In this document: positions 1 through 64,000 of the stretch, piece by piece
How positions within the stretch are numbered: the first letter of the stretch is position 1
Layout of the letters: each line of letters begins with the position of its first letter
The notes under the pieces: model-generated
What the model was told of the DNA's origin: nothing
The model's database searches: none
Seen by the model: only the letters and a program-made list of their open reading frames with translations
Source of the DNA: Acidobacteriota bacterium
Lineage (GTDB): Bacteria > Acidobacteriota > Thermoanaerobaculia > Multivoradales > JBCCEF01
Length of the DNA stretch: 64,000 nt
Direction: 5' to 3'
Assembly: GCA_039028635.1 (NCBI GenBank)
Contig: JBCCHV010000004.1
Location: 1-64,000, forward strand
Translations under genes and position numbers: made by a program

Positions 1-314
1 CCGGCCCGACACCCCGCGCCTCCGGGGCGCGGCGGCGCCCGGGGGGCGCCGAGGACGGGGGTAAGCCCGCACGACATGTGCGTGCGGGCGACAGGAGCGG
101 CTGTAGACCAAGGCAATCCGTCAACAAAGCAGCCGTGTGCTACTTCCGCACACGGCTCCCGAGCGCGAAGCCGCGAGGCGGCGCCCTGGGGCGCCGAGGG
201 CGGGGGTGAGCCCGCACGACATGTGCGTGCGGGCGAGGGGGGCGCCTTGAGCCCCCCTGAGACAACAGCAGGCGCTGAAGAAGCCGCCACGCGGCTTTTT
301 CAGCAGCCTGCTAG
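1..314. repeat. Structured repeat, family A, copy 1 (left end cut by window)
   Basis: Non-coding, extremely GC-rich stretch made of hairpins. The same stem GCCCGCACG / CGTGCGGGC around the loop ACATGTG occurs twice (65-89 and 210-234). A 10-bp perfect stem AGCCGTGTGC / GCACACGGCT surrounds the loop TACTTCC (131-157). A terminal hairpin AAGCCGC-CAC-GCGGCTT followed by Ts lies at 281-300. The element ends in CAGCAGCCTGCTAG, whose last bases hold the stop codon (read on the minus strand) of the permease gene that starts this window. Related copies lie at 19508-19695 and 38865-39206. Short reading frames inside it are judged spurious. Confidence 0.75.
281..300 (+). terminator. Terminator-like hairpin in repeat A1
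   Basis: A 7-bp stem AAGCCGC / GCGGCTT with a 3-base loop runs into a T run on the plus strand, which is the form of an intrinsic terminator. The same hairpin recurs at 39173-39192 in copy A3. On the minus strand the T run is interrupted, so termination of the permease transcript here is less certain. Confidence 0.5.
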
Positions 315-2947
315 TCGGCGCGCAGGAGCTGGGCGGGATCGAAGCGCAGCACCCGCAGCGCCGGCAGCAGGCTGGCGAGCCCGGCGGCGGCCACCAGAAT
401 CGCCGCCACCCAGCCATAGGTGACCAAATCCCACGGACCGACTCCGTGAACCAAGGCCCGCAGGCCGTAGGCGAGAGCGAGGGCCAACGGCAGCCCCCAG
501 AGGAGTCCTTGGACGGCCAGGCGCAGCCCCGGCAGCACCGCCTCGCCGAGAGCCTGCCAAGGCGAAGCCCCGAGGGCGAGGCGGATGCCGAGCTCCCGCC
601 GCCGCTCCGCGACGGAGGCCGCGATCAGGCCACCGAGGCCGACGGCGGCGATGATCAACGCCCCGCCGGCGGCGGAACCGAGGAGGGACGCCTGCAGGCG
701 CTGCCGAGCCAGAACCTGATCGCGCACCGCGCTCATGCTGCGCACGGCAGCCAGGGGAAGCTGCGGATCGACCGCCGTCACGGCGGCGCGCAGTTTTCCT
801 TCGACGTCGACGGCGCCGGCCCGCGGCCGCACCACCCAACTGGGCTCGAACCAACTATGGACCAGCTCGAGGAAGGGTCCGGCGGTCTGCGCCAAAGTGA
901 CGAAGATCGCCGCCCGGTGCCCCAACGGCTCGTCCTCTCCCCAGCCCGGGGTCTGCCGAGTGTCGCTGACCACGCCGACGATCCGACGCTCGGCGCCGGC
1001 GATCCTCAGCCTCGCTCCGAGGGGCTCGCGATCACCGAGATAGGTGCGCACGAAGGCGGCGTTGACCACCGCCGTGGGCGAAGCCGACGCACCATCCCGG
1101 GAGTCGAGGTATCGCCCCGCGAGGAGAGAAACTCGCAAGGCTTCGAAGTACCCCGGCGTGACGTAGGTCAGGTTGGTGATGTGACGCTCATCCTCCGCTG
1201 GCCACGAGAACGACATGTTCAGGGGGCGTTCATAGGGCAGATTGAGGCCCGCCGCCGCGATCTCGATCGCCGGATCGGCGGCCACGCGAGTCGCCACCGA
1301 CTGCAGCAGGCGATCCGCCGCCACCGGCTCGCCATAGCGCGCATCCTGCAGCGAGACGGTCGCGGCCACCAAGCCGTCGGCATCGAATCCCGGCGTCAGG
1401 CCCTGCAGGTGGAGCACCGTCCGCAGGAGTTGCCCGGCCCCGACCAGCAGCGCCACCACCAGGGCCAGCTGAGCCGTCACCAGCAGCCGCCGCGACGACA
1501 GGTTGCGTTGGCCCGCAACCCGCGTCGCATCCTGTCGGGCGTGGTGCCGAGAGCCCGCCAGCGCCGGATAGAGACCGGTCACGAGCAGGGCGAAGAGGGT
1601 CAGGAGCAGCGCCAGGGCGAGGGCCCGGCTATCGAGGGCCAACGGCTGCCACAACCCCATGGATCCGCTCAGGGTAGCTCCCAGCCAACGCACGCCGAGG
1701 GCCGCCAGGAGGACACCGAGACCGCCACCGAGGACACACAGCACCAGGCCCTCGGTGAGCATCTGCCGGAAGATCGCGCCACGGCCTCCTCCCAGAGCAC
1801 TACGCGTCGCCATCTCGCGCGACCGGCGCGCCGCCAGCGCCAGCACCAACCCGGTGACGTTGAAGGAGCACACCCCGAGCAGCAGCCACGCTCCCAGCCA
1901 GGTGAACATCAATCGCGGCGCGACCTCCCGCCCGACGCCATGCTGCAGCGACTCGAGGGCGAGCCAGACCTGCCGCCCGGCAGGAGCTCGCAGGGCCGCC
2001 AGGGCCGGCGCACCGATCGCCCGTAGCTGATCGCCGGCGGACTCGAGGGTCGCGCCGTCCCGCAGGCGACCGAGAATCATGTAGTTCTCGCCCTCTCCCT
2101 CGCCCTCCGGTGAAGGCCTCAGCGGCGTCCAGAGGTCGGCGTCGACCCCGGTGCGAAAGTCGGCCGGCATGACGCCGACGATCTCGTAAGCCTCGCCGCG
2201 GAGTTGCAGGGTGCCCCCCAGGGCTCCGGGACGACCGCGGTAGAGGCGCTGCCAGAGGCGGTGACTGAGAACCGCCAGGCGAGGACCGCCGGGCACGTCT
2301 TCGCGGCGGCTGAACTCCCGCCCGATCAGCGGGTCGACGCCCAGAACCCGGAAGAATCCCGCCCCGACGCGCTGCTGCTGAAGGTAGTCGGCCCGCCCGT
2401 CGACCACCACGTTGGCGCCCGACGACCAGTCCGAGAACACCGCCAGGTCGAGGCGGTCGACGCCCGCCGCCAGCGCCTCCCAGGTTCGCCCGTTCTGCGA
2501 CAGATTGCTCGACGACGACACGCCGTCCTGGCCGACTTTGGTCTCGACCAGCACCAAGCGCTCCGACTCCGGATAGGGCAGCGGACGCAACAGGGCGGCG
2601 TCGAGAAGACTGAAGATGCTGACGTTGGCACCGATTCCGAGGCCCAGGGTGAGGGTGACCGTGGCGGTCAGCACCGGGGTGCGGGCCAGGACCCGGAGAC
2701 CGTGCTTGAGGTTGCGCCGCAGCTCATCGAGCAGGTGCAGCCAGCGCGCTTCGCGGCAGGCTTCGCGGAAGCCTTCGACACTGCCGAACTCCAGCCTCGC
2801 TTGCCGCTGCGCCCGCGCCGGCGACCACCCGGCGAGCTCGAGATCGGCAGCCCGGCGCGCCAGGTGATCGGCCATCTCCTCGGCCATCTCGGCCTCGAAG
2901 CGGTCGCGCTGCCGCGCCACCGAGAAGAACCGCCACAAGCGCCCCAT
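311..2947 (-). CDS. ADOP-family (MacB/FtsX-like) orphan ABC permease
   Basis: Inner-membrane permease of about 878 residues. It resembles the acidobacterial 'duplicated orphan permease' group. The first ~80 residues are a charged helical prefix (MGRLWRFFSVARQRDRFEAE...). Next comes a membrane helix, a MacB-type periplasmic domain, three clustered helices with an FtsX-like fold, and then a second periplasmic-plus-FtsX half ending near LRFDPAQLLRAD. No ATPase gene is adjacent, as is usual for the group, so its substrate and energy source are unknown. The start is set at the ATG at 2947 because it overlaps the PadR stop (TGATG) and the prefix domain begins there; an upstream extension would run into the PadR gene. 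The stop codon falls in repeat A1. The PadR partner probably controls it. Confidence 0.85.
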   Translation of the reverse strand: MGRLWRFFSVARQRDRFEAEMAEEMADHLARRAADLELAGWSPARAQRQARLEFGSVEGFREACREARWLHLLDELRRNLKHGLRVLARTPVLTATVTLTLGLGIGANVSIFSLLDAALLRPLPYPESERLVLVETKVGQDGVSSSSNLSQNGRTWEALAAGVDRLDLAVFSDWSSGANVVVDGRADYLQQQRVGAGFFRVLGVDPLIGREFSRREDVPGGPRLAVLSHRLWQRLYRGRPGALGGTLQLRGEAYEIVGVMPADFRTGVDADLWTPLRPSPEGEGEGENYMILGRLRDGATLESAGDQLRAIGAPALAALRAPAGRQVWLALESLQHGVGREVAPRLMFTWLGAWLLLGVCSFNVTGLVLALAARRSREMATRSALGGGRGAIFRQMLTEGLVLCVLGGGLGVLLAALGVRWLGATLSGSMGLWQPLALDSRALALALLLTLFALLVTGLYPALAGSRHHARQDATRVAGQRNLSSRRLLVTAQLALVVALLVGAGQLLRTVLHLQGLTPGFDADGLVAATVSLQDARYGEPVAADRLLQSVATRVAADPAIEIAAAGLNLPYERPLNMSFSWPAEDERHITNLTYVTPGYFEALRVSLLAGRYLDSRDGASASPTAVVNAAFVRTYLGDREPLGARLRIAGAERRIVGVVSDTRQTPGWGEDEPLGHRAAIFVTLAQTAGPFLELVHSWFEPSWVVRPRAGAVDVEGKLRAAVTAVDPQLPLAAVRSMSAVRDQVLARQRLQASLLGSAAGGALIIAAVGLGGLIAASVAERRRELGIRLALGASPWQALGEAVLPGLRLAVQGLLWGLPLALALAYGLRALVHGVGPWDLVTYGWVAAILVAAAGLASLLPALRVLRFDPAQLLRAD

Positions 2948-3288
2948 CACGCCGGCTCCCCAGCCGCCTTCAACACCAGCGCCACCCCCTGCGACAGTCG
3001 CATCCACTGGCGTTCCTCGACCTCGAGCTGGCGCCGTCCGGCGGCGGTCAGCGAGTAGAACTTGGCCTTGCGATTGTTCTCGCTGACCCCCATTTCGGTC
3101 TCCAGCCAGCCGCGGTGGACCAGCCGATAGAGGGCCGGGTAGAGGGATCCCTGCGGCACATTGAGAGCACCGCCGGAAAGCTGCTCCAGGCGCAGCAGAA
3201 TGCCGTAGCCGTGCATCGGCTGCAGCGAAACGGTCTTCAGAATCAGCAGATCGAGGGTACCCTGCAGAAGATCATTGGACTTGGCCAT
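2947..3288 (-). CDS. PadR-family transcriptional regulator
   Basis: This 113-residue protein is a winged-helix regulator of the short PadR type. It opens with MAKSNDLLQGTLDLLILKTV, followed by the typical MHGYGI and GSLYPALYRLVHRGW segments that form the DNA-binding wing region, and a short C-terminal helix for dimerisation. It is translationally coupled to the downstream permease by a one-base overlap. A GGGGAGGG ribosome site lies just upstream of the ATG. The promoter, overlapped by a 15-bp inverted repeat, lies at 3299-3348, which suggests autoregulation of the two-gene operon. The inducer is not evident. Confidence 0.92.
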   Translation of the reverse strand: MAKSNDLLQGTLDLLILKTVSLQPMHGYGILLRLEQLSGGALNVPQGSLYPALYRLVHRGWLETEMGVSENNRKAKFYSLTAAGRRQLEVEERQWMRLSQGVALVLKAAGEPA

Positions 3289-3298
3289 CGAACCCTCC

Positions 3299-3348
3299 CC
3301 TTGTTTATCTAGGAGAGAGCATAAACCCCTTCCCCTAGATAATCAAGG
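3299..3348 (-). promoter_or_regulatory. padR promoter with overlapping inverted repeat
   Basis: The arms CCTTGTTTATCTAGG (3299-3313) and CCTAGATAATCAAGG (3334-3348) are inverted repeats matching at 14 of 15 positions. On the minus strand a -35 TTGATT (3346-3341), a 17-base spacer and a -10 TATGCT (3323-3318) fit a housekeeping promoter. The arms cover the -35 and the likely start site, which is the layout of an autorepressor site. Seen directly; binding by the adjacent PadR is inferred. Confidence 0.7.
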
Positions 3349-3483
3349 AGAGAGTCCGCAACCACCTGACTCGGATATCCTTGAACCTCGAAACCAAGCA
3401 ATCGCGGTACAGCCCTCAGACGACAGAGCGGCAGAGTCCCCGCTGAGGTCCCGAAACCACCGCGGGAAAGGCCGGCCCCGACG

Positions 3484-6123
3484 ATGCAACGCTCTCTGGT
3501 ACTCCTGGCTTGCGGGCTCATCCTGCTGACCAGCTTCCCGGCGCCACCGGTATCTGCCCAAGGCATCGGCTTTGGACGGACCTATGGACAAGCCCTCCAG
3601 CGGGCGCAGCAAAACGCTCGCGGACGGGCCATGTGGGAGCAGGTGGGTCGTCAGATGGGGGCCTACGTCCTCGACAAAGAGCGCATCCAACAAGACATCG
3701 AGACGGCCCGCCGCGAATACTGGGCGGCAGCGCTCACCGGAGAGCCACCGAGGGAGCTCGAGGAGCGCTACTTCAAGGCACTCTGGGAGCGTGACTTCCA
3801 TACCCTCGGCATCGAGTGGATCAACCACATCGCCGGCGGCATCGGAGGGCCCGACAAGGCCGAGCTCGGCACCCTGATGGACAGCCTGTCGACCCTCTTC
3901 TCCGGCGGTCGCGGCCAACTCGAGGAGGTCCACCGGTTCTGCACCGGCTCTTTCGAAGGTTGGGTCGGACACCTCAAGAACCTCTGGCCAAAGCATGACT
4001 TCGACTTTCCCGCCACCCTCGTGGCCGGCAGAGAGAGCTATGCGGAGTACGTCGAATGTCGCAGCCTGGCCGAGTACCTGTTCCGCAATCCAAACACCCC
4101 GCTGGGCTCGGACGACCCGCGCCAGTTCGTCACCGGCTGGCTGCTCGCGACCCGCGCTCAGGACGACATCGCCGCCGCCCTCGATCAGGTCGAGGCGATG
4201 CACCGGCTGGTGGGCGAGGACGCCTTTGGACGGGCGGCGGAGGCAGCTCGTGCGCAACGCCTGGTTCCTGAAACCGAGCCTCGGGGCCCCTACGACCCGA
4301 GCCGTGTCATCGCTCGGGGCCGCCGGCCGCAGGCCCTCGACTGGGTAGCGACCCGCCACGATCCAACCCTCTACGCCATCTATCTCATCCGACGCGCCAC
4401 CAAAGCGCCGTGGCCGTGGGCCGAAGCCGCCCATCGGGCACGTCTCGAGCGTCATGGGACACAGGCCCACGACGCCGTGGCCCGAGCCTTCGCGGCCGCC
4501 GACGACCCACAGGCGGAGTGCGTTGGGGATCCGGTGCTGCAAGACCGCAAGACCACTTTCCTGCTGGACTGCGTCACCCTCGAACTCGGACCGATCACGC
4601 TGTGGGCGGACGCTCTCGAGATCGCTCGCGGCGACCTCGACGCCGAAGCCCAGCGACGACGCCTGCTCGAAGCCCTGGGAAAGGTCGGCTCGGGCGACGC
4701 CAGCGAGCGCTATCGCAAGCTCGTCGGCGTCATCGACGAACCGGTGCTGCTCGCCGCCCTCGCCCACCAGAGCGAGCACGGCATTCCACGACTGCTCGCC
4801 GGCCGCGGCCGAGACAGCGACTGGCAGCCCTTCGAAGAAGAGCTTCGAACCTTCGAGCTCTTCGCCGCCGCCGACGACCCGAGGGGTCTGGCCCTCGCCT
4901 TGATCGCCCAGGGTGAAGAGGCCGACCACCCCCTACGGCGTCTCGAGCTGGCCCTCGACACCTACCGGACCCAGGCCGACGAGCTCGGCGAGGCGAAGCT
5001 TGTCGAGGCAGCCCGGCGGGTGGCCGCGGCAGCATCTCCAGACCGCGGCCTGGGTGGCTATTTGTCGACCTGGCGGCGGGAGATCGGCGAAGGCGGTCAG
5101 GTCGACACGGAGATGGCTCGGCAGATCCAGCAGCGGCACATCGAGGCGATGGAGGAGCGGCTGGGGAGCTCCTTCCGCAGCATGCCCTTCGACAGCGCCC
5201 TGAAGGAGCATTTCCGCCGCCAAGGCTCGACCATGGCGCAAGCCCAGGAGCAGGTCGAAGCCGTCGCCGAACGCGTCGAGGATGCCTTCCGGGAGGCCGT
5301 CGAAAATGCCCGTCAGCCCTCTTCCGAGGGTCCCGCGGGCGGCGCAGCGCGGGCCATCCTCGGCCGCGAGATCGACTTCGCGCAGCAGCTCTACAGCGAT
5401 CAGCTCGCCAAGTCAGGCTTTACCCTCGAGGACGTCGGCCAGGGCACCCTCGAGGACGAGGTCTTCGCCATCCTGGACCGCCTGCAATCAGATCCCACGG
5501 GATTGATCTTCTGGCTGACTTCCCAGGGTCGTGAAGACGAGATCTCCGCCACCCTCGACGCTGCCACGTCAACCGTCGCCCCGGCACCGGCCGCAAACCA
5601 ATCCGCCTCGCGCGACCCGAGGGCCGGCGCTCTTGCGGCCACTGCAACGAGCCCAGCGACCGCCACGAAAACGAAATCCGCTCGCAGCTCTTCGCCGATC
5701 GTGGAATCGCCGACGGAGCGATCCGAAAAGGCCGCGACCACCATCCCGGGACGGCAACGCCAGAGGGCGATCGTTCCCCGAGACATCGCGCCGCCGGAGT
5801 CCGGCTCGGCGACACCTCCGGCCGCCGATGGCGCCCCGGCCCTCGCTTTCGGCGAAAGCCGCGCGGGCACCGTGACCGGCGGCGAAGCCAACCGCTATCG
5901 CCTCGAGGTGACCGCACCTTCGCTGGTCTTCTTTGACGTCCTCTCGGCGAGCGCCCGGGCCCGCTACCGCCTCGTCGACCCGACCGGTGGGACGGTCTTC
6001 ACCAGCGATGGCTCGGACGAGGGTCCGCTCAGCCTAGAACCCACCGGTACCTATCAACTCGTGGTCGAGACCCTCGAGGGCCGGCCCGTCGAGTACGCCC
6101 TGCGGATGGTGAAAATCCGCTGA
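3484..6123 (+). CDS. Large secreted protein of unknown function with C-terminal PPC-like domain
   Basis: I do not recognise a family for the main body of this 879-residue protein. A signal peptide is clear (MQRSLVLLACGLILLTSFPAPPVSAQ). Residues ~30-690 are mostly charged alpha-helix. Residues ~690-790 are a low-complexity Ala/Pro/Thr/Ser linker. The last ~90 residues (GESRAGTVTGGEANRYRLEV to YALRMVKIR) look like a beta-sandwich of the bacterial pre-peptidase C-terminal type, found on exported proteins. A GGAAAGG ribosome site lies upstream of the ATG. It is divergent from padR and convergent with alaS, so it stands alone. No catalytic motif was found. Confidence 0.75.
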   Translation: MQRSLVLLACGLILLTSFPAPPVSAQGIGFGRTYGQALQRAQQNARGRAMWEQVGRQMGAYVLDKERIQQDIETARREYWAAALTGEPPRELEERYFKALWERDFHTLGIEWINHIAGGIGGPDKAELGTLMDSLSTLFSGGRGQLEEVHRFCTGSFEGWVGHLKNLWPKHDFDFPATLVAGRESYAEYVECRSLAEYLFRNPNTPLGSDDPRQFVTGWLLATRAQDDIAAALDQVEAMHRLVGEDAFGRAAEAARAQRLVPETEPRGPYDPSRVIARGRRPQALDWVATRHDPTLYAIYLIRRATKAPWPWAEAAHRARLERHGTQAHDAVARAFAAADDPQAECVGDPVLQDRKTTFLLDCVTLELGPITLWADALEIARGDLDAEAQRRRLLEALGKVGSGDASERYRKLVGVIDEPVLLAALAHQSEHGIPRLLAGRGRDSDWQPFEEELRTFELFAAADDPRGLALALIAQGEEADHPLRRLELALDTYRTQADELGEAKLVEAARRVAAAASPDRGLGGYLSTWRREIGEGGQVDTEMARQIQQRHIEAMEERLGSSFRSMPFDSALKEHFRRQGSTMAQAQEQVEAVAERVEDAFREAVENARQPSSEGPAGGAARAILGREIDFAQQLYSDQLAKSGFTLEDVGQGTLEDEVFAILDRLQSDPTGLIFWLTSQGREDEISATLDAATSTVAPAPAANQSASRDPRAGALAATATSPATATKTKSARSSSPIVESPTERSEKAATTIPGRQRQRAIVPRDIAPPESGSATPPAADGAPALAFGESRAGTVTGGEANRYRLEVTAPSLVFFDVLSASARARYRLVDPTGGTVFTSDGSDEGPLSLEPTGTYQLVVETLEGRPVEYALRMVKIR

Positions 6124-6194
6124 GGGGCGGCAGGCTGCGGAAGTCCCGAGCTGCCGAATCACCGCTGTAGAAGACAGCAGGCGAGGGTCGAGGA

Positions 6195-8837
<2,643 letters not shown>

Positions 8838-8912
8838 CACCAATCCACTGTCGCAGGGAGGACCTACTGTCGAATGGGGGAACTGCTATCGAATGGGTCG
8901 GATCGCGAGCGG

Positions 8913-9377
8913 TCAGGACAGGTCCGCTTCGAGCTCGCGAACGACCTCGAAGATAGCATGGCCCGGGAAGCCCTGGCGGTCGAGAAAGCGCGCCAGCGCT
9001 CGCGGATCGCGCTTGCCGCGGGCGAGCCAGGCAGCGGCCGCCTGACGGACCGCGTCGGGGCGGTCGCTGTCGCGATGTTCGGCCAGCACGGCATCGACCA
9101 CATCGGCCGCCGCGCCACGCCGCAAGAGGTCGGCCCGCAGCCGCCGCGACCCCACTGCCGAGCGCTCGAGGCGCCGGCTCACGAAGTCCTCGACGGTGCG
9201 CCGCTCATCGAGATAGCCGAGCTCCTGGAGACGCTCGAGGGCAGCTCCGACAATCTCTTCGTCGAACCCTCGGCCGGCGAGCTTGGCGGCGAGCTGAGCC
9301 CGAAAATGCGGCCGCCGGGCGAGCAGATCGACAGCTTTCTGCAGGCAGGCGCGTGGCGCGTCCTCGCGGTCGCTCAA
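8913..9377 (-). CDS. recX: Regulatory protein RecX
   Basis: A 154-residue helical repeat protein of the RecX family, which binds RecA filaments and limits strand exchange. Typical segments are ALDLL-like AVDLLARRPHFRAQLAAKL, LQELGYLDERR and a three-helix repeat pattern ending LDRQGFPGHAIFEVVREL. The start is a TTG overlapping the pilT stop (TTGA), so translation is probably coupled to pilT. recA itself is not in the window. Confidence 0.85.
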   Translation of the reverse strand: MSDREDAPRACLQKAVDLLARRPHFRAQLAAKLAGRGFDEEIVGAALERLQELGYLDERRTVEDFVSRRLERSAVGSRRLRADLLRRGAAADVVDAVLAEHRDSDRPDAVRQAAAAWLARGKRDPRALARFLDRQGFPGHAIFEVVRELEADLS

Positions 9378-10540
9378 CGCTCGATTTCGAAGGGCGACTC
9401 TTCGGTGAGCAGATCCCCTTCCTGGTTCTGCAGCGACTCTTCCATCTCTTCGCGCGAGATGTCGGCAGTGAACTGGACGCCCTGGATCTTGAGCCGGAAC
9501 TCGTCCGGATTGGTCGCCCGTCGCAGCGCCTCGTCGAGGGTGATCAGACCGTTGCGGTAGAGCTGGTAGAGGGACTGGTCGAAGGTCTGCATGCCGTACT
9601 GGCTGGTGCCGAGGGAGATCTGCTCACGGATGAACTTGTTCTTGTCCTTGTTCTCGACGCAGTCGCGGATGTAGGGCGTCGCGATCATCACCTCCGCCGC
9701 CGGCACTCGGCCGATGCCGTCGGCCCGCGGCACCAGGCGCAGGGAGATCACCGACTTGAGCACCTGGGCGAGCTGGATGCGGATCTGCTTCTGGTGATGC
9801 GGCGGGAAGACCGAGATGATGCGGTTGATGGTCTCGGTGGCATCCAGGGTGTGCAGGGTGGAGAACACCAGGTGGCCGGTTTCGGCCGCCAGCAGGGCGG
9901 TTTCGATGGTCTCGTAGTCACGCATCTCACCGACCAGGATGACGTCCGGGTCCTGACGCAGGGCGGCGCGCAGGGAGCTCGAGAAGGCGCGCGTGTCGAC
10001 GTCGATCTCGCGCTGGTTGCAGATCGAGCGCTTGTCGCGATGGAGGAACTCGATGGGGTCCTCGATGGTGATGATGTGCTCGGTGCGGGAGGCGTTGATG
10101 TAGTCGATCATCGCCGCCAAGGTGGTCGACTTTCCGGAGCCGGTGGTGCCGGTGCAGAGCACCAGGCCACGGCGCTCTTCGCAGATTTTCTCGAGCACCG
10201 GCGGCAGCATGAGCTCGCGGATTCCCAGGATGCGCGCCGGGATGACGCGCAGCACCAGGCCGACGGTGCCGCGCTGCTGGAAGATGTTGCAGCGGAAGCG
10301 GCCGAGACCCGGCACGGAGTAGGCGATGTCGATCTCGAGGTCTTCTTTGAAGCGCTGCTTCTGGCGCGCGTTCATGATCGAGAACGCCATCGCGATGGTG
10401 TCCTCTTGCATCAAGCGCTTGATCTCGTTGAGCTGGTGGAGGTCGCCGTCGATCCGGATGACCGGGTGGCTCCCCACTTTGAGGTGGAGATCCGATGCCT
10501 TCCGCTCGACCGCCATTTTCAGCAGATCATTGATATTCAT
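9374..10540 (-). CDS. pilT: Type IV pilus twitching-motility ATPase PilT
   Basis: Hexameric secretion-type ATPase of 388 residues that powers pilus retraction at the inner membrane. It starts MNINDLLKMAVERKASDLHLKV, typical of PilT. The N-terminal PAS-like domain is followed by Walker A GTTGSGKST (about residue 133), the Asp-box/Walker B segment DPDVILVGEMRD (about residue 198) and the His-box AAETGHLVFSTLHT (about residue 222). The ATG at 10540 is preceded by GGAGG. A longer in-frame extension upstream crosses GC-rich repeat DNA and is rejected. No other pilus gene is in the window, so the assembly genes must lie elsewhere. A PilU-like paralogue is possible but less likely. Confidence 0.93.
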   Translation of the reverse strand: MNINDLLKMAVERKASDLHLKVGSHPVIRIDGDLHQLNEIKRLMQEDTIAMAFSIMNARQKQRFKEDLEIDIAYSVPGLGRFRCNIFQQRGTVGLVLRVIPARILGIRELMLPPVLEKICEERRGLVLCTGTTGSGKSTTLAAMIDYINASRTEHIITIEDPIEFLHRDKRSICNQREIDVDTRAFSSSLRAALRQDPDVILVGEMRDYETIETALLAAETGHLVFSTLHTLDATETINRIISVFPPHHQKQIRIQLAQVLKSVISLRLVPRADGIGRVPAAEVMIATPYIRDCVENKDKNKFIREQISLGTSQYGMQTFDQSLYQLYRNGLITLDEALRRATNPDEFRLKIQGVQFTADISREEMEESLQNQEGDLLTEESPFEIER

Positions 10541-10957
10541 GAGAGCCTCCGCCGGTAGAGAATATGAACAAATATCGATGCTAGCAGGTCGCCGAAAACG
10601 ACGTCCAGGGGCGCCCGGCCAGAGGGGCCCGCCCAGGGGCGCCCGGCCAGGGGCACCCGGCAAGAAGGTCGACAAGGGGGCGGTGGAGTTTTCCAGATCG
10701 ACTGGCGCGGGAAGGTCGCATCGACGGCCCTCCGCTCCGCCGAACCGCCCCCGTCGCACCAGCTCGGACTTTCCACCGGCCCGTTGCGGGCGGAGGCACA
10801 ACTCGCCTGCGGCTCAGACAGATGCCTCCGCTTTTCCTCCACGGCCCGGAAGCCCGGACTCCCCAAGACCTCGGACGCGGGCTCAGGCTGCGCTCCAGAC
10901 CGCCGACGCGACCTTCTCGGACCGACGGGTGCAGGGGAGAAACTGGTCAGCGATCCT
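10541..10957. other. 417-bp non-coding gap with GC-rich tandem units
   Basis: Between pilT and the Fic gene there is no credible gene. Close to pilT (10580-10690) lies CTAGCAGGTCGCCGAAAACG, which resembles the terminal sequence of repeat family A. It is followed by imperfect copies of CAGGGGCGCCCGGCCAG, a unit also seen inside copy A3. This looks like a decayed family A element. The AT-rich stretch CATCGATATTTGTTCATATTCT (minus strand, about 10556-10580) is the likely pilT promoter region. In the rest (10700-10950) I see nothing recognisable. Confidence 0.5.
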
Positions 10958-12115
10958 TCAAGACTCGAACGAAAGCTCTCCCTTTTCCAGGCTTTCGAAG
11001 GGGTCGTCGACAGGAGCCGGACGAGGCACGGCTCGGGTGAGTTCGAAGAGGCTCGGCGCCGCCAGGTAGTAACGGCCTCGCTTCTTTCCCATGGGCTCGA
11101 GGAAGCCTGCCTCGACCAGGAGGCCGAGATCCCTCCCCGCGGCCCGCATGGAGACATCGGTCAGCTTGCGATAGGTGGCGTTTCTGACCTTTGCCCCGAG
11201 AACCGCATCGGCCATCGCCTGAACGGTTCGCTCGGGAAGATCAAGTCGCTCTGCAGCCTCATCCAGCACGTCGAAGAGCTGCTGATAAAAGGTCGAGCGC
11301 CTCATCAGAGTCGTGGCTTGACGGTAGTGAGCCGTCAGCATGAAGCGAATCCAAGCTCGGGTGTCTCGCATCGGATTCCAGCGGCCCTGGCCAACCTCGG
11401 CCAGGACGCGGTAATAGTCGCGGGTATTGCGGCCGAGATACTCTTCGACGCTCGCAAAAGCTGGATGGAGGACTCCGGAGCGGGCGAGAACCAGGCTCTG
11501 AAGGCAGCGTCCCATCCTGCCGTTGCCATCCGAGTAGGGATGAATCATGACCAGATTGAGGTGGGCCATGGCCGCCTTCACCACCGGATGAAGATCCTCG
11601 TGCCTCTGTAAATCCTCGATCAGCGCCTGCATCAAATCGCTCAGAGACTCTGCCGGCGGCGCATCGTAGACGATCTCGTTTCGTTCACCATCGACAACGA
11701 AAATCGGCCCGGTTCTCCAATTGCCCGGTCGCCTCACCAGATCGAAATCGAGCATCATGAAGTGCAACGAGTTGAGGAAGCCGACCGAGTACTCGAAGTA
11801 GGGCACCCCGGCTTGCTGTAGGACCATCGTCATGGCTCGCCGGTATCCGGCGACGGCAAACCAGTTCTCTGACTTCTCGTCGATCGGCTCTTCGCCCTCG
11901 ACGGCGGCCACGGCATCGTCTACCGAAACGACAATACCCTCGATGCTGTTGGAGGCCCGGACCGCCGTGGCAAAGGTATTGCGTCGCAGCAACCCAAACC
12001 AGCGCTTGGGCTGAAAGCGATAAACCATCTGGCGCTTCAGCTCATCGACATGAGCCAGCACAGAGGTCTCGGAGCTCGTTAGCTCCGGAGGAACAAAGAG
12101 GTCAACTCGGCCCAT
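10958..12115 (-). CDS. Fic-domain protein (AMP-transferase family)
   Basis: A 385-residue protein of the Fic family, which usually transfers AMP from ATP to Ser, Thr or Tyr of target proteins. The catalytic loop HPYSDGNGRMGR (about residues 194-207) has the full HPFxDGNGRxxR pattern. An N-terminal inhibitory helix SNSIEG (residues 55-60) fits the (S/T)xxxE(G/N) motif, marking a class II self-inhibited Fic. The C-terminal ~120 residues resemble a winged-helix/Fic-associated domain (VRNATYRKLTDVSMRAAGRDL, then a wing near KKRGRYYLA). It sits alone between the heat-shock operon and pilT, preceded by its own inverted repeat. No separate antitoxin gene is seen, which suits a built-in inhibitor. 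The target is unknown. Confidence 0.92.
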   Translation of the reverse strand: MGRVDLFVPPELTSSETSVLAHVDELKRQMVYRFQPKRWFGLLRRNTFATAVRASNSIEGIVVSVDDAVAAVEGEEPIDEKSENWFAVAGYRRAMTMVLQQAGVPYFEYSVGFLNSLHFMMLDFDLVRRPGNWRTGPIFVVDGERNEIVYDAPPAESLSDLMQALIEDLQRHEDLHPVVKAAMAHLNLVMIHPYSDGNGRMGRCLQSLVLARSGVLHPAFASVEEYLGRNTRDYYRVLAEVGQGRWNPMRDTRAWIRFMLTAHYRQATTLMRRSTFYQQLFDVLDEAAERLDLPERTVQAMADAVLGAKVRNATYRKLTDVSMRAAGRDLGLLVEAGFLEPMGKKRGRYYLAAPSLFELTRAVPRPAPVDDPFESLEKGELSFES

Positions 12116-12132
12116 GGCCGAATCATAACACC

Positions 12133-12162
12133 CATCATGGCCGATTTATTATTACCATGATG
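12133..12162 (-). promoter_or_regulatory. Inverted repeat upstream of the Fic gene
   Basis: Perfect 8-bp arms CATCATGG (12133-12140) and CCATGATG (12155-12162) flank the AT-rich spacer CCGATTTATTATTA. The site lies 18-47 bp upstream of the Fic start in locally AT-rich DNA that should contain the promoter. It could be an operator, possibly for the Fic protein's own winged-helix-like C-terminus. The symmetry is seen; the role is inferred. Confidence 0.45.
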
Positions 12163-12208
12163 ACCTTTATCTTTCGGCAAATCCTCTAGAAGGTTCCGAC
12201 GGACCTTG

Positions 12209-12907
12209 TCAGCGGCAGAGGAGTAAGGCCGCGCCGGCGAGGGCGGCGGTTTCTACTCTGAGGACTCTTTCGCCGAAGCAGACGCGATGCCAGGGCTGGT
12301 CGGCGAGGTGTTGGCGCTCGGCGTCGGACCAGCCGCCTTCGGAGCCGATGAGGAGAACGGCGGGGGCGGCATCGGCGACCGCTGGCGGGGAGGCTCCGGT
12401 GGTATCGAGGAGCCAGCGACTCTTGGGATCGGCGAAGGCCGCGAGGGCCGAGAGCTCTTGCCAGTCATGGACGCCGGTGATCTCCGGGAGCCGGGAGCGA
12501 TGGCTTTGTTCGAGGGCCGAGGCGGCGACGCGGCGCAGGCGATCGAAGTCTTTGGGCCGCAGGTCGCGGGCGGCGCGCTCGGTAGCGAGGAAGCGCACCG
12601 CCGCGACGCCGAGCTCGGTGGCCTTTTCCACCAGCCAGGCGGCGCGCTCGCGGCGAAAGGGCGAGACCAGCAGCTCGACGCGGCGAGCGGCCTCGTGCCC
12701 CGGAGCGGCGTCGCCCAAGGCGACGCGGGCGCTCGTCTTGTCGACCGCCGCGACCTTTCCCCAGCGGGCCCGGCCGTGGCCGTCGGTGAGACGCAGGGCG
12801 GCCCCCACCGGCAGACGGCGGGCGCGAAACAGGTGACGGTAGCGGTCGCCCTCGATGACCGCCTCCTCGGCCGCCAGCTCTTCGGGGTCGACGAGGGTGG
12901 TGATCAT
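12209..12907 (-). CDS. rsmE: 16S rRNA (uracil-1498-N3)-methyltransferase RsmE
   Basis: SPOUT-fold methyltransferase of 232 residues that modifies U1498 of 16S rRNA using S-adenosylmethionine. An N-terminal PUA-like domain (YRHLFRARRLPVGAALRLTDG) precedes the knot region with LLIGSEGGWSDAE and GERVLRVETAALAGA, the family's cofactor-binding trefoil motifs. The ATG at 12907 is chosen because homologues begin there, 13 bases after the prmA stop; a longer form would overlap prmA. It is the last gene of the dnaJ-prmA-rsmE run, a common order in bacteria. Confidence 0.92.
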   Translation of the reverse strand: MITTLVDPEELAAEEAVIEGDRYRHLFRARRLPVGAALRLTDGHGRARWGKVAAVDKTSARVALGDAAPGHEAARRVELLVSPFRRERAAWLVEKATELGVAAVRFLATERAARDLRPKDFDRLRRVAASALEQSHRSRLPEITGVHDWQELSALAAFADPKSRWLLDTTGASPPAVADAAPAVLLIGSEGGWSDAERQHLADQPWHRVCFGERVLRVETAALAGAALLLCR

Positions 12908-12920
12908 GGTCGCCCCGTGG

Positions 12921-13769
12921 TCATCGCAGTCGGAAAGCGATCCAGTCACCGTCGGTGCGCTCGCCGGCGGGCTCGAAGCCGAGGCCGCGCCAGCGCGCCA
13001 AGACTTCGTCGCGACGAACCGTGAGCACTCCGGAGAGGATCACCTCGGCACCGTCGCGACAACGAGCCACGAGTCCGGCGAGATCCGCGTCGATGCGTTC
13101 CGGCAGGACGTTGATCACCAGGCGATCGAAGGTCGCGGCCCCCAGAGCGGCGGCCGAGCCGGCGAAACAGCGCGGCGCGCAATGGTTGAGGGAAGCGTTG
13201 TGGCGAGCGTGGATCATCGCTACCGGATCGAGGTCGAAAGCCACCACCGCAGCGGCCCCGAGGCGTTCGGCGGCGAAGGCGAGGATTCCGCTGCCGGTGC
13301 CGACATCGAGGACCCGAGCCCCTGCGCAGCCGGCGTCTTCGAGCAACGCGATGGCCAGGCGAGTGGTCTCGTGGCTGCCGACGCCGAAGGCCTCACGGGC
13401 CGGGATCCGCAAGAGCGATCGCCCGGACGACCGATCGGCCGTCGCCGGAGGACGGTCCAAACCGGCGGCAGGATCCCGCGGATCGATCACGAAACCGCGA
13501 CCGACCTCGAAGGGCACCGCCAGAGCCCAGTAGGTGGCGAGCCAATCCTGGTCTGCAAAGGCCCGCGTCTCCGCCAGCCGGACGCCTCGCGCTTGCCAGA
13601 CGGCATCCACCGCCGGCGCCGCCTGTCGCGGAAAGTAGGCGGTGAGCATCAGGTCGGAGCCCACGGAGTCGCACTGAACTCCCAGGGTGCCGTGATCCCA
13701 CAGCCAGGCCACCAGCTCCTCTTCGAGGGCCGGAGGCAGCTGAAATCGCAATTGTTGGTAGTCGCTCAT
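12921..13769 (-). CDS. prmA: Ribosomal protein L11 methyltransferase
   Basis: A 282-residue class I methyltransferase that modifies ribosomal protein L11. An N-terminal substrate-recognition domain (QQLRFQLPPALEEELVAWLW...) is joined to the catalytic domain. The family motif AFGVGSHETT is followed by the SAM-binding motif VLDVGTGSGILAFAAERLGA, the acidic DLDP, and NVLPE in place of the usual NIL. It lies between dnaJ and rsmE with short gaps and is probably co-transcribed. Confidence 0.9.
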   Translation of the reverse strand: MSDYQQLRFQLPPALEEELVAWLWDHGTLGVQCDSVGSDLMLTAYFPRQAAPAVDAVWQARGVRLAETRAFADQDWLATYWALAVPFEVGRGFVIDPRDPAAGLDRPPATADRSSGRSLLRIPAREAFGVGSHETTRLAIALLEDAGCAGARVLDVGTGSGILAFAAERLGAAAVVAFDLDPVAMIHARHNASLNHCAPRCFAGSAAALGAATFDRLVINVLPERIDADLAGLVARCRDGAEVILSGVLTVRRDEVLARWRGLGFEPAGERTDGDWIAFRLR

Positions 13770-13808
13770 CGGCCGCCGCCGGGGCGGGCTCTCGCAGCGT
13801 CGCCGCCG

Positions 13809-14930
13809 CTAGCCGAAGACCTTCTTCTTGACCTTGTCGAGCACCGTCTGGCCATCTCCGACCTTGCTGCCGGAGATCTCGGCCAGACGCCGCAGCAGGT
13901 CGACCTCCTCTTCGTTGAGGTCCCGCAGCCGCGGCACTTCCACCTCGATCCGCACCATGTGATCGCCGCGACCGGCGCGGTCGAGGCGCTCGATGCCCTT
14001 GCCGCGCATGCGGAACTCGCGCCCGTGCTCGGTGCCGGATGGCACTTCGAGGGAGACCTTGCCATGCAGGGTCTCGACCTCGCAGGTAGCCCCCAGCACC
14101 GCCTGCGGGTAGCTGATGGGGAGGCGGCTGAAGACGTGTGGCCCCTCGCGCCGCAGATGCTCGTGAGGCTCGACGCCGATCACCACGAAGAGGTCTCCCG
14201 GCGGGCCGCCGAAGCGTCCGTGCTCGCCTTCACCGGTGAGACGCAAACGCGAGCCGTCCTCGACGCCGGCGGGAATGTTGACTTCCAGAGTGCGCTCCTG
14301 CTCGCGGCGCCCCTCGCCGCGACAGGCGATGCAGGGGTCGGTCACCAAGGTGCCCTGTCCACCACACTGAGGACAGGTCCGCGCCACCGAGAAGAAGCCC
14401 TGGTTGAAGCGCACCTGGCCGTGGCCACCGCAGGTGGCACAGGCCTTGGGCGGCTCCTTGCCGGCGCTCCCGGAGCCCTCGCAGGTGTCGCAGGTCTCGA
14501 GGCGCGGAATGCGCAGCTTCTCGGGCGTTCCGAAGGCTGCCTTCTCGAAGCTCAGCACCAGGTCGTAGCGCAGATCGGCACCGCGGCGCGGCGCCCGCGG
14601 ACCGCGCCGCCGGTTGCCGCCGAGGCCGAAGATGTCACCCAAGATGTCCGAGAAGTCGGCGAAGATGGTGGGATCGAAGCCCCCGGCACCGGCTCCGCCG
14701 CCGCCCACACCGGAGTGGCCAAAGCGGTCGTAGCGAGCTCGCTTATCGGCGTCCGACAGCACCGAGTAAGCCTCCGTCGCCTCCTTGAAGCGATCCTCCG
14801 CCTCGGTGTCTCCGGGATTGCGATCCGGGTGGTACTTGACCGCCAGTTTGCGGTAGGCGGACTTGATCTCTTGATCGTTGGCGCCGCGCTCGATGCCCAG
14901 CACCTCGTAGTAGTCACGTTTCGAAGCCAT
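13809..14930 (-). CDS. dnaJ: Chaperone DnaJ
   Basis: Class A J-protein of 373 residues that delivers clients to DnaK and stimulates its ATPase. The J domain has YHPDRNPGD with the key HPD. A Gly-rich linker follows (GHSGVGGGGAGAGG), then four zinc-finger repeats (CDTCEGSG, CATCGGHG, CPQCGGQG, CIACRGEG) and two beta-barrel substrate domains. The start is taken as the ATG giving MASKRDYYEVLG; a GTG 15 bases upstream with a GAGG ribosome site is an alternative. It follows dnaK after an 89-base gap. Confidence 0.96.
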   Translation of the reverse strand: MASKRDYYEVLGIERGANDQEIKSAYRKLAVKYHPDRNPGDTEAEDRFKEATEAYSVLSDADKRARYDRFGHSGVGGGGAGAGGFDPTIFADFSDILGDIFGLGGNRRRGPRAPRRGADLRYDLVLSFEKAAFGTPEKLRIPRLETCDTCEGSGSAGKEPPKACATCGGHGQVRFNQGFFSVARTCPQCGGQGTLVTDPCIACRGEGRREQERTLEVNIPAGVEDGSRLRLTGEGEHGRFGGPPGDLFVVIGVEPHEHLRREGPHVFSRLPISYPQAVLGATCEVETLHGKVSLEVPSGTEHGREFRMRGKGIERLDRAGRGDHMVRIEVEVPRLRDLNEEEVDLLRRLAEISGSKVGDGQTVLDKVKKKVFG

Positions 14931-15019
14931 ATCGCGTCGACTCACTCAGCCGCCCTCGAATCGTGGGGCGGACGAAATTCCAGAAAAAAGATCGAACCGG
15001 GCCGATTCCCGTCGGGAAT

Positions 15020-16834
<1,815 letters not shown>

Positions 16835-16876
16835 CGCTCTAAAGCCTCCGGCGCGCCAAAATTCGGCGCGCCGTGT

Positions 16877-17500
16877 CTAGTCCTTGCTCTCCACCGGCAC
16901 GGCCACCTCGACGATGGCCGGGCGCAGAAGGCGATCGTGCAGCCGGTAGCCCTTCTGCATCTCCTGGACCACCACCGGGTCCAGCACCGCCGGGTCCTCG
17001 CGCTTCGATACCGCCTCGTGAATCGAGGGGTCGAAGGGCTCTCCCTCGGCGGCGACCTCTTCGACGCCCTGGCGCTTGAGGACGTCCAGAAGCTGACGCA
17101 AGATCAGCTCGACCCCTTGGCGCAGATCGTCCGCCGATCCGCCGGCAGTCAGCGCCCGCTCGAAGTTGTCGACCACCGCCAACATCTCGCGGGTCGACTC
17201 CACCAGGGCGTAGCGCTTCGATTCCCGCAGCTCGCGCTCGGAGCGCTTGCGGTAGTTCTCGAAGTCGGCGAGGGTGCGGACGGAGCGCTCCCGCACTTCC
17301 CGAACCTCCTGGCGCAGACGCAGCACCTCTTCCTCGAAGCCTTCGCCGGCACGCCGGCTCCCGCCCCGTTCCTCGACCTCTTCGACGGCCGCGACGGCAT
17401 CCCTCACGACCGCTTCCAGATCGTCGCCTCCGGTCTCTTCCAAGTTCAACTCCGCGGAGGACTCCTCCAGCCCATCCGACCGCATCTTCGACTTATTCAT
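16877..17500 (-). CDS. grpE: Nucleotide exchange factor GrpE
   Basis: A 207-residue cofactor that releases ADP from DnaK. It has an acidic N-terminus, a long coiled coil (EEEVLRLRQEVREVRERSVRTLADFENYRKRSERE) and a C-terminal beta domain with EPFDPSIHEAV and a final VAVPVESKD. LADFENYRKR is the conserved family segment. It lies 80 bases after hrcA and 42 bases before dnaK on the same strand. The ribosome site before the ATG is weak. Confidence 0.94.
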   Translation of the reverse strand: MNKSKMRSDGLEESSAELNLEETGGDDLEAVVRDAVAAVEEVEERGGSRRAGEGFEEEVLRLRQEVREVRERSVRTLADFENYRKRSERELRESKRYALVESTREMLAVVDNFERALTAGGSADDLRQGVELILRQLLDVLKRQGVEEVAAEGEPFDPSIHEAVSKREDPAVLDPVVVQEMQKGYRLHDRLLRPAIVEVAVPVESKD

Positions 17501-17580
17501 GATGATTCGGTCTCAACTCATCGGTAAATAATCTCACTCGGCGCAATAGAAGCTCCGCCCAACGACGGAGCGAAACGAAA

Positions 17581-18657
17581 TCAACTCGAATCGCGAACCT
17601 TCGATTCCACTCCCTCGTCGAGGGCTCGGCTCAGGCTCTCGCCGACGTAGTCGACCAGCGGAATGATGCGCTGGTAGGCCATCCGCGACGGTCCGAAGAC
17701 GCCGAGCGTTCCGAGAGGGCGGTCGCCGACCCGGTAGGTCGTCGCCACCAGAGAGAAATCCAGCGGCGAGGTCAGGTCACTGTCGGCACCGATCAACACC
17801 CGCAAGCCGGTGCCGCTCATGCAGCGATTGAGCATATCGACCAGCCGCACGCGATCGGCGAAGGTCTCCATCAGGGTGCGCACCCGCTCGAGGTCCGCCA
17901 GCTCCGGCTGACCGAGCACCGTCGAAGCACCGTCGACCCGCACTTCCGGCACCGATCGCACCCGCAAACCTTCGCGGGCGAGCTCGATGGCGGTCGACAG
18001 CATACGGTCCATCTGGGCGCGCTCTTCATTCATCAAGGCGAGAATCCGGCTGCGGATCTCCTGCATCGACACGCCGGAGAAGTTGGCGTTCAGGTAGTTA
18101 GAGATCTCGACCAGTTTTTCACCGGCGATCGGCTCACTGGTCTCGATCACCTTGTTGTCGACGAATCCCGCCGCCGAAACCACCACGCAGAGCACCTTGC
18201 GGCCACTCATCGGCACGAAGTTGATCGCCTCGAGCACGGCCTCGCCGAGGGCCGGGCCGACCACGATGCCGACCTGCTGGGTGAGCTCCGAGAGCACGTG
18301 GGAAGTGGCCGCCATCAGCTCTTCCGGATCTTCCGACGAAGCCTTGAGGTGTTCGTGAACAAAGCGCCGGTGGCGCGCCGGCACTCCACGTCCGGACATC
18401 ATCGAGTCGATGAACAGGTGGTAGGCCTCGCCGGTGGGTACCCGGCCGGCCGAAGTGTGCGGCTGAATCAGGAATCCCCAGTCTTCGAGATCGGCCATCA
18501 CGTTGCGAATCGTCGCCGCCGACAGGCCGAGTCCGCCCTGCTTGGCGACGGCCCGCGAGCTCACCGGTTCCGCATCGAGAACGTAGGTGGCGATAATCGC
18601 CTTCAGAATCTCGCGATGGCGGGTGTCGAGATCGACCTTTGGGGATTCACGGCTCAC
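17581..18657 (-). CDS. hrcA: Heat-inducible transcription repressor HrcA
   Basis: A 358-residue repressor of class I heat-shock genes. The N-terminal winged helix is clear: LDTRHREILKAIIATYVLDAEPVSSRAVAK, then LSAATIRNVMADLEDWGFL and HTSAGRVPTGEAY. A GAF-like domain with an inserted dimerisation segment follows. The GTG start is chosen because the conserved region begins eight residues later and no ribosome site precedes it. Instead a TACAAT -10 box lies 6 bases upstream, so the mRNA may be leaderless. HrcA normally binds the CIRCE element, but I found no CIRCE in front of hrcA, grpE, dnaK or dnaJ. Confidence 0.94.
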   Translation of the reverse strand: MSRESPKVDLDTRHREILKAIIATYVLDAEPVSSRAVAKQGGLGLSAATIRNVMADLEDWGFLIQPHTSAGRVPTGEAYHLFIDSMMSGRGVPARHRRFVHEHLKASSEDPEELMAATSHVLSELTQQVGIVVGPALGEAVLEAINFVPMSGRKVLCVVVSAAGFVDNKVIETSEPIAGEKLVEISNYLNANFSGVSMQEIRSRILALMNEERAQMDRMLSTAIELAREGLRVRSVPEVRVDGASTVLGQPELADLERVRTLMETFADRVRLVDMLNRCMSGTGLRVLIGADSDLTSPLDFSLVATTYRVGDRPLGTLGVFGPSRMAYQRIIPLVDYVGESLSRALDEGVESKVRDSS

Positions 18658-18674
18658 CGAACTATTGTAACGCA
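18658..18674. promoter_or_regulatory. Symmetric bidirectional promoter between hrcA and the DUF2520 gene
   Basis: The two divergent GTG start codons are separated by only 17 bases. The centre TATTGTA reads as a -10 on both strands: TATTGT (18663-18668) rightwards and TACAAT (18669-18664) leftwards. Exactly 6 bases separate each -10 from its GTG, so both transcripts would start at or next to the start codon. TTGGGG at 18639-18644 is a possible rightward -35; the leftward -35 is weak (TTTGCT). Geometry is seen; promoter activity is inferred. Confidence 0.55.
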
Positions 18675-19511
18675 GTGAACGGCAAGCAAAGGCTTTGGAG
18701 CAACATCGCCCTGGTGGGCGCGGGCAAGGTCGGAACCAGCCTGGTGGCCTGGCTTCATGCCCACGGCGCACAGGTCGCACAGGTGGCGACGCGGCGCTCC
18801 GGCGATGGCGGCGAGCAGCTCGCCCGCCGCTACGGTGCGAGGGCCACCCCGCTGGAGGATTTCTCGAGTGCGGGTAGCGACCTCCTGCTGCTGGCGGTGG
18901 CCGACCCCGCCCTCGACCAAGTGGTCGCCGGATTGGCCCAGCGGCCACAGGCCGATGTCGCCCTGCACACCGCCGGCAGCCGTGGGGCCAGCGCCCTCGC
19001 TGCCCTGCGCCATGGGACTCCCGAGATCGCCCTCGGCAGCCTCCATCCACTGAAAGCCTTTCCGACGCCGCGGCCGGATGTCGCCGATGCCGCCGGCGTT
19101 TTTTTCGCCCTCGACGGCGACCCGCCGGCCGTCGCCCTCGGTCTCGAGTTGGCCCACCTCTGGGGCGGCAGAGCGGCGGTCATCTCAGAAGACAAACGGC
19201 TGGCCTACCACGCGGCGGCGACCCTCGCCGCCGGCGGCGTGGTCACCCTGCTGGCCGCCGCCGCCGACCTCGGTCGGCGCCTCGGCCTGCCGGCGGAGGT
19301 CGCCGAAGGCTACTTGGCCCTGGCACGGGGAGCCCTCGATCAGGCCGAAACGGCCGCACCCGACTTCGAGCGAGCCATCACCGGGCCGGTGGCGCGCGGT
19401 GACGAGGCGACCTTCCGCCAGCACCTCGAAGCCCTCGCCGGCAGCGCACCCGAGCTCAAGCCGCTGCTCGAGGAGCTCGCCGCGGCGACGCGGCGCTTAC
19501 GCGACGCCTAG
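18675..19511 (+). CDS. Rossmann-like and DUF2520 domain protein (putative NAD(P)-dependent oxidoreductase)
   Basis: A 278-residue protein. The N-terminal nucleotide-binding fold is shown by ALVGAGKVGTSLV (GxGxxG type), RRS and LLLLAVADPALDQV. The middle has GSLHPLKAF, and the C-terminal half is helical (DKRLAYHAAATLAAGGVVTLLAAA), as in the F420/NADP-dependent oxidoreductase-like DUF2520 family, related to ketopantoate and 6-phosphogluconate reductases. In some genomes these genes sit near pantothenate synthesis, but not here. The GTG at 18675 lies 6 bases after a -10-like box, so it may be leaderless. The stop codon is formed by the first bases of repeat A2. The substrate is unknown. Confidence 0.8.
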   Translation: MNGKQRLWSNIALVGAGKVGTSLVAWLHAHGAQVAQVATRRSGDGGEQLARRYGARATPLEDFSSAGSDLLLLAVADPALDQVVAGLAQRPQADVALHTAGSRGASALAALRHGTPEIALGSLHPLKAFPTPRPDVADAAGVFFALDGDPPAVALGLELAHLWGGRAAVISEDKRLAYHAAATLAAGGVVTLLAAAADLGRRLGLPAEVAEGYLALARGALDQAETAAPDFERAITGPVARGDEATFRQHLEALAGSAPELKPLLEELAAATRRLRDA

Positions 19512-19695
19512 CAGGTTGCTGAAAAACTCGTCGGCAACCTGCGACCGGGCCCGAGAGGGCCCGGCGGCGAAGCCGTGAGACGGGGTGAGCCCGAAAAATC
19601 GCACTTTTTCGGGCGAGGGGGCGCTCAGCCCCCTGAAATAAACAGCTAGCAGCGCTGGAAAAGTCGCGAATCGGACTTTTTCAGCAGCCTGCTAG
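19508..19695. repeat. Structured repeat, family A, copy 2
   Basis: This 188-bp element starts CTAGCAGGTTGCTGAAAAAC and ends CAGCAGCCTGCTAG. Hairpins in order are GCAGGTTGC / GCAACCTGC (19511-19542), GGGCCC-GAGA-GGGCCC, GCCCGAAAAA / TTTTTCGGGC (19589-19614), and AAAAGTC / GACTTTT (19659-19680). The third stem sits where A1 has GCCCGCACG / CGTGCGGGC, so the stem sequence has changed on both sides while pairing is kept. Its first bases include the TAG stop of the upstream gene. Confidence 0.75.
19659..19681 (+). terminator. Terminator-like hairpin in repeat A2
   Basis: Stem AAAAGTC / GACTTTT with an 8-base loop followed by a T run, about 150 bases after the DUF2520 stop codon. It occupies the same place in the element as the AAGCCGC hairpin in copies A1 and A3 but has a different stem sequence. 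Confidence 0.5.
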
Positions 19696-19809
19696 CCCGG
19701 TCCGCCAGTCAACCGGTGGCGGCTCCCGATACAGAAATCCGTATGTAACGACGGAACGCCGATTCTCGACAGAGAGCAAGAACGATCAACCTGTTCTCAC
19801 GGGGGAGCT

Positions 19810-21348
19810 ATGCGCAGAATTCACGGAGTCTTTCTCGCGGCCAGCCTGGTCGCTGCCGGAGCCTTGGCCGACACGGTGACCGTGCCAACGGACCACGCCA
19901 CCATTCAAGCCGCCATCGACGATGTCCAGGGCACCGCCGGAGCCCTCGTCTGGATCGACAGCGACGACACCTTCAACGAAGACCTCACGATCGTCGACTC
20001 GGTCGCCATTCGCGCCGCCGCCGGGCGTCAGCCGACGATCCGAGGAGTCGGCGACAACACCGTCGACGTCGAGCTCGCCGGCACCGGCGGCGAGAGCTTT
20101 GAGCTCACCGGCCTGCGCCTGCTGCCCTTCCCTGGCGCCAACAGCTCGGTCGACGTCGTCAATGTGATCAAGGACGGAGACCAGCCGATCACGGTGTTTC
20201 TCGACCGGCTGACCGTCGAGGATCCGGAGAGCTCCGGCGCCGGGGCGGTCAATCTGCGTTCGGCCTTCGCCGCCACCGGCGCCCTCAATGCGACGATAGT
20301 CGATAGCGCCATCACCTTGGGCGGCACCCCCGGCCAAGGCACCTCCGCCATCACCATGCTGGAAGAAGGCAGCCTGACCGTCGAACGCTGCAGCTTCGAC
20401 ATTTCCGAAAGCAGCGGCGAGGCCTGGGACATCCGTGGCTCGCGCGGCGCGGGGATCGTCTTCGAGCTGTTCGACTCCACCGTCGACATCTCCTCCCCGG
20501 CCGGCCCCTTCTCGTCACAGGTCGGGATCTTCCTGAACGACGTCTCCGCCACCCTCGAGCGCAACGTCTTCACCCTCATCGACGAGGCCGAGGGCAGCGC
20601 CGACGGCATCCGGACCAGTCCCGGCAGCCCCGGCCCCGGCAACATCACGATTCAAATGCGAGCCAACACCTTCCGGCGCGTCGGTCAGCCCGGCGGACGG
20701 GCCCTGAGCGCCAGCCCCTTCGCCGGCGGCCAGGTCCAGTTGGTCGCCATCAACAACGTCATCGCAGGCATGAGGGGCTTCTCCTTCAATCCCCAGGGGT
20801 CCTCCCCCGGAGGCCCTCCGGCACCGACCGTCAACGCCAATCTGGCCAATAACACCATCGATGGCTCCAACGGCTCCGCCATCTCGATCAGCGGGCAGGA
20901 CGGCTCCGAGATCACCCTTTCGATCACCAACAACCTGCTCACCAACCACGAGGGCTGGGGCATCTCGATCTTCCCTTCGCCCGGTGTCACCCTCAACGAC
21001 AGCATCGACAACAACGGCTACTTCAACAACGCCATGGGAGACGTCCAGGCGCCACTGGCCCCCGGCCTCGATGCCCTGTTCGCCGACCCGCGCTACGTCG
21101 ACCAGGCCGGCGGCGACCTGCACCTGAGGGCGGGGTCACCGGCCATCGATCGCGGCGCGGCGATTCCGCTGCCGCTGACCGACCGCGACGGCAACCCCCG
21201 CATCCAGGGGGCGGCGGTCGATCTCGGCGCCTACGAGGCCGCCCCGGTGGAGTTCGAGATCCCGGTGATCTCGCCCCTCGGCATGCTCGGCCTGGGTGCC
21301 CTGCTGGCCTTCGCCGGCCTGCTGACCCTGCGCCGTCGGGCGACCTGA
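19810..21348 (+). CDS. Secreted right-handed beta-helix protein with IPTL-like C-terminal anchor
   Basis: A 512-residue exported protein. It has a signal peptide (MRRIHGVFLAASLVAAGALA), then an opening TVTVPTDHATIQAAIDDVQG that is typical of parallel beta-helix proteins, and repeated short strands with LNATIVDSAI, LTVERCSFDI and LANNTIDGSN. Near the end comes DPRYVDQAGGDLHLRAGSPAID, often found before sorting tails. The C-terminus IPVISPLGMLGLGALLAFAG plus LLTLRRRAT has the Pro-rich / hydrophobic / Arg-rich form of IPTL- or PEP-CTERM-type signals. The GGGGGAG ribosome site is strong. No polysaccharide-lyase active site was recognised; its role at the cell surface is unknown. Confidence 0.82.
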   Translation: MRRIHGVFLAASLVAAGALADTVTVPTDHATIQAAIDDVQGTAGALVWIDSDDTFNEDLTIVDSVAIRAAAGRQPTIRGVGDNTVDVELAGTGGESFELTGLRLLPFPGANSSVDVVNVIKDGDQPITVFLDRLTVEDPESSGAGAVNLRSAFAATGALNATIVDSAITLGGTPGQGTSAITMLEEGSLTVERCSFDISESSGEAWDIRGSRGAGIVFELFDSTVDISSPAGPFSSQVGIFLNDVSATLERNVFTLIDEAEGSADGIRTSPGSPGPGNITIQMRANTFRRVGQPGGRALSASPFAGGQVQLVAINNVIAGMRGFSFNPQGSSPGGPPAPTVNANLANNTIDGSNGSAISISGQDGSEITLSITNNLLTNHEGWGISIFPSPGVTLNDSIDNNGYFNNAMGDVQAPLAPGLDALFADPRYVDQAGGDLHLRAGSPAIDRGAAIPLPLTDRDGNPRIQGAAVDLGAYEAAPVEFEIPVISPLGMLGLGALLAFAGLLTLRRRAT

Positions 21349-21352
21349 TCAC

Positions 21353-21401
21353 CTCGGCGTCCGGGAGATTCTCGTAGCTGCGAGATTTCCCGCACGCCGA
21401 G
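21353..21401. terminator. Long hairpin after the beta-helix gene
   Basis: CTCGGCGTCCGGGAGATTCT and CTCG pair with CGAGATTTCCCGCACGCCGA and G around the loop TAGCTG, giving a nearly complete 21-bp stem that begins 4 bases after the stop codon. There is no T run, so it may block or slow polymerase or protect the 3' end rather than act as a classic intrinsic terminator. Confidence 0.55.
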
Positions 21402-21500
21402 CGCAAGAATTCGCCGGTTGGCGGGTTTCATGGGTGGAGGTATGCCCACTGGAGACGATCTTCGGTGCCATACTGAGGTGCGCTGCGAACCTCCGCCACC

Positions 21501-24500
21501 ATGAAGAACCCGCCCGACGCCCCCCTCGCCAGCCTCGTCCGAGCCGCCATCGACCGTCCGGTCACCCTGGCGATGGCGGTGGCCGGCATCCTGGTGCTGG
21601 GCGTCGTCGCCCTGACCCGCCTACCGCTCGAGTTTCTGCCCAGCTTTTCATCGTCGAACATCTCCGTGCAGGTGCCCTACCGCTCGGCCTCGCCGGCGGA
21701 GATCGAGCGCACCATCGTGCGCCCACTGGAAGACTCCTTCGGCACCCTCAACGGTCTCGAGCGCCTCACCGCCACCGCCGCTGCCGACTCGGCCCAGGTG
21801 CGCCTGTCCTTCCTCGATGGCACCGACATGGACCTCGCCACCGTCGAGGTGCGCGACCGCATCGACCGCGCTCGGCAGTACCTGCCGACGGACATCGACC
21901 GCATCACCATTCGACGGTTCCAGTCCTCGGATCTTCCCGTCTTGCGCCTGCAGCTCAGCTCCTCGGGTCCCCTCGAGGAGCTCTTCGACTTCGCTGAAAA
22001 CGTCCTGCAGCGGCGTCTCGAGCGTCTCGACGGGGTCGCCCAAGTGCGCCTCGACGGGCTGCGCACGCCGCGGGTCGAGATCGACCTCGATCCCGCCCGC
22101 CTCGCCGCCCATGGCCTCGATGTTCGAGACCTGCGGGAAGCTCTTCAGCGCGACAACCGCAATCTCTCCGTCGGCGAGGTCCGCCAGGGCGGCCGCAAGC
22201 TGCTGGTGCGGGCCCTCGGCGAGGTCGCCACCGTCGACCAGATCCGGCGCCTACCGGTCGGCGCCGACGGCCTGCGGCTGGCCGATGTCGCCAGCATCGA
22301 GTACAAGCTCCCGAAGCAAGAGTCCTTCACCTATCTCAACGGCGTCGAGGCCCTCAAGGTGCAGGTCTACAAGGCCTCCACCGCCAACCTCCTGGAGGTC
22401 GCCGACGCCGTGCGCCGGGAGCTCGATGCGGTCCTCGCGTTGCCCGCCGCCGAGGGCTACTCGGCACGCATCTACCGCGATTCCTCGAGGGACGTGCGCC
22501 AGGGCCTCGGGCAGCTCCGCAACAGCGGCCTCTTCGGCGGCGTCCTGGCGATCCTGGCGATCCTCCTCTTCCTGCGCCGCCCGCGCCCCACCCTGCTGGT
22601 GGCGGTGGCGATTCCGGTGAGCGTCGTCGCCAGCTTCGTGCTCATCTTCCTGCTGCGCCAGAGCGGCCTGTCGGAGATCACCCTCAACGTCGTCAGCCTG
22701 GCCGGCCTGATGCTCGCCCTCGGCATGCTGGTGGACAACTCGGTGGTGGTGATCGAGTCGATCTTTCGTCATCGCAACGATCTCGGCCGAGACGCCGAAA
22801 GCGCCGCCCTCGAAGGCACCAGCGAGGTCGCCCTGCCGATTCTGGCCTCGACCGCGACCACCCTCTGCGTCTTTCTTCCCCTCGCCTTCCTCACCGGCAG
22901 CGGACGCCTGGCGCTGTACTTTCAGCACATCGCCACCACCCTCGCCATCGTCATCGCCTCCTCCCTGGTGGTCGCCTTGACGGTGGTGCCGGCGGTCGCA
23001 GCCCGCCTGTTCGCCGGGCAATCGGCACGACCGTCGCGGGAAATCGGCCTGAGCGGCCTCTACTTGCGCCTGCTCGCCTTCACCCTGCGCCACCGCGCCG
23101 CCTTTCTGGCCGTCGCGGTGATTCTGCTGGCCGGCTCGATCCACCTTCTGAGCAGCATCGATCGCTCCTTCTCGGCGCGCAGCGAGGAACGCCAGATCAC
23201 CGTCCTGGTCGACACTCCGCGGCAATTCTCGGAAGCCCAGACCCGAGCCCTCTACGGCGAGCTCTACGACCTCTTCGAGAGTCATCGCGAGGAGCTCGAG
23301 ATCGCCGACATCTCACACAGCTTCGACCGCGGCACCGGTCGCTCCCGCGGCGGCTGGGGCCGAGATCGGCGCTTCGAGATCTACCTCGTCGACGAGGCCG
23401 CCGGCGGCCAGAGCACGGCCGAGGTGCGCAACCGCCTGCGCGCCCAGCTGCCGCGCTACCCCGGTGTCGGCCTGCGCATCAGCCAGGGTCGAGGCCGCGG
23501 CAGCGTCGCCGGCGTCGAGGTCGAGCTCTCCGGTGACGACCCGGTGCAGCTCGCCCGAATCAGCGAAAACCTCGCCAACCGCCTGGCCCAGGTGCCCCGC
23601 ATCCGCGACGTCGACACCTCTCTCGACAGCGGCGACGAGGAGATTCACCTCGCCGTGTCGCGCCCCCGCACCACGGCGTCCGGGTTGTCGACCCTCGCCG
23701 TCGCCTCGACGGTGGCGAGCGCCCTGTCGGACCGGCCGGTGAGCCGGATCAAGAGCGACGACCGCGAGATCGATCTGGTCTTGCGCTATCGCGAGGATCG
23801 GCGGGAGACCCTCGACCAGCTCAAGAGCTTTCCCCTCGCGGGGCTGCCGCTGGCCACCTACGCCGACTTCGAAACTCTGCCGGGGCCGCGCAGCATTCAG
23901 CGCGAAGATCGGCGTTCCCAGGTCACCGTGACCGCCAACACGCTGAGCTCTCGCGACTCCTTCACCGCCACCCGCGAGGTCGCAGCCCTGATGGCGGCGA
24001 CGCCCTTGCCCCCCGGCGTCTCGTGGAGCTTCGGGCGCTGGAATCGCCTCGAAGCTCAGGACCGCGAGAGCAGCGACTTCGCCATCTTCCTGGCCCTGGT
24101 GATGGTCTATCTGCTGATGGCCGCCCTCTTCGAAAGCTTCGTCCAGCCGCTGGTCATCCTGGTGTCGGTACCCTTCGCCCTGCTCGGCGTCGCCCTCGCC
24201 CTGCGCTATGCGGACCAGCCTTGGGACACCATGACCTCCCTCGGGCTGATCATCCTGCTCGGCGTGGTGGTCAACAACGCCATCGTGCTGATCGACCACA
24301 TCAACGGCCTGCGCCGCGCCGGGCTGAGTCGCCAGGAGGCCATCCTGCAGGGCGGACGCCATCGCCTGCGGCCGATCCTGATCACCGCCATCACCACCCT
24401 CGTCGGCCTGCTGCCGATGGTCGCCCCGCTGCTCTTCCCGGCCTGGTTCGGCCCCCTCGAAGGACGCGCCGCCACCTGGGCACCGATCGGGCTGGTGATC

Positions 24501-24611
24501 TTCGGCGGCCTGACCACCTCGACCTTTCTCACCCTGTTGATCATCCCGACGGTCTACTCGCTGATCGACGACCTGACGGCCTTCGCCCGCCGCGTCGCCG
24601 ACGCGGCGTGA
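21501..24611 (+). CDS. RND-family efflux permease (first of two)
   Basis: Inner-membrane RND transporter of 1036 residues, the normal size for the AcrB/HAE1 superfamily. It has an N-terminal helix (VTLAMAVAGILVLGVVALTRLPLEFLP), a large periplasmic porter loop, a six-helix block with ALGMLVDNSVVVIESI, a second loop, and a final six-helix block with LGVVVNNAIVLIDHI. In AcrB the matching positions are Asp-Asp and Lys; here the second Asp is Asn and the Lys is Asn, so the classic proton relay is altered. It is followed by a membrane-fusion lipoprotein and a second permease, and no outer-membrane factor is near. The substrate is unknown. Confidence 0.92.
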   Translation: MKNPPDAPLASLVRAAIDRPVTLAMAVAGILVLGVVALTRLPLEFLPSFSSSNISVQVPYRSASPAEIERTIVRPLEDSFGTLNGLERLTATAAADSAQVRLSFLDGTDMDLATVEVRDRIDRARQYLPTDIDRITIRRFQSSDLPVLRLQLSSSGPLEELFDFAENVLQRRLERLDGVAQVRLDGLRTPRVEIDLDPARLAAHGLDVRDLREALQRDNRNLSVGEVRQGGRKLLVRALGEVATVDQIRRLPVGADGLRLADVASIEYKLPKQESFTYLNGVEALKVQVYKASTANLLEVADAVRRELDAVLALPAAEGYSARIYRDSSRDVRQGLGQLRNSGLFGGVLAILAILLFLRRPRPTLLVAVAIPVSVVASFVLIFLLRQSGLSEITLNVVSLAGLMLALGMLVDNSVVVIESIFRHRNDLGRDAESAALEGTSEVALPILASTATTLCVFLPLAFLTGSGRLALYFQHIATTLAIVIASSLVVALTVVPAVAARLFAGQSARPSREIGLSGLYLRLLAFTLRHRAAFLAVAVILLAGSIHLLSSIDRSFSARSEERQITVLVDTPRQFSEAQTRALYGELYDLFESHREELEIADISHSFDRGTGRSRGGWGRDRRFEIYLVDEAAGGQSTAEVRNRLRAQLPRYPGVGLRISQGRGRGSVAGVEVELSGDDPVQLARISENLANRLAQVPRIRDVDTSLDSGDEEIHLAVSRPRTTASGLSTLAVASTVASALSDRPVSRIKSDDREIDLVLRYREDRRETLDQLKSFPLAGLPLATYADFETLPGPRSIQREDRRSQVTVTANTLSSRDSFTATREVAALMAATPLPPGVSWSFGRWNRLEAQDRESSDFAIFLALVMVYLLMAALFESFVQPLVILVSVPFALLGVALALRYADQPWDTMTSLGLIILLGVVVNNAIVLIDHINGLRRAGLSRQEAILQGGRHRLRPILITAITTLVGLLPMVAPLLFPAWFGPLEGRAATWAPIGLVIFGGLTTSTFLTLLIIPTVYSLIDDLTAFARRVADAA

Positions 24612-24724
24612 GATCCGACTCTGCGATGGCTCGCCACCAAACTGACCGCACCCATGGCGGCCGGCGTCCGATGACCGGCCTGCCTGCGGCCAGCCTCCGG
24701 CTCCGCGGTGAAAGGAACAACTCG

Positions 24725-26395
24725 ATGTTTCAAGCCTTTTCGAAGGCGAATCTCTTGCTGTCCCTGATTTTCGTTCTGGCCTGTGGTGGCGGTCGAGGTG
24801 CCGAAGAGGGTGCGCAGCGCGGCGGCGGACCTCCCGGTGGCCGCGGCGCCTGGGGTGGTGGCAGCGCGGTCGCCAACGCCGCCGTGCCGGTCGAGGTCGC
24901 ACCGGTGGTGCGGCGGGCGGTGTCCGCCTATCTCGAAACCCACGGCACCCTCGAAGCCGAAAACGAGGTCGATCTGGTGGCCCGCATCGGCGGACCGCTG
25001 GTGGAGGTGGCCACCGAGGAGGGTCGTCGGGTGCGCCGGGGCGATCTCCTCGCCCGCATCGATCCCGACGAGGTGCGTGCCGAACGCGAGATCGCCCTGG
25101 TCGAGAAGAACGAGGCCGAGCTCACCTATCAACGGCTGCAGCGCCTCTATGACGGCGGCCTGGTCAGCCTCGAGCAGCTCGAGCAGGCGCGTGGCCGGGC
25201 CGAGTCGGCCCGTGCTCAGCTCGAGGGGCGAGAGATCCAGCTCGCCTACACCGAGGTGCGGGCGCCCTTCGATGGCCTGATCGTCCGGCGCTACGTCAAG
25301 CAGGCCGAGAATGTCGGCGTCAACACGCCGCTGTTTCGCCTCTCCGATTTCGACCCTCTGCTGTGCCCGATCCAGGTTCCAGAGCGAGAGCTGTCGCGGC
25401 TCCGCGAGGGCCAGCCGGCGCGCCTCGAGGTCGAGGCCTGGCCCGGCGAGAGCTTCGCGGCCCGGGTGCTACGCATCAGCCCAGTGATCGCCGCCGCCAC
25501 CGGCACCGTCGAGGTCACCCTCGAGGTCACCGGCCGCGGTCTGCTGCGCCCCGGCATGTTCGCCTCGGTCTTTCTCGAGACGGACCGCCGCGCCGACGCC
25601 CTGGTGATTCCCTTCGCCGCCCTCGCCCTCGACCGCCTCGGGGACTCGGTCTACGTCGTCGAGGGGGGGCTGGCGGTTCGGCAGGAGATCGACCTCGGCT
25701 TTCGCGAGAGGGACTCGGTCGAGGTCCTCAACGGTCTCACTGACGGGGACCAGGTGGTGGTGGTCGGCCAGGACGGCCTCGCCGACGGCACGCCGGTCGA
25801 GATCCTGTCCGGCGGCGGCGATGCGGATCCGCAAGCGCAACAGGCCCAAGGCTCCGACACTGGCCAGCGTCCAGCCACCGACAGCGCAGCAGCGAACGAT
25901 CCGACGACAGCGCGAGGCGAGCGCCGCGGCCCGCCGCGATCCGGACCGCGCGCCGGGGAAGACCGCGACGCCAGGATCGAAGAAGCCCGCCAGCGGATGC
26001 GCCAGCGAGGCCTCTCTGAGGAGGAGATCGAGCAGCGCATCGAGCGCTTCCGGGAAGGCGCCGGCCGCCGGCCGGAAGCGCCCGCCAGCAGCGGACCTGC
26101 GGCCGCCGACGAAGCGCCGAGGCGACTTCCCACCGGAGATGGACCGCCGATCGCGGAACGCATCGAACAGGCCCGCGAGCGCATGCGCCAGCGAGGCCTT
26201 TCGGAAGAGGAGATCGAGCAGCGCATCGAGCGCTTTCGGAACGCCGGAGAGGGTGGAGGTCCGGACGCCGCCGAGCTCGAGCGCATGCGCCGCCGCATGG
26301 CAGAGCGCGGCCTGACGCCGGAACAGATCGAGCAGCGCCTGGAACGCCTGCGCCAAGGCGGCAACCGCCGACCGGCGCCGCAACCACCCCGCTAG
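24725..26395 (+). CDS. RND membrane-fusion (periplasmic adaptor) lipoprotein with C-terminal helical repeats
   Basis: A 556-residue adaptor linking an RND pump to an outer-membrane channel. The lipobox LIFVLAC gives an acylated Cys. The barrel-sandwich half-motif is EVDLVARIGGPLVEVATEEG, followed by the helical hairpin (ERLQRLYDGGLVSLEQLEQA-like region) and the second half IQLAYTEVRAPFDGLI. Beta-barrel and membrane-proximal domains end near residue ~375. An unusual tail follows: a low-complexity linker, then three copies of a ~20-residue unit RMRQRGLSEEEIEQRIERFR or close variants. The unit resembles short SHOCT-like helices. The ATG at 24725 has an AAAGGA ribosome site and directly precedes the signal. 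It serves one or both flanking permeases. Confidence 0.9.
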   Translation: MFQAFSKANLLLSLIFVLACGGGRGAEEGAQRGGGPPGGRGAWGGGSAVANAAVPVEVAPVVRRAVSAYLETHGTLEAENEVDLVARIGGPLVEVATEEGRRVRRGDLLARIDPDEVRAEREIALVEKNEAELTYQRLQRLYDGGLVSLEQLEQARGRAESARAQLEGREIQLAYTEVRAPFDGLIVRRYVKQAENVGVNTPLFRLSDFDPLLCPIQVPERELSRLREGQPARLEVEAWPGESFAARVLRISPVIAAATGTVEVTLEVTGRGLLRPGMFASVFLETDRRADALVIPFAALALDRLGDSVYVVEGGLAVRQEIDLGFRERDSVEVLNGLTDGDQVVVVGQDGLADGTPVEILSGGGDADPQAQQAQGSDTGQRPATDSAAANDPTTARGERRGPPRSGPRAGEDRDARIEEARQRMRQRGLSEEEIEQRIERFREGAGRRPEAPASSGPAAADEAPRRLPTGDGPPIAERIEQARERMRQRGLSEEEIEQRIERFRNAGEGGGPDAAELERMRRRMAERGLTPEQIEQRLERLRQGGNRRPAPQPPR

Positions 26396-26412
26396 CGAGT
26401 GCCGATTCCAGC

Positions 26413-29400
26413 GTGAAGATCGTCGACTTCTCGATTCGCCGACCGGTGACGGTGGCGATTTGCGCCCTCGCCGGCATCGTCTTCGGCAGCGTCGCTTTCT
26501 CGCGCCTGCCCACGGACCTGCTGCCGGATCTCACCTACCCATCCCTCACCGTGCGCACCGATTTCGAAGGGGCGGCCCCCCTCGAGGTCGAGAGCTTGGT
26601 GACGCGACCGGTCGAGAACGTCGTCGGCGTGGTCAACGGCGTCAACCGGGTGACCTCGAGCTCGCGCGCCGACCGCAGCGAGGTGACCCTCGAGTTCGCC
26701 TGGGGCACGGACATGGACATCGCCGGCCTGGAAGTGCGCGAACGCCTCGACGTCCTCGACCTGCCGGACGACGCCGAGCGCCCCATCCTGCTGCGCTACG
26801 ACCCCTCCCTCGATCCCATCCTGCGCCTCGCCCTCGCCGGCGAGGACGACCTCTTCCGCCTGCGCCGCATCGCCGAGGAAGAGGTCCAGCGACACCTCGA
26901 ACGGCTCGAAGGGGTGGCCGCGGTGGTGGTCAGCGGCGGCCTCGAGGAGGAGATCCAGGTCGAGGTCGACGAACGACGGCTGGCCAACCTCGGCCTCGAG
27001 GCCGAGCGCATCGCCGAGCGCTTGGGGCAAGAGAACATCAATCTCACCGGCGGCCGCCTACGCGAAGGCAACGCCGAGTTCCTGGTGCGCACCGTCAACG
27101 AGCTGCTGCGGCCGGAAGATCTCCGGCGCCTGATCGTGGCGCGGGAAGACGGCACCAACATCCTCCTCGAGGACGTCGCCCAGGTCCGCCAAGGCCACCG
27201 CGAGCGCGAGGTGATCACCCGCATCGACGGACGCGAGAGTGTCGAGATCGCCATCTTCAAGGAAGGTGGCACCAACACGGTGACGGTCTCGGACACGGTC
27301 CAGGAGAGCCTCGCCGGCCTCGGCGGCCGCCTCGAAGAGCTCGCCCCGGACCTTTCCTTGACCATCATCTCGGATCAGGCCGGCTTCATCCGCAGCGCGG
27401 TGCGACAAGTGCTCGAAGCGGCGCTCTTCGGTGGCCTGCTGGCGGTCCTGGTGCTCTATCTCTTCCTCGGCAACTGGCGCAGCACCCTGATGGTGGCGCT
27501 GGCGATCCCGATCTCCGTCGTCGCCACCTTCTTCCTGATGTTCTCCTTCGGCGTCTCCCTCAACATCATGTCCCTGGGAGGGCTCACCCTCGGCATCGGC
27601 CTCCTGGTCGACAACGCCATCGTCGTCCTCGAAGCCATTCAGCGCCGCCGCGATCAGGGCCTCGAGCTCATCGAAGCGGCCCGTCGGGGCACCAGCGAGG
27701 TCGGCCGCGCGGTGGTCGCCAGCACCCTCACCACCCTGTGCGTCTTCCTCCCCATCGTGTTCGTCGAAGGGGTCGGCGGCCAGCTCTTCCGGGATCAGGC
27801 GCTCACCGTCACCTTCTCCCTGGTGGTCTCCTTGGCCGTCGCTTTGACGGTGTTGCCGATGGCGGTCTCGCGGGGTTCTCGGCCGAAACCAGCTCAGGCC
27901 GACTTGGAGGGTGGCGTGCTGTTTCGCCTGGCCGTCCGGCTGGTGCGGGCGCTGCGCACCCTGTTCGGAGCCATCGGCCAGCTGATCCACGCCCTCATCC
28001 ACCCGCTGGCAAGGCTCTTTCGGCGTGCCTTCGACGCTCTCAACGGGCTTTACGGCCAACTGCTACCGCCGGTGTTGAAGCGTCCTGGCCGGGTGCTCCT
28101 CGCCGCCCTGCTGGGGCTGGCGGCTAGCTTGACGTTGTTCCCGCGCCTCGGCCAAGAGCTGATTCCGGAGCTGGTCCAGGGCGAGCTCTACCTCGACCTC
28201 GAGCTGCCCCCCGGCACTCCCCTCGAAACCACCGCCAACACGCTGCGAGAGATCGAAGCCACCGCCGACGATCATCCCGCGGTGGCTTCCGTCTACGCCC
28301 TCGCCGGGACCTCCAACGAGCAGGGCGGCGTGGCGGGCGAGCTGCGCGAGAATCTCGGCCAGCTCACCCTTCGCCTGACGCCACCGGTGGCGCGCCAACG
28401 GGAAGAGGCCCTGATGGCCGACCTCCGGCCGATCCTCGATCGCCAGCCGGGCCTGGCCTATCGCTTCGGCCGGCCCAGCTACTTCAGCTTCCAAACGCCC
28501 CTCGAGCTCGAGCTCCGCGGCTACAACCTCGAGCTGCTCGAGCGCCTCGCCGGCAATGTCCTTCGCGGCATGCAGGAGATTCCGGGCCTGCGCGACGTCA
28601 AGAGCTCCACCGAAGGAGGCAATCCTGAGCTGCGCATCCGCTTCGATCGCGAGCGCCTGGCCACCCTCGACATCACCCTGGCGCAGGCCTCGGCGGCGAT
28701 CCGCACCAAGGTCAACGGCACCGTCGCCACCGACATCCAGCGTCGCGACCGCACCATCGACATCCGGGTGCGCGCCGACGAGCGCTACCGCGACAGCAGC
28801 GGCGACCTGCTCCAGCTCGCCGTCGATCGTCAGGGCAAGACCGCCATCCCGCTATCCGCCGTGGCCACCGTCGAGGAGATCGAAGGTCCCGCCGAGATCC
28901 GGCGCGCCGAGGGCGAGCGCGTCGCCGTGATCACCGCCAACCTCGCCGGCCGCGATCTGGCGTCGGTCTCGAAGCAGCTCAGCGAGCTGCTCGCAGGACT
29001 GGCCCTGCCGGCCGGCTTCGATTGGGAGCTGGGTGGTCAGCGGCGAGAGATGGCGACCTCCTACGGCAGCATGGCGACAGCTCTTCTGCTGGCGGTCTTC
29101 CTGGTCTACCTGGTGATGGCCTCCCAGTTCGAGTCCTTCATCCATCCCCTGGTGATTCTGTGCAGCGTGCCGTTTTCCCTGGTCGGCGTCCTGGCGACCC
29201 TGTGGATCGCCGGCGTCAGTATCAGCATCGTGGTGCTGATCGGCGTCGTCCTGCTCGCTGGCATCGTGGTCAACAACGCCATCCTGCTGGTCGATACGGC
29301 CAACCGCCTGCGCCGCGACGGCGACGACGTCGACTCGGCGCTGATCGCCGCCGGCAAGGCCCGCCTGCGGCCGATCCTGATGACCACCGCCACCACCGTC

Positions 29401-29553
29401 CTCGGCCTCGCTCCGATGGCCCTCGGCGTCGGCGAAGGCAGCGAGCTGCGCTCCCCCATGGCCCTCACCGTCATCGGCGGCCTGCTGGTCTCCACCGCCC
29501 TGACCCTGATCGTGCTGCCGGCCTTCTATCGCCTGGTCGAGCGGGGCGAGTAG
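26413..29553 (+). CDS. RND-family efflux permease (second of two)
   Basis: Inner-membrane RND transporter of 1046 residues. It starts MKIVDFSIRRPVTVAICALA, the usual first helix; DLTYPSLTVRTDF and RPVENVVGVVNGV are conserved porter-domain segments. Helix 4 has GIGLLVDNAIVVLEAI and the C-terminal block has LLAGIVVNNAILLVDTAN, so as in the first pump the second Asp and the Lys of the AcrB relay are Asn. The two pumps differ clearly in sequence, so they may form a hetero-oligomer (as MdtB/MdtC do) or work separately with the shared adaptor. The start lies 17 bases after the adaptor gene. Confidence 0.93.
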   Translation: MKIVDFSIRRPVTVAICALAGIVFGSVAFSRLPTDLLPDLTYPSLTVRTDFEGAAPLEVESLVTRPVENVVGVVNGVNRVTSSSRADRSEVTLEFAWGTDMDIAGLEVRERLDVLDLPDDAERPILLRYDPSLDPILRLALAGEDDLFRLRRIAEEEVQRHLERLEGVAAVVVSGGLEEEIQVEVDERRLANLGLEAERIAERLGQENINLTGGRLREGNAEFLVRTVNELLRPEDLRRLIVAREDGTNILLEDVAQVRQGHREREVITRIDGRESVEIAIFKEGGTNTVTVSDTVQESLAGLGGRLEELAPDLSLTIISDQAGFIRSAVRQVLEAALFGGLLAVLVLYLFLGNWRSTLMVALAIPISVVATFFLMFSFGVSLNIMSLGGLTLGIGLLVDNAIVVLEAIQRRRDQGLELIEAARRGTSEVGRAVVASTLTTLCVFLPIVFVEGVGGQLFRDQALTVTFSLVVSLAVALTVLPMAVSRGSRPKPAQADLEGGVLFRLAVRLVRALRTLFGAIGQLIHALIHPLARLFRRAFDALNGLYGQLLPPVLKRPGRVLLAALLGLAASLTLFPRLGQELIPELVQGELYLDLELPPGTPLETTANTLREIEATADDHPAVASVYALAGTSNEQGGVAGELRENLGQLTLRLTPPVARQREEALMADLRPILDRQPGLAYRFGRPSYFSFQTPLELELRGYNLELLERLAGNVLRGMQEIPGLRDVKSSTEGGNPELRIRFDRERLATLDITLAQASAAIRTKVNGTVATDIQRRDRTIDIRVRADERYRDSSGDLLQLAVDRQGKTAIPLSAVATVEEIEGPAEIRRAEGERVAVITANLAGRDLASVSKQLSELLAGLALPAGFDWELGGQRREMATSYGSMATALLLAVFLVYLVMASQFESFIHPLVILCSVPFSLVGVLATLWIAGVSISIVVLIGVVLLAGIVVNNAILLVDTANRLRRDGDDVDSALIAAGKARLRPILMTTATTVLGLAPMALGVGEGSELRSPMALTVIGGLLVSTALTLIVLPAFYRLVERGE

Positions 29554-29719
29554 ACCTCCTCAGGAGTTCGAGCAGCGCGAATTCAACCTTCAATTAAAGA
29601 CGTTCACCCAAAAATTTCAATTGCCTCGCGGGAATGAAACACCCCTTTCATACCGACTTCCGGCCTCTCTGCCGAATCGGCCTCCGGGATGTTCGCCCGC
29701 TCGTCTTTCTGGGGCTCGC

Positions 29720-31903
29720 TCAGCGACTGGCCGGGGCCGCCTTGGCGGGCTGCAGCATGCCGAGCTGCCACATCATGAAGATGCGCTGATCGGCGGTCTC
29801 GCGGATGCGGTCCGCCAAGGGCTTGCCGGCGCCGTGGCCGGCACTGCGCTCGACCCACAGCAGCACCGGATCCTGGTCCCGGTCGCTGGTGGTCGAGGCC
29901 TGCAGCAGGGCGGCCATCTTGCGGGCATGGAGGGGGTGCACCCGGGCATCGTTCTCGCCGGCGGTGAGCAACACGGCGGGATAGCGAGTGCCCTTCTGAA
30001 CGTTGTGGTAGGGCGAGTACTTGCGCAGCACCTCGAACTGATCGGCGACATCGGCGGAGCCGTACTCGGGAACCCAGAACTTGGCCATCAGGAAGTGGTG
30101 ATAGCGCAGCATGTCGAGTAGCGGGACATTCGAGATCACCGCCGCGAACAGCTCCGGCCGCTGGGTCAGGGCGGCGCCGGTGAGCAGGCCGCCGTTCGAG
30201 CCGCCGGTGATGCCGAGCCGCTCCGGCCGCGTGTAGCCCTCGCCGATCAGGTACTCGGCCGCCGAGATGAAGTCGTCGAAGACGTTCTGCTTCTGCTCCA
30301 GCATCCCTGCCCGATGCCAGTCGTCGCCCAGCTCGCCGCCACCCCGCAGATTGGCCACCGCGTAGACCCCGCCGGCTTCGAACCAGGGGAACAAGGTGGC
30401 CGTGAAGGACGGCGTCATCGAGATGTTGAAGCCGCCATAGCCATAGAGCAGGGTGGGGTTGTTGCCGTCGAGCTTCAAGCCCTTCTTGTGCACCACGAAC
30501 ATCGGTACCAGGGTGCCGTCCTTCGAGCGGAAGCGCACCTGCCTGACCTCGACCTGGTCGGGATCGACGGGCACCTCGGGACGCGCCCACAAAGCGCGCT
30601 CGCGGCTCTTCAGGTCGATGCGGTAGATGCTCGCCGGCTCGTTGTAGCTGGTGAAGGAGAGAAAGGCCTCGGTGCGATCGAGCTCGGTGACCACGTCGGC
30701 GGAGCCGATACCCGGCAGATCGAGGGCGCCGAGGGATTCCCCGTCGAGGTCGAAGAGCTCGATCCGGCTGACCGCGTTCTCGAGATAGCTCGCCGCCACC
30801 ACGCCCCGGCCGAGGGAGACCGCTTCGAGCACCGCCGTCGGGTTCTCGGGAACGATCTCGCGCCACTCGGAGGGTCGCGGGTCGGTGAGATCGACGGCCA
30901 CCACTCGACCGTTGGGGGCATCGAGGGTGGTGTGCAGGTAGAGGGTGTCACCGACCGCATCGCCGAAGCAGCGGGCGTCGGCACCGGTGACGATCTCGAT
31001 GCGCTCGAACTCGCCGGTGCGCCGCCAGCGATCGAGATCCACCGCCCAGAGGTCGTTGGAGTCGGTGCCGGTCCAGTAGATCAGCGTCAGCCAGCGACCA
31101 TCGCGGCTCGCCGAGGCATAGGGCCCCCAGGTGGTGGCGAGGGGCCCCTCCTTGTACTGCTCGAAGAGCACCGGATCCTGGCGATGGTGGTCGCCCAAGA
31201 GATGAAACTTGATCTGCCCCGAGTACGGGTTCTCGATGTCGCCGAGGCGACGGTAGAAGAATCCCGAGGAGTCGGGCAGCCAGCTCGCCTGCTGCACCTT
31301 GCCGGGGATCTCGTCGGCCAGCCAACGACCGCGATCGACATCGAGAACGTGCAGGGTGGTGTTCTCGTCGCCGGCGCGAAAGAGGCCGAAGGCCAGCAGG
31401 GTGCCGTCGTGGTTCGGCGAGGTCCAGCCGATACTGGTCAGCCCCTCATCGTCGAGCTGACTGGGATCGATCAGAACCCGCGGTTCGCCGTCGTGGCCTT
31501 CCCGCATGTAGACCACCCATTGCGGCTGGTTGCCGTCCCGCTGCCAGTAGAAATAGCGATTCTGGCGCATGGTCGGCGAGCTCACCGAGCCCACCTCCAT
31601 GAGATCGCGCAGACGCTCTTCGAGCTTTTGACGCCCGGGCAGGGCGTCGAGCACGCGGCGGGTGTGGGAGTTCTGGTCGTCGGTCCAGTCGGACACGCGG
31701 CGATCGAGGGCCGGGTCATCGGCGCCCAGCTCCGGCGCTGCACTGCCTTCGAGCCAGCGATAGGGATCTTCCACGACCACCCCATGGAGGGAGGACTTCA
31801 CCGGCTCCACTTCCGTCGACGGGGTCGACGCCAAACCCGTGAACGCCACCATCTCAGCGGCGACCACCAGGGGAAGCCAACGGATTGCCGTTCTCGTGTT
31901 CAT
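29720..31903 (-). CDS. Prolyl oligopeptidase (S9A), exported
   Basis: Serine peptidase of 727 residues that cuts short peptides after proline. The N-terminal hydrophobic segment (IRWLPLVVAAEMVAFTGLAS) is a likely signal peptide, so it probably acts in the periplasm. The seven-blade beta-propeller gate starts after HGVVVEDPYRWLEG. The alpha/beta-hydrolase domain carries Ser in GGSNGG (about residue 569), Asp in ENDARVHP (about 651) and His in SAGHGAGK (about 689), the full catalytic triad. NLRGGGELGDDWHRAGM is the conserved region before the Ser. It is divergent from the SprT-like gene and has a GGGGAG ribosome site. Confidence 0.94.
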   Translation of the reverse strand: MNTRTAIRWLPLVVAAEMVAFTGLASTPSTEVEPVKSSLHGVVVEDPYRWLEGSAAPELGADDPALDRRVSDWTDDQNSHTRRVLDALPGRQKLEERLRDLMEVGSVSSPTMRQNRYFYWQRDGNQPQWVVYMREGHDGEPRVLIDPSQLDDEGLTSIGWTSPNHDGTLLAFGLFRAGDENTTLHVLDVDRGRWLADEIPGKVQQASWLPDSSGFFYRRLGDIENPYSGQIKFHLLGDHHRQDPVLFEQYKEGPLATTWGPYASASRDGRWLTLIYWTGTDSNDLWAVDLDRWRRTGEFERIEIVTGADARCFGDAVGDTLYLHTTLDAPNGRVVAVDLTDPRPSEWREIVPENPTAVLEAVSLGRGVVAASYLENAVSRIELFDLDGESLGALDLPGIGSADVVTELDRTEAFLSFTSYNEPASIYRIDLKSRERALWARPEVPVDPDQVEVRQVRFRSKDGTLVPMFVVHKKGLKLDGNNPTLLYGYGGFNISMTPSFTATLFPWFEAGGVYAVANLRGGGELGDDWHRAGMLEQKQNVFDDFISAAEYLIGEGYTRPERLGITGGSNGGLLTGAALTQRPELFAAVISNVPLLDMLRYHHFLMAKFWVPEYGSADVADQFEVLRKYSPYHNVQKGTRYPAVLLTAGENDARVHPLHARKMAALLQASTTSDRDQDPVLLWVERSAGHGAGKPLADRIRETADQRIFMMWQLGMLQPAKAAPASR

Positions 31904-31948
31904 GTCGTGTTCTCCCCATCGTCAGCAATTGTAGCCTTAAATAATGTT

Positions 31949-32020
31949 CTATGTCTCTCTTTTCGAAGACCTTGATGCGTGACCCGACGCCCAGCCCCGA
32001 TTGCGAGTAAAGAGACATAG
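31949..32020. promoter_or_regulatory. Inverted repeat in the divergent S9 peptidase / SprT promoter region
   Basis: CTATGTCTCT (31949-31958) and AGAGACATAG (32011-32020) are perfect 10-bp inverted repeats. On each strand the sequence therefore reads AGAGACATAG followed by TAT or AAC towards its own gene. Rightwards the TAGTAT (32018-32023) looks like a -10 box 7 bases before a GTG start. Leftwards a TACAAT (31933-31928) is a possible -10 for the peptidase gene. It may be a shared regulator site. Confidence 0.4.
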
Positions 32021-32030
32021 TATCGATCCT

Positions 32031-32759
32031 GTGAACTCTTCCGGCAACCCCGCAGAGCGAATTTCGACTCCGCAGTCCACCGGGCGCTCTCCGCGACAGC
32101 TCGCCGAGCACCTCTCGGCACGGCTCGACGACCAGCCGGTGTCGCTCACGATGACGCGAAACCGGTCGCGAATCCTTTCGGCGCGACCGCGCCGCACGGT
32201 CCCCGGCCTGGTCGTTCGCCTCCACGAGTGCTTTCTCGACGCCCCTTGCGAGGTGCTCGCCGCGGTGGCCCGCCTGTGCCGCCCGGAAGCGCCACGATCA
32301 GCCGACCGGGCGACCGTGAGGAGCCACTTCGAAACCCACGTCGCACCACCACCGCGCCGCCGTCCGCGGCTGCGAACCACCGGCCACCACTTCGACCTGC
32401 AGGAGGTCTTCGACCGCCTCAACGGCGATCACTTCGCAGGCACCATCACGGCCGCCATCACCTGGGGCCGGCGGCCGCCTCGGCGGCGCCGGCGGCGCAG
32501 CATTCGCCTGGGCTCTTATCAGGCCATCGACCGCGTGATTCGTATCCACCCGGCGCTCGATGCTCCCCATGTGCCGGGCTACGTGCTGGAGACGGTGATT
32601 CACCACGAAATGTTGCATGCCGCATTCCCGCCCCAGGAGACGGCCAGCGGTCGGCGCCGCATCCACACGGCGGAGTTTCGCGCCCACGAGCAGGCCTTCC
32701 CGGCTGCCGAGGCCGCCCGCAGGTGGCTCGATCGCCACCTCGAGAGTCTGCTCGTTTAG
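32031..32759 (+). CDS. SprT-like zinc metalloprotease-family protein
   Basis: A ~242-residue basic protein. The C-terminal part has the SprT-type core: FDRLNGDHFAGTITAAITWG, IRLGSYQAIDRVIRIHPALD, then the zinc motif HHEMLHAAF (HExxH form) and RRIHTAEFRAHEQAFP, whose His may be the third ligand. Such proteins are related to DNA-protein crosslink proteases. The N-terminal half is Arg-rich and poorly conserved. The start is uncertain; the GTG at 32031 is chosen because a TAGTAT -10-like box lies 7 bases upstream, which would make it leaderless, and a TTG at 32001 is an alternative. The stop codon is the first triplet of repeat B1. Confidence 0.8.
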   Translation: MNSSGNPAERISTPQSTGRSPRQLAEHLSARLDDQPVSLTMTRNRSRILSARPRRTVPGLVVRLHECFLDAPCEVLAAVARLCRPEAPRSADRATVRSHFETHVAPPPRRRPRLRTTGHHFDLQEVFDRLNGDHFAGTITAAITWGRRPPRRRRRRSIRLGSYQAIDRVIRIHPALDAPHVPGYVLETVIHHEMLHAAFPPQETASGRRRIHTAEFRAHEQAFPAAEAARRWLDRHLESLLV

Positions 32760-32939
32760 CCCGGCCTTCTCACGAAGTTTCCTCGCGAGAGGCCTTGGGT
32801 TCTTGAAGATGCAAGGCATCCGTCGCTGCCACGACGACGCCGTACTCGCCGTACTGCGAGGAGAGCAGGCGACGGATAACGCAGCAGATTCCGGGACATA
32901 CGGACGCGCAGCGGAAAGCTCGTGAGAAGGGCGGGTTAG
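32757..32939. repeat. Interspersed element, family B, copy 1
   Basis: A 183-bp element with inverted ends, TAGCCCGGCCTTCTCACGA at the left and TCGTGAGAAGGGCGGGTTA at the right. Inside, CCGTCGC and GCGACGG pair across a ~50-base GC-rich loop. It is nearly identical to the reverse complement of 59411-59592. It supplies the stop of the SprT-like gene (TAG) on the left and the stop of the binding-protein gene (TAA, minus strand) on the right. It has no transposase and no credible gene. Confidence 0.8.
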
Positions 32940-33715
32940 GAATTCGAACCCGAAGAGACCGCCGCCACCACTTGACGCAAGGCACGAAAACCCTCGATCA
33001 GACGAGGAGAGGGGCGACCGGTGACCGCCTCCGGGATGCAATAGATGTGGTCCCGGCGCAGAAACGGCAAGTCCTGCCAGGCAGCCTCGCGCCGCACGAC
33101 CTCCGGCCGCACCTTGTCGGGCGCGACGCCACACCAGGAGAGGACCATCGCGTCCGGCTCGAGGGCCGCCACCTCATCGAGGCTCAGGGGGCGGCTCTTG
33201 ACCTCTTCTTCCGCCAGCGGATTGACTCCACCGGCGGCGGCGATCACGTCCGTCATCCAGCTCAGCCGCCCCGGCGAGATCACCGGCTTGGGCCACCACT
33301 GGAGGAGAATGCGCGGCGGCCGCTCGACCGGCGGCACCGCCGCCAGCGTCGCCCGCATGCGGGCGACCAGGTCGTCCCCTCGCGGGCGCACTCCGAGGCG
33401 ATCGGCGATATCCGCGATGTCGCGGTAGACGTCGTCGAGAGACACCGGCTCCGGAGCGATGTAGGGCAAGCCCGCCTGCTCGAGCCCTGCGACCACCTTT
33501 TCGTGGCCGTCGACGGTGAGGGTCGCCAGCACCAGGTCCGGCTCGAGGGCCGCCACGCGATCGATGTCGATGCCGAGGTCGGGACCGACTTTGGGCAGCT
33601 CCGCGACCACCTCCGGCGGGTAGTCCGAGTGATCGTCGACCCCCACCAGCAGGTGAGCGCAGCCCAGGGCGCAAACGATCTCGGTGTTCGAGCAGGCCAG
33701 GGAGACGATGCGCAT
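32936..33715 (-). CDS. Cobalamin-type ABC transporter substrate-binding-like protein (BtuF/COG0614 family)
   Basis: A ~259-residue two-lobed binding protein of the helical-backbone type used for cobalamin and iron chelates. It starts MRIVSLACSNTEIVCALGC, then DYPPEVVAELPKVGPDLGIDIDRVAALEPDLVLAT, the typical first lobe. The second lobe has LSLDEVAALEPDAMVLSWCG. It has no signal peptide or lipobox, so as written it would be cytoplasmic; similar short proteins are often annotated as cobalamin-binding. An earlier ATG at 33742, overlapping the M23 stop, is possible. No permease or ATPase gene is adjacent. The stop overlaps repeat B1. Confidence 0.8.
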   Translation of the reverse strand: MRIVSLACSNTEIVCALGCAHLLVGVDDHSDYPPEVVAELPKVGPDLGIDIDRVAALEPDLVLATLTVDGHEKVVAGLEQAGLPYIAPEPVSLDDVYRDIADIADRLGVRPRGDDLVARMRATLAAVPPVERPPRILLQWWPKPVISPGRLSWMTDVIAAAGGVNPLAEEEVKSRPLSLDEVAALEPDAMVLSWCGVAPDKVRPEVVRREAAWQDLPFLRRDHIYCIPEAVTGRPSPRLIEGFRALRQVVAAVSSGSNS

Positions 33716-33731
33716 CGTGGAGCCCGCCGAA

Positions 33732-35111
33732 TCAGGGGCCATCGAAGGTCAGGGCCGAACCCAGCTTGGACGCCACCCGATCGCGGATCCAGCGGCCGTC
33801 CCACCACTCGACCGGGTTGACCGGCAGGCCTCGAATCAGGATGCCGAAGTGCAGATGATCGCCGCCGGCGAGGCCGGTCTCGCCGCTGCGCCCGACCACC
33901 TGACCGCGTCGTACCCGATCGCCCTCGGCGACTTCCAGGGACGACAGGTGGGCATATAGGGTCATCAGACCGTAGCCGTGATCGAGCACCACCACGTTGC
34001 CGTAGATGCCGAGGTAGCGAGACGCCAACACGACGCCGTCGTTGGCCGCTTCGATCGGCGCCCGGCGCACCGAGGCGAGGTCGAAGCCGAGGTGGAACTG
34101 CTCGTCCACCGCCTTGCCGTCGTAAGAGTAGGTGCGCCGCACCGCGAAGGGTGACATCACCTTGGCGTTGCGCATCGGCAGGAAGGGTTGCCGCCAGAGG
34201 AACTCCTCGGCGCTGGAGTCGGCGAGCTCCGCCAGGTAGGCCCGATTGGCCTTGCGCAGCTCGCCGTTGATCGCCAGGTAGCTGTCGAGAACCGTGTCCC
34301 CGGCCCGCAGCTCGGGGGTGTTGGCGAGGATCTCCGGCACCACCCGCGCCATGAAGTCGTCGTCGAGGCGAATCGTGCCTTCGGCGAAGGGTCGCGGCGT
34401 GAAGCTGTCGAGGAAGCGGCGCTCGGCGCGATTGCCCAGGGCGTCGCCGGCCACCAGGCGAACTCGCGCCGAGTCGTCGAGGTCATAGGGCAGGGCGAAG
34501 AGCGCGAAGTGGTCGCCATTGGGCAGAGCGAAGCCCGGAAACCAGCGCTCGCCGGCCATCACGCCGCTCTCGCTGGCGCTCGCGCCGAGGCGATAGACCA
34601 CCACCCCGCTGCCCCCCTGCATGACGTTGTGCTGGTCCGAAACCAAGCCGATGGCGGGCGGCGCCAGGTGCACCGGCAGTACCTTCTCGGCGATCTGCGG
34701 CACCGGCCGCCGGAACCAGCTCGGGGCGCGCTCGGCGATCACCCGCAGAGTGGCCTCGCCGGACTCGAGGTCGGCCAGGGTTTCGCCCCCGACCTCGAAG
34801 CGCAGCTCGTCGCGCACCGTCTTCGCGCCCCACGGTTTCCAGGCCGCCTGCGGCTTCCAAGCCTGCTCCAAAAGGCGATGAGTGCGTTCCCCTTGGATCA
34901 GGTCGACGGCGGCCTTCACCAGGCCGCGCTTGGGCTCCTCGAGGGTGACGATCACCGGCGTTCGCGGGCCGATACCGGGCAGCTCTGGGGCGATCTCGAT
35001 CTTCGGGGCGGCGCCGGAACGCAGTCCGGCCAGGCCACAGAACACCAGAGCCACCAGCCCACCGAGCCAGAGAAACCGCCGTAGCGGTCGCTTCTTCGTG
35101 CTTCGTTCCAT
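33732..35111 (-). CDS. M23-family (LytM) peptidase, membrane-anchored
   Basis: A 459-residue envelope protein. A single N-terminal anchor (RRFLWLGGLVALVFCGLAGL) is followed by ~300 residues of beta-rich periplasmic sequence. The LytM domain has HLGFDLA as the first zinc motif, YGNVVVLDHGYGLMTLYAHL, and HLHFGI as the last His pair, so the metal site looks complete and the enzyme could cut peptidoglycan peptide bridges. The ATG at 35111 is chosen since it begins just before the anchor, 14 bases after the upstream gene. It belongs to a tight minus-strand cluster. Confidence 0.9.
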   Translation of the reverse strand: MERSTKKRPLRRFLWLGGLVALVFCGLAGLRSGAAPKIEIAPELPGIGPRTPVIVTLEEPKRGLVKAAVDLIQGERTHRLLEQAWKPQAAWKPWGAKTVRDELRFEVGGETLADLESGEATLRVIAERAPSWFRRPVPQIAEKVLPVHLAPPAIGLVSDQHNVMQGGSGVVVYRLGASASESGVMAGERWFPGFALPNGDHFALFALPYDLDDSARVRLVAGDALGNRAERRFLDSFTPRPFAEGTIRLDDDFMARVVPEILANTPELRAGDTVLDSYLAINGELRKANRAYLAELADSSAEEFLWRQPFLPMRNAKVMSPFAVRRTYSYDGKAVDEQFHLGFDLASVRRAPIEAANDGVVLASRYLGIYGNVVVLDHGYGLMTLYAHLSSLEVAEGDRVRRGQVVGRSGETGLAGGDHLHFGILIRGLPVNPVEWWDGRWIRDRVASKLGSALTFDGP

Positions 35112-35125
35112 GGTCTTCTCGATTC

Positions 35126-36058
35126 TCAGTTGATCCACTCGGGAGGATCCTCCCGCCAGATTCCACGCTCGTGCCGCTCCCACTCGGCGGCGAGGGCGGC
35201 ATCGCGATCGCGTCGCCGCTTGAAGGCCCACAGGGCCAGCAGGGTCACCCCCAGCCACAGGGCCGTCCCGCTACTCAAGAACGGCAGCCAGCGGCGCCAC
35301 AAGGTCTGCCGCCGCCAGAAGGCTTCCTCTTCGGTCGCCAGATCGCGCCCGATGACCTCGCGAAAGGCGGCTTCGAACTCGACTCCCTGACCGACCCGCT
35401 GCAGGATGTCGCCACTCACCCAGGGGCCATGGCGATCACGCAATCCCTGGACGAAGGCCCCGGAAATGGCATAGGCGCGCGATGCCGCCCCACCACCACC
35501 TTGGAACAGCCGATCGACAACGTGCAGCGGCGTCTCGCCGCGCCGCATGACATCGAGGGAAAAGCGCGAAGAATCCCCCAGATTCCAGGCCCCGCCGGCG
35601 ACCATCGCCACCCCTTCATTGAACCACCGGGGCACTTCGTGGCCGGCCGCCGAGCGAGCGATGAGGATATGCGCCACCTCGTGGTGTAGCAACTCCTCGA
35701 GGGAGCTTTCCGGGTAGGTCGGGCTGCGGGTCGGAAAGAGCACGATCGGCCCCTGGTCGCCGAGGGCATAGCCCGCCACCCAGGAACGCACCATCCGAGC
35801 CTGGGGGCTGTCCTCCGGCGCCAGGATCACCGGAATCGGCGCGCCCGGCTCTTCGAGGCCGGCCAGGCGCATGGCGACGCGCAAACGCTGCGGATCAAAG
35901 TTCCGGATGCGTTCGGCCTGACGCTCGAAACGCTCCGGCGTCCGAATGTCGAGGTGCGGAACGGCCAAGGCCGCCGGGGCCAGCGCCGCGGTCGCCAGCG
36001 CCGCGGTCACCAGCAGGCCGAGCCATCGGCGAGCGCAGCGCCGGGCCAATCCCGCCAT
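35126..36058 (-). CDS. Gluzincin-type (peptidase MA-like) metallopeptidase, exported and C-terminally anchored
   Basis: A 310-residue protein with a signal peptide (RRWLGLLVTAALATAALAPAALA). The zinc motif HHEVAHILIA (HExxH) is followed by RWFNEGVAMVAGG, whose Glu is the likely third ligand as in peptidase MA-like gluzincins. A C-terminal membrane helix (SGTALWLGVTLLALWAF) ends in a highly charged cytoplasmic tail. The ATG at 36058 follows the WG-repeat gene by 12 bases with a TGAGGT ribosome site; the longer reading frame upstream is only the overlap with that gene. The substrate is unknown. Confidence 0.85.
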   Translation of the reverse strand: MAGLARRCARRWLGLLVTAALATAALAPAALAVPHLDIRTPERFERQAERIRNFDPQRLRVAMRLAGLEEPGAPIPVILAPEDSPQARMVRSWVAGYALGDQGPIVLFPTRSPTYPESSLEELLHHEVAHILIARSAAGHEVPRWFNEGVAMVAGGAWNLGDSSRFSLDVMRRGETPLHVVDRLFQGGGGAASRAYAISGAFVQGLRDRHGPWVSGDILQRVGQGVEFEAAFREVIGRDLATEEEAFWRRQTLWRRWLPFLSSGTALWLGVTLLALWAFKRRRDRDAALAAEWERHERGIWREDPPEWIN

Positions 36059-36069
36059 CGCATGCGACC

Positions 36070-37128
36070 TCAGCTCGACGGCTCCCAAACCACCGAGCCA
36101 TCGAGTCCGACGTAGCCCCATAGACTGGCCCCTTCCTTGACCGCCCCCAAGCCGCCGACGAAGGGCTCGGCGCGCTGGTAGACGGGCTCGACCACCATCT
36201 CGCCAGACATATTGACATAGCCCCATTCCTTGCCTCGCACCTTGACCGCCGCCAGACCTTCGGAGAAGGCGGTGACGTGCTCGAACTGGGGCTCGATGAT
36301 CACCGTGCCCTGGCGGTCGACATAGCCCCAATTGGCGCCGATGCGGACCGCCCCGAGGCCCTCCGAGAAGTGCCCGGCCCAGTAGTAACCGGGCTCCAGA
36401 ACCCACTCCCCCTCGGCATCGACGAAGCCCCAGGTGCCGTCCTCGACGCGCGCCGCCGCCAGCCCTTCTCCGAAGCGGTAGACCTGCGTGAAGTCGCCCA
36501 TGAATCGCCCCTCGGGATCGACGAAGCCGGCAACGCCGTCCTGCCGCTTGACCGCCGCCCGACGATCGTGGAACGGCCCCGCCTCGGCATAGGTCGGCTC
36601 GATGACGAACTGGCCGTCCGGATCGACGAAGCCCCACCGTCCGCCGGCCTTGACCGCCGCCAGCCCCTCGGAGAAGGCTGTCACGCCCTCGAAGGCGGGA
36701 TCGATCGCCACCTCACCGCCGGTATCGATGTAACCACCGCGCCGCGCCCGGGTGGAGACGCCGGTGAGGTCCATGACCTGCCCGTCGCGATGCTCGATGC
36801 GCTGCGAGCCGCCGGAGACGAAAGCCGCGCGCCCCTCCTGGAAGCGATCGACGTCCCCCAGGGTCGGGGCGATAGCCCAGTTGCCGGAGCGGTCGAGAAA
36901 GCCCCAAACGCCACCCTCGGCGGCCGCGATCAAGCCCTCGTGCATGGTGCCCGCGACCTCGAAGCGAGGCTCGACCACCATCCGGCCGAGGGCATCGATC
37001 AGGCCGACGGATCCATTCACCCGCACCGGGAAGAGCAGGTCCGAAGGCGGCTCCGCCGGCGGTGGCGCGGCGCACGCCAGATTGAGCGCCAGAAAGACGA
37101 GAAACGCGATCGAGAAGAATCGGGCCAT
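36070..37128 (-). CDS. WG-repeat lipoprotein
   Basis: A 352-residue exported lipoprotein; the signal ends in the lipobox LNLAC. The rest is a tandem array of WG (KWG-type) beta repeats of ~22-27 residues, with units such as WGFLDRSGNWAIAPTL, WGFVDPDGQFVIEPTY, WGYVDRQGTVIIEPQF and EWGYVNMSGEMVVEPVY. At least eight units can be counted. Such repeats form an open beta scaffold and often accompany envelope functions, but no activity is assigned. It is first in the cluster with the gluzincin and M23 peptidases, so a joint role at the envelope is likely. Confidence 0.9.
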   Translation of the reverse strand: MARFFSIAFLVFLALNLACAAPPPAEPPSDLLFPVRVNGSVGLIDALGRMVVEPRFEVAGTMHEGLIAAAEGGVWGFLDRSGNWAIAPTLGDVDRFQEGRAAFVSGGSQRIEHRDGQVMDLTGVSTRARRGGYIDTGGEVAIDPAFEGVTAFSEGLAAVKAGGRWGFVDPDGQFVIEPTYAEAGPFHDRRAAVKRQDGVAGFVDPEGRFMGDFTQVYRFGEGLAAARVEDGTWGFVDAEGEWVLEPGYYWAGHFSEGLGAVRIGANWGYVDRQGTVIIEPQFEHVTAFSEGLAAVKVRGKEWGYVNMSGEMVVEPVYQRAEPFVGGLGAVKEGASLWGYVGLDGSVVWEPSS

Positions 37129-37298
37129 GGAGTCTGCTCCGCGGGTCGGATGAGTTCGGACGGTCGGTCGAAGGGCATTATCGCTCTTCGACGCACCTCG
37201 TCCACAACCGTCGTCGCGGGCAGAAAATTGCCGCGTCGGCGACTGCCGCCGTCAGGCCGCCCTCGAGCCCCCGTCGAGCCGCCGAGCGGGCAGGGCCG

Positions 37299-37904
37299 TC
37301 AGGTACTTCCGGGATCGCTCGTGGCGGCGGGCTGATCGATGGCCAGGGCGTAGAACAGGTCGCCCTGAACCCAGAAGTCGATCACGGCACCTTCCTGGGG
37401 CCGCCGTTTGCCATCCAGCCCGTCGAGAGCGCCGGAGCGTTCGGTGACATAGAGGGTGGCGCGCCGACCACCATCGCCGGCGAGCTTGACCTGGGCCGCG
37501 AGCTGCGCCTGGATCGAGCAGTAACGCCCCCCGAGGAGCTCGAAGCCGGCGAGGCGATTCTGTGGCGCCCGCGGCCGCACCAAGGTGAAAGGCAGACGGT
37601 CGAGGCCGCGATCGAGGGCGGTCCAGGAGGCCGCCTCGAAGTCCGAGTCGAGGTTCTTCTGATGATTGAGCAGCACCTCGGCGGCCACCGCGTCGGCGCG
37701 GTCGGAGCCCGGCAGCCACCACAGCAGGCTGGTGACGACGGCGGTGACCACCGCCGCCGCGGCCAATCGCAGCACCCGCCGACGACGCCGACGACGGGCC
37801 CCCGCCAGCAGGGACGCGAGCCGTTCGTCGTCGAGACCCTCGGCGAGATAGAAGTCTCGCACCTGATCGTCGATCGGCCGCTGCTCGCCCATCGTGCGCC
37901 TCAT
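37299..37904 (-). CDS. Putative membrane anti-sigma factor
   Basis: A 201-residue protein with one transmembrane helix (VLRLAAAAVVTAVVTSLLWWL, about residues 45-65) between a charged cytoplasmic N-terminus and a ~135-residue outer domain. It overlaps the upstream ECF sigma gene by ATGA, so the two are coupled, the usual pattern for a sigma/anti-sigma pair. The HxxxCxxC zinc motif of ZAS-type anti-sigma factors is absent, so the assignment rests on position and topology. The outer domain is not recognised. Confidence 0.6.
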   Translation of the reverse strand: MRRTMGEQRPIDDQVRDFYLAEGLDDERLASLLAGARRRRRRRVLRLAAAAVVTAVVTSLLWWLPGSDRADAVAAEVLLNHQKNLDSDFEAASWTALDRGLDRLPFTLVRPRAPQNRLAGFELLGGRYCSIQAQLAAQVKLAGDGGRRATLYVTERSGALDGLDGKRRPQEGAVIDFWVQGDLFYALAIDQPAATSDPGST

Positions 37905-38365
37905 CGCGCCTCTCCCCGGGCCGGCGCCTCGAGGGCCGCGGCCAGCTTGCGGCGGGCGCGAAACAACAAGCTCAGGACAGTGCCTCGGCTCTGCTCCGTC
38001 AAGGCTGCGATCTCGGCCGCTGTCCAGCCTTCCACCACCTGCAGGAAGAGCGCTTCCCGCTCGGCCATGCGCAGGGCGGCGAGGTGACGCTCGAGATCGA
38101 CCCGCGCCAGCACCGGCACCGCGAGGGTCTCGGGCTCCTCCGCCACCTCTTCGAGGGGAACGAACTCGACCACCCGATCGCGCCGGTAGCGATCGATGAA
38201 CAGGCGCCGCAGGGTCGGGAACAGGGCCGCCAGCCGGCGACCCTTGCCGTAGCGTTGGTAGATGCGCAGCCAGGCCTGCTGCACGAGGTCCTCGGCCTCG
38301 GCCGCCTCTCCGCACAGGGAGAGGGCGTAGCGGTATCCCCGCTGGAGCAGCTCCTGGTCGCTCAT
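37901..38365 (-). CDS. ECF-type RNA polymerase sigma factor
   Basis: A 154-residue sigma-70 family protein of the extracytoplasmic-function class. Region 2 is seen as RGYRYALSLCGEAAEAEDLVQQAWLRIYQRYG, and region 4 as LRMAEREALFLQVVEGWTAAEIAALTEQSRGTVLSLLFRARRKL, with the helix-turn-helix at the end. It lies 12 bases after the thioredoxin-like gene and is coupled to the putative anti-sigma factor. Its target promoters are unknown; the upstream redox protein may belong to the same response. Confidence 0.9.
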   Translation of the reverse strand: MSDQELLQRGYRYALSLCGEAAEAEDLVQQAWLRIYQRYGKGRRLAALFPTLRRLFIDRYRRDRVVEFVPLEEVAEEPETLAVPVLARVDLERHLAALRMAEREALFLQVVEGWTAAEIAALTEQSRGTVLSLLFRARRKLAAALEAPARGEAR

Positions 38366-38377
38366 CGATTGGGAAGT

Positions 38378-38779
38378 CTAGCTGCTCTCGAGCTGGCGCA
38401 GCAGCTCGGCGCCCATCTGCTTGATGTTCTGATCGGCGGTCAGCTTGACCAGCGGCTTGCGGGTCTCGCCGTCGAGCAGGAGCACGAAGCCGGTGCCGGG
38501 ATGAGCCGCGAAGGCCTCTCCGAAGCCGAGGGCCGCCGCCAGGTACTCGGCCTGGGCGCGAGTGGTGCCGTTGGTCAGGTCGAGGGTGACGAAGAGCACC
38601 GACTTGCCGTCGTACTTGTTGGTCAGGTCCTCGAACAGGCTGCCCATCTTCTTGCAGCTACCGCACCAGTCGGCGTGGAACTTGACGGCGACGATCTCCG
38701 GCTCCGCCGGACCATCGGCCGCCGCCAAAGGAAGTGCGACCACGAGCAACACGAGAGAAAGAAGGATCGATCGAGCCAT
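38378..38779 (-). CDS. Exported thioredoxin-like protein
   Basis: A 133-residue thioredoxin-fold protein with a signal peptide (MARSILLSLVLLVVALPLAAA). The active site is WCGSC in VKFHADWCGSCKKM, close to the WCGPC of thioredoxin. It should act in the periplasm in disulfide exchange. The ATG at 38779 has a strong AGGAGG site; an upstream in-frame ATG has none and would spoil the signal peptide. It leads the sigma/anti-sigma operon. The conserved cis-Pro position is unclear (HPGTGFVLLLD). Confidence 0.88.
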   Translation of the reverse strand: MARSILLSLVLLVVALPLAAADGPAEPEIVAVKFHADWCGSCKKMGSLFEDLTNKYDGKSVLFVTLDLTNGTTRAQAEYLAAALGFGEAFAAHPGTGFVLLLDGETRKPLVKLTADQNIKQMGAELLRQLESS

Positions 38780-38864
38780 AACGGCCTCCTGGCGATGCCG
38801 GAAAAGTCGAGGGATCATTCCCTCGTAGGCAGAACGAGCCAGGCTGCCATTTGATTGCGACCTG

Positions 38865-39206
38865 CTAGCAGGCTGTCTCAGGGGGGCTAAAAGGCGCCCC
38901 CCTCGAGCCAACGCACATGTCGTTGGCTCTCACCCCTGGCCGGGCGCCCCCGACCTCGGCGCCTTCGCCGCCGCCTCGCCCTTTGGGCTCGGAGACCGTC
39001 TGCTGGAGTAGCAGACGGTGCCTACTGCCGGCAGGCGGCCCCGTCCTCGGTCCAATCCTGGACGGGGGTGAAGGCGCGCGACATGCGCGAAGCCGGGCCG
39101 CGTAGGCCTGAGGGGGGCGCCTTTTAGCCCCCCTGGCCGGGCGCCCCTGAAATAAACAGCAGACTGCTGAAGAAGCCGCCACGCGGCTTTTTCAGCAGTC
39201 TGCTAG
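38865..39206. repeat. Structured repeat, family A, copy 3 (complete)
   Basis: A 342-bp element bounded by CTAGCAGGCTG and CAGCAGTCTGCTAG. GGGGGGCTAAAAGGCGCCCCCC near the left end is the reverse complement of GGGGGGCGCCTTTTAGCCCCCC near the right end, so the whole element can fold back. Inside are hairpins GAGCCAACG / CGTTGGCTC with loop CACATGT (38905-38929), ACCGTCTGC / GCAGACGGT with loop TGGAGTA (38995-39019), and AAGCCGC / GCGGCTT followed by Ts (39173-39192). The loops match A1 (ACATGT core; TACTYC read on the opposite strand) although the stems differ. The right end contains the stop codon of the RidA-family gene. It fills the gap between that gene and the thioredoxin-like gene. Confidence 0.8.
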
Positions 39207-39589
39207 CGGGCGGCTGTGGCGGTGACCTTGATCTTGCCGTCGAAGGGTAGGCGGGCGGCCTCGTAGATGGTGCGGGCGGGGCGCCGGCCGGCCGGGAAGA
39301 GCTCGCAATAGAGCTGGTTGACGGGCTCGAGCTCGGAGAGGTCGGCGAAGGCCAGGTCGACGAAGACGATCTCTTCCTTCGAAAATCCGGCGGCGCGGGC
39401 GGCGGCGAAGAGGTTGCCGAAGGCGCGCTCGGCCTCTTCGCGGATCGTGCCCGGAACGTATTGACCGGCCGCATCGACGGAGAGCTGGCCACTGATGAAG
39501 CACAGGCCGTTGACCACCACGGCGTGGCTGATCGGGTTGCTCCAGGCGGGCAGGCCGGGGCCGTCGGCGATGAATCGGCGTTGGCTCAT
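39203..39589 (-). CDS. RidA-family protein (arginine-containing type)
   Basis: A 128-residue YjgF/RidA-fold protein. Members with the active-site Arg deaminate reactive enamine/imine intermediates made by PLP enzymes. Conserved segments are LCFISGQLSVDAAGQYV, FGNLFAAARAAGFSKEEIVFVDLAF and the C-terminal GRRPARTIYEAARLPFDGKI, which keeps the Arg of the RPAR motif. The last part, KVTATA, lacks the usual Glu pair. It follows the SGNH hydrolase gene by 30 bases and has a GAGGAG site. Its stop lies in repeat A3. Confidence 0.88.
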   Translation of the reverse strand: MSQRRFIADGPGLPAWSNPISHAVVVNGLCFISGQLSVDAAGQYVPGTIREEAERAFGNLFAAARAAGFSKEEIVFVDLAFADLSELEPVNQLYCELFPAGRRPARTIYEAARLPFDGKIKVTATAAR

Positions 39590-39619
39590 GATCGGGCTAC
39601 TCCTCGGGTGGGCGCAGCA

Positions 39620-41305
39620 TCAGGGCAGGCTGGCGCTCCAGGCGCCGAGGTCGCCGCTTTCGAAGCCATCGGCGAACAGCGGACCGCTGCCGGCCTCGAA
39701 GTAGAGGTCGAGAATCGGCGCCGGAGAGCCCAGCACGTCTCCCAGGCCGCGCTCGCGCGGCAGCTCCAGGACCGTTTCCACCATCTCGACGCGGCCATCG
39801 GCGAGGGTTTGCGGCACCACCAGGGTGCGCCACTCCGTCGGCGGGCCGAGGAGGTCGTCGCCGGTGGCGAAGTCGACGCCGTCCTCGCCGCCATCGATGG
39901 TTGGGAAGGTGATGCGGATCTGCACCCTCTGGGCCGACTCGAGGAAGTCGAGGGCTGGGCCGGTCAGGTCGATGCGGAGGGCTGCTCCGTCTTCCTCGAC
40001 GCGGCCGTGGAAGCAGCCGACGTCGCTGGCGTCGGCGGCAGCGGTGGCATCTCCGGCTTCAACCTCGGGCGCCCCGAAGGTGCCGGCGACGAGGTCGAGA
40101 ATGGGAGTGCCGAGGTCGCCGCTGGCGAACGGGTTGTCGCCGCGCTGGCCGCGGCGCTGCAGGTAGAGGCTGGCGGCGGTGATGCGGGCGCCGGCCGGCC
40201 GGTCCGAGAGGTCGAAGGAGGCGATGCCGGCCACCGGGCCGGTGGCGTCGTCACCGACGCGCACAGCGTCCGTGCCGGCGGTGGCGCCGTTGCTCCAGCC
40301 ATCGCGGCTCTGGCCTTCGGAGGAGACCGTGAGATCCGGTTGGCCCCGGAAGCGCGGCAGGAAGAAGCCTTCCATCTGGTGGCGAATCTTGTCGCGATAG
40401 CCCGCCACCGAAAGGTGGATCGGGTCGGCGTCGGCCCCGAGGAAAGGGCGGAAGTTCTGGCGCAGCGTCGGCAGGGCCGGGTTGCCGCCCGGGAAGGGGG
40501 AGTAGTCCGGCGGCGTGAGTCCGGGACGGGGGAGAACGCCGGGGGCGGCGACGCCGTCGCCGTAGAGCGCGTGCATCAGGCCGAGGGCGTTGTCGAAGCT
40601 CATTCGCGGGTCGGCATTCGACCAGCCGATGCGCCGGCCTTCGACATCGACCATCATGGCGTTGATCTCGGCGTCGCTGATCTCATCGCCCACTGGATCG
40701 CGACTGAGACGATCGCGCAGCGGACAGGCGAAGGCCCAGCACCATAGAAAGCTGACGTTGAGGTTGGGGTAGTCGTAGCTGCTGAGCAGCACCTCGATAT
40801 CCGGCCGCACCGCCTGTACCGCATCGGCGATGGCGCGGGTGTCGTCCTCCAGGCGCTGGAACAGGGCCGCTTCCGAACCGGGGGCGTCGAGGTCCATGTC
40901 CTTGTACCAGCCTCCTTCGGTGCGGCCGGCCAGGACGTCGTTGCCACCGATGCTCAACACCACCAGGTCGATGGTCGGGTTGGCGACCAGCTCGTCGACC
41001 ACATTCGAGATCCAGGGAAAGTCCTGGCGATTGGCCCAGTCGCGGGCCTCGCTGCCGGAGATGGCGTACTCCGGGCCGTCGTACCCCGGATCCTGATTGT
41101 CCGCCGCGCGGCTGAGCATCGCCTGGTCGGCGTGGCCGAAGTGGTCGAAGAGCTGGTTGTAGGAGCCGTCCGTCCACATGAAGTTGGCCCAGCTATCGCC
41201 GGCGAGAAGAGCGCGGGGCTGGCTGCTGCCGCTCGGGCATTGCGCCGCGAAGGCGGTTGCGACGGTGCCGAAGAGGAGGCCGAGGGTGAGCAACGAGCGC
41301 AACAT
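39620..41305 (-). CDS. Secreted SGNH/GDSL hydrolase with DNRLRE-like domain and DGFESG tail
   Basis: A 561-residue exported protein with a signal peptide (MLRSLLTLGLLFGTVATAFA). The SGNH hydrolase domain has block I GDSW (nucleophile Ser), block III SIGGNDV and block V DPIHLS with the Asp and His, so the esterase site is complete. After residue ~340 comes a beta domain like the DNRLRE surface module (FDLSDRPAGARITAASLYLQ). The protein ends LFADGFESGDLGAWSASLP. The subtilisin-like protease at 59621-61948 ends with a closely similar motif, suggesting a common export or surface tag. The natural ester substrate is unknown. Confidence 0.88.
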   Translation of the reverse strand: MLRSLLTLGLLFGTVATAFAAQCPSGSSQPRALLAGDSWANFMWTDGSYNQLFDHFGHADQAMLSRAADNQDPGYDGPEYAISGSEARDWANRQDFPWISNVVDELVANPTIDLVVLSIGGNDVLAGRTEGGWYKDMDLDAPGSEAALFQRLEDDTRAIADAVQAVRPDIEVLLSSYDYPNLNVSFLWCWAFACPLRDRLSRDPVGDEISDAEINAMMVDVEGRRIGWSNADPRMSFDNALGLMHALYGDGVAAPGVLPRPGLTPPDYSPFPGGNPALPTLRQNFRPFLGADADPIHLSVAGYRDKIRHQMEGFFLPRFRGQPDLTVSSEGQSRDGWSNGATAGTDAVRVGDDATGPVAGIASFDLSDRPAGARITAASLYLQRRGQRGDNPFASGDLGTPILDLVAGTFGAPEVEAGDATAAADASDVGCFHGRVEEDGAALRIDLTGPALDFLESAQRVQIRITFPTIDGGEDGVDFATGDDLLGPPTEWRTLVVPQTLADGRVEMVETVLELPRERGLGDVLGSPAPILDLYFEAGSGPLFADGFESGDLGAWSASLP

Positions 41306-41507
41306 GATCGGTCGATCTTAGCCTGCGGCTGGGTGGGATTCTCGGTCTCCGGAGGACGAGGCGGGAGGGGCATGTCGAGGTGAGCAGCTCCTGGGTTTTT
41401 TTTACGCCTCATTTACGCGTCGAGTGGGACTTTTGCCGGTGAATCGGGCTGAATTCGGGCAGAAAGTGGACCCGCGAGGGGCGCGATGAGGCGCCATGGG
41501 GCCGAGA

Positions 41508-41532
41508 GTGGACTATTGTGGACAAAAGTGGA
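41508..41532 (+). promoter_or_regulatory. MraZ-type operator: three GTGGA boxes
   Basis: GTGGA occurs at 41508, 41518 and 41528, exactly one per 10 bp, the spacing known for MraZ binding sites ahead of dcw clusters. Two related boxes lie further upstream (GTGGA at 41466 and GTGGG at 41424). A TTATAC -10-like sequence lies at 41563-41568. The mraZ ATG starts 51 bases after the third box. Autoregulation of the dcw operon is expected from the family. Confidence 0.75.
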
Positions 41533-41582
41533 GTTACCTGCTACGGTGCGGCGTAATCACCTTTATACGGTGGGCGATTTCT

Positions 41583-42023
41583 ATGTTCCGAGGTAGTGCT
41601 CCAGCGAAGATCGACGTCAAGGGCCGGCTCAAGCTGCCGACGGCCTTTCGGCGGGTGATCGAAGAGCGTTTCGGCGCCGATCTCTTCGTGACGTCGATTC
41701 AGGGGGATTGCGCTTTCCTCTATCCCCTGGCGGTGTGGGAAGAAATCGAAAACAAGCTGCAGGCACTGCCCTCGACGCACCGCGCCAAGGCGAGGTACTT
41801 GGAGCGGGTCAATTACTTCGGCCAACAGGGCCGACTCGATGCCCAGGGTCGCATCGTGCTGCCGCCCATCCTGCGCGATAGCGCCGAGATGAGCGGCGAA
41901 GTGGTGGTTAGTGCGCAGATCGATCATTTGGTGGTTTGGAATCGCGAGCGCTTCGAGCGCCGTCTGCTGGAGGAGCCGATGACCGAGGAGGACTTTGGTG
42001 AATTGAGCGAGCTGGGGATTTAG
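41583..42023 (+). CDS. mraZ: Transcriptional regulator MraZ
   Basis: A 146-residue AbrB-like ring-forming DNA-binding protein that controls the dcw cluster. The two SpoVT/AbrB half-domains carry the repeated DxxGR motif: DVKGRLKLP near residue 12 and DAQGRIVLP near residue 88. The ATG at 41583 gives the family's normal N-terminus MFRGSAPAKID; an upstream GTG or ATG would include the operator. It is first in the cluster and preceded by its own GTGGA boxes. Confidence 0.95.
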   Translation: MFRGSAPAKIDVKGRLKLPTAFRRVIEERFGADLFVTSIQGDCAFLYPLAVWEEIENKLQALPSTHRAKARYLERVNYFGQQGRLDAQGRIVLPPILRDSAEMSGEVVVSAQIDHLVVWNRERFERRLLEEPMTEEDFGELSELGI

Positions 42024-42134
42024 CGGGTCGTCGCTCGGGGTGGGCGGAGCGATCCGCGCCCTCGGATCAGCCGACGGCGGCAGACGCTTTTCTCGGCCGC
42101 CTGGGGGAAGGCCCCCGGAAGAGGATTCGAGGCC

Positions 42135-43043
42135 TTGGATGATCAGCATGTGCCGGTGTTGCTGGAGGAAAGCTTGTCGTTCCTGGCCGCGGAGCGAGGA
42201 GGCCTTTTCGTCGACTGCACTTTGGGCCTCGGTGGGCATGCCGAGGCCCTTTTGGCGCGCTTTCCGGAAGCTCGCCTCCTCGGTATCGACCGGGACGAGG
42301 AGGCGCTCGATCTGGCAGCCCGGCGACTGGCTCCTTACGGCGAACGGGTGCGGTTCGTCGCGGGGAACTTTCATGATTTCGGCGAGCTGGTGGGCGCTGC
42401 CGAGCGACCCGCCGGAGTGCTCGCCGATCTTGGCGTTTCGTCGCTGCAGCTCGATCGCGGCGAGCGCGGTTTCAGCTTTCGGCGGGAAGGTCCGCTCGAT
42501 ATGCGCATGGGAGGTAGCGAAATGACCGCTGCGGACATCGTCAACCGGGCTTCGGAGGCGGACATGGTTCGAATCTTCAAGGAGTACGGCGAAGAGCGGC
42601 AGGCCAAGCGGGTGGCGCGGGCGATCGTCGAGGCGCGCCGTGGCAAGCCTTTTCGCACCACCACCGAGCTTGCCGAGGTGATTCGCGAGGCCAAGCGCCG
42701 GGAAGGCCGCATCGATGCCGCGACGCAGGTTTTCCAGGCCTTGCGGATCGAGGTCAACCGCGAGCTCGAAGGACTGCGCGACTTCATCGACGAGGCGGTG
42801 CGGTTGCTCGATCAGGACGGGCGCCTGGTGGTGATCTCGTACCACAGCCTCGAAGATCGCATCGTCAAGAACGGGCTGCGCGACCACAGCCGCGGCGAGG
42901 TCGATCAGGTCACCGGGCGCCCCCTCGCCGAGACCCGCTTGATCGAGACCTTGACCAAGAAGCCGATTCGTCCGAGCGGCGAAGAGGTTTCGCTCAATCC
43001 CCGCTCGCGCTCGGCGCGGCTGCGAGCGGCACGGAGGATCTGA
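42135..43043 (+). CDS. rsmH: 16S rRNA (cytosine-1402-N4)-methyltransferase RsmH
   Basis: A 302-residue SAM-dependent enzyme that modifies C1402 in the ribosomal P site. Typical parts are HVPVLLEESLSFL, VDCTLGLGGHAEALLARFP (SAM site), GIDRDEEAL, DLGVSSLQLDRGERGFSFR and the C-terminal VISYHSLEDRIVKNGLR. It starts at a TTG with GAGG 5 bases upstream, which fits the conserved N-terminus MDDQHVPVL. It lies 111 bases after mraZ, the usual second gene of dcw clusters. Confidence 0.95.
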   Translation: MDDQHVPVLLEESLSFLAAERGGLFVDCTLGLGGHAEALLARFPEARLLGIDRDEEALDLAARRLAPYGERVRFVAGNFHDFGELVGAAERPAGVLADLGVSSLQLDRGERGFSFRREGPLDMRMGGSEMTAADIVNRASEADMVRIFKEYGEERQAKRVARAIVEARRGKPFRTTTELAEVIREAKRREGRIDAATQVFQALRIEVNRELEGLRDFIDEAVRLLDQDGRLVVISYHSLEDRIVKNGLRDHSRGEVDQVTGRPLAETRLIETLTKKPIRPSGEEVSLNPRSRSARLRAARRI

Positions 43044-43045
43044 CC

Positions 43046-43396
43046 CTGGCCAACGCCAACGCCTACGCCTACCGGCGTCCGGTCGAGAACGACTATCTCG
43101 TGCGTGAGCGCGATCGCCGCCGGCTGCGCGAGCTGGCGGTGGTGTTGGCGTTGGTGGTGCCCCTCGGCCTCGGCCTGCTGGCCTTCACCTGGCTGCATCT
43201 CCAGGTGCTCGAAACCGGCTATCGGGTGGATCGCCTCGAAAAGGCGCTGCACGAGAAGTCCCGTCGCCAGAAGCAGCTCGAGCTCGAAGCGACCTATCTG
43301 TCGAGTCCCCATCGGGTCGAGGCGCGGGCCAGCGAGGAGCTCGGCATGGTGCCTTCCTCCGTCGACCAGGTGTTGTTCTGGGGAGAGCTGCGGTGA
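43046..43396 (+). CDS. ftsL: Cell division protein FtsL (probable CTG start)
   Basis: A small bitopic division protein of about 116 residues: short cytoplasmic N-terminus, one membrane helix (VVLALVVPLGLGLLAFTWLHL) and a periplasmic coiled coil (LEKALHEKSRRQKQLELEA). Together with FtsB and FtsQ it supports FtsI and FtsW. A GTG at 43100 would give 98 residues but has no ribosome site. The frame stays open upstream through NANAYAYRRPVENDYLVRER, which looks coding, to a CTG at 43046 with GGAGG 8 bases before it. I therefore prefer CTG as the start. The stop overlaps ftsI by GTGA. Confidence 0.8.
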   Translation: MANANAYAYRRPVENDYLVRERDRRRLRELAVVLALVVPLGLGLLAFTWLHLQVLETGYRVDRLEKALHEKSRRQKQLELEATYLSSPHRVEARASEELGMVPSSVDQVLFWGELR

Positions 43397-45150
43397 AGGG
43401 TCGCCTGCGCTTTCTGGTGGTGGGGGTGGTGCTGTGGTGCGTCGCCTTGACCGCTCGGCTGGTGGCGCTGCAGGTGGTGCAGCACGACCAATATGGCGAG
43501 AAGGCGCGTCGGCAGCAGCAGCGGGTGGTCGAGACGGCGCCGGCCCGCGGCGCCATTCTCGACGCCCGGGGGCGCTCCTTGGCGGTCTCCGTTCCGGTGC
43601 ACTCGGCGTGGGCCGATCCGGCCAAGATCTCGGATCAGGATCGCCCGCAGGTGGCGCGCTCGATCGCCGCGGTGCTCGAGCTCGACCCCGCCAAGGTGGC
43701 GGCCAAGCTCGCCGAAGACCGGGAGTTCGTCTATTTGGCACGCAAGCTCGACCCGCCGCGGGTGGCGGAGCTTCGCCAGCTCGACCTGCCCGGCGTCGGC
43801 TTCCAGGAAGAGAGCAAGCGCTATTACCCCAACCGGCGTCTGGCGGCGTCGGTTCTGGGGTATGTCGGCACCGACAATCAGGGGCTCGCCGGCCTCGAGC
43901 TCGAGTACGAGAGCTCGGTGACCGGTGAGGTCGGCCATCGCACGGTGCTGCGCGATGCCCGGCGGCAGGCGGCGGTGTCGCCGAATCTCGACGGCTCGGC
44001 GGCTCGGCCGGGCAACGATCTCGTGCTCACCCTCGACGCTTCGATCCAGCATCACGTCGAGCGCGAGCTCGGCAAGGCCATCGCGCGCTTCAAGGCTCGC
44101 GCCGGCCAGGCGGTGGTGCTCGATCCCTCGACCGGTGCCGTGCTGGCGCTGGTTTCGCTGCCCGCCTTCGACCCCAACCACTTCGGCGAGGCCACTGCCG
44201 AGGAGCGCCGCAACAACGCCATAGAGACCGCCTACGAGCCGGGATCGACCTTCAAGATGGTTACCGCCGCCGCCGCCCTGTCGGCCAACCTGATCGACCC
44301 CGGTGACGTCCTCGATTGCGAGATGGGTGGCATCAACTTCGGCCGCACGCGCATCAAGGACCACAAGCCCTTCGGTGAGCTCACCTTCCGTGAGGTGATC
44401 GCGAAGTCGAGCAACGTGGGGGCGATCAAGACCGGCTTGCGGGTCGGGGAGGAAGGCCTCCACGAGGCGGTGCGAGCCTTTGGCTTCGGTCGCAAGACGG
44501 GGATCGATCTGCCCGGCGAGAGCTCCGGCATCGTCCATCCCCTGGAGCGTTGGTGGAATCTCAGCGAGGCCTATGTCTCCTTCGGCCACGAGATCTCGAT
44601 CACGCCGCTGCAGCTCGCCTCGGCCTTCGCCGCGATCGCCAACGGCGGCGTTCTCTACCGTCCGTACATCGTGGCCGAGGGCCGCTCGCCGGCGGGGGTG
44701 TCGCATCGCGCCGAGACCGAGATCATCGGTCGGCCGGTGTCTTCGGGCATTGCCCGCGAGGTCGAGCGCTTGCTCGAAGGCGTCGTTCTCGAGGGCGGCA
44801 CCGGCAAGGCCGCGGCCATCCCTGGCTACACGGTGGCCGGCAAGACCGGCACCGCCCAGAAGGTGTCGCCCAACGGCCAGTATCTGCCGGGGCGCTACGT
44901 GGCGAGCTTCGCCGGATTCGCTCCGGCGCGCCGGCCGGCGGTGGTGGCGGTGGTGGTGGTCGACGAGCCGCAGCCGCCTTGGTACCACGGCGGTGACGTG
45001 GCGGCGCCGGTGTTCTCGGCCATGATCGAGCCGATCTTGCTCTACCTCGGGGTGCCGCCGGAGCGCCCGCGGCCGCAGCGCTGGCCCGGCGAGACTCCGG
45101 AGGTGGCGGCGCAGGGGGTGGCCGAAGGCGCGGGAGGACAGCCGTCGTGA
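43393..45150 (+). CDS. ftsI: Peptidoglycan D,D-transpeptidase FtsI (PBP3-like)
   Basis: Septal transpeptidase of 585 residues in the inner membrane, with one N-terminal helix (LRFLVVGVVLWCVALTARLVAL). The pedestal domain has APARGAILDARG. The catalytic domain carries SxxK as GSTFK (about residue 283), SxN as SSN (about 339) and KTG as AGKTGTAQK (about 483). It ends in a Pro/Gly-rich tail and shows no PASTA domain. The GTG start overlaps the ftsL stop and its own stop overlaps the murE start (GTGA), so translation is coupled on both sides. Confidence 0.94.
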   Translation: MKGRLRFLVVGVVLWCVALTARLVALQVVQHDQYGEKARRQQQRVVETAPARGAILDARGRSLAVSVPVHSAWADPAKISDQDRPQVARSIAAVLELDPAKVAAKLAEDREFVYLARKLDPPRVAELRQLDLPGVGFQEESKRYYPNRRLAASVLGYVGTDNQGLAGLELEYESSVTGEVGHRTVLRDARRQAAVSPNLDGSAARPGNDLVLTLDASIQHHVERELGKAIARFKARAGQAVVLDPSTGAVLALVSLPAFDPNHFGEATAEERRNNAIETAYEPGSTFKMVTAAAALSANLIDPGDVLDCEMGGINFGRTRIKDHKPFGELTFREVIAKSSNVGAIKTGLRVGEEGLHEAVRAFGFGRKTGIDLPGESSGIVHPLERWWNLSEAYVSFGHEISITPLQLASAFAAIANGGVLYRPYIVAEGRSPAGVSHRAETEIIGRPVSSGIAREVERLLEGVVLEGGTGKAAAIPGYTVAGKTGTAQKVSPNGQYLPGRYVASFAGFAPARRPAVVAVVVVDEPQPPWYHGGDVAAPVFSAMIEPILLYLGVPPERPRPQRWPGETPEVAAQGVAEGAGGQPS

Positions 45151-46634
45151 AGCTTCGCGAGCTGTTCGCCGACCAGCCCGTCGTCGGCCGCGACCAGGCC
45201 GCCGACACCGAGGTGACGGGGGTCAGTCACGACTCCCGGCGGGTGGCGCCGGGGGACCTCTTCGTCGCCTGGCAGGGGGAGCGCTTCGACGGTGCCGAGT
45301 TCGCGCCCCAGGCGATCGCTGCCGGCGCTCGCGCCGTGCTCGCCGCCACCGCCAGCGCCCGGCCCGCCGGCACCGAGGCCGTGCCCTGGCTGACGGCGGA
45401 TGATCCCCATCGCCTGCTGGCGCCGCTGGCGGACCGCCTGTGGAATTGGCCTGGGCGTGAGCTGCGGGTCGCCGGCGTCACCGGCACCAACGGCAAGTCG
45501 ACGGTGGTCGCCCTGCTGCAGTCGATCCTGACCCGAGCCGGCTGGCCGTGCGGCATCTTCGGCACCCTCGGCTACGGCTTCGGCGAATGGGTCGAGAGCG
45601 CTGCCCGCACCACGCCGGAAGGGTCCGACCTCTTCCGCCTGCTGCGCCGCATGGCCGATTCTGGCGCCGCCGCGGTGGCGATGGAGATGTCGTCCCACGC
45701 CCTCGCCCTGGGGCGCCTGGGAGAGCTCGCCCTCGACCTCGCCGTGTTCACCAACCTGACCCGCGACCATCTCGACCTCCACGGCGATCTCGAGAGCTAC
45801 TTCCAGGCCAAGGCCGCGATCTTCGATCGCTTGCGCGATGGCGGTGTCGGGGTGGTCAATGTCGACGATTCCTTCGGCCGGCGGATGGTCGAGGAGCGTC
45901 CCGGCCTGCGCACCTACTCGGCCCAGGGGGCGGCGGCGGATGTCGCCGTGGTCGATGCCCATCTCGACCTCACCGGCACCCGCGCCACCCTGCGGACGCC
46001 GCGCGGCGATCTGGCCTTTCGCTCGCCCCTCCTCGGGCGCTTCAACCTCGCCAACCTGGTGGCCGCCGCCGCCGGTGCCGAAGCCCTCGGCGTGGCCCAC
46101 GAGGTGATCGCCGACGGCCTCGCCGAGGTGGCGCCGATCACCGGCCGCATGGAGCGCGTTTCGGCGCCGGACGATCTGCCGGTGTTCGTCGACTACGCCC
46201 ACACCGAAGAGGCTTTGCGCGCCGCCCTCAGCTCGCTGGCGGAGATCACCGGCCGCTCGTTGATCGTGGTCTTCGGCTGCGGCGGCGATCGTGACCGCGG
46301 CAAGCGCCACACCATGGGACGCATCGCCGGCGAGCTCGCCGAGCTCCCGATCGTGACCTCCGACAACCCACGCGGCGAGGATCCCCACGACATCCTGGCG
46401 GAGGTCGAGAAGGGACTGGCCGAGAGTGGCAATCGGTCCTACCGAGTGGTGCCCGACCGGCGCGAGGCGATTCGCCGGGCGATCGCCGTGGCGCGCGACG
46501 ATCAGGCGGTGTTGATCGCCGGCAAGGGCCACGAGCAGGTGCAGACGATCGGCGACCGCGAGATTCGCTTCAGTGACCACGAAGAGGCCCGACGGGCTCT
46601 CGAAGGGAGGTGCGGTGAGGCGGTCCGTGGCTGA
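45147..46634 (+). CDS. murE: UDP-MurNAc-L-Ala-D-Glu:meso-diaminopimelate ligase
   Basis: Cytoplasmic Mur ligase of 495 residues that adds the third stem-peptide residue. ATP binding is GVTGTNGKST (about residue 110) and the middle domain has EMSSHAL and FTNLTRDHLDLHGD. The C-terminal specificity motif is SDNPRGEDP, the DNPR form that selects meso-diaminopimelate, so the cell wall is expected to be DAP-type. It starts at a GTG overlapping the ftsI stop and overlaps murF by 20 bases. Confidence 0.95.
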   Translation: MKLRELFADQPVVGRDQAADTEVTGVSHDSRRVAPGDLFVAWQGERFDGAEFAPQAIAAGARAVLAATASARPAGTEAVPWLTADDPHRLLAPLADRLWNWPGRELRVAGVTGTNGKSTVVALLQSILTRAGWPCGIFGTLGYGFGEWVESAARTTPEGSDLFRLLRRMADSGAAAVAMEMSSHALALGRLGELALDLAVFTNLTRDHLDLHGDLESYFQAKAAIFDRLRDGGVGVVNVDDSFGRRMVEERPGLRTYSAQGAAADVAVVDAHLDLTGTRATLRTPRGDLAFRSPLLGRFNLANLVAAAAGAEALGVAHEVIADGLAEVAPITGRMERVSAPDDLPVFVDYAHTEEALRAALSSLAEITGRSLIVVFGCGGDRDRGKRHTMGRIAGELAELPIVTSDNPRGEDPHDILAEVEKGLAESGNRSYRVVPDRREAIRRAIAVARDDQAVLIAGKGHEQVQTIGDREIRFSDHEEARRALEGRCGEAVRG

Positions 46635-48021
46635 GGCGGCAGCAGCGATGGGGGCGACCGGCGTCAGCATGGCCGGGGCGGTCTACGAAGGGGTGGCGAT
46701 CGACTCCCGGCGCATCCGCGGCGGCGAGCTGTTCTTCGCCCTCGCCGGCGAGCAGACGGACGGCCATCGTTTCGTGACCTCGGCGCTGCGCTCCGGAGCC
46801 GCCGCGGCGGTGGTGCATCGCCCCGTCGATGCGCCGTCCGATGCGGTGCTGATCCAGGTGGAGGACACCTACCAGGCGCTCCACGATCTCACTCGGGCGG
46901 TGCGCCGGCAGGTGCCCGAACGGCTGGTGGCGATCACCGGCTCGGCCGGCAAGACCTCGACCAAGGAGCTGCTGGCGCGAGTGTTGGCGAAGCGGTTCCG
47001 GGTCGCCAAGAGCCCCGGCAACCTCAACAACCTCTACGGCTTCCCGCTGGCGCTGCTCAACATTCCCGAAGACAGCGAGTGGATGGTGGCGGAGATGGGC
47101 ATGTCGACCCCCGGCGAGCTCGGCCAGATCAGCCGCCTGGGGAAGCCCGAGGTGGTGCTGTTGACCAATGTCCGACCGGCCCATCTGGAGTTTTTCGGCA
47201 CCCTCGAGGCGATCGCCGAAGCCAAGGCGGAGATCCTCGAAGGCCTCACCCGAGGCGGCATCGTGGTGGCCAATGCCAGCGATCCCCAGGTGCGGCGGGT
47301 GGTGCGTCGTTTCGCCGACAGCGGCGAGGTGCCGAGTCGGGTGGTGTGGTTCGGTAGCCCGGGGGCGCCGGAGACCCTCAGCGCCTGGGCCGAGGATCTG
47401 GCACCGCTGACCGGTGATCGGCCGGGATGCCGCTTTCGGCTGCGCCTGGGCGAGCGCGAGATCGCTGTCGAGCTACCGCTGATCGGTCGCCACAACGTCG
47501 ACAACGCGGTCGCCGCGGCCGCCTGTGCCTCTGCCCTCGGGGTGCCGATGGAGGAGATCGCGGTCGCCCTCGGTGAAGCCGAGCCCGCCGCCGGCCGCGG
47601 CGAAGTCCACGATCTGCCCGGCGGTGGTCGGCTGATCGACGACTCCTACAACTCCAATCCGGAGGCGGCGGCTGCCGCCTTGAGTGCCGTGGCCGCGTTG
47701 GGCTCCGGGCGCCGTTGGGCGGTGCTCGGCGAGATGCGCGAGCTCGGGCCGGAAACGCCCCGGTTCCATCGCGAGACCGGCCGCCACGCCGCCGAGGCGG
47801 GCTTCTCGCCGGTGATCGGGGTGGGGGAGCTGGCGCGCGACCTGGTGGCCGGCGCCAAGGAGGCCGGAGCGGTCACTCATTGGTTCGCCGATGCCGCCGC
47901 CGCCGCGTCCTTCGCCGCCGCCGAGCTCGGGGCCGGCGACACGGTGCTGATCAAGGGATCTCGCGGCGTCGCCCTCGAGGCGGTGGTCGAGCGCTTGCGC
48001 CTGGCCGGAGGGGAGGCCTGA
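46615..48021 (+). CDS. murF: UDP-MurNAc-tripeptide:D-alanyl-D-alanine ligase
   Basis: Cytoplasmic Mur ligase that adds D-Ala-D-Ala to complete the stem pentapeptide; about 468 residues. It has [21 protein letters not shown] at the N-terminus, the ATP site [14 protein letters not shown], the middle-domain SPGNLNN, and [12 protein letters not shown] in the C-terminal part, all characteristic of MurF. The GTG at 46615 with GGGAGG 4 bases upstream is chosen; a GTG four codons later is an alternative. The stop overlaps mraY (TGATG). The ddl gene that makes its D-Ala-D-Ala substrate is not in the window. Confidence 0.94.
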
Positions 48022-49106
48022 TGCTCTACCACCTCCTCTATCCGCTGAGCGAGCAGTTCGCGATCTTCAATGTCTTCCGCTACATCACCTTCCGGGGCGC
48101 CGGGGCGATCGTGACGGCGCTGTTGATCTCGCTGCTCCTCGGGCCGCGCTTCATCCGCACCCTGCGGCGATTGAGCGTCGGCCAGAACATTCGCGACGTC
48201 GGACCGGAGCAGCACCACATCAAGGCCGGCACGCCCACCATGGGCGGCCTCCTGATCATCTTTTCGGTGGTGGTGTCGACGCTGCTGTGGGCCAACCTCA
48301 CCAACTACTACGTCTGGATCGCCGTCGGGGTGACGGTGGCCTTCGCCGCGGTGGGCTTCGCCGACGATTACATGAAGGTGCGCAACCGTCGCAACCTCGG
48401 CCTGACGGCACGCAGCAAGTTCATCCTGCAGGTGCTGGCGGCGGGCCTGGCGGCGGTGGCGTTGCGCGCCTTGCCCCATCCCTACGACTTCAGCGACACC
48501 CTCGCCTTCCCCTTCTTCAAGCAGGTGGTGCTGCCCCTCGGCCTGGCCTATGTGCCCTTCGTCGCTTTCGTGCTGGTGGGTTCGTCGAACGCCGTCAACC
48601 TGACCGACGGCCTCGACGGCCTGGCCATCGGCGTGACCCTGATCGCGGCGTCGACCTACGCCGTCTTCACCTATGTCGCCGGCAACCGCGTGGTGGCGAG
48701 CTATCTGCAGGTCGAGTACGTCGCCGGTGCCGGGGAGGTCACCATCTTCTGCGCCGCCCTGGTCGGGGCGGGGGTCGGGTTCCTGTGGTTCAACGCCCAT
48801 CCGGCGGAAGTCTTCATGGGGGATGTCGGCTCGCTCTCCATCGGGGCCGCCATCGGCATCGTGGCGGTGCTCGCCAAGCAGGAGATCGTGCTGGTGCTGG
48901 TGGGCGGCATCTTCGTTCTCGAGGCCCTGTCGGTGATCTTGCAGGTGGCGTCCTTCAAGCTCACCGGCAAACGGGTGCTGCGCATGGCGCCCCTGCATCA
49001 CCATTTCGAGCTCGCCGGTTGGGCCGAGCCCAAGATCATCGTTCGCTTCTGGATTTTGGCCGGCCTCTGCGCCCTGTTCGGCCTCTCGACCCTCAAACTG
49101 CGATGA
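48021..49106 (+). CDS. mraY: Phospho-N-acetylmuramoyl-pentapeptide transferase
   Basis: Inner-membrane enzyme of 361 residues that makes lipid I from UDP-MurNAc-pentapeptide and undecaprenyl phosphate. About ten membrane helices are seen. The active-site motifs are present: [16 protein letters not shown] with the Asp pair, [20 protein letters not shown] and [12 protein letters not shown]. The ATG overlaps the murF stop, and the stop overlaps the murD ATG. Confidence 0.96.
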
Positions 49107-50536
49107 ACACCAACGGCTCCTCCCCGTCCTGGCCTCCCGCCCACTGGCGGCAAGTGCTGGTCTACGGCCTGGGTGTTTCCGGCGTCGCCGCCATGCGCTT
49201 GCTGCGCGCCCACGGCGTCGCGGTGATCGGTGTCGACCGCCGCAGCGCCGAGGCCCTGGCCCTCGAGGAGGGACCGGACTTCCGGCTGCTGGCGGGCTGC
49301 GACCCGCAGACCTTGCCCGATTCGGTGGATGCCGTGATCCTCAGCCCGGGCGTGCCCCTCGATCGTCCCTTGCTGGCCTCGGCTCGCCAGCAGGGGGTGC
49401 CGGTGCTGGCGGAGGTCGAGCTCGCCTATCCGCTGGTCAGCGGACTGCTGGTGGCGATCACCGGCTCGAACGGCAAGAGCACGACCACCGCTCTCACCGG
49501 CGCCATGCTGCGCGCCGCCGGCCGCGAGACGGAGGTCTGCGGCAACATCGGCGAGCCCTTGACGGCGCGCGTCGAGGGCACCGCCGAGCGCGCCTTCGTG
49601 GTCGAGCTGTCGAGCTTTCAGCTCGAGACCGTCGAGCGCTTCCGGCCGGCTGCCGCGGCGCTCCTCAACGTGGCTCCGGACCACCTCGACCGCTATCCCG
49701 ATCTCGACGCCTATGCCGCCGCCAAGGCCCGCATTTTCAGCCGCCAACGCCGCGGCGATCTCGCGGTGCTGAACGCCGAAGATTCCTACGGACAGCGCAT
49801 CGCTGCCGATCTCGCCGGCGGCGAGGGGCCACGACTGCGCTGGTTCTCGTCGCGACGGCGGGTCGAAGACGGCTGCTGTCTGGACGACGATCGGATCCTC
49901 GAGGTGGCCCCGGGAGAGGAGCCGATCGAGCTCTTCCGACGCTCCGAGGTGCCCCTCGCCGGCCTGCACAACCTCGAGAACGCCATGGCGTCGGCCTTGC
50001 TGGCGCGCGCCGTTGGCGCTTCGCCGGAGGCGGTCCGGCGTGGCCTGGCGAGCTTCCGGGGGCTGCCCCATCGCATGCAGCGCATCGCCCACCAGCGCGG
50101 CGTCGCCTGGTATGACGACTCCAAGGGCACCAACGCGGCGGCGACCCTCAAGTCCCTCGAAGATCTGCCCGACGGGGCTGTTCATCTGATTTTGGGCGGT
50201 CAGTCGAAGGGCGACGATCCGGCGGTGTTGGCGCCGATGGTGGCGCGCAAGGCTCGGCGCGTCTATCTGATCGGCGAGGCCGCGTCGCAGCTGGCGGTGG
50301 CCCTCGACGGGGCGGCTCCCCTCGAGCCCTGCGGCACCCTCGAGCGGGCCGTCGCATCGGCCGCGTCGCGGGTTCAGCCCGGCGATCTGGTGCTGCTTTC
50401 GCCGGCCTGTGCCAGCTTCGATCAATTCCGCAGCTTCGCCCACCGCGGCGAGCGCTTCCAGCAGCTGGTCGCCGAAGTGGTCGCCGGCACCGAACGACGG
50501 GTAGGAGGGCCCCATGGCGAAAAAGCTCGCCTTTGA
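49103..50536 (+). CDS. murD: UDP-MurNAc-L-Ala:D-glutamate ligase
   Basis: Cytoplasmic Mur ligase of about 477 residues that adds D-Glu. The N-terminal Rossmann part has [17 protein letters not shown], then LSPGVPL. The ATP loop is [18 protein letters not shown], the middle domain has ELSSFQLE and [10 protein letters not shown], and the C-terminal domain has [18 protein letters not shown], all diagnostic. ATGA coupling to mraY sets the start. It overlaps ftsW by 23 bases. Confidence 0.95.
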
Positions 50537-51599
50537 TAAATGGCTCTTCACCGTCATCGTTGCGCTCCTCGGCTTTGGCTTGATCATGGTGTATTCGGCC
50601 AGTGCTGCGGTGGCGCGCGATCACGGTCAGGGGATCAATCCCTTCCTCCTCAAGCAGGGGGTGGCGGCGGTCGTTGGTCTGCTGCTGATGGTGGCCCTGA
50701 TGCACTTCGACTATCGCCGCTTCCGGCCGATGGTGGTGGTCTACGGCCTGCTCTGCCTGTCGCTGGCTTCGCTGGTGGCGGTGCTGTTCTCGCCGGAGCT
50801 CAACGGCACCAGCCGCTGGTTCTTCATCGGTCCCTTCTCGCTTCAGCCCTCGGAGGGAGCGAAGATCGTGCTGGTGCTGTTTCTGGCCTACCAGCTCGAT
50901 CGCAAGATCGAGCGCGTCAACCAGCCTCAGCTACTGGTGCCCTGTGGTCTGGTGGCGGGGCTGTGCGCCTTTCTGGTGCTGCTGGAGCCGGACCTCGGAA
51001 ACGCCGTCCTGATGTTGACGGTGACCTTCGTGCTGGTCTTCCTCGCCGGTCTCGCCTGGCGCTACCTGTTCGCCGCCGGGGTGGTGCTGGCGCCGCTGAT
51101 CTGGTTCCTGGTGATCTCGGTGCCCTACCGGCGGCAGCGCCTGTTCGCCTTCCTCGACCCCGAGAAGGATCCCCTGGGGAGTGGCTTCCAGGCCCTGCAG
51201 TCGCTGATCGCGGTGGGCTCCGGCGGAGTCTTCGGGCTTGGCTTGGGCGACAGCATGCAGAAGCAGTACTTCCTGCCCCATCCCCATTCGGACTTCGTCT
51301 ACGCCATCGTCGCCGAGGAGCTCGGCCTGATCGGCGCTCTCGGGCTGGTGGCGCTGTTCATGGTTTTCCTCTGGCGCGGCGTGCGCGCCGGCCTGCGGGC
51401 GCCGGACACCTTCGGCCGCTACCTCGCCTGGGGCTTGACCGCCACCATCGTCATCCAGGCGATGATCAATGCCAGCGTCGCCGTCGCGCTGCTGCCCACC
51501 AAGGGCATTCCTCTGCCGCTGATCTCCTATGGCGGATCGTCGTTGGTGGCCACCCTGGCCGCCTGCGGTCTGCTGCTCAACATCTCGGAGCACTCATGA
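50514..51599 (+). CDS. ftsW: Lipid II polymerase FtsW (SEDS family)
   Basis: Polytopic septal glycosyltransferase of 361 residues that works with FtsI. About ten helices are seen, starting KWLFTVIVALLGFGLIMVYS. SEDS signatures are LNGTSRWFFIGPFSLQPSE, LLEPDLGNAVL, LPHPHSDFVYAIVAEELGL and LPTKGIPLPLISYGGSS. Position between murD and murG, plus the partner ftsI in the cluster, supports FtsW over RodA. The stop overlaps the murG ATG. Confidence 0.94.
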   Translation: MAKKLAFDKWLFTVIVALLGFGLIMVYSASAAVARDHGQGINPFLLKQGVAAVVGLLLMVALMHFDYRRFRPMVVVYGLLCLSLASLVAVLFSPELNGTSRWFFIGPFSLQPSEGAKIVLVLFLAYQLDRKIERVNQPQLLVPCGLVAGLCAFLVLLEPDLGNAVLMLTVTFVLVFLAGLAWRYLFAAGVVLAPLIWFLVISVPYRRQRLFAFLDPEKDPLGSGFQALQSLIAVGSGGVFGLGLGDSMQKQYFLPHPHSDFVYAIVAEELGLIGALGLVALFMVFLWRGVRAGLRAPDTFGRYLAWGLTATIVIQAMINASVAVALLPTKGIPLPLISYGGSSLVATLAACGLLLNISEHS

Positions 51600-52714
51600 C
51601 GGCGGCGCCGGACAAGCTGGCCTACTTTGCCGGCGGCGGCACCGCCGGGCACGTCTTCCCGGCCCTGGCGATCGCCGACGAGCTCGAGGCGCGCGGCTGG
51701 CGCACCCGCTTCACCGGCTCGCCCCAGGGCCTCGAGGCGCGCCTGGTGGAGGAGCGCGGCGGGGTCTTCGACGCCTTGCCGGCGCGGCCCCTGGTCGGAC
51801 GCGGGCCGTGGAGCCAGGTCAAGGCACTGTTCACCGTCGGGCGCTCGGCCCTCAAGGCCGCCGGCCGAATCCGGCGCCTCCAGGTGGCGGTGGTGGTCGG
51901 CACCGGCGGCTACGTCTCGGCGCCGGCGATGATCGGCGGTCGCCTCGCCGGCCGGCCGAGCCTGCTGGTGGAGCCCAATGCCGAGGCCGGCGTGGCCAAC
52001 CGCTGGCTGTCGCGCTGGGCGAGTGGTGCGGTGGTGGCGTTCCCCCAGACCGTCGACCGGCTGCAGTGTCCGGCCTGGGTGACGGGAGTGCCGGTGCGGA
52101 GCGTCTTCCACGACGTTCCGGACCGTGCCGTCGATCCTTCGGCGCTGCGCCTGCTGGTCCTCGGCGGCAGTCAGGGAGCGGTGCAGCTCAATCGCGAGGT
52201 GCCGCGCGCCTTGGCGACCCTCGGCGAGCGCTTTGCTGGCCTGCGGGTTCTCCACCAGGCCGGTCGCGAGAAGGTCGAAGCCGCCCTCGAGGCCTACGGC
52301 GAAGCCGGTCTCGACGCCGGCACCGGCTCGGAGAAGCAGTTCCAGATCACCGGTTTTCTCGCCGATGTCGCTGCCGAGATGGCCGCCAGCGATCTCCTGA
52401 TCTCGCGCGCCGGGGCGATGACGACGGCCGAGATCTGTGCCGCCGGCCGCGCCTCGGTGCTGGTGCCCCTGTCCCTGGCGGGGGGCCATCAGATGAACAA
52501 CGCCCGCCATCTCGCCGATGCCGGTGCCGCGCTGGTGGTGTCCTCCGAGGACGCCGACGGTGGCCGCCTGGCGGAGGTGCTGGCCCCGGTGCTGGCGGAT
52601 GCCGAGCGCTTGGCGGTGATGGGGCGGGCGGCGCGCCAGCTCGCCCCGCGCGGGGCCGCCGGTGCCATCGCCGATCACATCGACGCCCTCGCCAACGATC
52701 GGAGGGCGGCATGA
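51596..52714 (+). CDS. murG: Lipid II synthase MurG (GlcNAc transferase)
   Basis: GT-B glycosyltransferase of about 372 residues at the inner face of the membrane; it adds GlcNAc to lipid I. The N-terminal motif is FAGGGTAGHVFPALAIADEL, the UDP-GlcNAc site has LVLGGSQGAVQLN, and SRAGAMTTAEICAAGRASVLVPL is the conserved C-terminal stretch. The ATG overlaps the ftsW stop (ATGA); the stop overlaps the murC ATG. Confidence 0.95.
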   Translation: MTAAPDKLAYFAGGGTAGHVFPALAIADELEARGWRTRFTGSPQGLEARLVEERGGVFDALPARPLVGRGPWSQVKALFTVGRSALKAAGRIRRLQVAVVVGTGGYVSAPAMIGGRLAGRPSLLVEPNAEAGVANRWLSRWASGAVVAFPQTVDRLQCPAWVTGVPVRSVFHDVPDRAVDPSALRLLVLGGSQGAVQLNREVPRALATLGERFAGLRVLHQAGREKVEAALEAYGEAGLDAGTGSEKQFQITGFLADVAAEMAASDLLISRAGAMTTAEICAAGRASVLVPLSLAGGHQMNNARHLADAGAALVVSSEDADGGRLAEVLAPVLADAERLAVMGRAARQLAPRGAAGAIADHIDALANDRRAA

Positions 52715-54108
52715 TCTTTCAGCGCTTCGGCCTGCGCCGGCTGCACTTCGTCGGCATCGGCGGCACCGGCATGAGCGGCATCGCCGAGGTTCTCCTCGAC
52801 AACGGCTTCGAGGTCAGCGGCAGCGATCTGGTGGCGTCCGAGGTGACGGCCCGGCTGGAGCGCCTCGGAGCCCGGATCTGCCAGGGCCACGCGGCCGAGA
52901 ACCTCAACGGTGGTGTCGATCTGCTGGTCATCTCCTCGGCCGTTTCCGAGGACAACCCGGAAGTGCGCGCTGCCCGCGGTCGCGGCATCACGGTGGTGCG
53001 GCGGGCCGAGATGCTCGCCGAGCTGATGCGCCTCAAGTACGGCGTCGCCGTCGCCGGCACCCACGGCAAGACCACCACCACCTCGCTGGTCGGCACCGTG
53101 CTCACCGAAGCCGGCCTCGATCCGACGGTGATCGTCGGCGGTCGGGTGCGCGCCCTCGGCACCGGCGCACGTCTCGGCCAGAGCGACTATCTGGTGGCCG
53201 AGGCGGACGAGTTCGATCGCAGCTTCCTGCGCCTCCATCCGGTGATCGCGGTGGTGACCTCGATCGATCGCGAGCACCTCGACACCTACCCCGATCTCGA
53301 TGCCATTCGCGACGCCTTCGAGGAGTTCGCCAACCGCGTGCCTTTCTTCGGCCGCGTCATCCTGTGCCTCGATGATCCCAACATTCAGTCGCTCTTGCCG
53401 GCCCTGCGCGAGCGCCGCGTCGTCACCTACGGCCTGTCGCCGCAGGCCGAGCTCGCCGCCTTCGATCTCGAGGCCATCGGTCATGGCATGCGCTTCAAGG
53501 TGCGCAGCTCGCAGCACGGCTTGCTGGGGCGGGTCGACCTGCCCATGCCCGGCGAGCACAACGTGCGCAACGCCCTGGCGGCGGTCGGCGTCGGCCTCGC
53601 CATGGAGCTCGATTTCGTTCGCATCAGCGAGGCCCTGTCGACCTTCGGAGGGGTCCACCGTCGCTTCGAGCGTCTCGGCCGCTGGCGCGGCGCCGACGTC
53701 GTCGACGACTACGCCCACCATCCCACGGAGGTGGTGGCGACCCTGCGAGCGGCGCGCCAGAGCTATCCCAAGGCGCGCGTCCACGCGGTCTTCCAGCCCC
53801 ATCTCTACTCGCGCACCCGCGACCAGGGAGAAGCCTTCGGACGCGCCTTGCTGGAAGCCGACCGGGCTCTGGTGACGGACATCTACGGCTCGCGCGAAGA
53901 CCCCCTCGAGGGGGTCTCGGCGCAGCTCATCCTGGACGCCGCCAAGGCCAGCGGTCACCGCCAGGTGGTGCACTGCCCGCGCTGGCAGGACGCCCCGGCT
54001 TTGCTCGCCGACGACATCGCCGCGGGCGATCTGGTCATCACCCTCGGCGCCGGCGATATCTACAAGCTCGGCATCGCCCTGGTCGAAGAGGAAGGAGGCT
54101 CGTCGTGA
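52711..54108 (+). CDS. murC: UDP-MurNAc:L-alanine ligase
   Basis: First Mur ligase of the stem peptide, 465 residues. It has the N-terminal HFVGIGGTGMSGIAEVLL, ATP loop AGTHGKTTTTSLVGTVL, DEFDRSFL, NVRNALAAVGV and VVDDYAHHPTEVVATLRAAR, all typical. It is coupled to murG by ATGA and to ftsQ by GTGA. In many clusters murB and ddl follow murC; here ftsQ follows directly. Confidence 0.96.
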   Translation: MIFQRFGLRRLHFVGIGGTGMSGIAEVLLDNGFEVSGSDLVASEVTARLERLGARICQGHAAENLNGGVDLLVISSAVSEDNPEVRAARGRGITVVRRAEMLAELMRLKYGVAVAGTHGKTTTTSLVGTVLTEAGLDPTVIVGGRVRALGTGARLGQSDYLVAEADEFDRSFLRLHPVIAVVTSIDREHLDTYPDLDAIRDAFEEFANRVPFFGRVILCLDDPNIQSLLPALRERRVVTYGLSPQAELAAFDLEAIGHGMRFKVRSSQHGLLGRVDLPMPGEHNVRNALAAVGVGLAMELDFVRISEALSTFGGVHRRFERLGRWRGADVVDDYAHHPTEVVATLRAARQSYPKARVHAVFQPHLYSRTRDQGEAFGRALLEADRALVTDIYGSREDPLEGVSAQLILDAAKASGHRQVVHCPRWQDAPALLADDIAAGDLVITLGAGDIYKLGIALVEEEGGSS

Positions 54109-54926
54109 GCGACGATCCGCGGCAGCGGCCGAGTACCGTCCTCGGGCCGGTGCGCCCGACCGGTGGTCAGGTGCTGCCCTTCCGCCGCCGGGCGGTCAAG
54201 CCGAAGCGCAAGAAGCGCAGCCTGGCGCTCTCCCTGTGGCGGCCCTTCTCCCTCGCCGTGCTGCTCGTCGGGCTGCCCGTGGCGACCGGGTCTTGGGCCT
54301 TGAGCTCGCCGCACTTCGCACTGCGCGAAACGGTGGTCGAGGGCACCGCCCAGGTCACCGACGGCTGGATCGAGCAGTCCCTCGAGCCCTTGGTGGGTCG
54401 CAATCTGCTGACCCTCTCGCTGGCCGAGGTCGATACCGCTTTGTCGCGTCATCCCTGGATTGCCGGCCTCGAGGTGTCGAAGGAGCTGCCCCACCGGCTG
54501 GTCGTGGCGGTGGTCGAACGGCAGCCGGTGGCGGTGATCGAACGGGAGGGCGAGGACTGGCTGGCGGATGCCTCCGGCGAGCCGATCGAGGCCCTCGCCG
54601 GCCGCGCCGCCGCCCGCCTGCCGCGGGTTTCCGGCGGCGGAGACGCGGTGCCCCGGGCCCTCGAGGTGCTCGCCGAGCTCGAGGCCAGTGAGCCGCGCTG
54701 GGCCGAGGGAGTGACGGCGGTCGAGGTTTTGTCTGACGGTGGGGCTCGGCTGCACACCGAGTCGCTGCCCTTCCCGCTGCTGGTGCGGGCCGGGCAGATC
54801 GCGCCGAAGGCGGGACGCCTGGCGTCCTTGGTTGGGGAAATCGAACTGCGATATCCGGGTCTGGTGGCTCTGGATTTGCGATACGCGGAGCGCATCGTGC
54901 TCCGGCCGGCGGGGAACGAAGCATGA
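54105..54926 (+). CDS. ftsQ: Cell division protein FtsQ
   Basis: Bitopic division protein of 273 residues. A basic cytoplasmic N-terminus (RRRAVKPKRKKRS) is followed by one helix (FSLAVLLVGLPVATGSWAL) and a POTRA domain (FALRETVVEGTAQVTDGWIE... LSRHPWIAGLEVSKELPHRLVVAVVERQPVAVI). The periplasmic beta domain ends ALDLRYAERIVLRPAG. The GTG start overlaps the murC stop. Together with FtsL and an FtsB encoded elsewhere it should form the divisome regulator complex. Confidence 0.9.
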   Translation: MSDDPRQRPSTVLGPVRPTGGQVLPFRRRAVKPKRKKRSLALSLWRPFSLAVLLVGLPVATGSWALSSPHFALRETVVEGTAQVTDGWIEQSLEPLVGRNLLTLSLAEVDTALSRHPWIAGLEVSKELPHRLVVAVVERQPVAVIEREGEDWLADASGEPIEALAGRAAARLPRVSGGGDAVPRALEVLAELEASEPRWAEGVTAVEVLSDGGARLHTESLPFPLLVRAGQIAPKAGRLASLVGEIELRYPGLVALDLRYAERIVLRPAGNEA

Positions 54927-54951
54927 TTGGAACACGAGACGGGGTGGGCTC

Positions 54952-56187
54952 ATGAGCAAGCCTGAGGACTATTACGTAGGCATCGACATCGGCTCTTCGA
55001 AGGTCGGTGTGCTGATCGGTCAGATGGACGATCAGGGCGCCCTCGAGGTGGTCGGCCGTGGCGAGGCGCCCAATCGCGGCACCCGCAAGGGCAACATCGT
55101 CAATGTCGAGGCGACCGTCGATGCCCTCAAAGCAGCCAGCGAAGAGGCCGAGGTGATGGCCGGGGTGGAGATTTCGCGCGCCTATGTCGGGGTTGCCGGG
55201 GCCGACATCCGCAGCGTCAACGCTCGCGGCATGGTGTCGGTGGCGCGGCGCGACCGCGAGATCACCCGCCAGGACATCCAGCGGGTGCTCGATGCCGCCC
55301 AGGCGGCGGCCCTGCCTTCCGATCGCGAGATCCTGCACGCCATCCCGCAGGAGTTCCTGGTCGACGAGCAGGGCGGCATCGGCGATCCGCTGGGCATGCT
55401 CGGCAGCCGCCTCGAGGTGACGGTCCACCTGGTGACCGGCAACGTCACCCGCTCGAAGACGCTGCTGACCTGCGTCAACCGGGCCGGCATCGAGGTCATC
55501 GAGATGGTCTTCGAGCCGCTGGCTTCGGCGTCGGCGGTGCTGACGCCGGACGAACGCGAGCTCGGCGTGTTGCTGCTCGATATCGGCAGCGGCACCAGCG
55601 AGTACGCCCTCTTCCTCGATGCCGAGCCCTACCACAGTGCCGTCCTGCCGATCGGCGCCGGCCACTTCACCAATGACCTGGCGATGGTGCTGCGCACCCC
55701 CTTCGCCGAAGCCGAGCGCATCAAGGTGAAAAGCGGCTGTTGCCTCGCCACCATGGTCACCGATCAAGAGGGCGTGGCGGTGCCGAGCGTCGCCGGCGGT
55801 GCCGAACGGGTGGTGCCGAAGCGCGAGCTCTGCGGCATCCTGCAGCCGCGGGCCGAGGAGCTCTTCTGCCTGGTGCGGGACGATCTCGGCAAGCACGGCT
55901 TCGATGAGCGCCTGCGCGGCGGCGTGGTGCTCACCGGCGGCGGTGCCCAGCTCGACGGGTTGGCCGAGATGGCCTCCCAGATCTTCGATACCGGCGTGCG
56001 CTACGGCCTGCCGCGGGGGCTCGGAGGTCTGGTCGACGTGATCAATTCACCGGCCTGGTGTGCCGCCTCCGGACTGTTGCTCTACGGTCGCGACGCCGAG
56101 CGCCGGCGCGAGCCGAAGCGCCGACCGACCTTCAGCGTCAAGGGCATGATGGGCAGCCTGCGGGGCATGTTCGAGGACTTGCTGTGA
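54952..56187 (+). CDS. ftsA: Cell division protein FtsA
   Basis: Actin-like ATPase of 411 residues that tethers FtsZ to the membrane. It has YVGIDIGSSKVGVLIGQ (phosphate 1), the 1C domain region DIRSVNARGMVSV, LLLDIGSGTSEYALF (phosphate 2) and VLTGGGAQLDGLAEMA (adenosine motif). The last ~15 residues (GSLRGMFEDLL) form the amphipathic membrane-targeting helix. The ATG at 54952 follows ftsQ by 25 bases with a G-rich ribosome site. Confidence 0.95.
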   Translation: MSKPEDYYVGIDIGSSKVGVLIGQMDDQGALEVVGRGEAPNRGTRKGNIVNVEATVDALKAASEEAEVMAGVEISRAYVGVAGADIRSVNARGMVSVARRDREITRQDIQRVLDAAQAAALPSDREILHAIPQEFLVDEQGGIGDPLGMLGSRLEVTVHLVTGNVTRSKTLLTCVNRAGIEVIEMVFEPLASASAVLTPDERELGVLLLDIGSGTSEYALFLDAEPYHSAVLPIGAGHFTNDLAMVLRTPFAEAERIKVKSGCCLATMVTDQEGVAVPSVAGGAERVVPKRELCGILQPRAEELFCLVRDDLGKHGFDERLRGGVVLTGGGAQLDGLAEMASQIFDTGVRYGLPRGLGGLVDVINSPAWCAASGLLLYGRDAERRREPKRRPTFSVKGMMGSLRGMFEDLL

Positions 56188-56311
56188 GCCCGGCCCACGA
56201 TCTCGCTCGGCGCACCGCGCCGCAGCTTCGTTTCTTCCAGCATTCGCCGTGCCCTCGGCGCGGCCCATGGCTTTCGACTTCGCAATTATCGACCCGAGAG
56301 GGGGTTAACCC

Positions 56312-57643
56312 ATGATCCTTTTCGAAGACGAGGACGCGCTGCAGGATCTCGACCTGGCGATCAGCCTGGACGAGGACACCGGCGAGACCTTTCCGGCCAA
56401 GATCCGCGTGATCGGTGTCGGCGGTGGCGGCGGCAACGCCGTCAACCGCATGATCGACGCCGAGCTGCGCGGCATCGAGTTCATTGCCGCCAATACGGAC
56501 CTGCAGTCGCTGCAGAAGTGCCGCGCCCCCACCAAGCTGCAGATCGGGCGTCAGCTCACCCGCGGCCTCGGCGCCGGGGCCGACCCGGAGATCGGCCGCA
56601 AGGCGGCCCTCGAGGACACCGAGAAGATTCTCGAGTTCCTCGACGGGGCCGACATGATCTTCCTCACCGCCGGTCTCGGCGGCGGCACCGGCGGTGGCGC
56701 CGCGCCGATCATCGCCTCCCTGGCGGCTGAGATCGGCGCCCTGACGGTGGCGGTGGTCACCAAGCCTTTCGGTTTCGAGGGCAAGCGCCGCATGCGCTAC
56801 GCCGAGCAGGCGGTCGAAGAGCTGCGCTCCGCCGTCGACACCCTGATCACCATCCCCAACGAGCGCCTGCTGTCCTTCGTCGAGCGCGGCACGCCCCTGT
56901 CGGAGGCCTTCCGCATCGCCGATGACGTGCTGCGCCAGGCGGTGCAGGGCATCAGTGATCTGATCACCGTGCCGGGCGAGATCAACGTCGACTTCGCCGA
57001 CGTCCGCACCATCATGACCGGAATGGGCATGGCGCTGATGGGCACCGGTATCGCCAAGGGCGAGAACCGCGCCATCGAGTCGGCGCAGCGGGCGATCTCG
57101 TCGCCGCTCCTCGAGGAGACCTCGATTCAGGGCGCGCGCGGCGTCTTGCTCAACATCTCCGGCGGTCACGACCTCACCCTGCACGAGGTCGCCGAGGCGG
57201 CGCGCATCATCCAGGAGTCCGTCGACACGGAGGCCAACATCATCTCCGGCATGGTGATCGACGAGACCCTCGACGAGGCCATGAAGGTGACCGTGATCGC
57301 CACCGGCTTCGACCATGACGGCGAGGAGCGGGCCGCCAAGGCGCGGCCGAGCCTGCGCCAGGAACCAGTGTTCACCGAGGCGGAGCCGATCCCGCAGCCC
57401 CAGCCCCGGACTCCGGCGGCTGCCCAGCGGCCGGTGCAGACGGCGCGCGCGCCGGAGCCGGCGCCGGCTCCGGCAGCCGAGCCGGAGCTCGAAGAGGTGG
57501 TCGCGGCGGAGGCTCCGGAGGTGCCCTTCTACCGCAAGGCCATCGCCCACAACCGCGGCGACGACAGCGGTGGCTATGGACCCAACTGGTCGAGTGTCGA
57601 CGACTACGACATTCCGACCGTACTGCGCAAGCAGATGGACTGA
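56312..57643 (+). CDS. ftsZ: Cell division protein FtsZ
   Basis: Tubulin-like GTPase of 443 residues that forms the division ring. It has [18 protein letters not shown], the signature loop [12 protein letters not shown] and [20 protein letters not shown]. An acidic Pro/Ala-rich linker of ~110 residues leads to the conserved C-terminal peptide [13 protein letters not shown], which contacts FtsA and other partners. The N-terminal extension before the first strand is ~30 residues, longer than in E. coli. A 124-base gap after ftsA may hold a separate promoter; no clear one was assigned. Confidence 0.96.
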
Positions 57644-57747
57644 GCCGCCGCCCGGCAGGAGGTGAGCAGGGGGTCTGCCGGCTCCCTGCCGGTCGTCCTC
57701 CCGCCGAGCGGGCCGATCAAGCCCTCGTGCCTCGCGGGAGCGCCGTC

Positions 57748-58320
57748 ATGGACGACAATCAGCGCCGAGAACGCCGCTACTGGATGGTGGCGTTCGCCGT
57801 CTTGGGATCGGTCTACGTCAGCGCCGGCTTCGTCCGGCCGGTCGCCAACTTTCTGCGTGACCAAGGGCTGCTGCGGGTCACCGTCGGGGGTCTGTTCGCC
57901 GCCACCGGCCTCGCCCTGGTGCTGTGGCTGTGGCGTCGTGGAGTACGACCGCGCCGCCACGAGGTCATCGTCTATGCCCTGCTGGCGCTGGTCTACGGCT
58001 TCATCGTCTGGCGTATGCACCTCCCGGAAGAGGCCCTCCACTACCTCGAGTACGGCCTCTTCGGAGCCCTCGCCTTCGAGGCCCTCGGTTGGCGCTTCCG
58101 CCGCACCCGGCCGGCCACGCCGCGCCGCAATCGCCTCTGGCTGGCCTTTGCTGGTGCCGTCGGCTTGACCCTGATCGGCGGTTGGGGCGAAGAAATCCTG
58201 CAGCACTTTCTCCCGGAGCGCTACTACGACCTGCGGGACGTGGTGATCAACGCCACCGCCGGCTTCCTCGGGGCCGCGGCGGGCTTGGCGCGGGAGCTGC
58301 TGGCGGAGCGGAGCTCCTGA
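57748..58320 (+). CDS. VanZ-like membrane protein
   Basis: A ~190-residue protein with about four to five membrane helices. Conserved VanZ-family polar residues are seen in EEALHYLEYGLFGALAFEAL and GGWGEEILQHFLPERYYDLR plus DVVINATAG. The founding VanZ gives low-level teicoplanin resistance, but most family members have unknown roles in the envelope. The ATG at 57748 with GGGAG upstream is chosen over a GTG at 57727. It lies ~100 bases after ftsZ and overlaps the next gene. Confidence 0.85.
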   Translation: MDDNQRRERRYWMVAFAVLGSVYVSAGFVRPVANFLRDQGLLRVTVGGLFAATGLALVLWLWRRGVRPRRHEVIVYALLALVYGFIVWRMHLPEEALHYLEYGLFGALAFEALGWRFRRTRPATPRRNRLWLAFAGAVGLTLIGGWGEEILQHFLPERYYDLRDVVINATAGFLGAAAGLARELLAERSS

Positions 58321-58823
58321 AGCGGGCGGAGGGAACCTCCTCGGCGACAGGGCGGCGAAAGAGTCGCGGCTTTCTGCGTTGGGCGACTCGGCTGGTGATC
58401 GCCGGCTTCGCCCTCGCGGCTGCAGGACTGTTCTACACCAGCTCGTTGGCGGGAGTCGACGACGCCACCGTCGGTGTCTATCGCGCTCTGAAGGCGGAGC
58501 TCGAGGAGCGCGGGCATCAGCCGCGGCTGTGGGTGCTGAGCGGTCGGCGGTTCGCCCTCGACAACGCGCTCCTCACCCAATGGAGCGGCGCCAGTCGTAA
58601 CAGCCTTCATCTGCGCGGCGATGCCATCGACCTACTGGTGCTCGATGTCGACGGCGATGGTCGCAGCGACGGCCGGGACGTCGACATCGTCTACCGAATT
58701 CTCGATCGCTCGTTGATCCGCGATGCCGGTGGCGTCGGCACCTACAAGGGCGAGGCCGATTTCTTCAGCCGCCAGATGGTGCATTTCGATCTGCGCGGAC
58801 ACCGGGCTCGCTGGCACCGTTAG
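58317..58823 (+). CDS. DUF882/YcbK-like peptidase-family protein, membrane-anchored (probable CTG start)
   Basis: A ~168-residue protein with a basic N-terminus, one membrane anchor (LVIAGFALAAAGLFYTSSLAG) and a domain like the DUF882/YcbK (M15-type) murein peptidases: LSGRRFALDNALL, SRNSLHLRGDAIDLLVLD with the His and Asp ligands, and MVHFDLRGHRARW with the last His. No ATG, GTG or TTG lies at the right place. A CTG at 58317 overlaps the VanZ stop as CTGA, with GGAG just upstream, and gives a normal anchor. It likely acts on peptidoglycan in the periplasm. Confidence 0.75.
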   Translation: MKRAEGTSSATGRRKSRGFLRWATRLVIAGFALAAAGLFYTSSLAGVDDATVGVYRALKAELEERGHQPRLWVLSGRRFALDNALLTQWSGASRNSLHLRGDAIDLLVLDVDGDGRSDGRDVDIVYRILDRSLIRDAGGVGTYKGEADFFSRQMVHFDLRGHRARWHR

Positions 58824-58867
58824 GCCGCCGTGGGAACTCGATCGCGGGTTCGGCGGTCGAAGTGGGT

Positions 58868-59413
58868 ATGGATCGCATGCGTTGCGTGGTACTTCTGCTG
58901 GCAGTCTGCTCGCTCTGGTTCTGCATTCCTTGCGGGCTGGCCGCGCCGAGCGATGAGCTGCGTCTCGAGATTCATAAGACTGACCGCAACTTGCGCCTGT
59001 GGCGCGGTGAGAAGCTGGTGGCGCGGGTGCCGATCGGCCTCGGCTTCGAGCCGCGAGCCGACAAGCTGCGCGAGGGGGACGGTGCCACTCCGGAAGGCCG
59101 TTTCGAGGTCTGCATCAAGAATCCCCAGAGCCAGTACTACCTCTCCCTCGGTCTGACCTATCCCAACGCCGAAGATGCCGCGCGCGGCCTGCGCACCGGG
59201 CTGATCGACGAGGCAGACCATCGACGCATCCTGGCAGCCCTCGAGCGCGGCCACTGTCCGCCTTGGGACACCGCCCTCGGCGGCGAGATCTTCATTCACG
59301 GTCGCGGTGCCGGGAGCGACTGGACCCTCGGCTGCGTCGCTCTCGACGACGCCGACATGAAACGCCTCTTCGACCTCGTCCCGGTGGGCACGGCGGTCGA
59401 GATCAAGCCTTAG
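58868..59413 (+). CDS. Exported L,D-transpeptidase (YkuD family)
   Basis: A ~181-residue protein with a signal peptide (VVLLLAVCSLWFCIPCGLAA). The YkuD domain starts LRLEIHKTDRNLRLWRGEKL and has GDGATPEGRFEVC. The active site HGRGAGSDWTLGCVALDD holds the conserved His and the catalytic Cys. Such enzymes make 3-3 crosslinks or attach proteins to DAP residues, which fits the DAP-type MurE upstream. An ATG at 58877 is also possible. The stop codon is the first triplet of repeat B2. Confidence 0.9.
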   Translation: MDRMRCVVLLLAVCSLWFCIPCGLAAPSDELRLEIHKTDRNLRLWRGEKLVARVPIGLGFEPRADKLREGDGATPEGRFEVCIKNPQSQYYLSLGLTYPNAEDAARGLRTGLIDEADHRRILAALERGHCPPWDTALGGEIFIHGRGAGSDWTLGCVALDDADMKRLFDLVPVGTAVEIKP

Positions 59414-59592
59414 CCCGCCCTTCTCACGAGCTTCCGCTGCGCGTCCGTAGGTCCCCGAATCTGCTGCGTTATCCGTCGCCTGCTCTCCTCGCAGTACGTC
59501 GAGTACGGCTGCGTCGTGGCAGCGACGGATGCCTTGCATCTTCATGAACCTACGGCCTCTCGCGAGGAAAACTCGTGAGAAGGCCGGGCTAG
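59411..59592. repeat. Interspersed element, family B, copy 2
   Basis: A 182-bp element nearly identical to the reverse complement of 32757-32939. It starts TAGCCCGCCCTTCTCACGAG and ends GTGAGAAGGCCGGGCTAG. The left end supplies the TAG stop of the L,D-transpeptidase gene. Short frames across it encode near-identical peptides (MQGIRRCHDAAVLDVLRGE type) in both copies; this reflects the DNA repeat and is not evidence of a gene. Confidence 0.8.
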
Positions 59593-59620
59593 CCTTGCTC
59601 TCTGATCTCTCTGAGGGCCC

Positions 59621-61948
59621 CTACGGCACCGCCTGGCTCCAGCGGCTGACGTTCCCGGACTCGAAGCCGTCCGTGAAGATCGTGCGGTCGACGCCGGTGG
59701 GGAAGATCGCGACCGGCAGCCGGGCCGTCGGGATGGTGGCGTCGTTCGGGGTGAGCAGGATTTCGCCGAAGATCCAGCGAAAGTCGACCGGCGCGCCGGG
59801 CAGCACCTGGGTGGTGACGGTGAGCGCCTGCAGGTCGGTGGGGTCGTCCATCTCGAAGCTCGGCGGCGAGACCTCGATGCGCAGCGCTGCGGAGCTCGCG
59901 CCAATGGCGGTTCCGGTGGCGATCCACGTGACGGCGGCGCTGCGCGTGCTGCGCACGCTGCGCTGCCAGCTACAGCGGCCGTCGCAGTCGCTGTTCTCCA
60001 GGCTCGGCAAGTTGAGGCTCCGTGGGTCGCCGCCCTGATCCGGGTTGGCGGCGAGGTATTTGGCGGCGGTCTCGTCGAGCACCAGGCCGGCCAGCGCGGC
60101 GCGGGACAGGTCGAGGCGACCGGCGCCGGCGTCGTGGGCGTCGGCATCGCCGGGACCGTCGGCGAGGCTGGGATTGGCGGTGGTCATCAGGGCGGAGCGG
60201 ATCTCGTCCGGCGTCCAGGTGGGATGGAGGCCGCGCAACAGGGCGGCGGCGCCGGCGACGTGGGGACTCGCCATCGAGGTGCCGCTCATGGTGCCGAACT
60301 CTGGAGCGGTGAGCGGTGAAGTGGTGTGGCGGGGGGCGAAAATCTCGACGCCGGGCGCGGCGAGGTCTGGCTTGAGGCCATCGAAGGCCGGGTTGGGGCC
60401 GGCCGAGCTGGAGGACGCCATGCGGTCGGCGGCGGCACCGTCGAGGCGCGGCGCCGCGGCGGTCAGGGTGGCGCGGTGGCCCATGCCGCCGATGAGCCAG
60501 GTGTTGAGGGTGTTGCGGTCGGCCCAGATGACGTGGGTGGCCGGCAGGACGTGCGCTTCCGGTACCGGCCGGGCGTCGGTGAAGCCAGAGTTGCCGAAAA
60601 CGCAGGCGCCGGCGCCGCCGGCGAGGGCGTGGGCACAGGCCAGGGTGCGGTCCACCTGGCCGCGCTCGCAGAGCACGATCTCGCCGCTCCAGGTGGCGGC
60701 CGGGAAGGGCGCCTCGCAAAAGCGCGGCTGAGGCTCACCGTTGGAGCTGTCGGCGGCGCGCACCATCGGGGCCGGGCCGTAGCCGGCGGTGCGGCTGGCG
60801 CCGGTGATCGGTTCGTCCGGCGGCGACAGCCCGCCGAGAAAGCCTTCGAGCCGGTTCTCGACGGCGACGCGGTCGTGGGTGGTGGAGGCGACGGTGGTCA
60901 TCCACGGTCCCAGGTGCTGCACCGTGCCGGGAGTGCCGGTGTTGCCGCCGGCGGCGACCACCACCATGCCGGCGGCGACGGCGTTGAGGAAGAAGCGATC
61001 GGCGTCGATGCCCCAGGGAGAGGTGCCTCCGGTGACCGAGAAATTGAGCACATCGACGATGCCGTCCAAGATCGCCTGGTCGATGGCGGCGAAGGTCGCC
61101 GAGGTCGGGCAGCTCAGGCTCGGGCCGGCGGGGCGACAGACGTCGTAGACCACCAGGTTGGCGCGCGGCGCGATACCCGCCGTCTTGCCGTTGCCGAGCT
61201 GATTTCCGACTGCCGTGCCGGCGACGTGGCTGCCGTGGCCGGCGTCGTCTTCAGGGCCGTCGCCGCCGCTGATCGGATCCTCGAAGTCCCAGGCGCCGAT
61301 CAGTTTGGCGTTGCAGGCGAAGGCGGGGTCGAAGCGCGGATGGCCGGGATCGCAGAAGCCGAGGAAGGTACCGCTGCCGAGGGGGTTGCTGTGGACGTAG
61401 CCGTCCTCCGCCACGGCGGTGAAGGAGGGGTGGTCGAAGTTGATGCCGCTGTCGAGCACGCCCACCACCACTCCCTCACCGCGGAAGCCGGTGCCGGTCG
61501 TCACGGCAGTGCCGTCCCACACCGCGGGGGCGCCGAGGAAGGCCGGCGTTCGGTCCGTCGCCGCCGTGTGCTCGACATCCCGTGCGATGCGCCGGATCCG
61601 CGGCGAGCCGGCGATCTTGCGGGCTTCTTCCGGGCTCAGCCGCAAGGCCAGGCCGTTGCCCGCGGCGCGGTAGCGGAACAGCGGCTCCAGCGGGCGCCCG
61701 ACGAGGGACTCGAGGTGACGTTGGTGATCCGCTTGCTGCCGGTCGAGGGCGGCCAGGCGCCCGCGGCTGAAGGTCGAGTGGGGATCGAGGCGCCGATCCA
61801 CGCGGGTCGCGGCATCTCCGGAGCTCGCTCGCAGCGCGGCCCACTGCTCGGCGAGAGGGGCTTCCGGAAAGAGGACGATGTAGACCTCCGGTAGGGCATT
61901 CGCCGGCACCGCGAACAGGGCCAGCAGAAGGATCCATCGGTAGGTCAT
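59621..61948 (-). CDS. Secreted subtilisin-like serine protease (S8) with inserted PA domain and DGFESG tail
   Basis: A 775-residue exported protease with a signal peptide (MTYRWILLLALFAVPANA) and an inhibitor-like propeptide (VDRRLDPHSTFSRGRLAALD...). Catalytic residues are Asp in GVLDSGINFDHP (about 166), His in GHGSHVAGT (about 238) and Ser in GTSMASPHVAGAA (about 558). A protease-associated domain is inserted before the Ser (IVLCERGQVDRTLACAHALAGGAGA). The C-terminal ~150 residues are beta-rich and end IFTDGFESGNVSRWSQAVP, matching the tail of the SGNH hydrolase in this window. It is divergent from a TetR gene and shares a palindrome with it. Confidence 0.93.
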   Translation of the reverse strand: MTYRWILLLALFAVPANALPEVYIVLFPEAPLAEQWAALRASSGDAATRVDRRLDPHSTFSRGRLAALDRQQADHQRHLESLVGRPLEPLFRYRAAGNGLALRLSPEEARKIAGSPRIRRIARDVEHTAATDRTPAFLGAPAVWDGTAVTTGTGFRGEGVVVGVLDSGINFDHPSFTAVAEDGYVHSNPLGSGTFLGFCDPGHPRFDPAFACNAKLIGAWDFEDPISGGDGPEDDAGHGSHVAGTAVGNQLGNGKTAGIAPRANLVVYDVCRPAGPSLSCPTSATFAAIDQAILDGIVDVLNFSVTGGTSPWGIDADRFFLNAVAAGMVVVAAGGNTGTPGTVQHLGPWMTTVASTTHDRVAVENRLEGFLGGLSPPDEPITGASRTAGYGPAPMVRAADSSNGEPQPRFCEAPFPAATWSGEIVLCERGQVDRTLACAHALAGGAGACVFGNSGFTDARPVPEAHVLPATHVIWADRNTLNTWLIGGMGHRATLTAAAPRLDGAAADRMASSSSAGPNPAFDGLKPDLAAPGVEIFAPRHTTSPLTAPEFGTMSGTSMASPHVAGAAALLRGLHPTWTPDEIRSALMTTANPSLADGPGDADAHDAGAGRLDLSRAALAGLVLDETAAKYLAANPDQGGDPRSLNLPSLENSDCDGRCSWQRSVRSTRSAAVTWIATGTAIGASSAALRIEVSPPSFEMDDPTDLQALTVTTQVLPGAPVDFRWIFGEILLTPNDATIPTARLPVAIFPTGVDRTIFTDGFESGNVSRWSQAVP

Positions 61949-61998
61949 GGCAGAAGGAACTCTAGCAATCGTCCGAACTGTCCTGTTTCGATATTTTG

Positions 61999-62014
61999 CA
62001 GAATGATCATTCTG
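61999..62014. promoter_or_regulatory. 16-bp perfect palindrome, probable TetR operator
   Basis: CAGAATGATCATTCTG is a perfect palindrome between the divergent S8 protease (start 61948) and TetR (start 62028) genes. A TATTCT -10-like box follows immediately (62016-62021), so a bound repressor would block tetR transcription and perhaps that of the protease. Size and position are typical for TetR-family autoregulation. Confidence 0.7.
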
Positions 62015-62027
62015 TTATTCTTCTGTC

Positions 62028-62612
62028 ATGGCACGACCCAAGCAATACGACCGTTCCGATGTCGCTTTGCGCGCCATGCAGCGCTTCTGGCAGCACGGCT
62101 ACTACGCCAGCTCGATTCGCGACCTCGTCGCCGCCACCGGGGTGAACCGTCACGGCCTCTACGGCGAGTTTGGCGACAAGCGCGGGTTGTTCGTCGCCGC
62201 CGTCGAGGCCTACTGCGAAGCCGTGGTGACGCCGGCCTTCGCCGCCGTCGAAGCGCCGGGGGCGGGCTGGAAGGAGATCCGGGCCTACTTCGAGCATCAG
62301 ATCGCCCTCGCCGAGAGCGTCGGTCTGCCGGGGCCGGGGTGCTTGCTCGCCAACACGATGGTGGAGAGCGGCCCCCACGAGGCGCTCTTCCAGGCCCTGG
62401 TCGAAGCTCACCTCGAGCGCCTCGAGCGGGGTTTTCGGCAGGCCCTCGCCGGGGTCGCGGCGTCGCCCGCCGACGCTGAGCGTTGGGCGGCGTTTCTGGT
62501 GGTCTCGACCCAGGGCCTGTGGTCCTATTCGCGCACGACGGCGCGTGCCGAGCCGCTCCGGGCTTATGTTGAGCAGCTCCTGCTGGCGGTCGAGCGTGGG
62601 GTGGGCGCATGA
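62028..62612 (+). CDS. TetR-family transcriptional regulator
   Basis: A 194-residue repressor. The N-terminal helix-turn-helix is MARPKQYDRSDVALRAMQRFWQHGYYASSIRDLVAATGVNRHGLYGEFGDKRGLF, typical of TetR. The ligand domain has PGCLLANTMVESGPHE, similar to the AcrR/YezE-like group with a TetR_C-type domain. No ribosome site precedes the ATG; a TATTCT -10-like box ends 6 bases before it, so the mRNA may be leaderless. It is coupled by ATGA to a small membrane protein. Confidence 0.92.
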   Translation: MARPKQYDRSDVALRAMQRFWQHGYYASSIRDLVAATGVNRHGLYGEFGDKRGLFVAAVEAYCEAVVTPAFAAVEAPGAGWKEIRAYFEHQIALAESVGLPGPGCLLANTMVESGPHEALFQALVEAHLERLERGFRQALAGVAASPADAERWAAFLVVSTQGLWSYSRTTARAEPLRAYVEQLLLAVERGVGA

Positions 62613-63055
62613 ACCCGATGGCGCGAGCTGACCGCACGATGCCCTGGAAAGCCCTCGCCCTCACGGTCCTGGTGGTCAGCCTCTGGATCAACCTCTCGGA
62701 AGTATTGCGCTACTTCGTGATCGTCCTGCCGGCGATACGCGATCACCTGGCCGAGCTGCCGGGGGCGGCGGCGATGAGCGTTCCGATCTTTCTCGTCTGG
62801 GCGCTGTGGGACACCCTGCTGGTGATCTTCGTGGTCCTGCTCGACTGGCTGACCTGGGAGCGCTTCGGACCCGGGCTCACCGGTTTGTTGTCGGCCGCCA
62901 CCCTGGCTTGGATGCTCTTCCTGCTGTTCTGGATCGCGATGGTCAATATGGGATTGGCGCCGGCAGCGCTGCTGCCCGTCGTGCTCTCGCTGGCCTGGCT
63001 CGAGATGGTGGTCGCCTGTTGGCTGGCGCGGCGCTGTTACCGCCGCTGGTTGTGA
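62609..63055 (+). CDS. Small four-helix membrane protein of unknown function
   Basis: A 148-residue hydrophobic protein with four predicted helices: ALALTVLVVSLWINLSEVL, VPIFLVWALWDTLLVIFVVL, SAATLAWMLFLLFWIAMV and LLPVVLSLAWLEMVVACWLA. No family was recognised. It overlaps the tetR stop (ATGA), so it is probably co-transcribed and under the same repressor. Confidence 0.75.
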   Translation: MNPMARADRTMPWKALALTVLVVSLWINLSEVLRYFVIVLPAIRDHLAELPGAAAMSVPIFLVWALWDTLLVIFVVLLDWLTWERFGPGLTGLLSAATLAWMLFLLFWIAMVNMGLAPAALLPVVLSLAWLEMVVACWLARRCYRRWL

Positions 63056-63139
63056 TCCCGGCGGGGCGCATAGCGCCTGCGATCACGCTGTGGGTTCGAT
63101 CGCGCTGTTTGTTCGTTAATGCTTTTATTTGTTTTCGAA

Positions 63140-63167
63140 TTGACTGGAATTTATTTTCGGATGTAGT
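63140..63167 (+). promoter_or_regulatory. Possible promoter in an AT-rich stretch before the second RidA-family gene
   Basis: The 190-base gap before the RidA-family gene has a markedly AT-rich core (63110-63170). TTGACT (63140-63145), a 16-base spacer and TGTAGT (63162-63167) could form a sigma-70-type promoter. The assignment rests on similarity only. Confidence 0.35.
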
Positions 63168-63248
63168 CGTTCTTCTTGGGCGTGGAAGCGAGCGGCCGAT
63201 GCCATCGCGGCTCGGCTGTCAACCATCAATCCCCTCGGAGGAACTGCC

Positions 63249-63641
63249 ATGTCCGTCTCGATCCGCCACGATCCCTTTCCCGTCGGAGAGCCTTACCACG
63301 GCATTTACGCCCACGGCGTCGAGACCCGCGCCGGGGCGCGATTGCTCCACATCTCCGGGCAGATCGGAGTGGCTCCCGATGGCTCCCTGGCGCGGGACTT
63401 CGACGGTCAGTGCCGCCAGGCCTTGGCCAACCTCGAGGCCGTGCTCGGTGCCGCCGACATGGAGCTCTCGAACATCGTCAAGATGTCCTTCTTCCTGGTG
63501 CGGCGCGAGGACATGGAGCCGCTGCTCGAGGTGCGCCGCGACCTCCTCGACGGCGTCCGTCCGGCGATCACCACCGTCTACGTCGCCGGCCTGGTGTCGC
63601 CCGACTGGCTGGTGGAGGTCGAGGCCATCGCCGCGGCGTAA
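63249..63641 (+). CDS. RidA-family protein lacking the active-site arginine
   Basis: A 130-residue YjgF/RidA-fold protein (LLHISGQIGVAPDGSLARDF, CRQALANLEAVLGAADMELSNIVKMSFFLV). Where deaminase-type members have RPAR, this one has RPAITTVYVAGL, so the catalytic Arg is replaced by Ile, while VEVEAIA keeps the C-terminal Glu pattern. It resembles the Rid subfamilies without the Arg, which lack enamine deaminase activity and whose function is unclear. A GGAGGAA site precedes the ATG. Confidence 0.88.
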   Translation: MSVSIRHDPFPVGEPYHGIYAHGVETRAGARLLHISGQIGVAPDGSLARDFDGQCRQALANLEAVLGAADMELSNIVKMSFFLVRREDMEPLLEVRRDLLDGVRPAITTVYVAGLVSPDWLVEVEAIAAA

Positions 63642-63699
63642 CGACCCTCGCGATCGCCACGCCTGAAACGGGGAAGGCCCGTTCAGGAGGTGGTCCGCG

Positions 63700-64000
63700 A
63701 TGAGGGATGGGAAGACTGCGAACCGTTGTCCCGGTGTTCGGGCAGCGCTGCTCTGGGCCCTCGCCGCCGTGACGGTGCTTGGTCTGTCGCCGTCGCGGGG
63801 GTGGGGGTCGCCAGCGGCGGCCATGTCGCCGGTGGCGGTGCCGTCGAGTGCCCTCTTACCGCCGGCGCGAGTCTTCGTGCTGCCGGTGGTGCTGGTGCCG
63901 GCGGACCAGCTTCATCTGGTCGAGGCCGGGACCAGCGGCCGGGATTTGGTGCGTCGGCCGATGAGGTCGTCCCACCGCGACGAGTTCCGCCGCGGGCGCC
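63700..64000 (+). CDS. Probable exported protein, C-terminus beyond the window
   Basis: An open frame starts at an ATG with AGGAGG upstream and runs without a stop to the window edge (100 codons). The N-terminus has a signal-like segment (AALLWALAAVTVLGLSPSRGWG), followed by a Pro/Val-rich stretch (LPPARVFVLPVVLVPADQLH) and a charged part. I do not recognise it. GC-rich DNA keeps frames open by chance, but the ribosome site and signal-like start favour a real gene. Confidence 0.5.
   Translation, partial: MRDGKTANRCPGVRAALLWALAAVTVLGLSPSRGWGSPAAAMSPVAVPSSALLPPARVFVLPVVLVPADQLHLVEAGTSGRDLVRRPMRSSHRDEFRRGR

What the first reader, a model, noticed from the sequence alone, without database searches (positions are those of the whole stretch)
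18658..18674. Perfectly symmetric promoter driving two leaderless divergent genes
hrcA and the DUF2520 gene start with GTG codons only 17 bases apart. One TATTGTA core gives a -10 on each strand, and each -10 is exactly 6 bases from its GTG. With transcription starting ~6-7 bases after a -10, both mRNAs would begin at the start codon. Neither gene has a ribosome site. A heat-shock repressor would thus be tied to a metabolic gene through competition for one promoter.
Basis: partly seen in the sequence, partly recalled or inferred. Interest (0 to 1): 0.6.

Follow-up and report, generated by a model that had tools for sequence, protein, structure and literature searches.

The report
Two-way promoter for two leaderless genes
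A 17-base gap between two back-to-back genes looks like a single two-way promoter that would start each messenger RNA exactly at the gene's first codon; the site is kept in a sister species, and the same layout recurs at other gene pairs in this bacterial class, but no transcript has been measured.

Summary
hrcA (-) and a DUF2520 gene (+) start with GTG codons 17 nt apart; TATTGT (+) and TACAAT (-) overlap, each 6 nt from its GTG, with no ribosome site. Predicted start sites lie 18 bp apart, the commonest geometry of published bidirectional promoters. "Perfectly symmetric" is overstated: 6 of 11 half-site positions pair.

Leaderless starts are a genuine minority class in this genome: TANNNT exactly 6 nt upstream in 14 of 489 called genes, against about 1.6 at other offsets. 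The sister species keeps the site, with an invariant 18-nt block. DUF2520's promoter is older (14 of 24 order-wide loci); hrcA shares it only in this genus.

The layout recurs in the class: of 44 strict sites in 148 genomes, 21 have plausible genes at both codons, against 4 of 42 at control spacings (12 of 32 against 4 of 33 with homologues merged, p=0.023). Outside the class, 0 of 30 did.

The regulatory reading is unproven: no CIRCE here, and basal E. coli bidirectional promoters do not compete. No transcripts were measured. New variant of a known kind.

The parts
18658..18674 (.). 17-nt gap between the two GTG codons; the proposed bidirectional leaderless promoter
   Evidence: sequence; conserved in G001
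18663..18668 (+). -10 element TATTGT for the DUF2520 gene, 6 nt before GTG
   Evidence: 14 of 24 order-wide DUF2520 loci have TANNNT-6-RTG
18664..18669 (-). -10 element TACAAT for hrcA, 6 nt before GTG
   Evidence: same hexamer and spacing in G001 (L003/L119)
18639..18644 (+). putative -35 TTGGGG of the DUF2520 promoter, 18-nt spacer, lying inside hrcA codons 5-7
   Evidence: TTG at -36 flagged in 9 of 24 DUF2520 loci including both species of the genus
18662..18679 (.). 18-nt block CTATTGTAACGCAGTGAA identical in both species of the genus
18655..18657 (-). hrcA start codon GTG (ATG in the sister species)
18675..18677 (+). DUF2520 start codon GTG
17581..18657 (-). hrcA, 358 aa
   Evidence: PF01628 1.3e-55; TIGR00331 over cut-off
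18675..19511 (+). DUF2520 / Rossmann-like oxidoreductase gene, 278 aa
   Evidence: PF10728 1.1e-24, PF10727 3.2e-9
16877..17500 (-). grpE, downstream of hrcA on the same strand (probable operon)
   Evidence: PF01025 6.3e-46; operon inferred from spacing
15020..16834 (-). dnaK, downstream of grpE on the same strand (probable operon)
   Evidence: PF00012 7.4e-242; operon inferred from spacing

Best explanation
The 17-nt gap is a bidirectional sigma-70-type promoter of the 18-bp class. RNA polymerase binds one core, TATTGTA, in either orientation. On the plus strand TATTGT, helped by a TTG -35 inside hrcA, starts RNA at the G of the DUF2520 GTG. On the minus strand TACAAT starts RNA at the G of the hrcA GTG, leading into hrcA-grpE-dnaK. 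Both mRNAs are leaderless and translated from the 5'-terminal GUG. Shown: sequence, spacing, absence of Shine-Dalgarno sites, conservation, and genome-wide enrichment of the -10+6 geometry. Inferred: actual start sites, leaderless translation, and either-or polymerase binding. DUF2520's leaderless promoter is the older half; in this genus hrcA starts directly on its opposite face, which in many relatives also carries a -10-like hexamer but lies roughly 100-250 nt upstream of hrcA.
For: Geometry read directly and equal to the published optimum: 18 bp, -7T/-11A reciprocal. TANNNT exactly 6 nt before the start in 14 of 489 called genes (the window pair included) against a mean of 1.6 at offsets outside 6-9, while GGAG peaks 4-10 nt upstream. 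Same site in the sister species, invariant 18-nt block in a diverged background, hrcA GTG to ATG with unchanged length. DUF2520 start preceded by TANNNT at 6 nt in 14 of 24 loci and at 7-9 nt in 7 more. Class-wide recurrence: both-side genes at 21 of 44 sites, against 1 of 19 and 3 of 23 at two control spacings; Fisher p=1e-4 uncollapsed; 12 of 32 against 4 of 33 with homologues merged, p=0.023.
Against: No transcript data. The -10 hexamers match consensus at only 4/6 and 5/6; a consensus scan finds no complete promoter in 18500-18950. hrcA has no recognisable -35. The -18T of the published class is absent on both sides here, since both starts are G. TANNNT-6-RTG at hrcA is found in only 4 of 50 loci, two of them this genus, so the double arrangement at this locus rests on two species. 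The looser palindrome is not enriched over its reversed control across 59 genomes of the order.
Confidence: 0.66

Rival explanations
1. Only the DUF2520 side is a real leaderless promoter. hrcA is transcribed from a promoter inside the DUF2520 gene and translated from a leadered, Shine-Dalgarno-less mRNA; the TACAAT opposite is a by-product of -10 symmetry.
For: DUF2520's -10+6 is conserved order-wide while hrcA leaderlessness is rare (4 of 50); many relatives keep a TANNNT on the hrcA strand although hrcA lies 100-250 nt away (read); no -35 for hrcA.
Against: hrcA sits at exactly 6 nt in both species of the genus despite start-codon change and diverged flanks; no consensus promoter upstream on the minus strand in 18500-18950.
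Confidence: 0.2
2. The 18-nt block is conserved as an operator for an unknown regulator, and the -10-like hexamers are incidental or secondary.
For: The block extends beyond both -10s and is invariant in the genus; several relatives have a GCTAYNGTAGC-like short inverted repeat (read).
Against: The window core is not a good inverted repeat (6 of 11); conservation tracks the start codon at a fixed 6 nt, as expected for a promoter.
Confidence: 0.08
3. Chance: two short TA-rich hexamers fell at the right spacing.
For: Each hexamer carries little information; the loose palindrome is no commoner than its reversed control across the order.
Against: 2 against 0 sites in the genome, both at divergent open frames; conservation in the sister species; spacing-specific excess of both-side genes.
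Confidence: 0.06

Closest known systems
Bidirectional promoters with divergent start sites 18 bp apart (Warman et al. 2021, not held, known here from citations in PMC10268837; Warman et al. 2026, PMC12825309)
   Same: Overlapping -10s on opposite strands, -7T/-11A reciprocally base-paired, predicted 18-bp start-site spacing.
   Different: Here both predicted start sites are the first bases of start codons, so there is no leader on either side; -18T is missing because both starts are G in the window. The passages I saw do not mention leaderless genes.
Leaderless (TA-led) genes with TANNNT about 6 nt before the start (Zheng et al. 2011, PMC3160421; Deinococcus-Thermus study PMC12340547)
   Same: Same -10 and spacing; Acidobacteria are listed there with leaderless genes in 3 of 3 genomes, mean 13.3%.
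   Different: Here two leaderless genes share one core. 'Divergent' does not occur in PMC3160421, and neither 'divergent' nor 'bidirectional' in PMC12340547.
CIRCE-controlled hrcA-grpE-dnaK operons
   Same: Same gene order hrcA, grpE, dnaK.
   Different: No CIRCE in the window; among the 50 hrcA stretches scanned only 4, from one family (f6), carry CIRCE beside hrcA.

Membership tests
18-bp bidirectional promoter class | -7T and -11A of the two strands reciprocally paired | tested here: met
   A18664 and T18668 read; definition
18-bp bidirectional promoter class | divergent transcription start sites 18 bp apart | not testable with these tools
   predicted 18657 and 18675; no transcript data
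18-bp bidirectional promoter class | T at -18 of each start site (usual, not obligatory) | tested here: not met
   both starts are G, so -18 is C in the window; met on one side in G001, where hrcA starts with A
Leaderless (TA-led) gene | TANNNT about 6 nt upstream of the start codon | tested here: met
   genome-wide peak at 6 nt
Leaderless (TA-led) gene | no Shine-Dalgarno motif | tested here: met
   both genes
Leaderless (TA-led) gene | mRNA 5' end at the start codon | not testable with these tools
   needs 5'-end mapping
CIRCE/HrcA-controlled promoter | TTAGCACTC-N9-GAGTGCTAA near the promoter | tested here: not met
   0 matches in the window at up to 3 mismatches; consensus recalled
HrcA | TIGR00331 over curated cut-off | tested here: met
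   285.8 bits against 197.2
DUF2520 | PF10728 over gathering score | tested here: met
   87 bits against 25

The most novel reading that the evidence does not exclude
The class (relatives named Thermoanaerobaculia) repeatedly uses a compact architecture, the double-leaderless bidirectional promoter: two start codons 17 nt apart, one shared -10 core, no leader on either side. It sits at about a dozen unrelated gene pairs, some functionally linked: a MenG/UbiE-type methyltransferase with a chorismate-binding enzyme resembling isochorismate synthase (L173), and an ABC ATPase with a MacB/FtsX-type permease (L165). Transcription and translation of both partners would then be set by one polymerase choice.
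Probability: 0.5. Interest if true: 0.66.

Novelty: new variant of a known kind. Interest (0 to 1): 0.5.

Why it matters
If true, two gene starts are encoded in 23 bp: the shortest logical form of a divergent promoter, where promoter, start sites and start codons coincide. It joins two separately described phenomena (bidirectional promoters and leaderless genes), gives exact start-site predictions at many loci of a mostly uncultured class, and would let promoter competition be studied without leader effects. For this locus it implies hrcA is not CIRCE-autoregulated and shares basal control with a DUF2520 enzyme gene.

Tried and rejected
CIRCE at this promoter: rejected. The single genomic CIRCE (up to 3 mismatches) precedes groES-groEL.

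Alternative DUF2520 start TTG 18639: rejected as less likely. It coincides with the -35 position, and TTG recurs about 36 nt upstream of the start in relatives.

Order-wide enrichment of the loose palindrome CAYN5TANNNTAN5RTG: not found; 19 of 59 genomes have a match and the reversed control is more frequent. The reversed pattern has different dinucleotides, so spacing controls were used instead. Their effect is strong uncollapsed and modest once homologous sites are merged (p=0.023).

Second palindrome of the genome (MutS_V-domain gene / FkbM methyltransferase, C12): a divergent pair here, but in the sister species the site is kept while the FkbM-side frame is only 20 aa, so conservation of that pair is not shown.

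Extension beyond the class: of 247 genomes of the phylum 76 have a site (27 of the 247 belong to the class). Of the 30 loci read, all from outside the class, 0 had frames of 100 aa or more on both sides. Most of those genomes are less G+C-rich and no spacing control was run there.

Rows dropped: hrcA was found in 57 of 59 genomes and 50 stretches were examined; 7 (G003, G004, G019, G039, G050, G051, G055) were not fetched. DUF2520 counts cover the 24 stretches in which it was found; one of them (L036) gave no start codon in the script. Control spacing N4: 19 of 20 sites evaluated (one copy of a G044 repeat was not fetched). Gene calls are from my own simple coding-potential script, with unvalidated starts.

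Full report
What is there. The window lies in a 6.28-Mb draft genome. Named genomes with a DUF2520 relative are mostly MAGs labelled Thermoanaerobaculia, Acidobacteria or Acidobacteriota, with single other labels (Holophagales, Holophagae, Armatimonadetes), so the window belongs to the Acidobacteriota, most likely Thermoanaerobaculia. hrcA (17581-18657, minus) heads hrcA, grpE, dnaK; the DUF2520 gene (18675-19511, plus) is divergent. Both start with GTG, 17 nt apart. TATTGT on plus and TACAAT on minus overlap in TATTGTA, and each is followed by exactly 6 nt and the GTG. No Shine-Dalgarno-like motif precedes either.

Is it more than chance? The palindromic pattern that describes it (CAYN5TANNNTAN5RTG) has 2 places in the genome and none for the reversed control. 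Both places have open frames on both sides (278 and 358 aa; 239 and 558 aa). In an 864-kb sample with 489 genes called by my own script, TANNNT shows a peak at exactly 6 nt before the start: 14 genes (the window pair included), against 2-5 at 7-9 nt and a mean of 1.6 at the other 37 offsets from 0 to 40 (largest 6); GGAG peaks at 4-10 nt. Leaderless starts with a 6-nt spacer are therefore a real minority class here, in line with Zheng et al. 2011, who list leaderless genes in 3 of 3 Acidobacteria genomes, 13.3% on average (PMC3160421, passages). Of 39 divergent pairs under 300 nt the window pair is the closest; the next is 68 nt.

Conservation. One other species of the genus was found (G001). 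It has CACTGCGTTACAATAGCGACATG: the same two hexamers and both 6-nt spacers, hrcA's GTG now ATG. An 18-nt block, CTATTGTAACGCAGTGAA, is identical while the sequence on both sides has drifted. Further out, DUF2520 and hrcA are divergent in 24 of the 50 hrcA stretches read (from 57 genomes with hrcA among 59; 7 not fetched). Outside the genus the two aligned starts lie about 120-290 nt apart, counted to DUF2520 residue 9-13 (L036, cut, aside). The DUF2520 start keeps TANNNT at 6 nt in 14 of 24 and at 7-9 nt in 7 more; TTG stands at exactly -36 in 9 of 24, and a base or more off in several others. hrcA has TANNNT at 6 nt in only 4 of 50 (two of them this genus) and at 9 nt in 9 more, all from family f4. 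Many relatives also carry a TANNNT on the hrcA strand opposite the DUF2520 -10 (read by eye). My reading is that DUF2520's leaderless promoter is old and that in this genus hrcA abuts its other face. Family f6 instead has CIRCE between the genes (4 of 50 stretches); whether this genus lost CIRCE or f6 gained it is open.

How it most likely works. RNA polymerase binds the core in one of two orientations; each RNA begins at a GTG. The geometry equals that described for bidirectional promoters: the most common divergent start-site distance is 18 bp (PMC12825309, Introduction passage), with -7T and -11A reciprocally paired (PMC10268837, passages). The window lacks the usual -18T because both starts are G. 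The plus-strand side has a plausible -35 (TTGGGG, 18-nt spacer) inside hrcA; the minus-strand side has the better -10 and no clear -35. A consensus scan found no full promoter in 18500-18950, so basal activity may be low. In E. coli, basal transcription at all five tested bidirectional promoters was too low for polymerase competition, which arose when one direction was strongly activated (PMC12825309, abstract and Discussion).

Recurrence in the class. With the stricter core TAYNRTA, 44 sites occur in 38 of 148 genomes of the class. At 21 of 44, frames of at least 100 aa with coding-like G+C bias start at both codons; at control spacings this holds for 1 of 19 (N4) and 3 of 23 (N8), Fisher p=1e-4. 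Merging homologous sites gives 12 of 32 against 4 of 33, p=0.023. Recurrent pairs include an RsmI-like gene (TIGR00096 at 167.0 bits, just under its 167.9 cut-off) with an unnamed 214-215-aa gene in 7 genomes of one family, a MenG/UbiE-type methyltransferase with a chorismate-binding enzyme whose best model is isochorismate synthase (below its cut-off), and an ABC ATPase with a MacB/FtsX-type permease. Outside the class, of 30 loci read, none had frames of 100 aa on both sides. The effect is moderate statistically and no spacing beyond N4 and N8 was tested.

Literature. A search for papers with both 'leaderless' and 'bidirectional promoters' gave 4 papers, seen only as a listing; judged by title none concerns bacterial double-leaderless pairs, though one is on Pyrococcus (archaeal antisense transcription) and one on Vibrio, and neither was read. 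Two wider searches listed nothing on such pairs by title. The 2025 Deinococcus-Thermus paper has no occurrence of 'bidirectional' or 'divergent' (PMC12340547, term search only). Warman et al. 2021 itself was not held. Most subscription papers are not in the library, so this is weak evidence of novelty.

Verdict. Observation confirmed; interpretation supported for promoter geometry and leaderlessness as inference from sequence, unsupported for regulatory coupling. New variant of a known kind: a bidirectional promoter with no leader on either side, recurrent in one class of Acidobacteriota.

Noticed in passing
window 19508-19700: A repeat of about 190 bp bounded by AGCAGGTTGCTGAAAAA / TTTTTCAGCAGCCTGCT-like inverted ends just after the DUF2520 gene; one search lists 50 matching stretches in the genome (many near full length, some fragments), several at contig ends: a MITE- or REP-like family.
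   Followed up: partly
L146 8414-8440 (G000:C97): The only CIRCE in the genome at up to 3 mismatches lies before groES-groEL, so HrcA here may control groESL alone.
   Followed up: partly
L147, L148, L150, L154-L157: RsmI-like gene and an unnamed 214-215-aa gene share a near-palindromic double-leaderless core in 7 genomes of family f13; symmetry reaches 10 of 11 half-site positions.
   Followed up: partly
L173 1490-1512: A MenG/UbiE-type methyltransferase and an isochorismate-synthase-like gene diverge from one double-leaderless core: a functionally linked pair.
   Followed up: partly
L163, L164, L166: Cobalamin adenosyltransferase gene opposite a conserved 39-aa frame at a double-leaderless core in three genomes; the small frame may be a real short protein.
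   Followed up: no
L041-L043, L045-L048, L050, L051: hrcA of family f4 has TAGAAT or TAACAT 9 nt before its start, which would give a leader of about 3 nt.
   Followed up: no

Follow-up and report, generated by a model that had tools for sequence, protein, structure and literature searches.

BOX elements of Streptococcus pneumoniae and S. suis are modular, with a middle module (boxB) between end modules (boxA and boxC), a predicted fold, a variable number of modules and ends resembling those of insertion sequences, and in S. suis one kind of middle module occurs between different pairs of ends (PMC3049150). MITEs of the IS5 family are short, lack a transposase, carry IS5-type terminal repeats and are flanked by a YTAR duplication; MITEs are usually AT-rich (PMC10969869). 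The insertion sequences of the IS5 family with a DUF772 transposase (NF033581) are autonomous, about 1.3 kb long and without a structured core, and IS5 prefers CTAG as its target (PMC5493358). BIME/REP and REPIN sequences are high-copy palindromes, linked to RAYT transposases, that occur in mosaics and inverted pairs and lie mostly outside genes.

The repeats analysed here, called family A, come nearest to a modular BOX element or a BIME. The likeness to BOX, judged by architecture only, extends to a core that is flanked by different ends, as is the middle module of S. suis BOX, but family A has other sequences and hosts, a CTAG stop-codon target and stems that covary across families, the last two features not being seen in the passages on BOX (PMC3049150). 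All the features listed above for IS5-family MITEs, except the AT-rich composition, are shared by family A, whereas its ends are each a closed palindrome, its interior is a conserved multi-hairpin core and it is GC-rich. Its ends and CTAG/YTAR target are identical to those of the DUF772-type insertion sequences. With BIME/REP and REPIN it shares copy number, arrangement and location, but it has no RAYT link and possesses DDE-type ends and a target duplication. Family A is probably a composite miniature transposable element with IS5-type ends, CTAG duplication and a conserved folded core.

The window, that is, the whole stretch of 64,000 nucleotides that was analysed, corresponds to C4:1-64000 of a 6.28-Mb draft assembly in 117 contigs (genome G000). 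The hairpin stems, loops and positions that the original prediction gave for three copies in the window (A1 to A3; Table 1) were all correct by direct reading, and the three are real repeats, although only A2 is a complete single unit. RNA folding gave z-scores of -8.2 for A2 and -13.0 for A3. The right-end motif TTTTTCAGCAGYCTGCTAG, with at most two mismatches, had 273 matches (140 + 133) in the whole 6.28 Mb and its reversed control none; five end-motif matches fell in the window, against 0.01 in shuffled sequence. In a survey of paired ends covering 1.23 Mb of the genome, the enclosed units were mostly 173-259 bp long, with longer composites and short single hairpins besides, and the multi-copy units had paired ends 38-413 bp apart, too close for a transposase gene. 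The family A copies are composite MITEs of about 190 bp, present more than 100 times in their Acidobacteriota host.

A unit consists, in order, of CTAG, a left hairpin (P1), P2, P3, the linker GGGGTGA, P4, the linker GAGGGG with P5, an A-rich stretch, a right hairpin (P6) and CTAG. Subfamilies with quite unlike left hairpins and stems occur together and recombine (in L187 and L188 the left part of one subfamily type is joined to the middle of another), and modules are exchanged, duplicated or inverted from copy to copy. At window positions 10602-10671 a 14-bp unit (CGTCCAGGGGCGCC-like) is repeated in a short tandem array, which resembles GGGCGCCC stretches that are inserted in some family A copies.

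Table 1. Coordinates of family A features in the window
Feature	Position	Strand	Remarks
Copy A1	1-314	+	Direct partial dimer of the core; truncated at the start of contig C4
A1 stem (P4), GCCCGCAC-GACATGT-GCGTGCGGGC	65-89, again 210-234	+	Read directly
A1 second (extra) hairpin, AGCCGTGTGC-TACTTCC-GCACACGGCT	131-157	+	Read directly
A1 P5	237-257
A1 right hairpin	266-314
A1 right CTAG	311-314	-	Provides TAG stop codon of minus-strand gene to the right
Copy A2	19508-19695	+	Complete 188-bp element; covariance model 143 bits
A2 left CTAG	19508-19511	+	TAG (19509-19511) is stop codon of plus-strand gene to the left
A2 left terminal sequence, CAGGTTGCTGAAAAA	19512-19526	+	Same as IS5-family ends; within left hairpin P1 (19511-19542)
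A2 P2 hairpin	19545-19564	+	Fully Watson-Crick; tandem G.A in stem of most other copies
A2 P4 hairpin, GCCCGAAAAA-TCGCAC-TTTTTCGGGC	19589-19614	+	8-9 covarying pairs, between GGGGTGA and GAGGGG
A2 P5 hairpin, GGGGGC...GCCCCC	19617-19633	+
A2 right hairpin P6	19646-19695	+	Includes right terminal sequence TTTTTCAGCAGCCTG (19677-19691) and right CTAG (19692-19695)
Copy A3	38865-39206	.	Head-to-head composite of two cores around hairpin 38995-39019
A3 core	38822-38992	-	Covariance model match
A3 core	39058-39206	+	Covariance model match
A3 stem, GAGCCAACG...CGTTGGCTC	38905-38929
A3 second hairpin, ACCGTCTGC...GCAGACGGT	38995-39019		Read on minus strand
A3 right hairpin with right end	39157-39206	+	CTAG at 39203-39206
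A3 CTA	39203-39205	-	Stop codon of minus-strand gene 39203-39589 (128-aa ORF)

The ends of family A, CTAG-CAGGTTGCTGAAAAA...TTTTTCAGCAGCCTG-CTAG, and the YTAR target as well, are those of a DUF772 insertion sequence of the IS5 family; the outer 15 bp of the two terminal hairpins are equal to the inverted ends of that insertion sequence. In G013, a genome of the same order, a complete insertion sequence (L209:1440-2785) lies between two CTAG sites; it has inverted ends GAGCTTGCTGAAAAA...TTTTTCAGCAAGCTC and encodes a DUF772- and DDE-domain transposase that scored 254 bits to NCBIfam NF033581 ('IS5 family transposase'). Of 55 relatives scanned, from several phyla, most have CAGG..GCTGAAAAA-like and CAGGYTGCTGAAAAA-like ends together with YTAR duplications; both the left and the right end of one Defluviicoccus copy (L253) are identical to those of family A. 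Terminal repeats, a YTAR-type target duplication and a short multi-copy form, as expected of an IS5-family MITE, were all found in family A, and by these ends and the duplication the copies in G000 and in the sister species G001 are assigned to the IS5-family MITEs. There is little doubt that family A is mobile, with IS5-type ends.

No DUF772 transposase was found in the draft assemblies G000 and G001, so the partner in these species is a putative one; since the repeats break both assemblies, its gene could be hidden, and a DUF772-type partner is present elsewhere in the same order. An IS5-family transposase, either an earlier resident or one missed in the draft assembly, would move the element in trans. 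A DDE_Tnp_1 gene of the same genome was rejected as the mover, the sole match being an unrelated IS4-like insertion sequence inside a family A copy (L119:959-2300, contig C54). In another family of the class (G083), elements of about 280 bp have the same IS5-type ends around an unrelated interior with GAGTCTTGCCG/CGGCAAGACTC inverted repeats (L098, L103, L109, L113, L160 and L161); none were found in the congener G098.

At C1:11506, CTAG-element-CTAG in G000 corresponds in the sister species to an uninterrupted empty site with just one CTAA; in the reciprocal case, an element of G001 lies at ...GTTCTAG and the unoccupied site of G000 is a stop codon (...TTTCTAG). These empty sites support a 4-bp duplication of CTAG on insertion. 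At C5:4054 the element is at the same site in both species, so that some insertions appear old.

CTAG is avoided 7-fold in the genome (559 occurrences against about 3,777 expected). Among 108 element ends with CTAG, the outward continuation is a coding frame terminated by precisely that TAG for 54 and lies in a different frame for 7, against 195 in the stop frame and 198 in other frames for all other CTAGs (p = 4e-9), the gene calls behind these counts having come from a simple codon-usage script in place of a standard gene finder. The same placement holds in the window for A1 (right), A2 (left) and A3 (right), and two copies on contig C5 occupy both stop codons of convergent genes. The original prediction, which had described the hairpins, missed the insertion-sequence ends, the CTAG duplication and this placement. 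A preferential presence of family A at stop codons is likely, and the excess may be due to target availability, purging of harmful insertions or true targeting. With CTAG avoided inside genes, most tolerated targets would be gene ends; an element entering a CTAG stop codon leaves TAG intact on one or both sides through the 4-bp duplication, and copies would survive chiefly at gene ends, where CTAG restores the stop.

In an alignment of 31 copies (15 from G000 and 16 from G001), 97.2% of cells were paired over 34 chosen pairs, against only 39-50% for structures slid by 1-3 columns. Two-sided changes were found at 14 pairs and in 77 cells (shuffled mean 8.1 and shuffled 22.9, respectively), and all nine counted pairs of P4 covaried; the significance of this covariation is approximate, because the structure was named after viewing the sequences and the copies are related. 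A comparison of nearest copies, which is less open to relatedness and to after-the-fact choice of structure, gave for G000, over 285 pair cells, 11 two-sided changes that kept pairing and 8 one-sided changes, where about 1 and 31 were predicted assuming independence at the linker divergence of 5.8%. For G001 it gave 16 two-sided changes that kept pairing, 7 that broke it and 19 one-sided changes, against about 116 one-sided changes expected. Covariation held also for the mini-core over copies from several families. Both the predicted covariation of the stems and the maintenance of the folded form were thereby borne out, and covariation beyond the shuffled and slid controls, with the relatedness of the copies partly controlled for, indicates a structured nucleic acid (RNA or DNA).

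The linkers GGGGTG, GA, GGG and CCC are invariant or nearly so in 33 sequences from several families, and the stems differ. The P2 stem is perfect in 9 copies and contains tandem G.A/A.G in 22, and the base of P4 has tandem G.A/A.G in 32 of the 33 sequences. Departures from pairing comprised 10 G.U and 7 A.C, without strand asymmetry. The suggested selection of the fold as structured RNA or as a DNA hairpin is supported in part: the fold is maintained, but these departures give no sign of a role at the level of RNA or single-stranded DNA. The predicted 'DNA hairpin used in movement' agrees with a mobile, target-duplicating element, but the ends are of the DDE (IS5-family) type, needing no single-stranded hairpin. 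Two conserved G-tracts, GGGG before P4 and GGGG in P5 (columns 3-9 and 41-48 of the 33-sequence alignment; window 19580-19633, for example), could compete for a single C-tract. Almost all P4 stems are also flanked by tandem G.A; a switch or a protein-binding feature is possible.

The core, GGGGTGA-stem-GAGGGG-hairpin-CCCC with tandem G.A at the stem base, is found again in further families with different stems and ends. The covariance model gave 18 matches in another family of the order (G016; best 2.5e-23) and single or few copies in G017, G040 and G129, with differing flanks; in G129 the terminal hairpins are a separate pair that share AGAGCTTGTGAAG, and the element begins at a TGA resembling a stop codon. 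In G016 (L317:262-391, L313 and L318) the GGGGTGA-P4-GAGGGG-P5 unit is tandemly duplicated. A genome of another class of the phylum (G320) contains six copies of 207-244 bp that share this layout, five of them with CTAG at each end, although the end sequences are unlike IS5 ends; in three copies long open frames, judged by open length only, end at TAG on both sides. The model score was modest (1.8e-5, in one genome among 396 searched), and a relationship of this core to family A, more weakly supported, would be suggested by layout and placement besides the score, with convergence possible. A search for an insertion sequence carrying the G320-type ends gave only further non-autonomous copies and chance matches. 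A search of 84,980 named genomes for the exact core pattern gave nothing beyond this genome and its close relatives, which the search may omit.

The folded core would make an insertion harmless or useful at mRNA 3' ends, by termination or 3'-end protection, a role that is proposed tentatively; a plain terminator scan of the elements found no clear intrinsic terminator. Alternatively, the core hairpins would aid mobility and be kept for that reason. The core may be kept folded by selection, for a 3'-end (terminator) role or for mobility, or by template-switch repair. The main rival to selection is that, in quasi-palindromes, template switching during replication or cruciform inversion rewrites one arm from the other, producing two-sided changes, so that stems stay paired without any selection. 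Hairpin loops do occur in both orientations (GAA and TTC in P3, CTGG and CCAG in P4), and in a right hairpin of G001 (L129) the left arm is now a near-perfect complement of the right arm. Such copying leaves the conservation of the linkers among varying stems unexplained, however, and at the base of P4 it would give Watson-Crick pairs in place of the tandem G.A, which makes it a doubtful account by itself. As switching cannot explain the linkers and the G.A steps, selection would keep these and switching would supply the paired changes; we think that both act.

A functional structured RNA (an sRNA or a 3'-UTR element) that transposition only spreads would fit the RNA-like look of conserved linkers, covariation and tandem G.A, as well as the recurrence of the core with different ends in other families and at gene ends in another class, but the lack of strand asymmetry and of any Rfam match speaks against it, and at stop codons the elements have no clear preference of orientation (41 of 74 right ends and 13 of 34 left ends, p = 0.15), leaving this reading rather unlikely. 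IS5-type transposition should need terminal repeats only, and the core could accordingly be neutral filler captured once, as the unrelated interior of the G083 elements might suggest; this is improbable given that the core persists between different ends in G016, G129 and G320 and that pairing is kept between close copies.

Y1 transposition is not known to make a target duplication. Mobilisation of family A as single-stranded DNA by a Y1 (RAYT) transposase, in the manner of REP/REPIN elements, an origin to which high copy number, palindromes, mosaics and two Y1 genes in the genome might point, was rejected as very improbable, since family A flanks neither of the Y1 genes, a different repeat array accompanies one of them, and the ends match DDE elements and are accompanied by a target duplication. 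At L091:2500-3000 a Y1 (REP-type) transposase gene precedes an array of its own, made up of GGTGGCACCTGTGTGCC-like repeats that have no relation to family A.

Returning to a composite element with IS5-type ends, a speculative extension would be a phylum-wide mobile module, in which a folded core between interchangeable terminal hairpins is placed at stop codons, up to both of those of convergent genes, the fold being needed for spread or serving as a ready-made gene-end (terminator or 3'-UTR) part, whatever transposase the ends belong to. Rfam gave no match in the whole window at the gathering threshold and only sub-threshold matches at relaxed thresholds, and a search of the literature gave no account of elements of this kind from Acidobacteriota or at CTAG stop codons, in agreement with the original statement that no named element has these features; subscription journals were mostly outside that search, which is no proof of novelty.

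A gene-dense genome carries more than 100 copies with hardly any damage, the target tetranucleotide being avoided inside genes and used as a stop signal that the duplication restores on both sides of the element. A covarying core with changing ends makes it testable whether the hairpins are kept for the host (transcript ends), for the element (mobility) or by template-switch repair only, and the family A core provides a search model for finding further such elements. The window also contains a second interspersed repeat family of about 180 bp, as an inverted pair (32757-32938 and 59411-59591) with 94% identity over 160 nt; more copies are present on contigs C4 and C5, and a related stretch occurs in the sister genome (L146).
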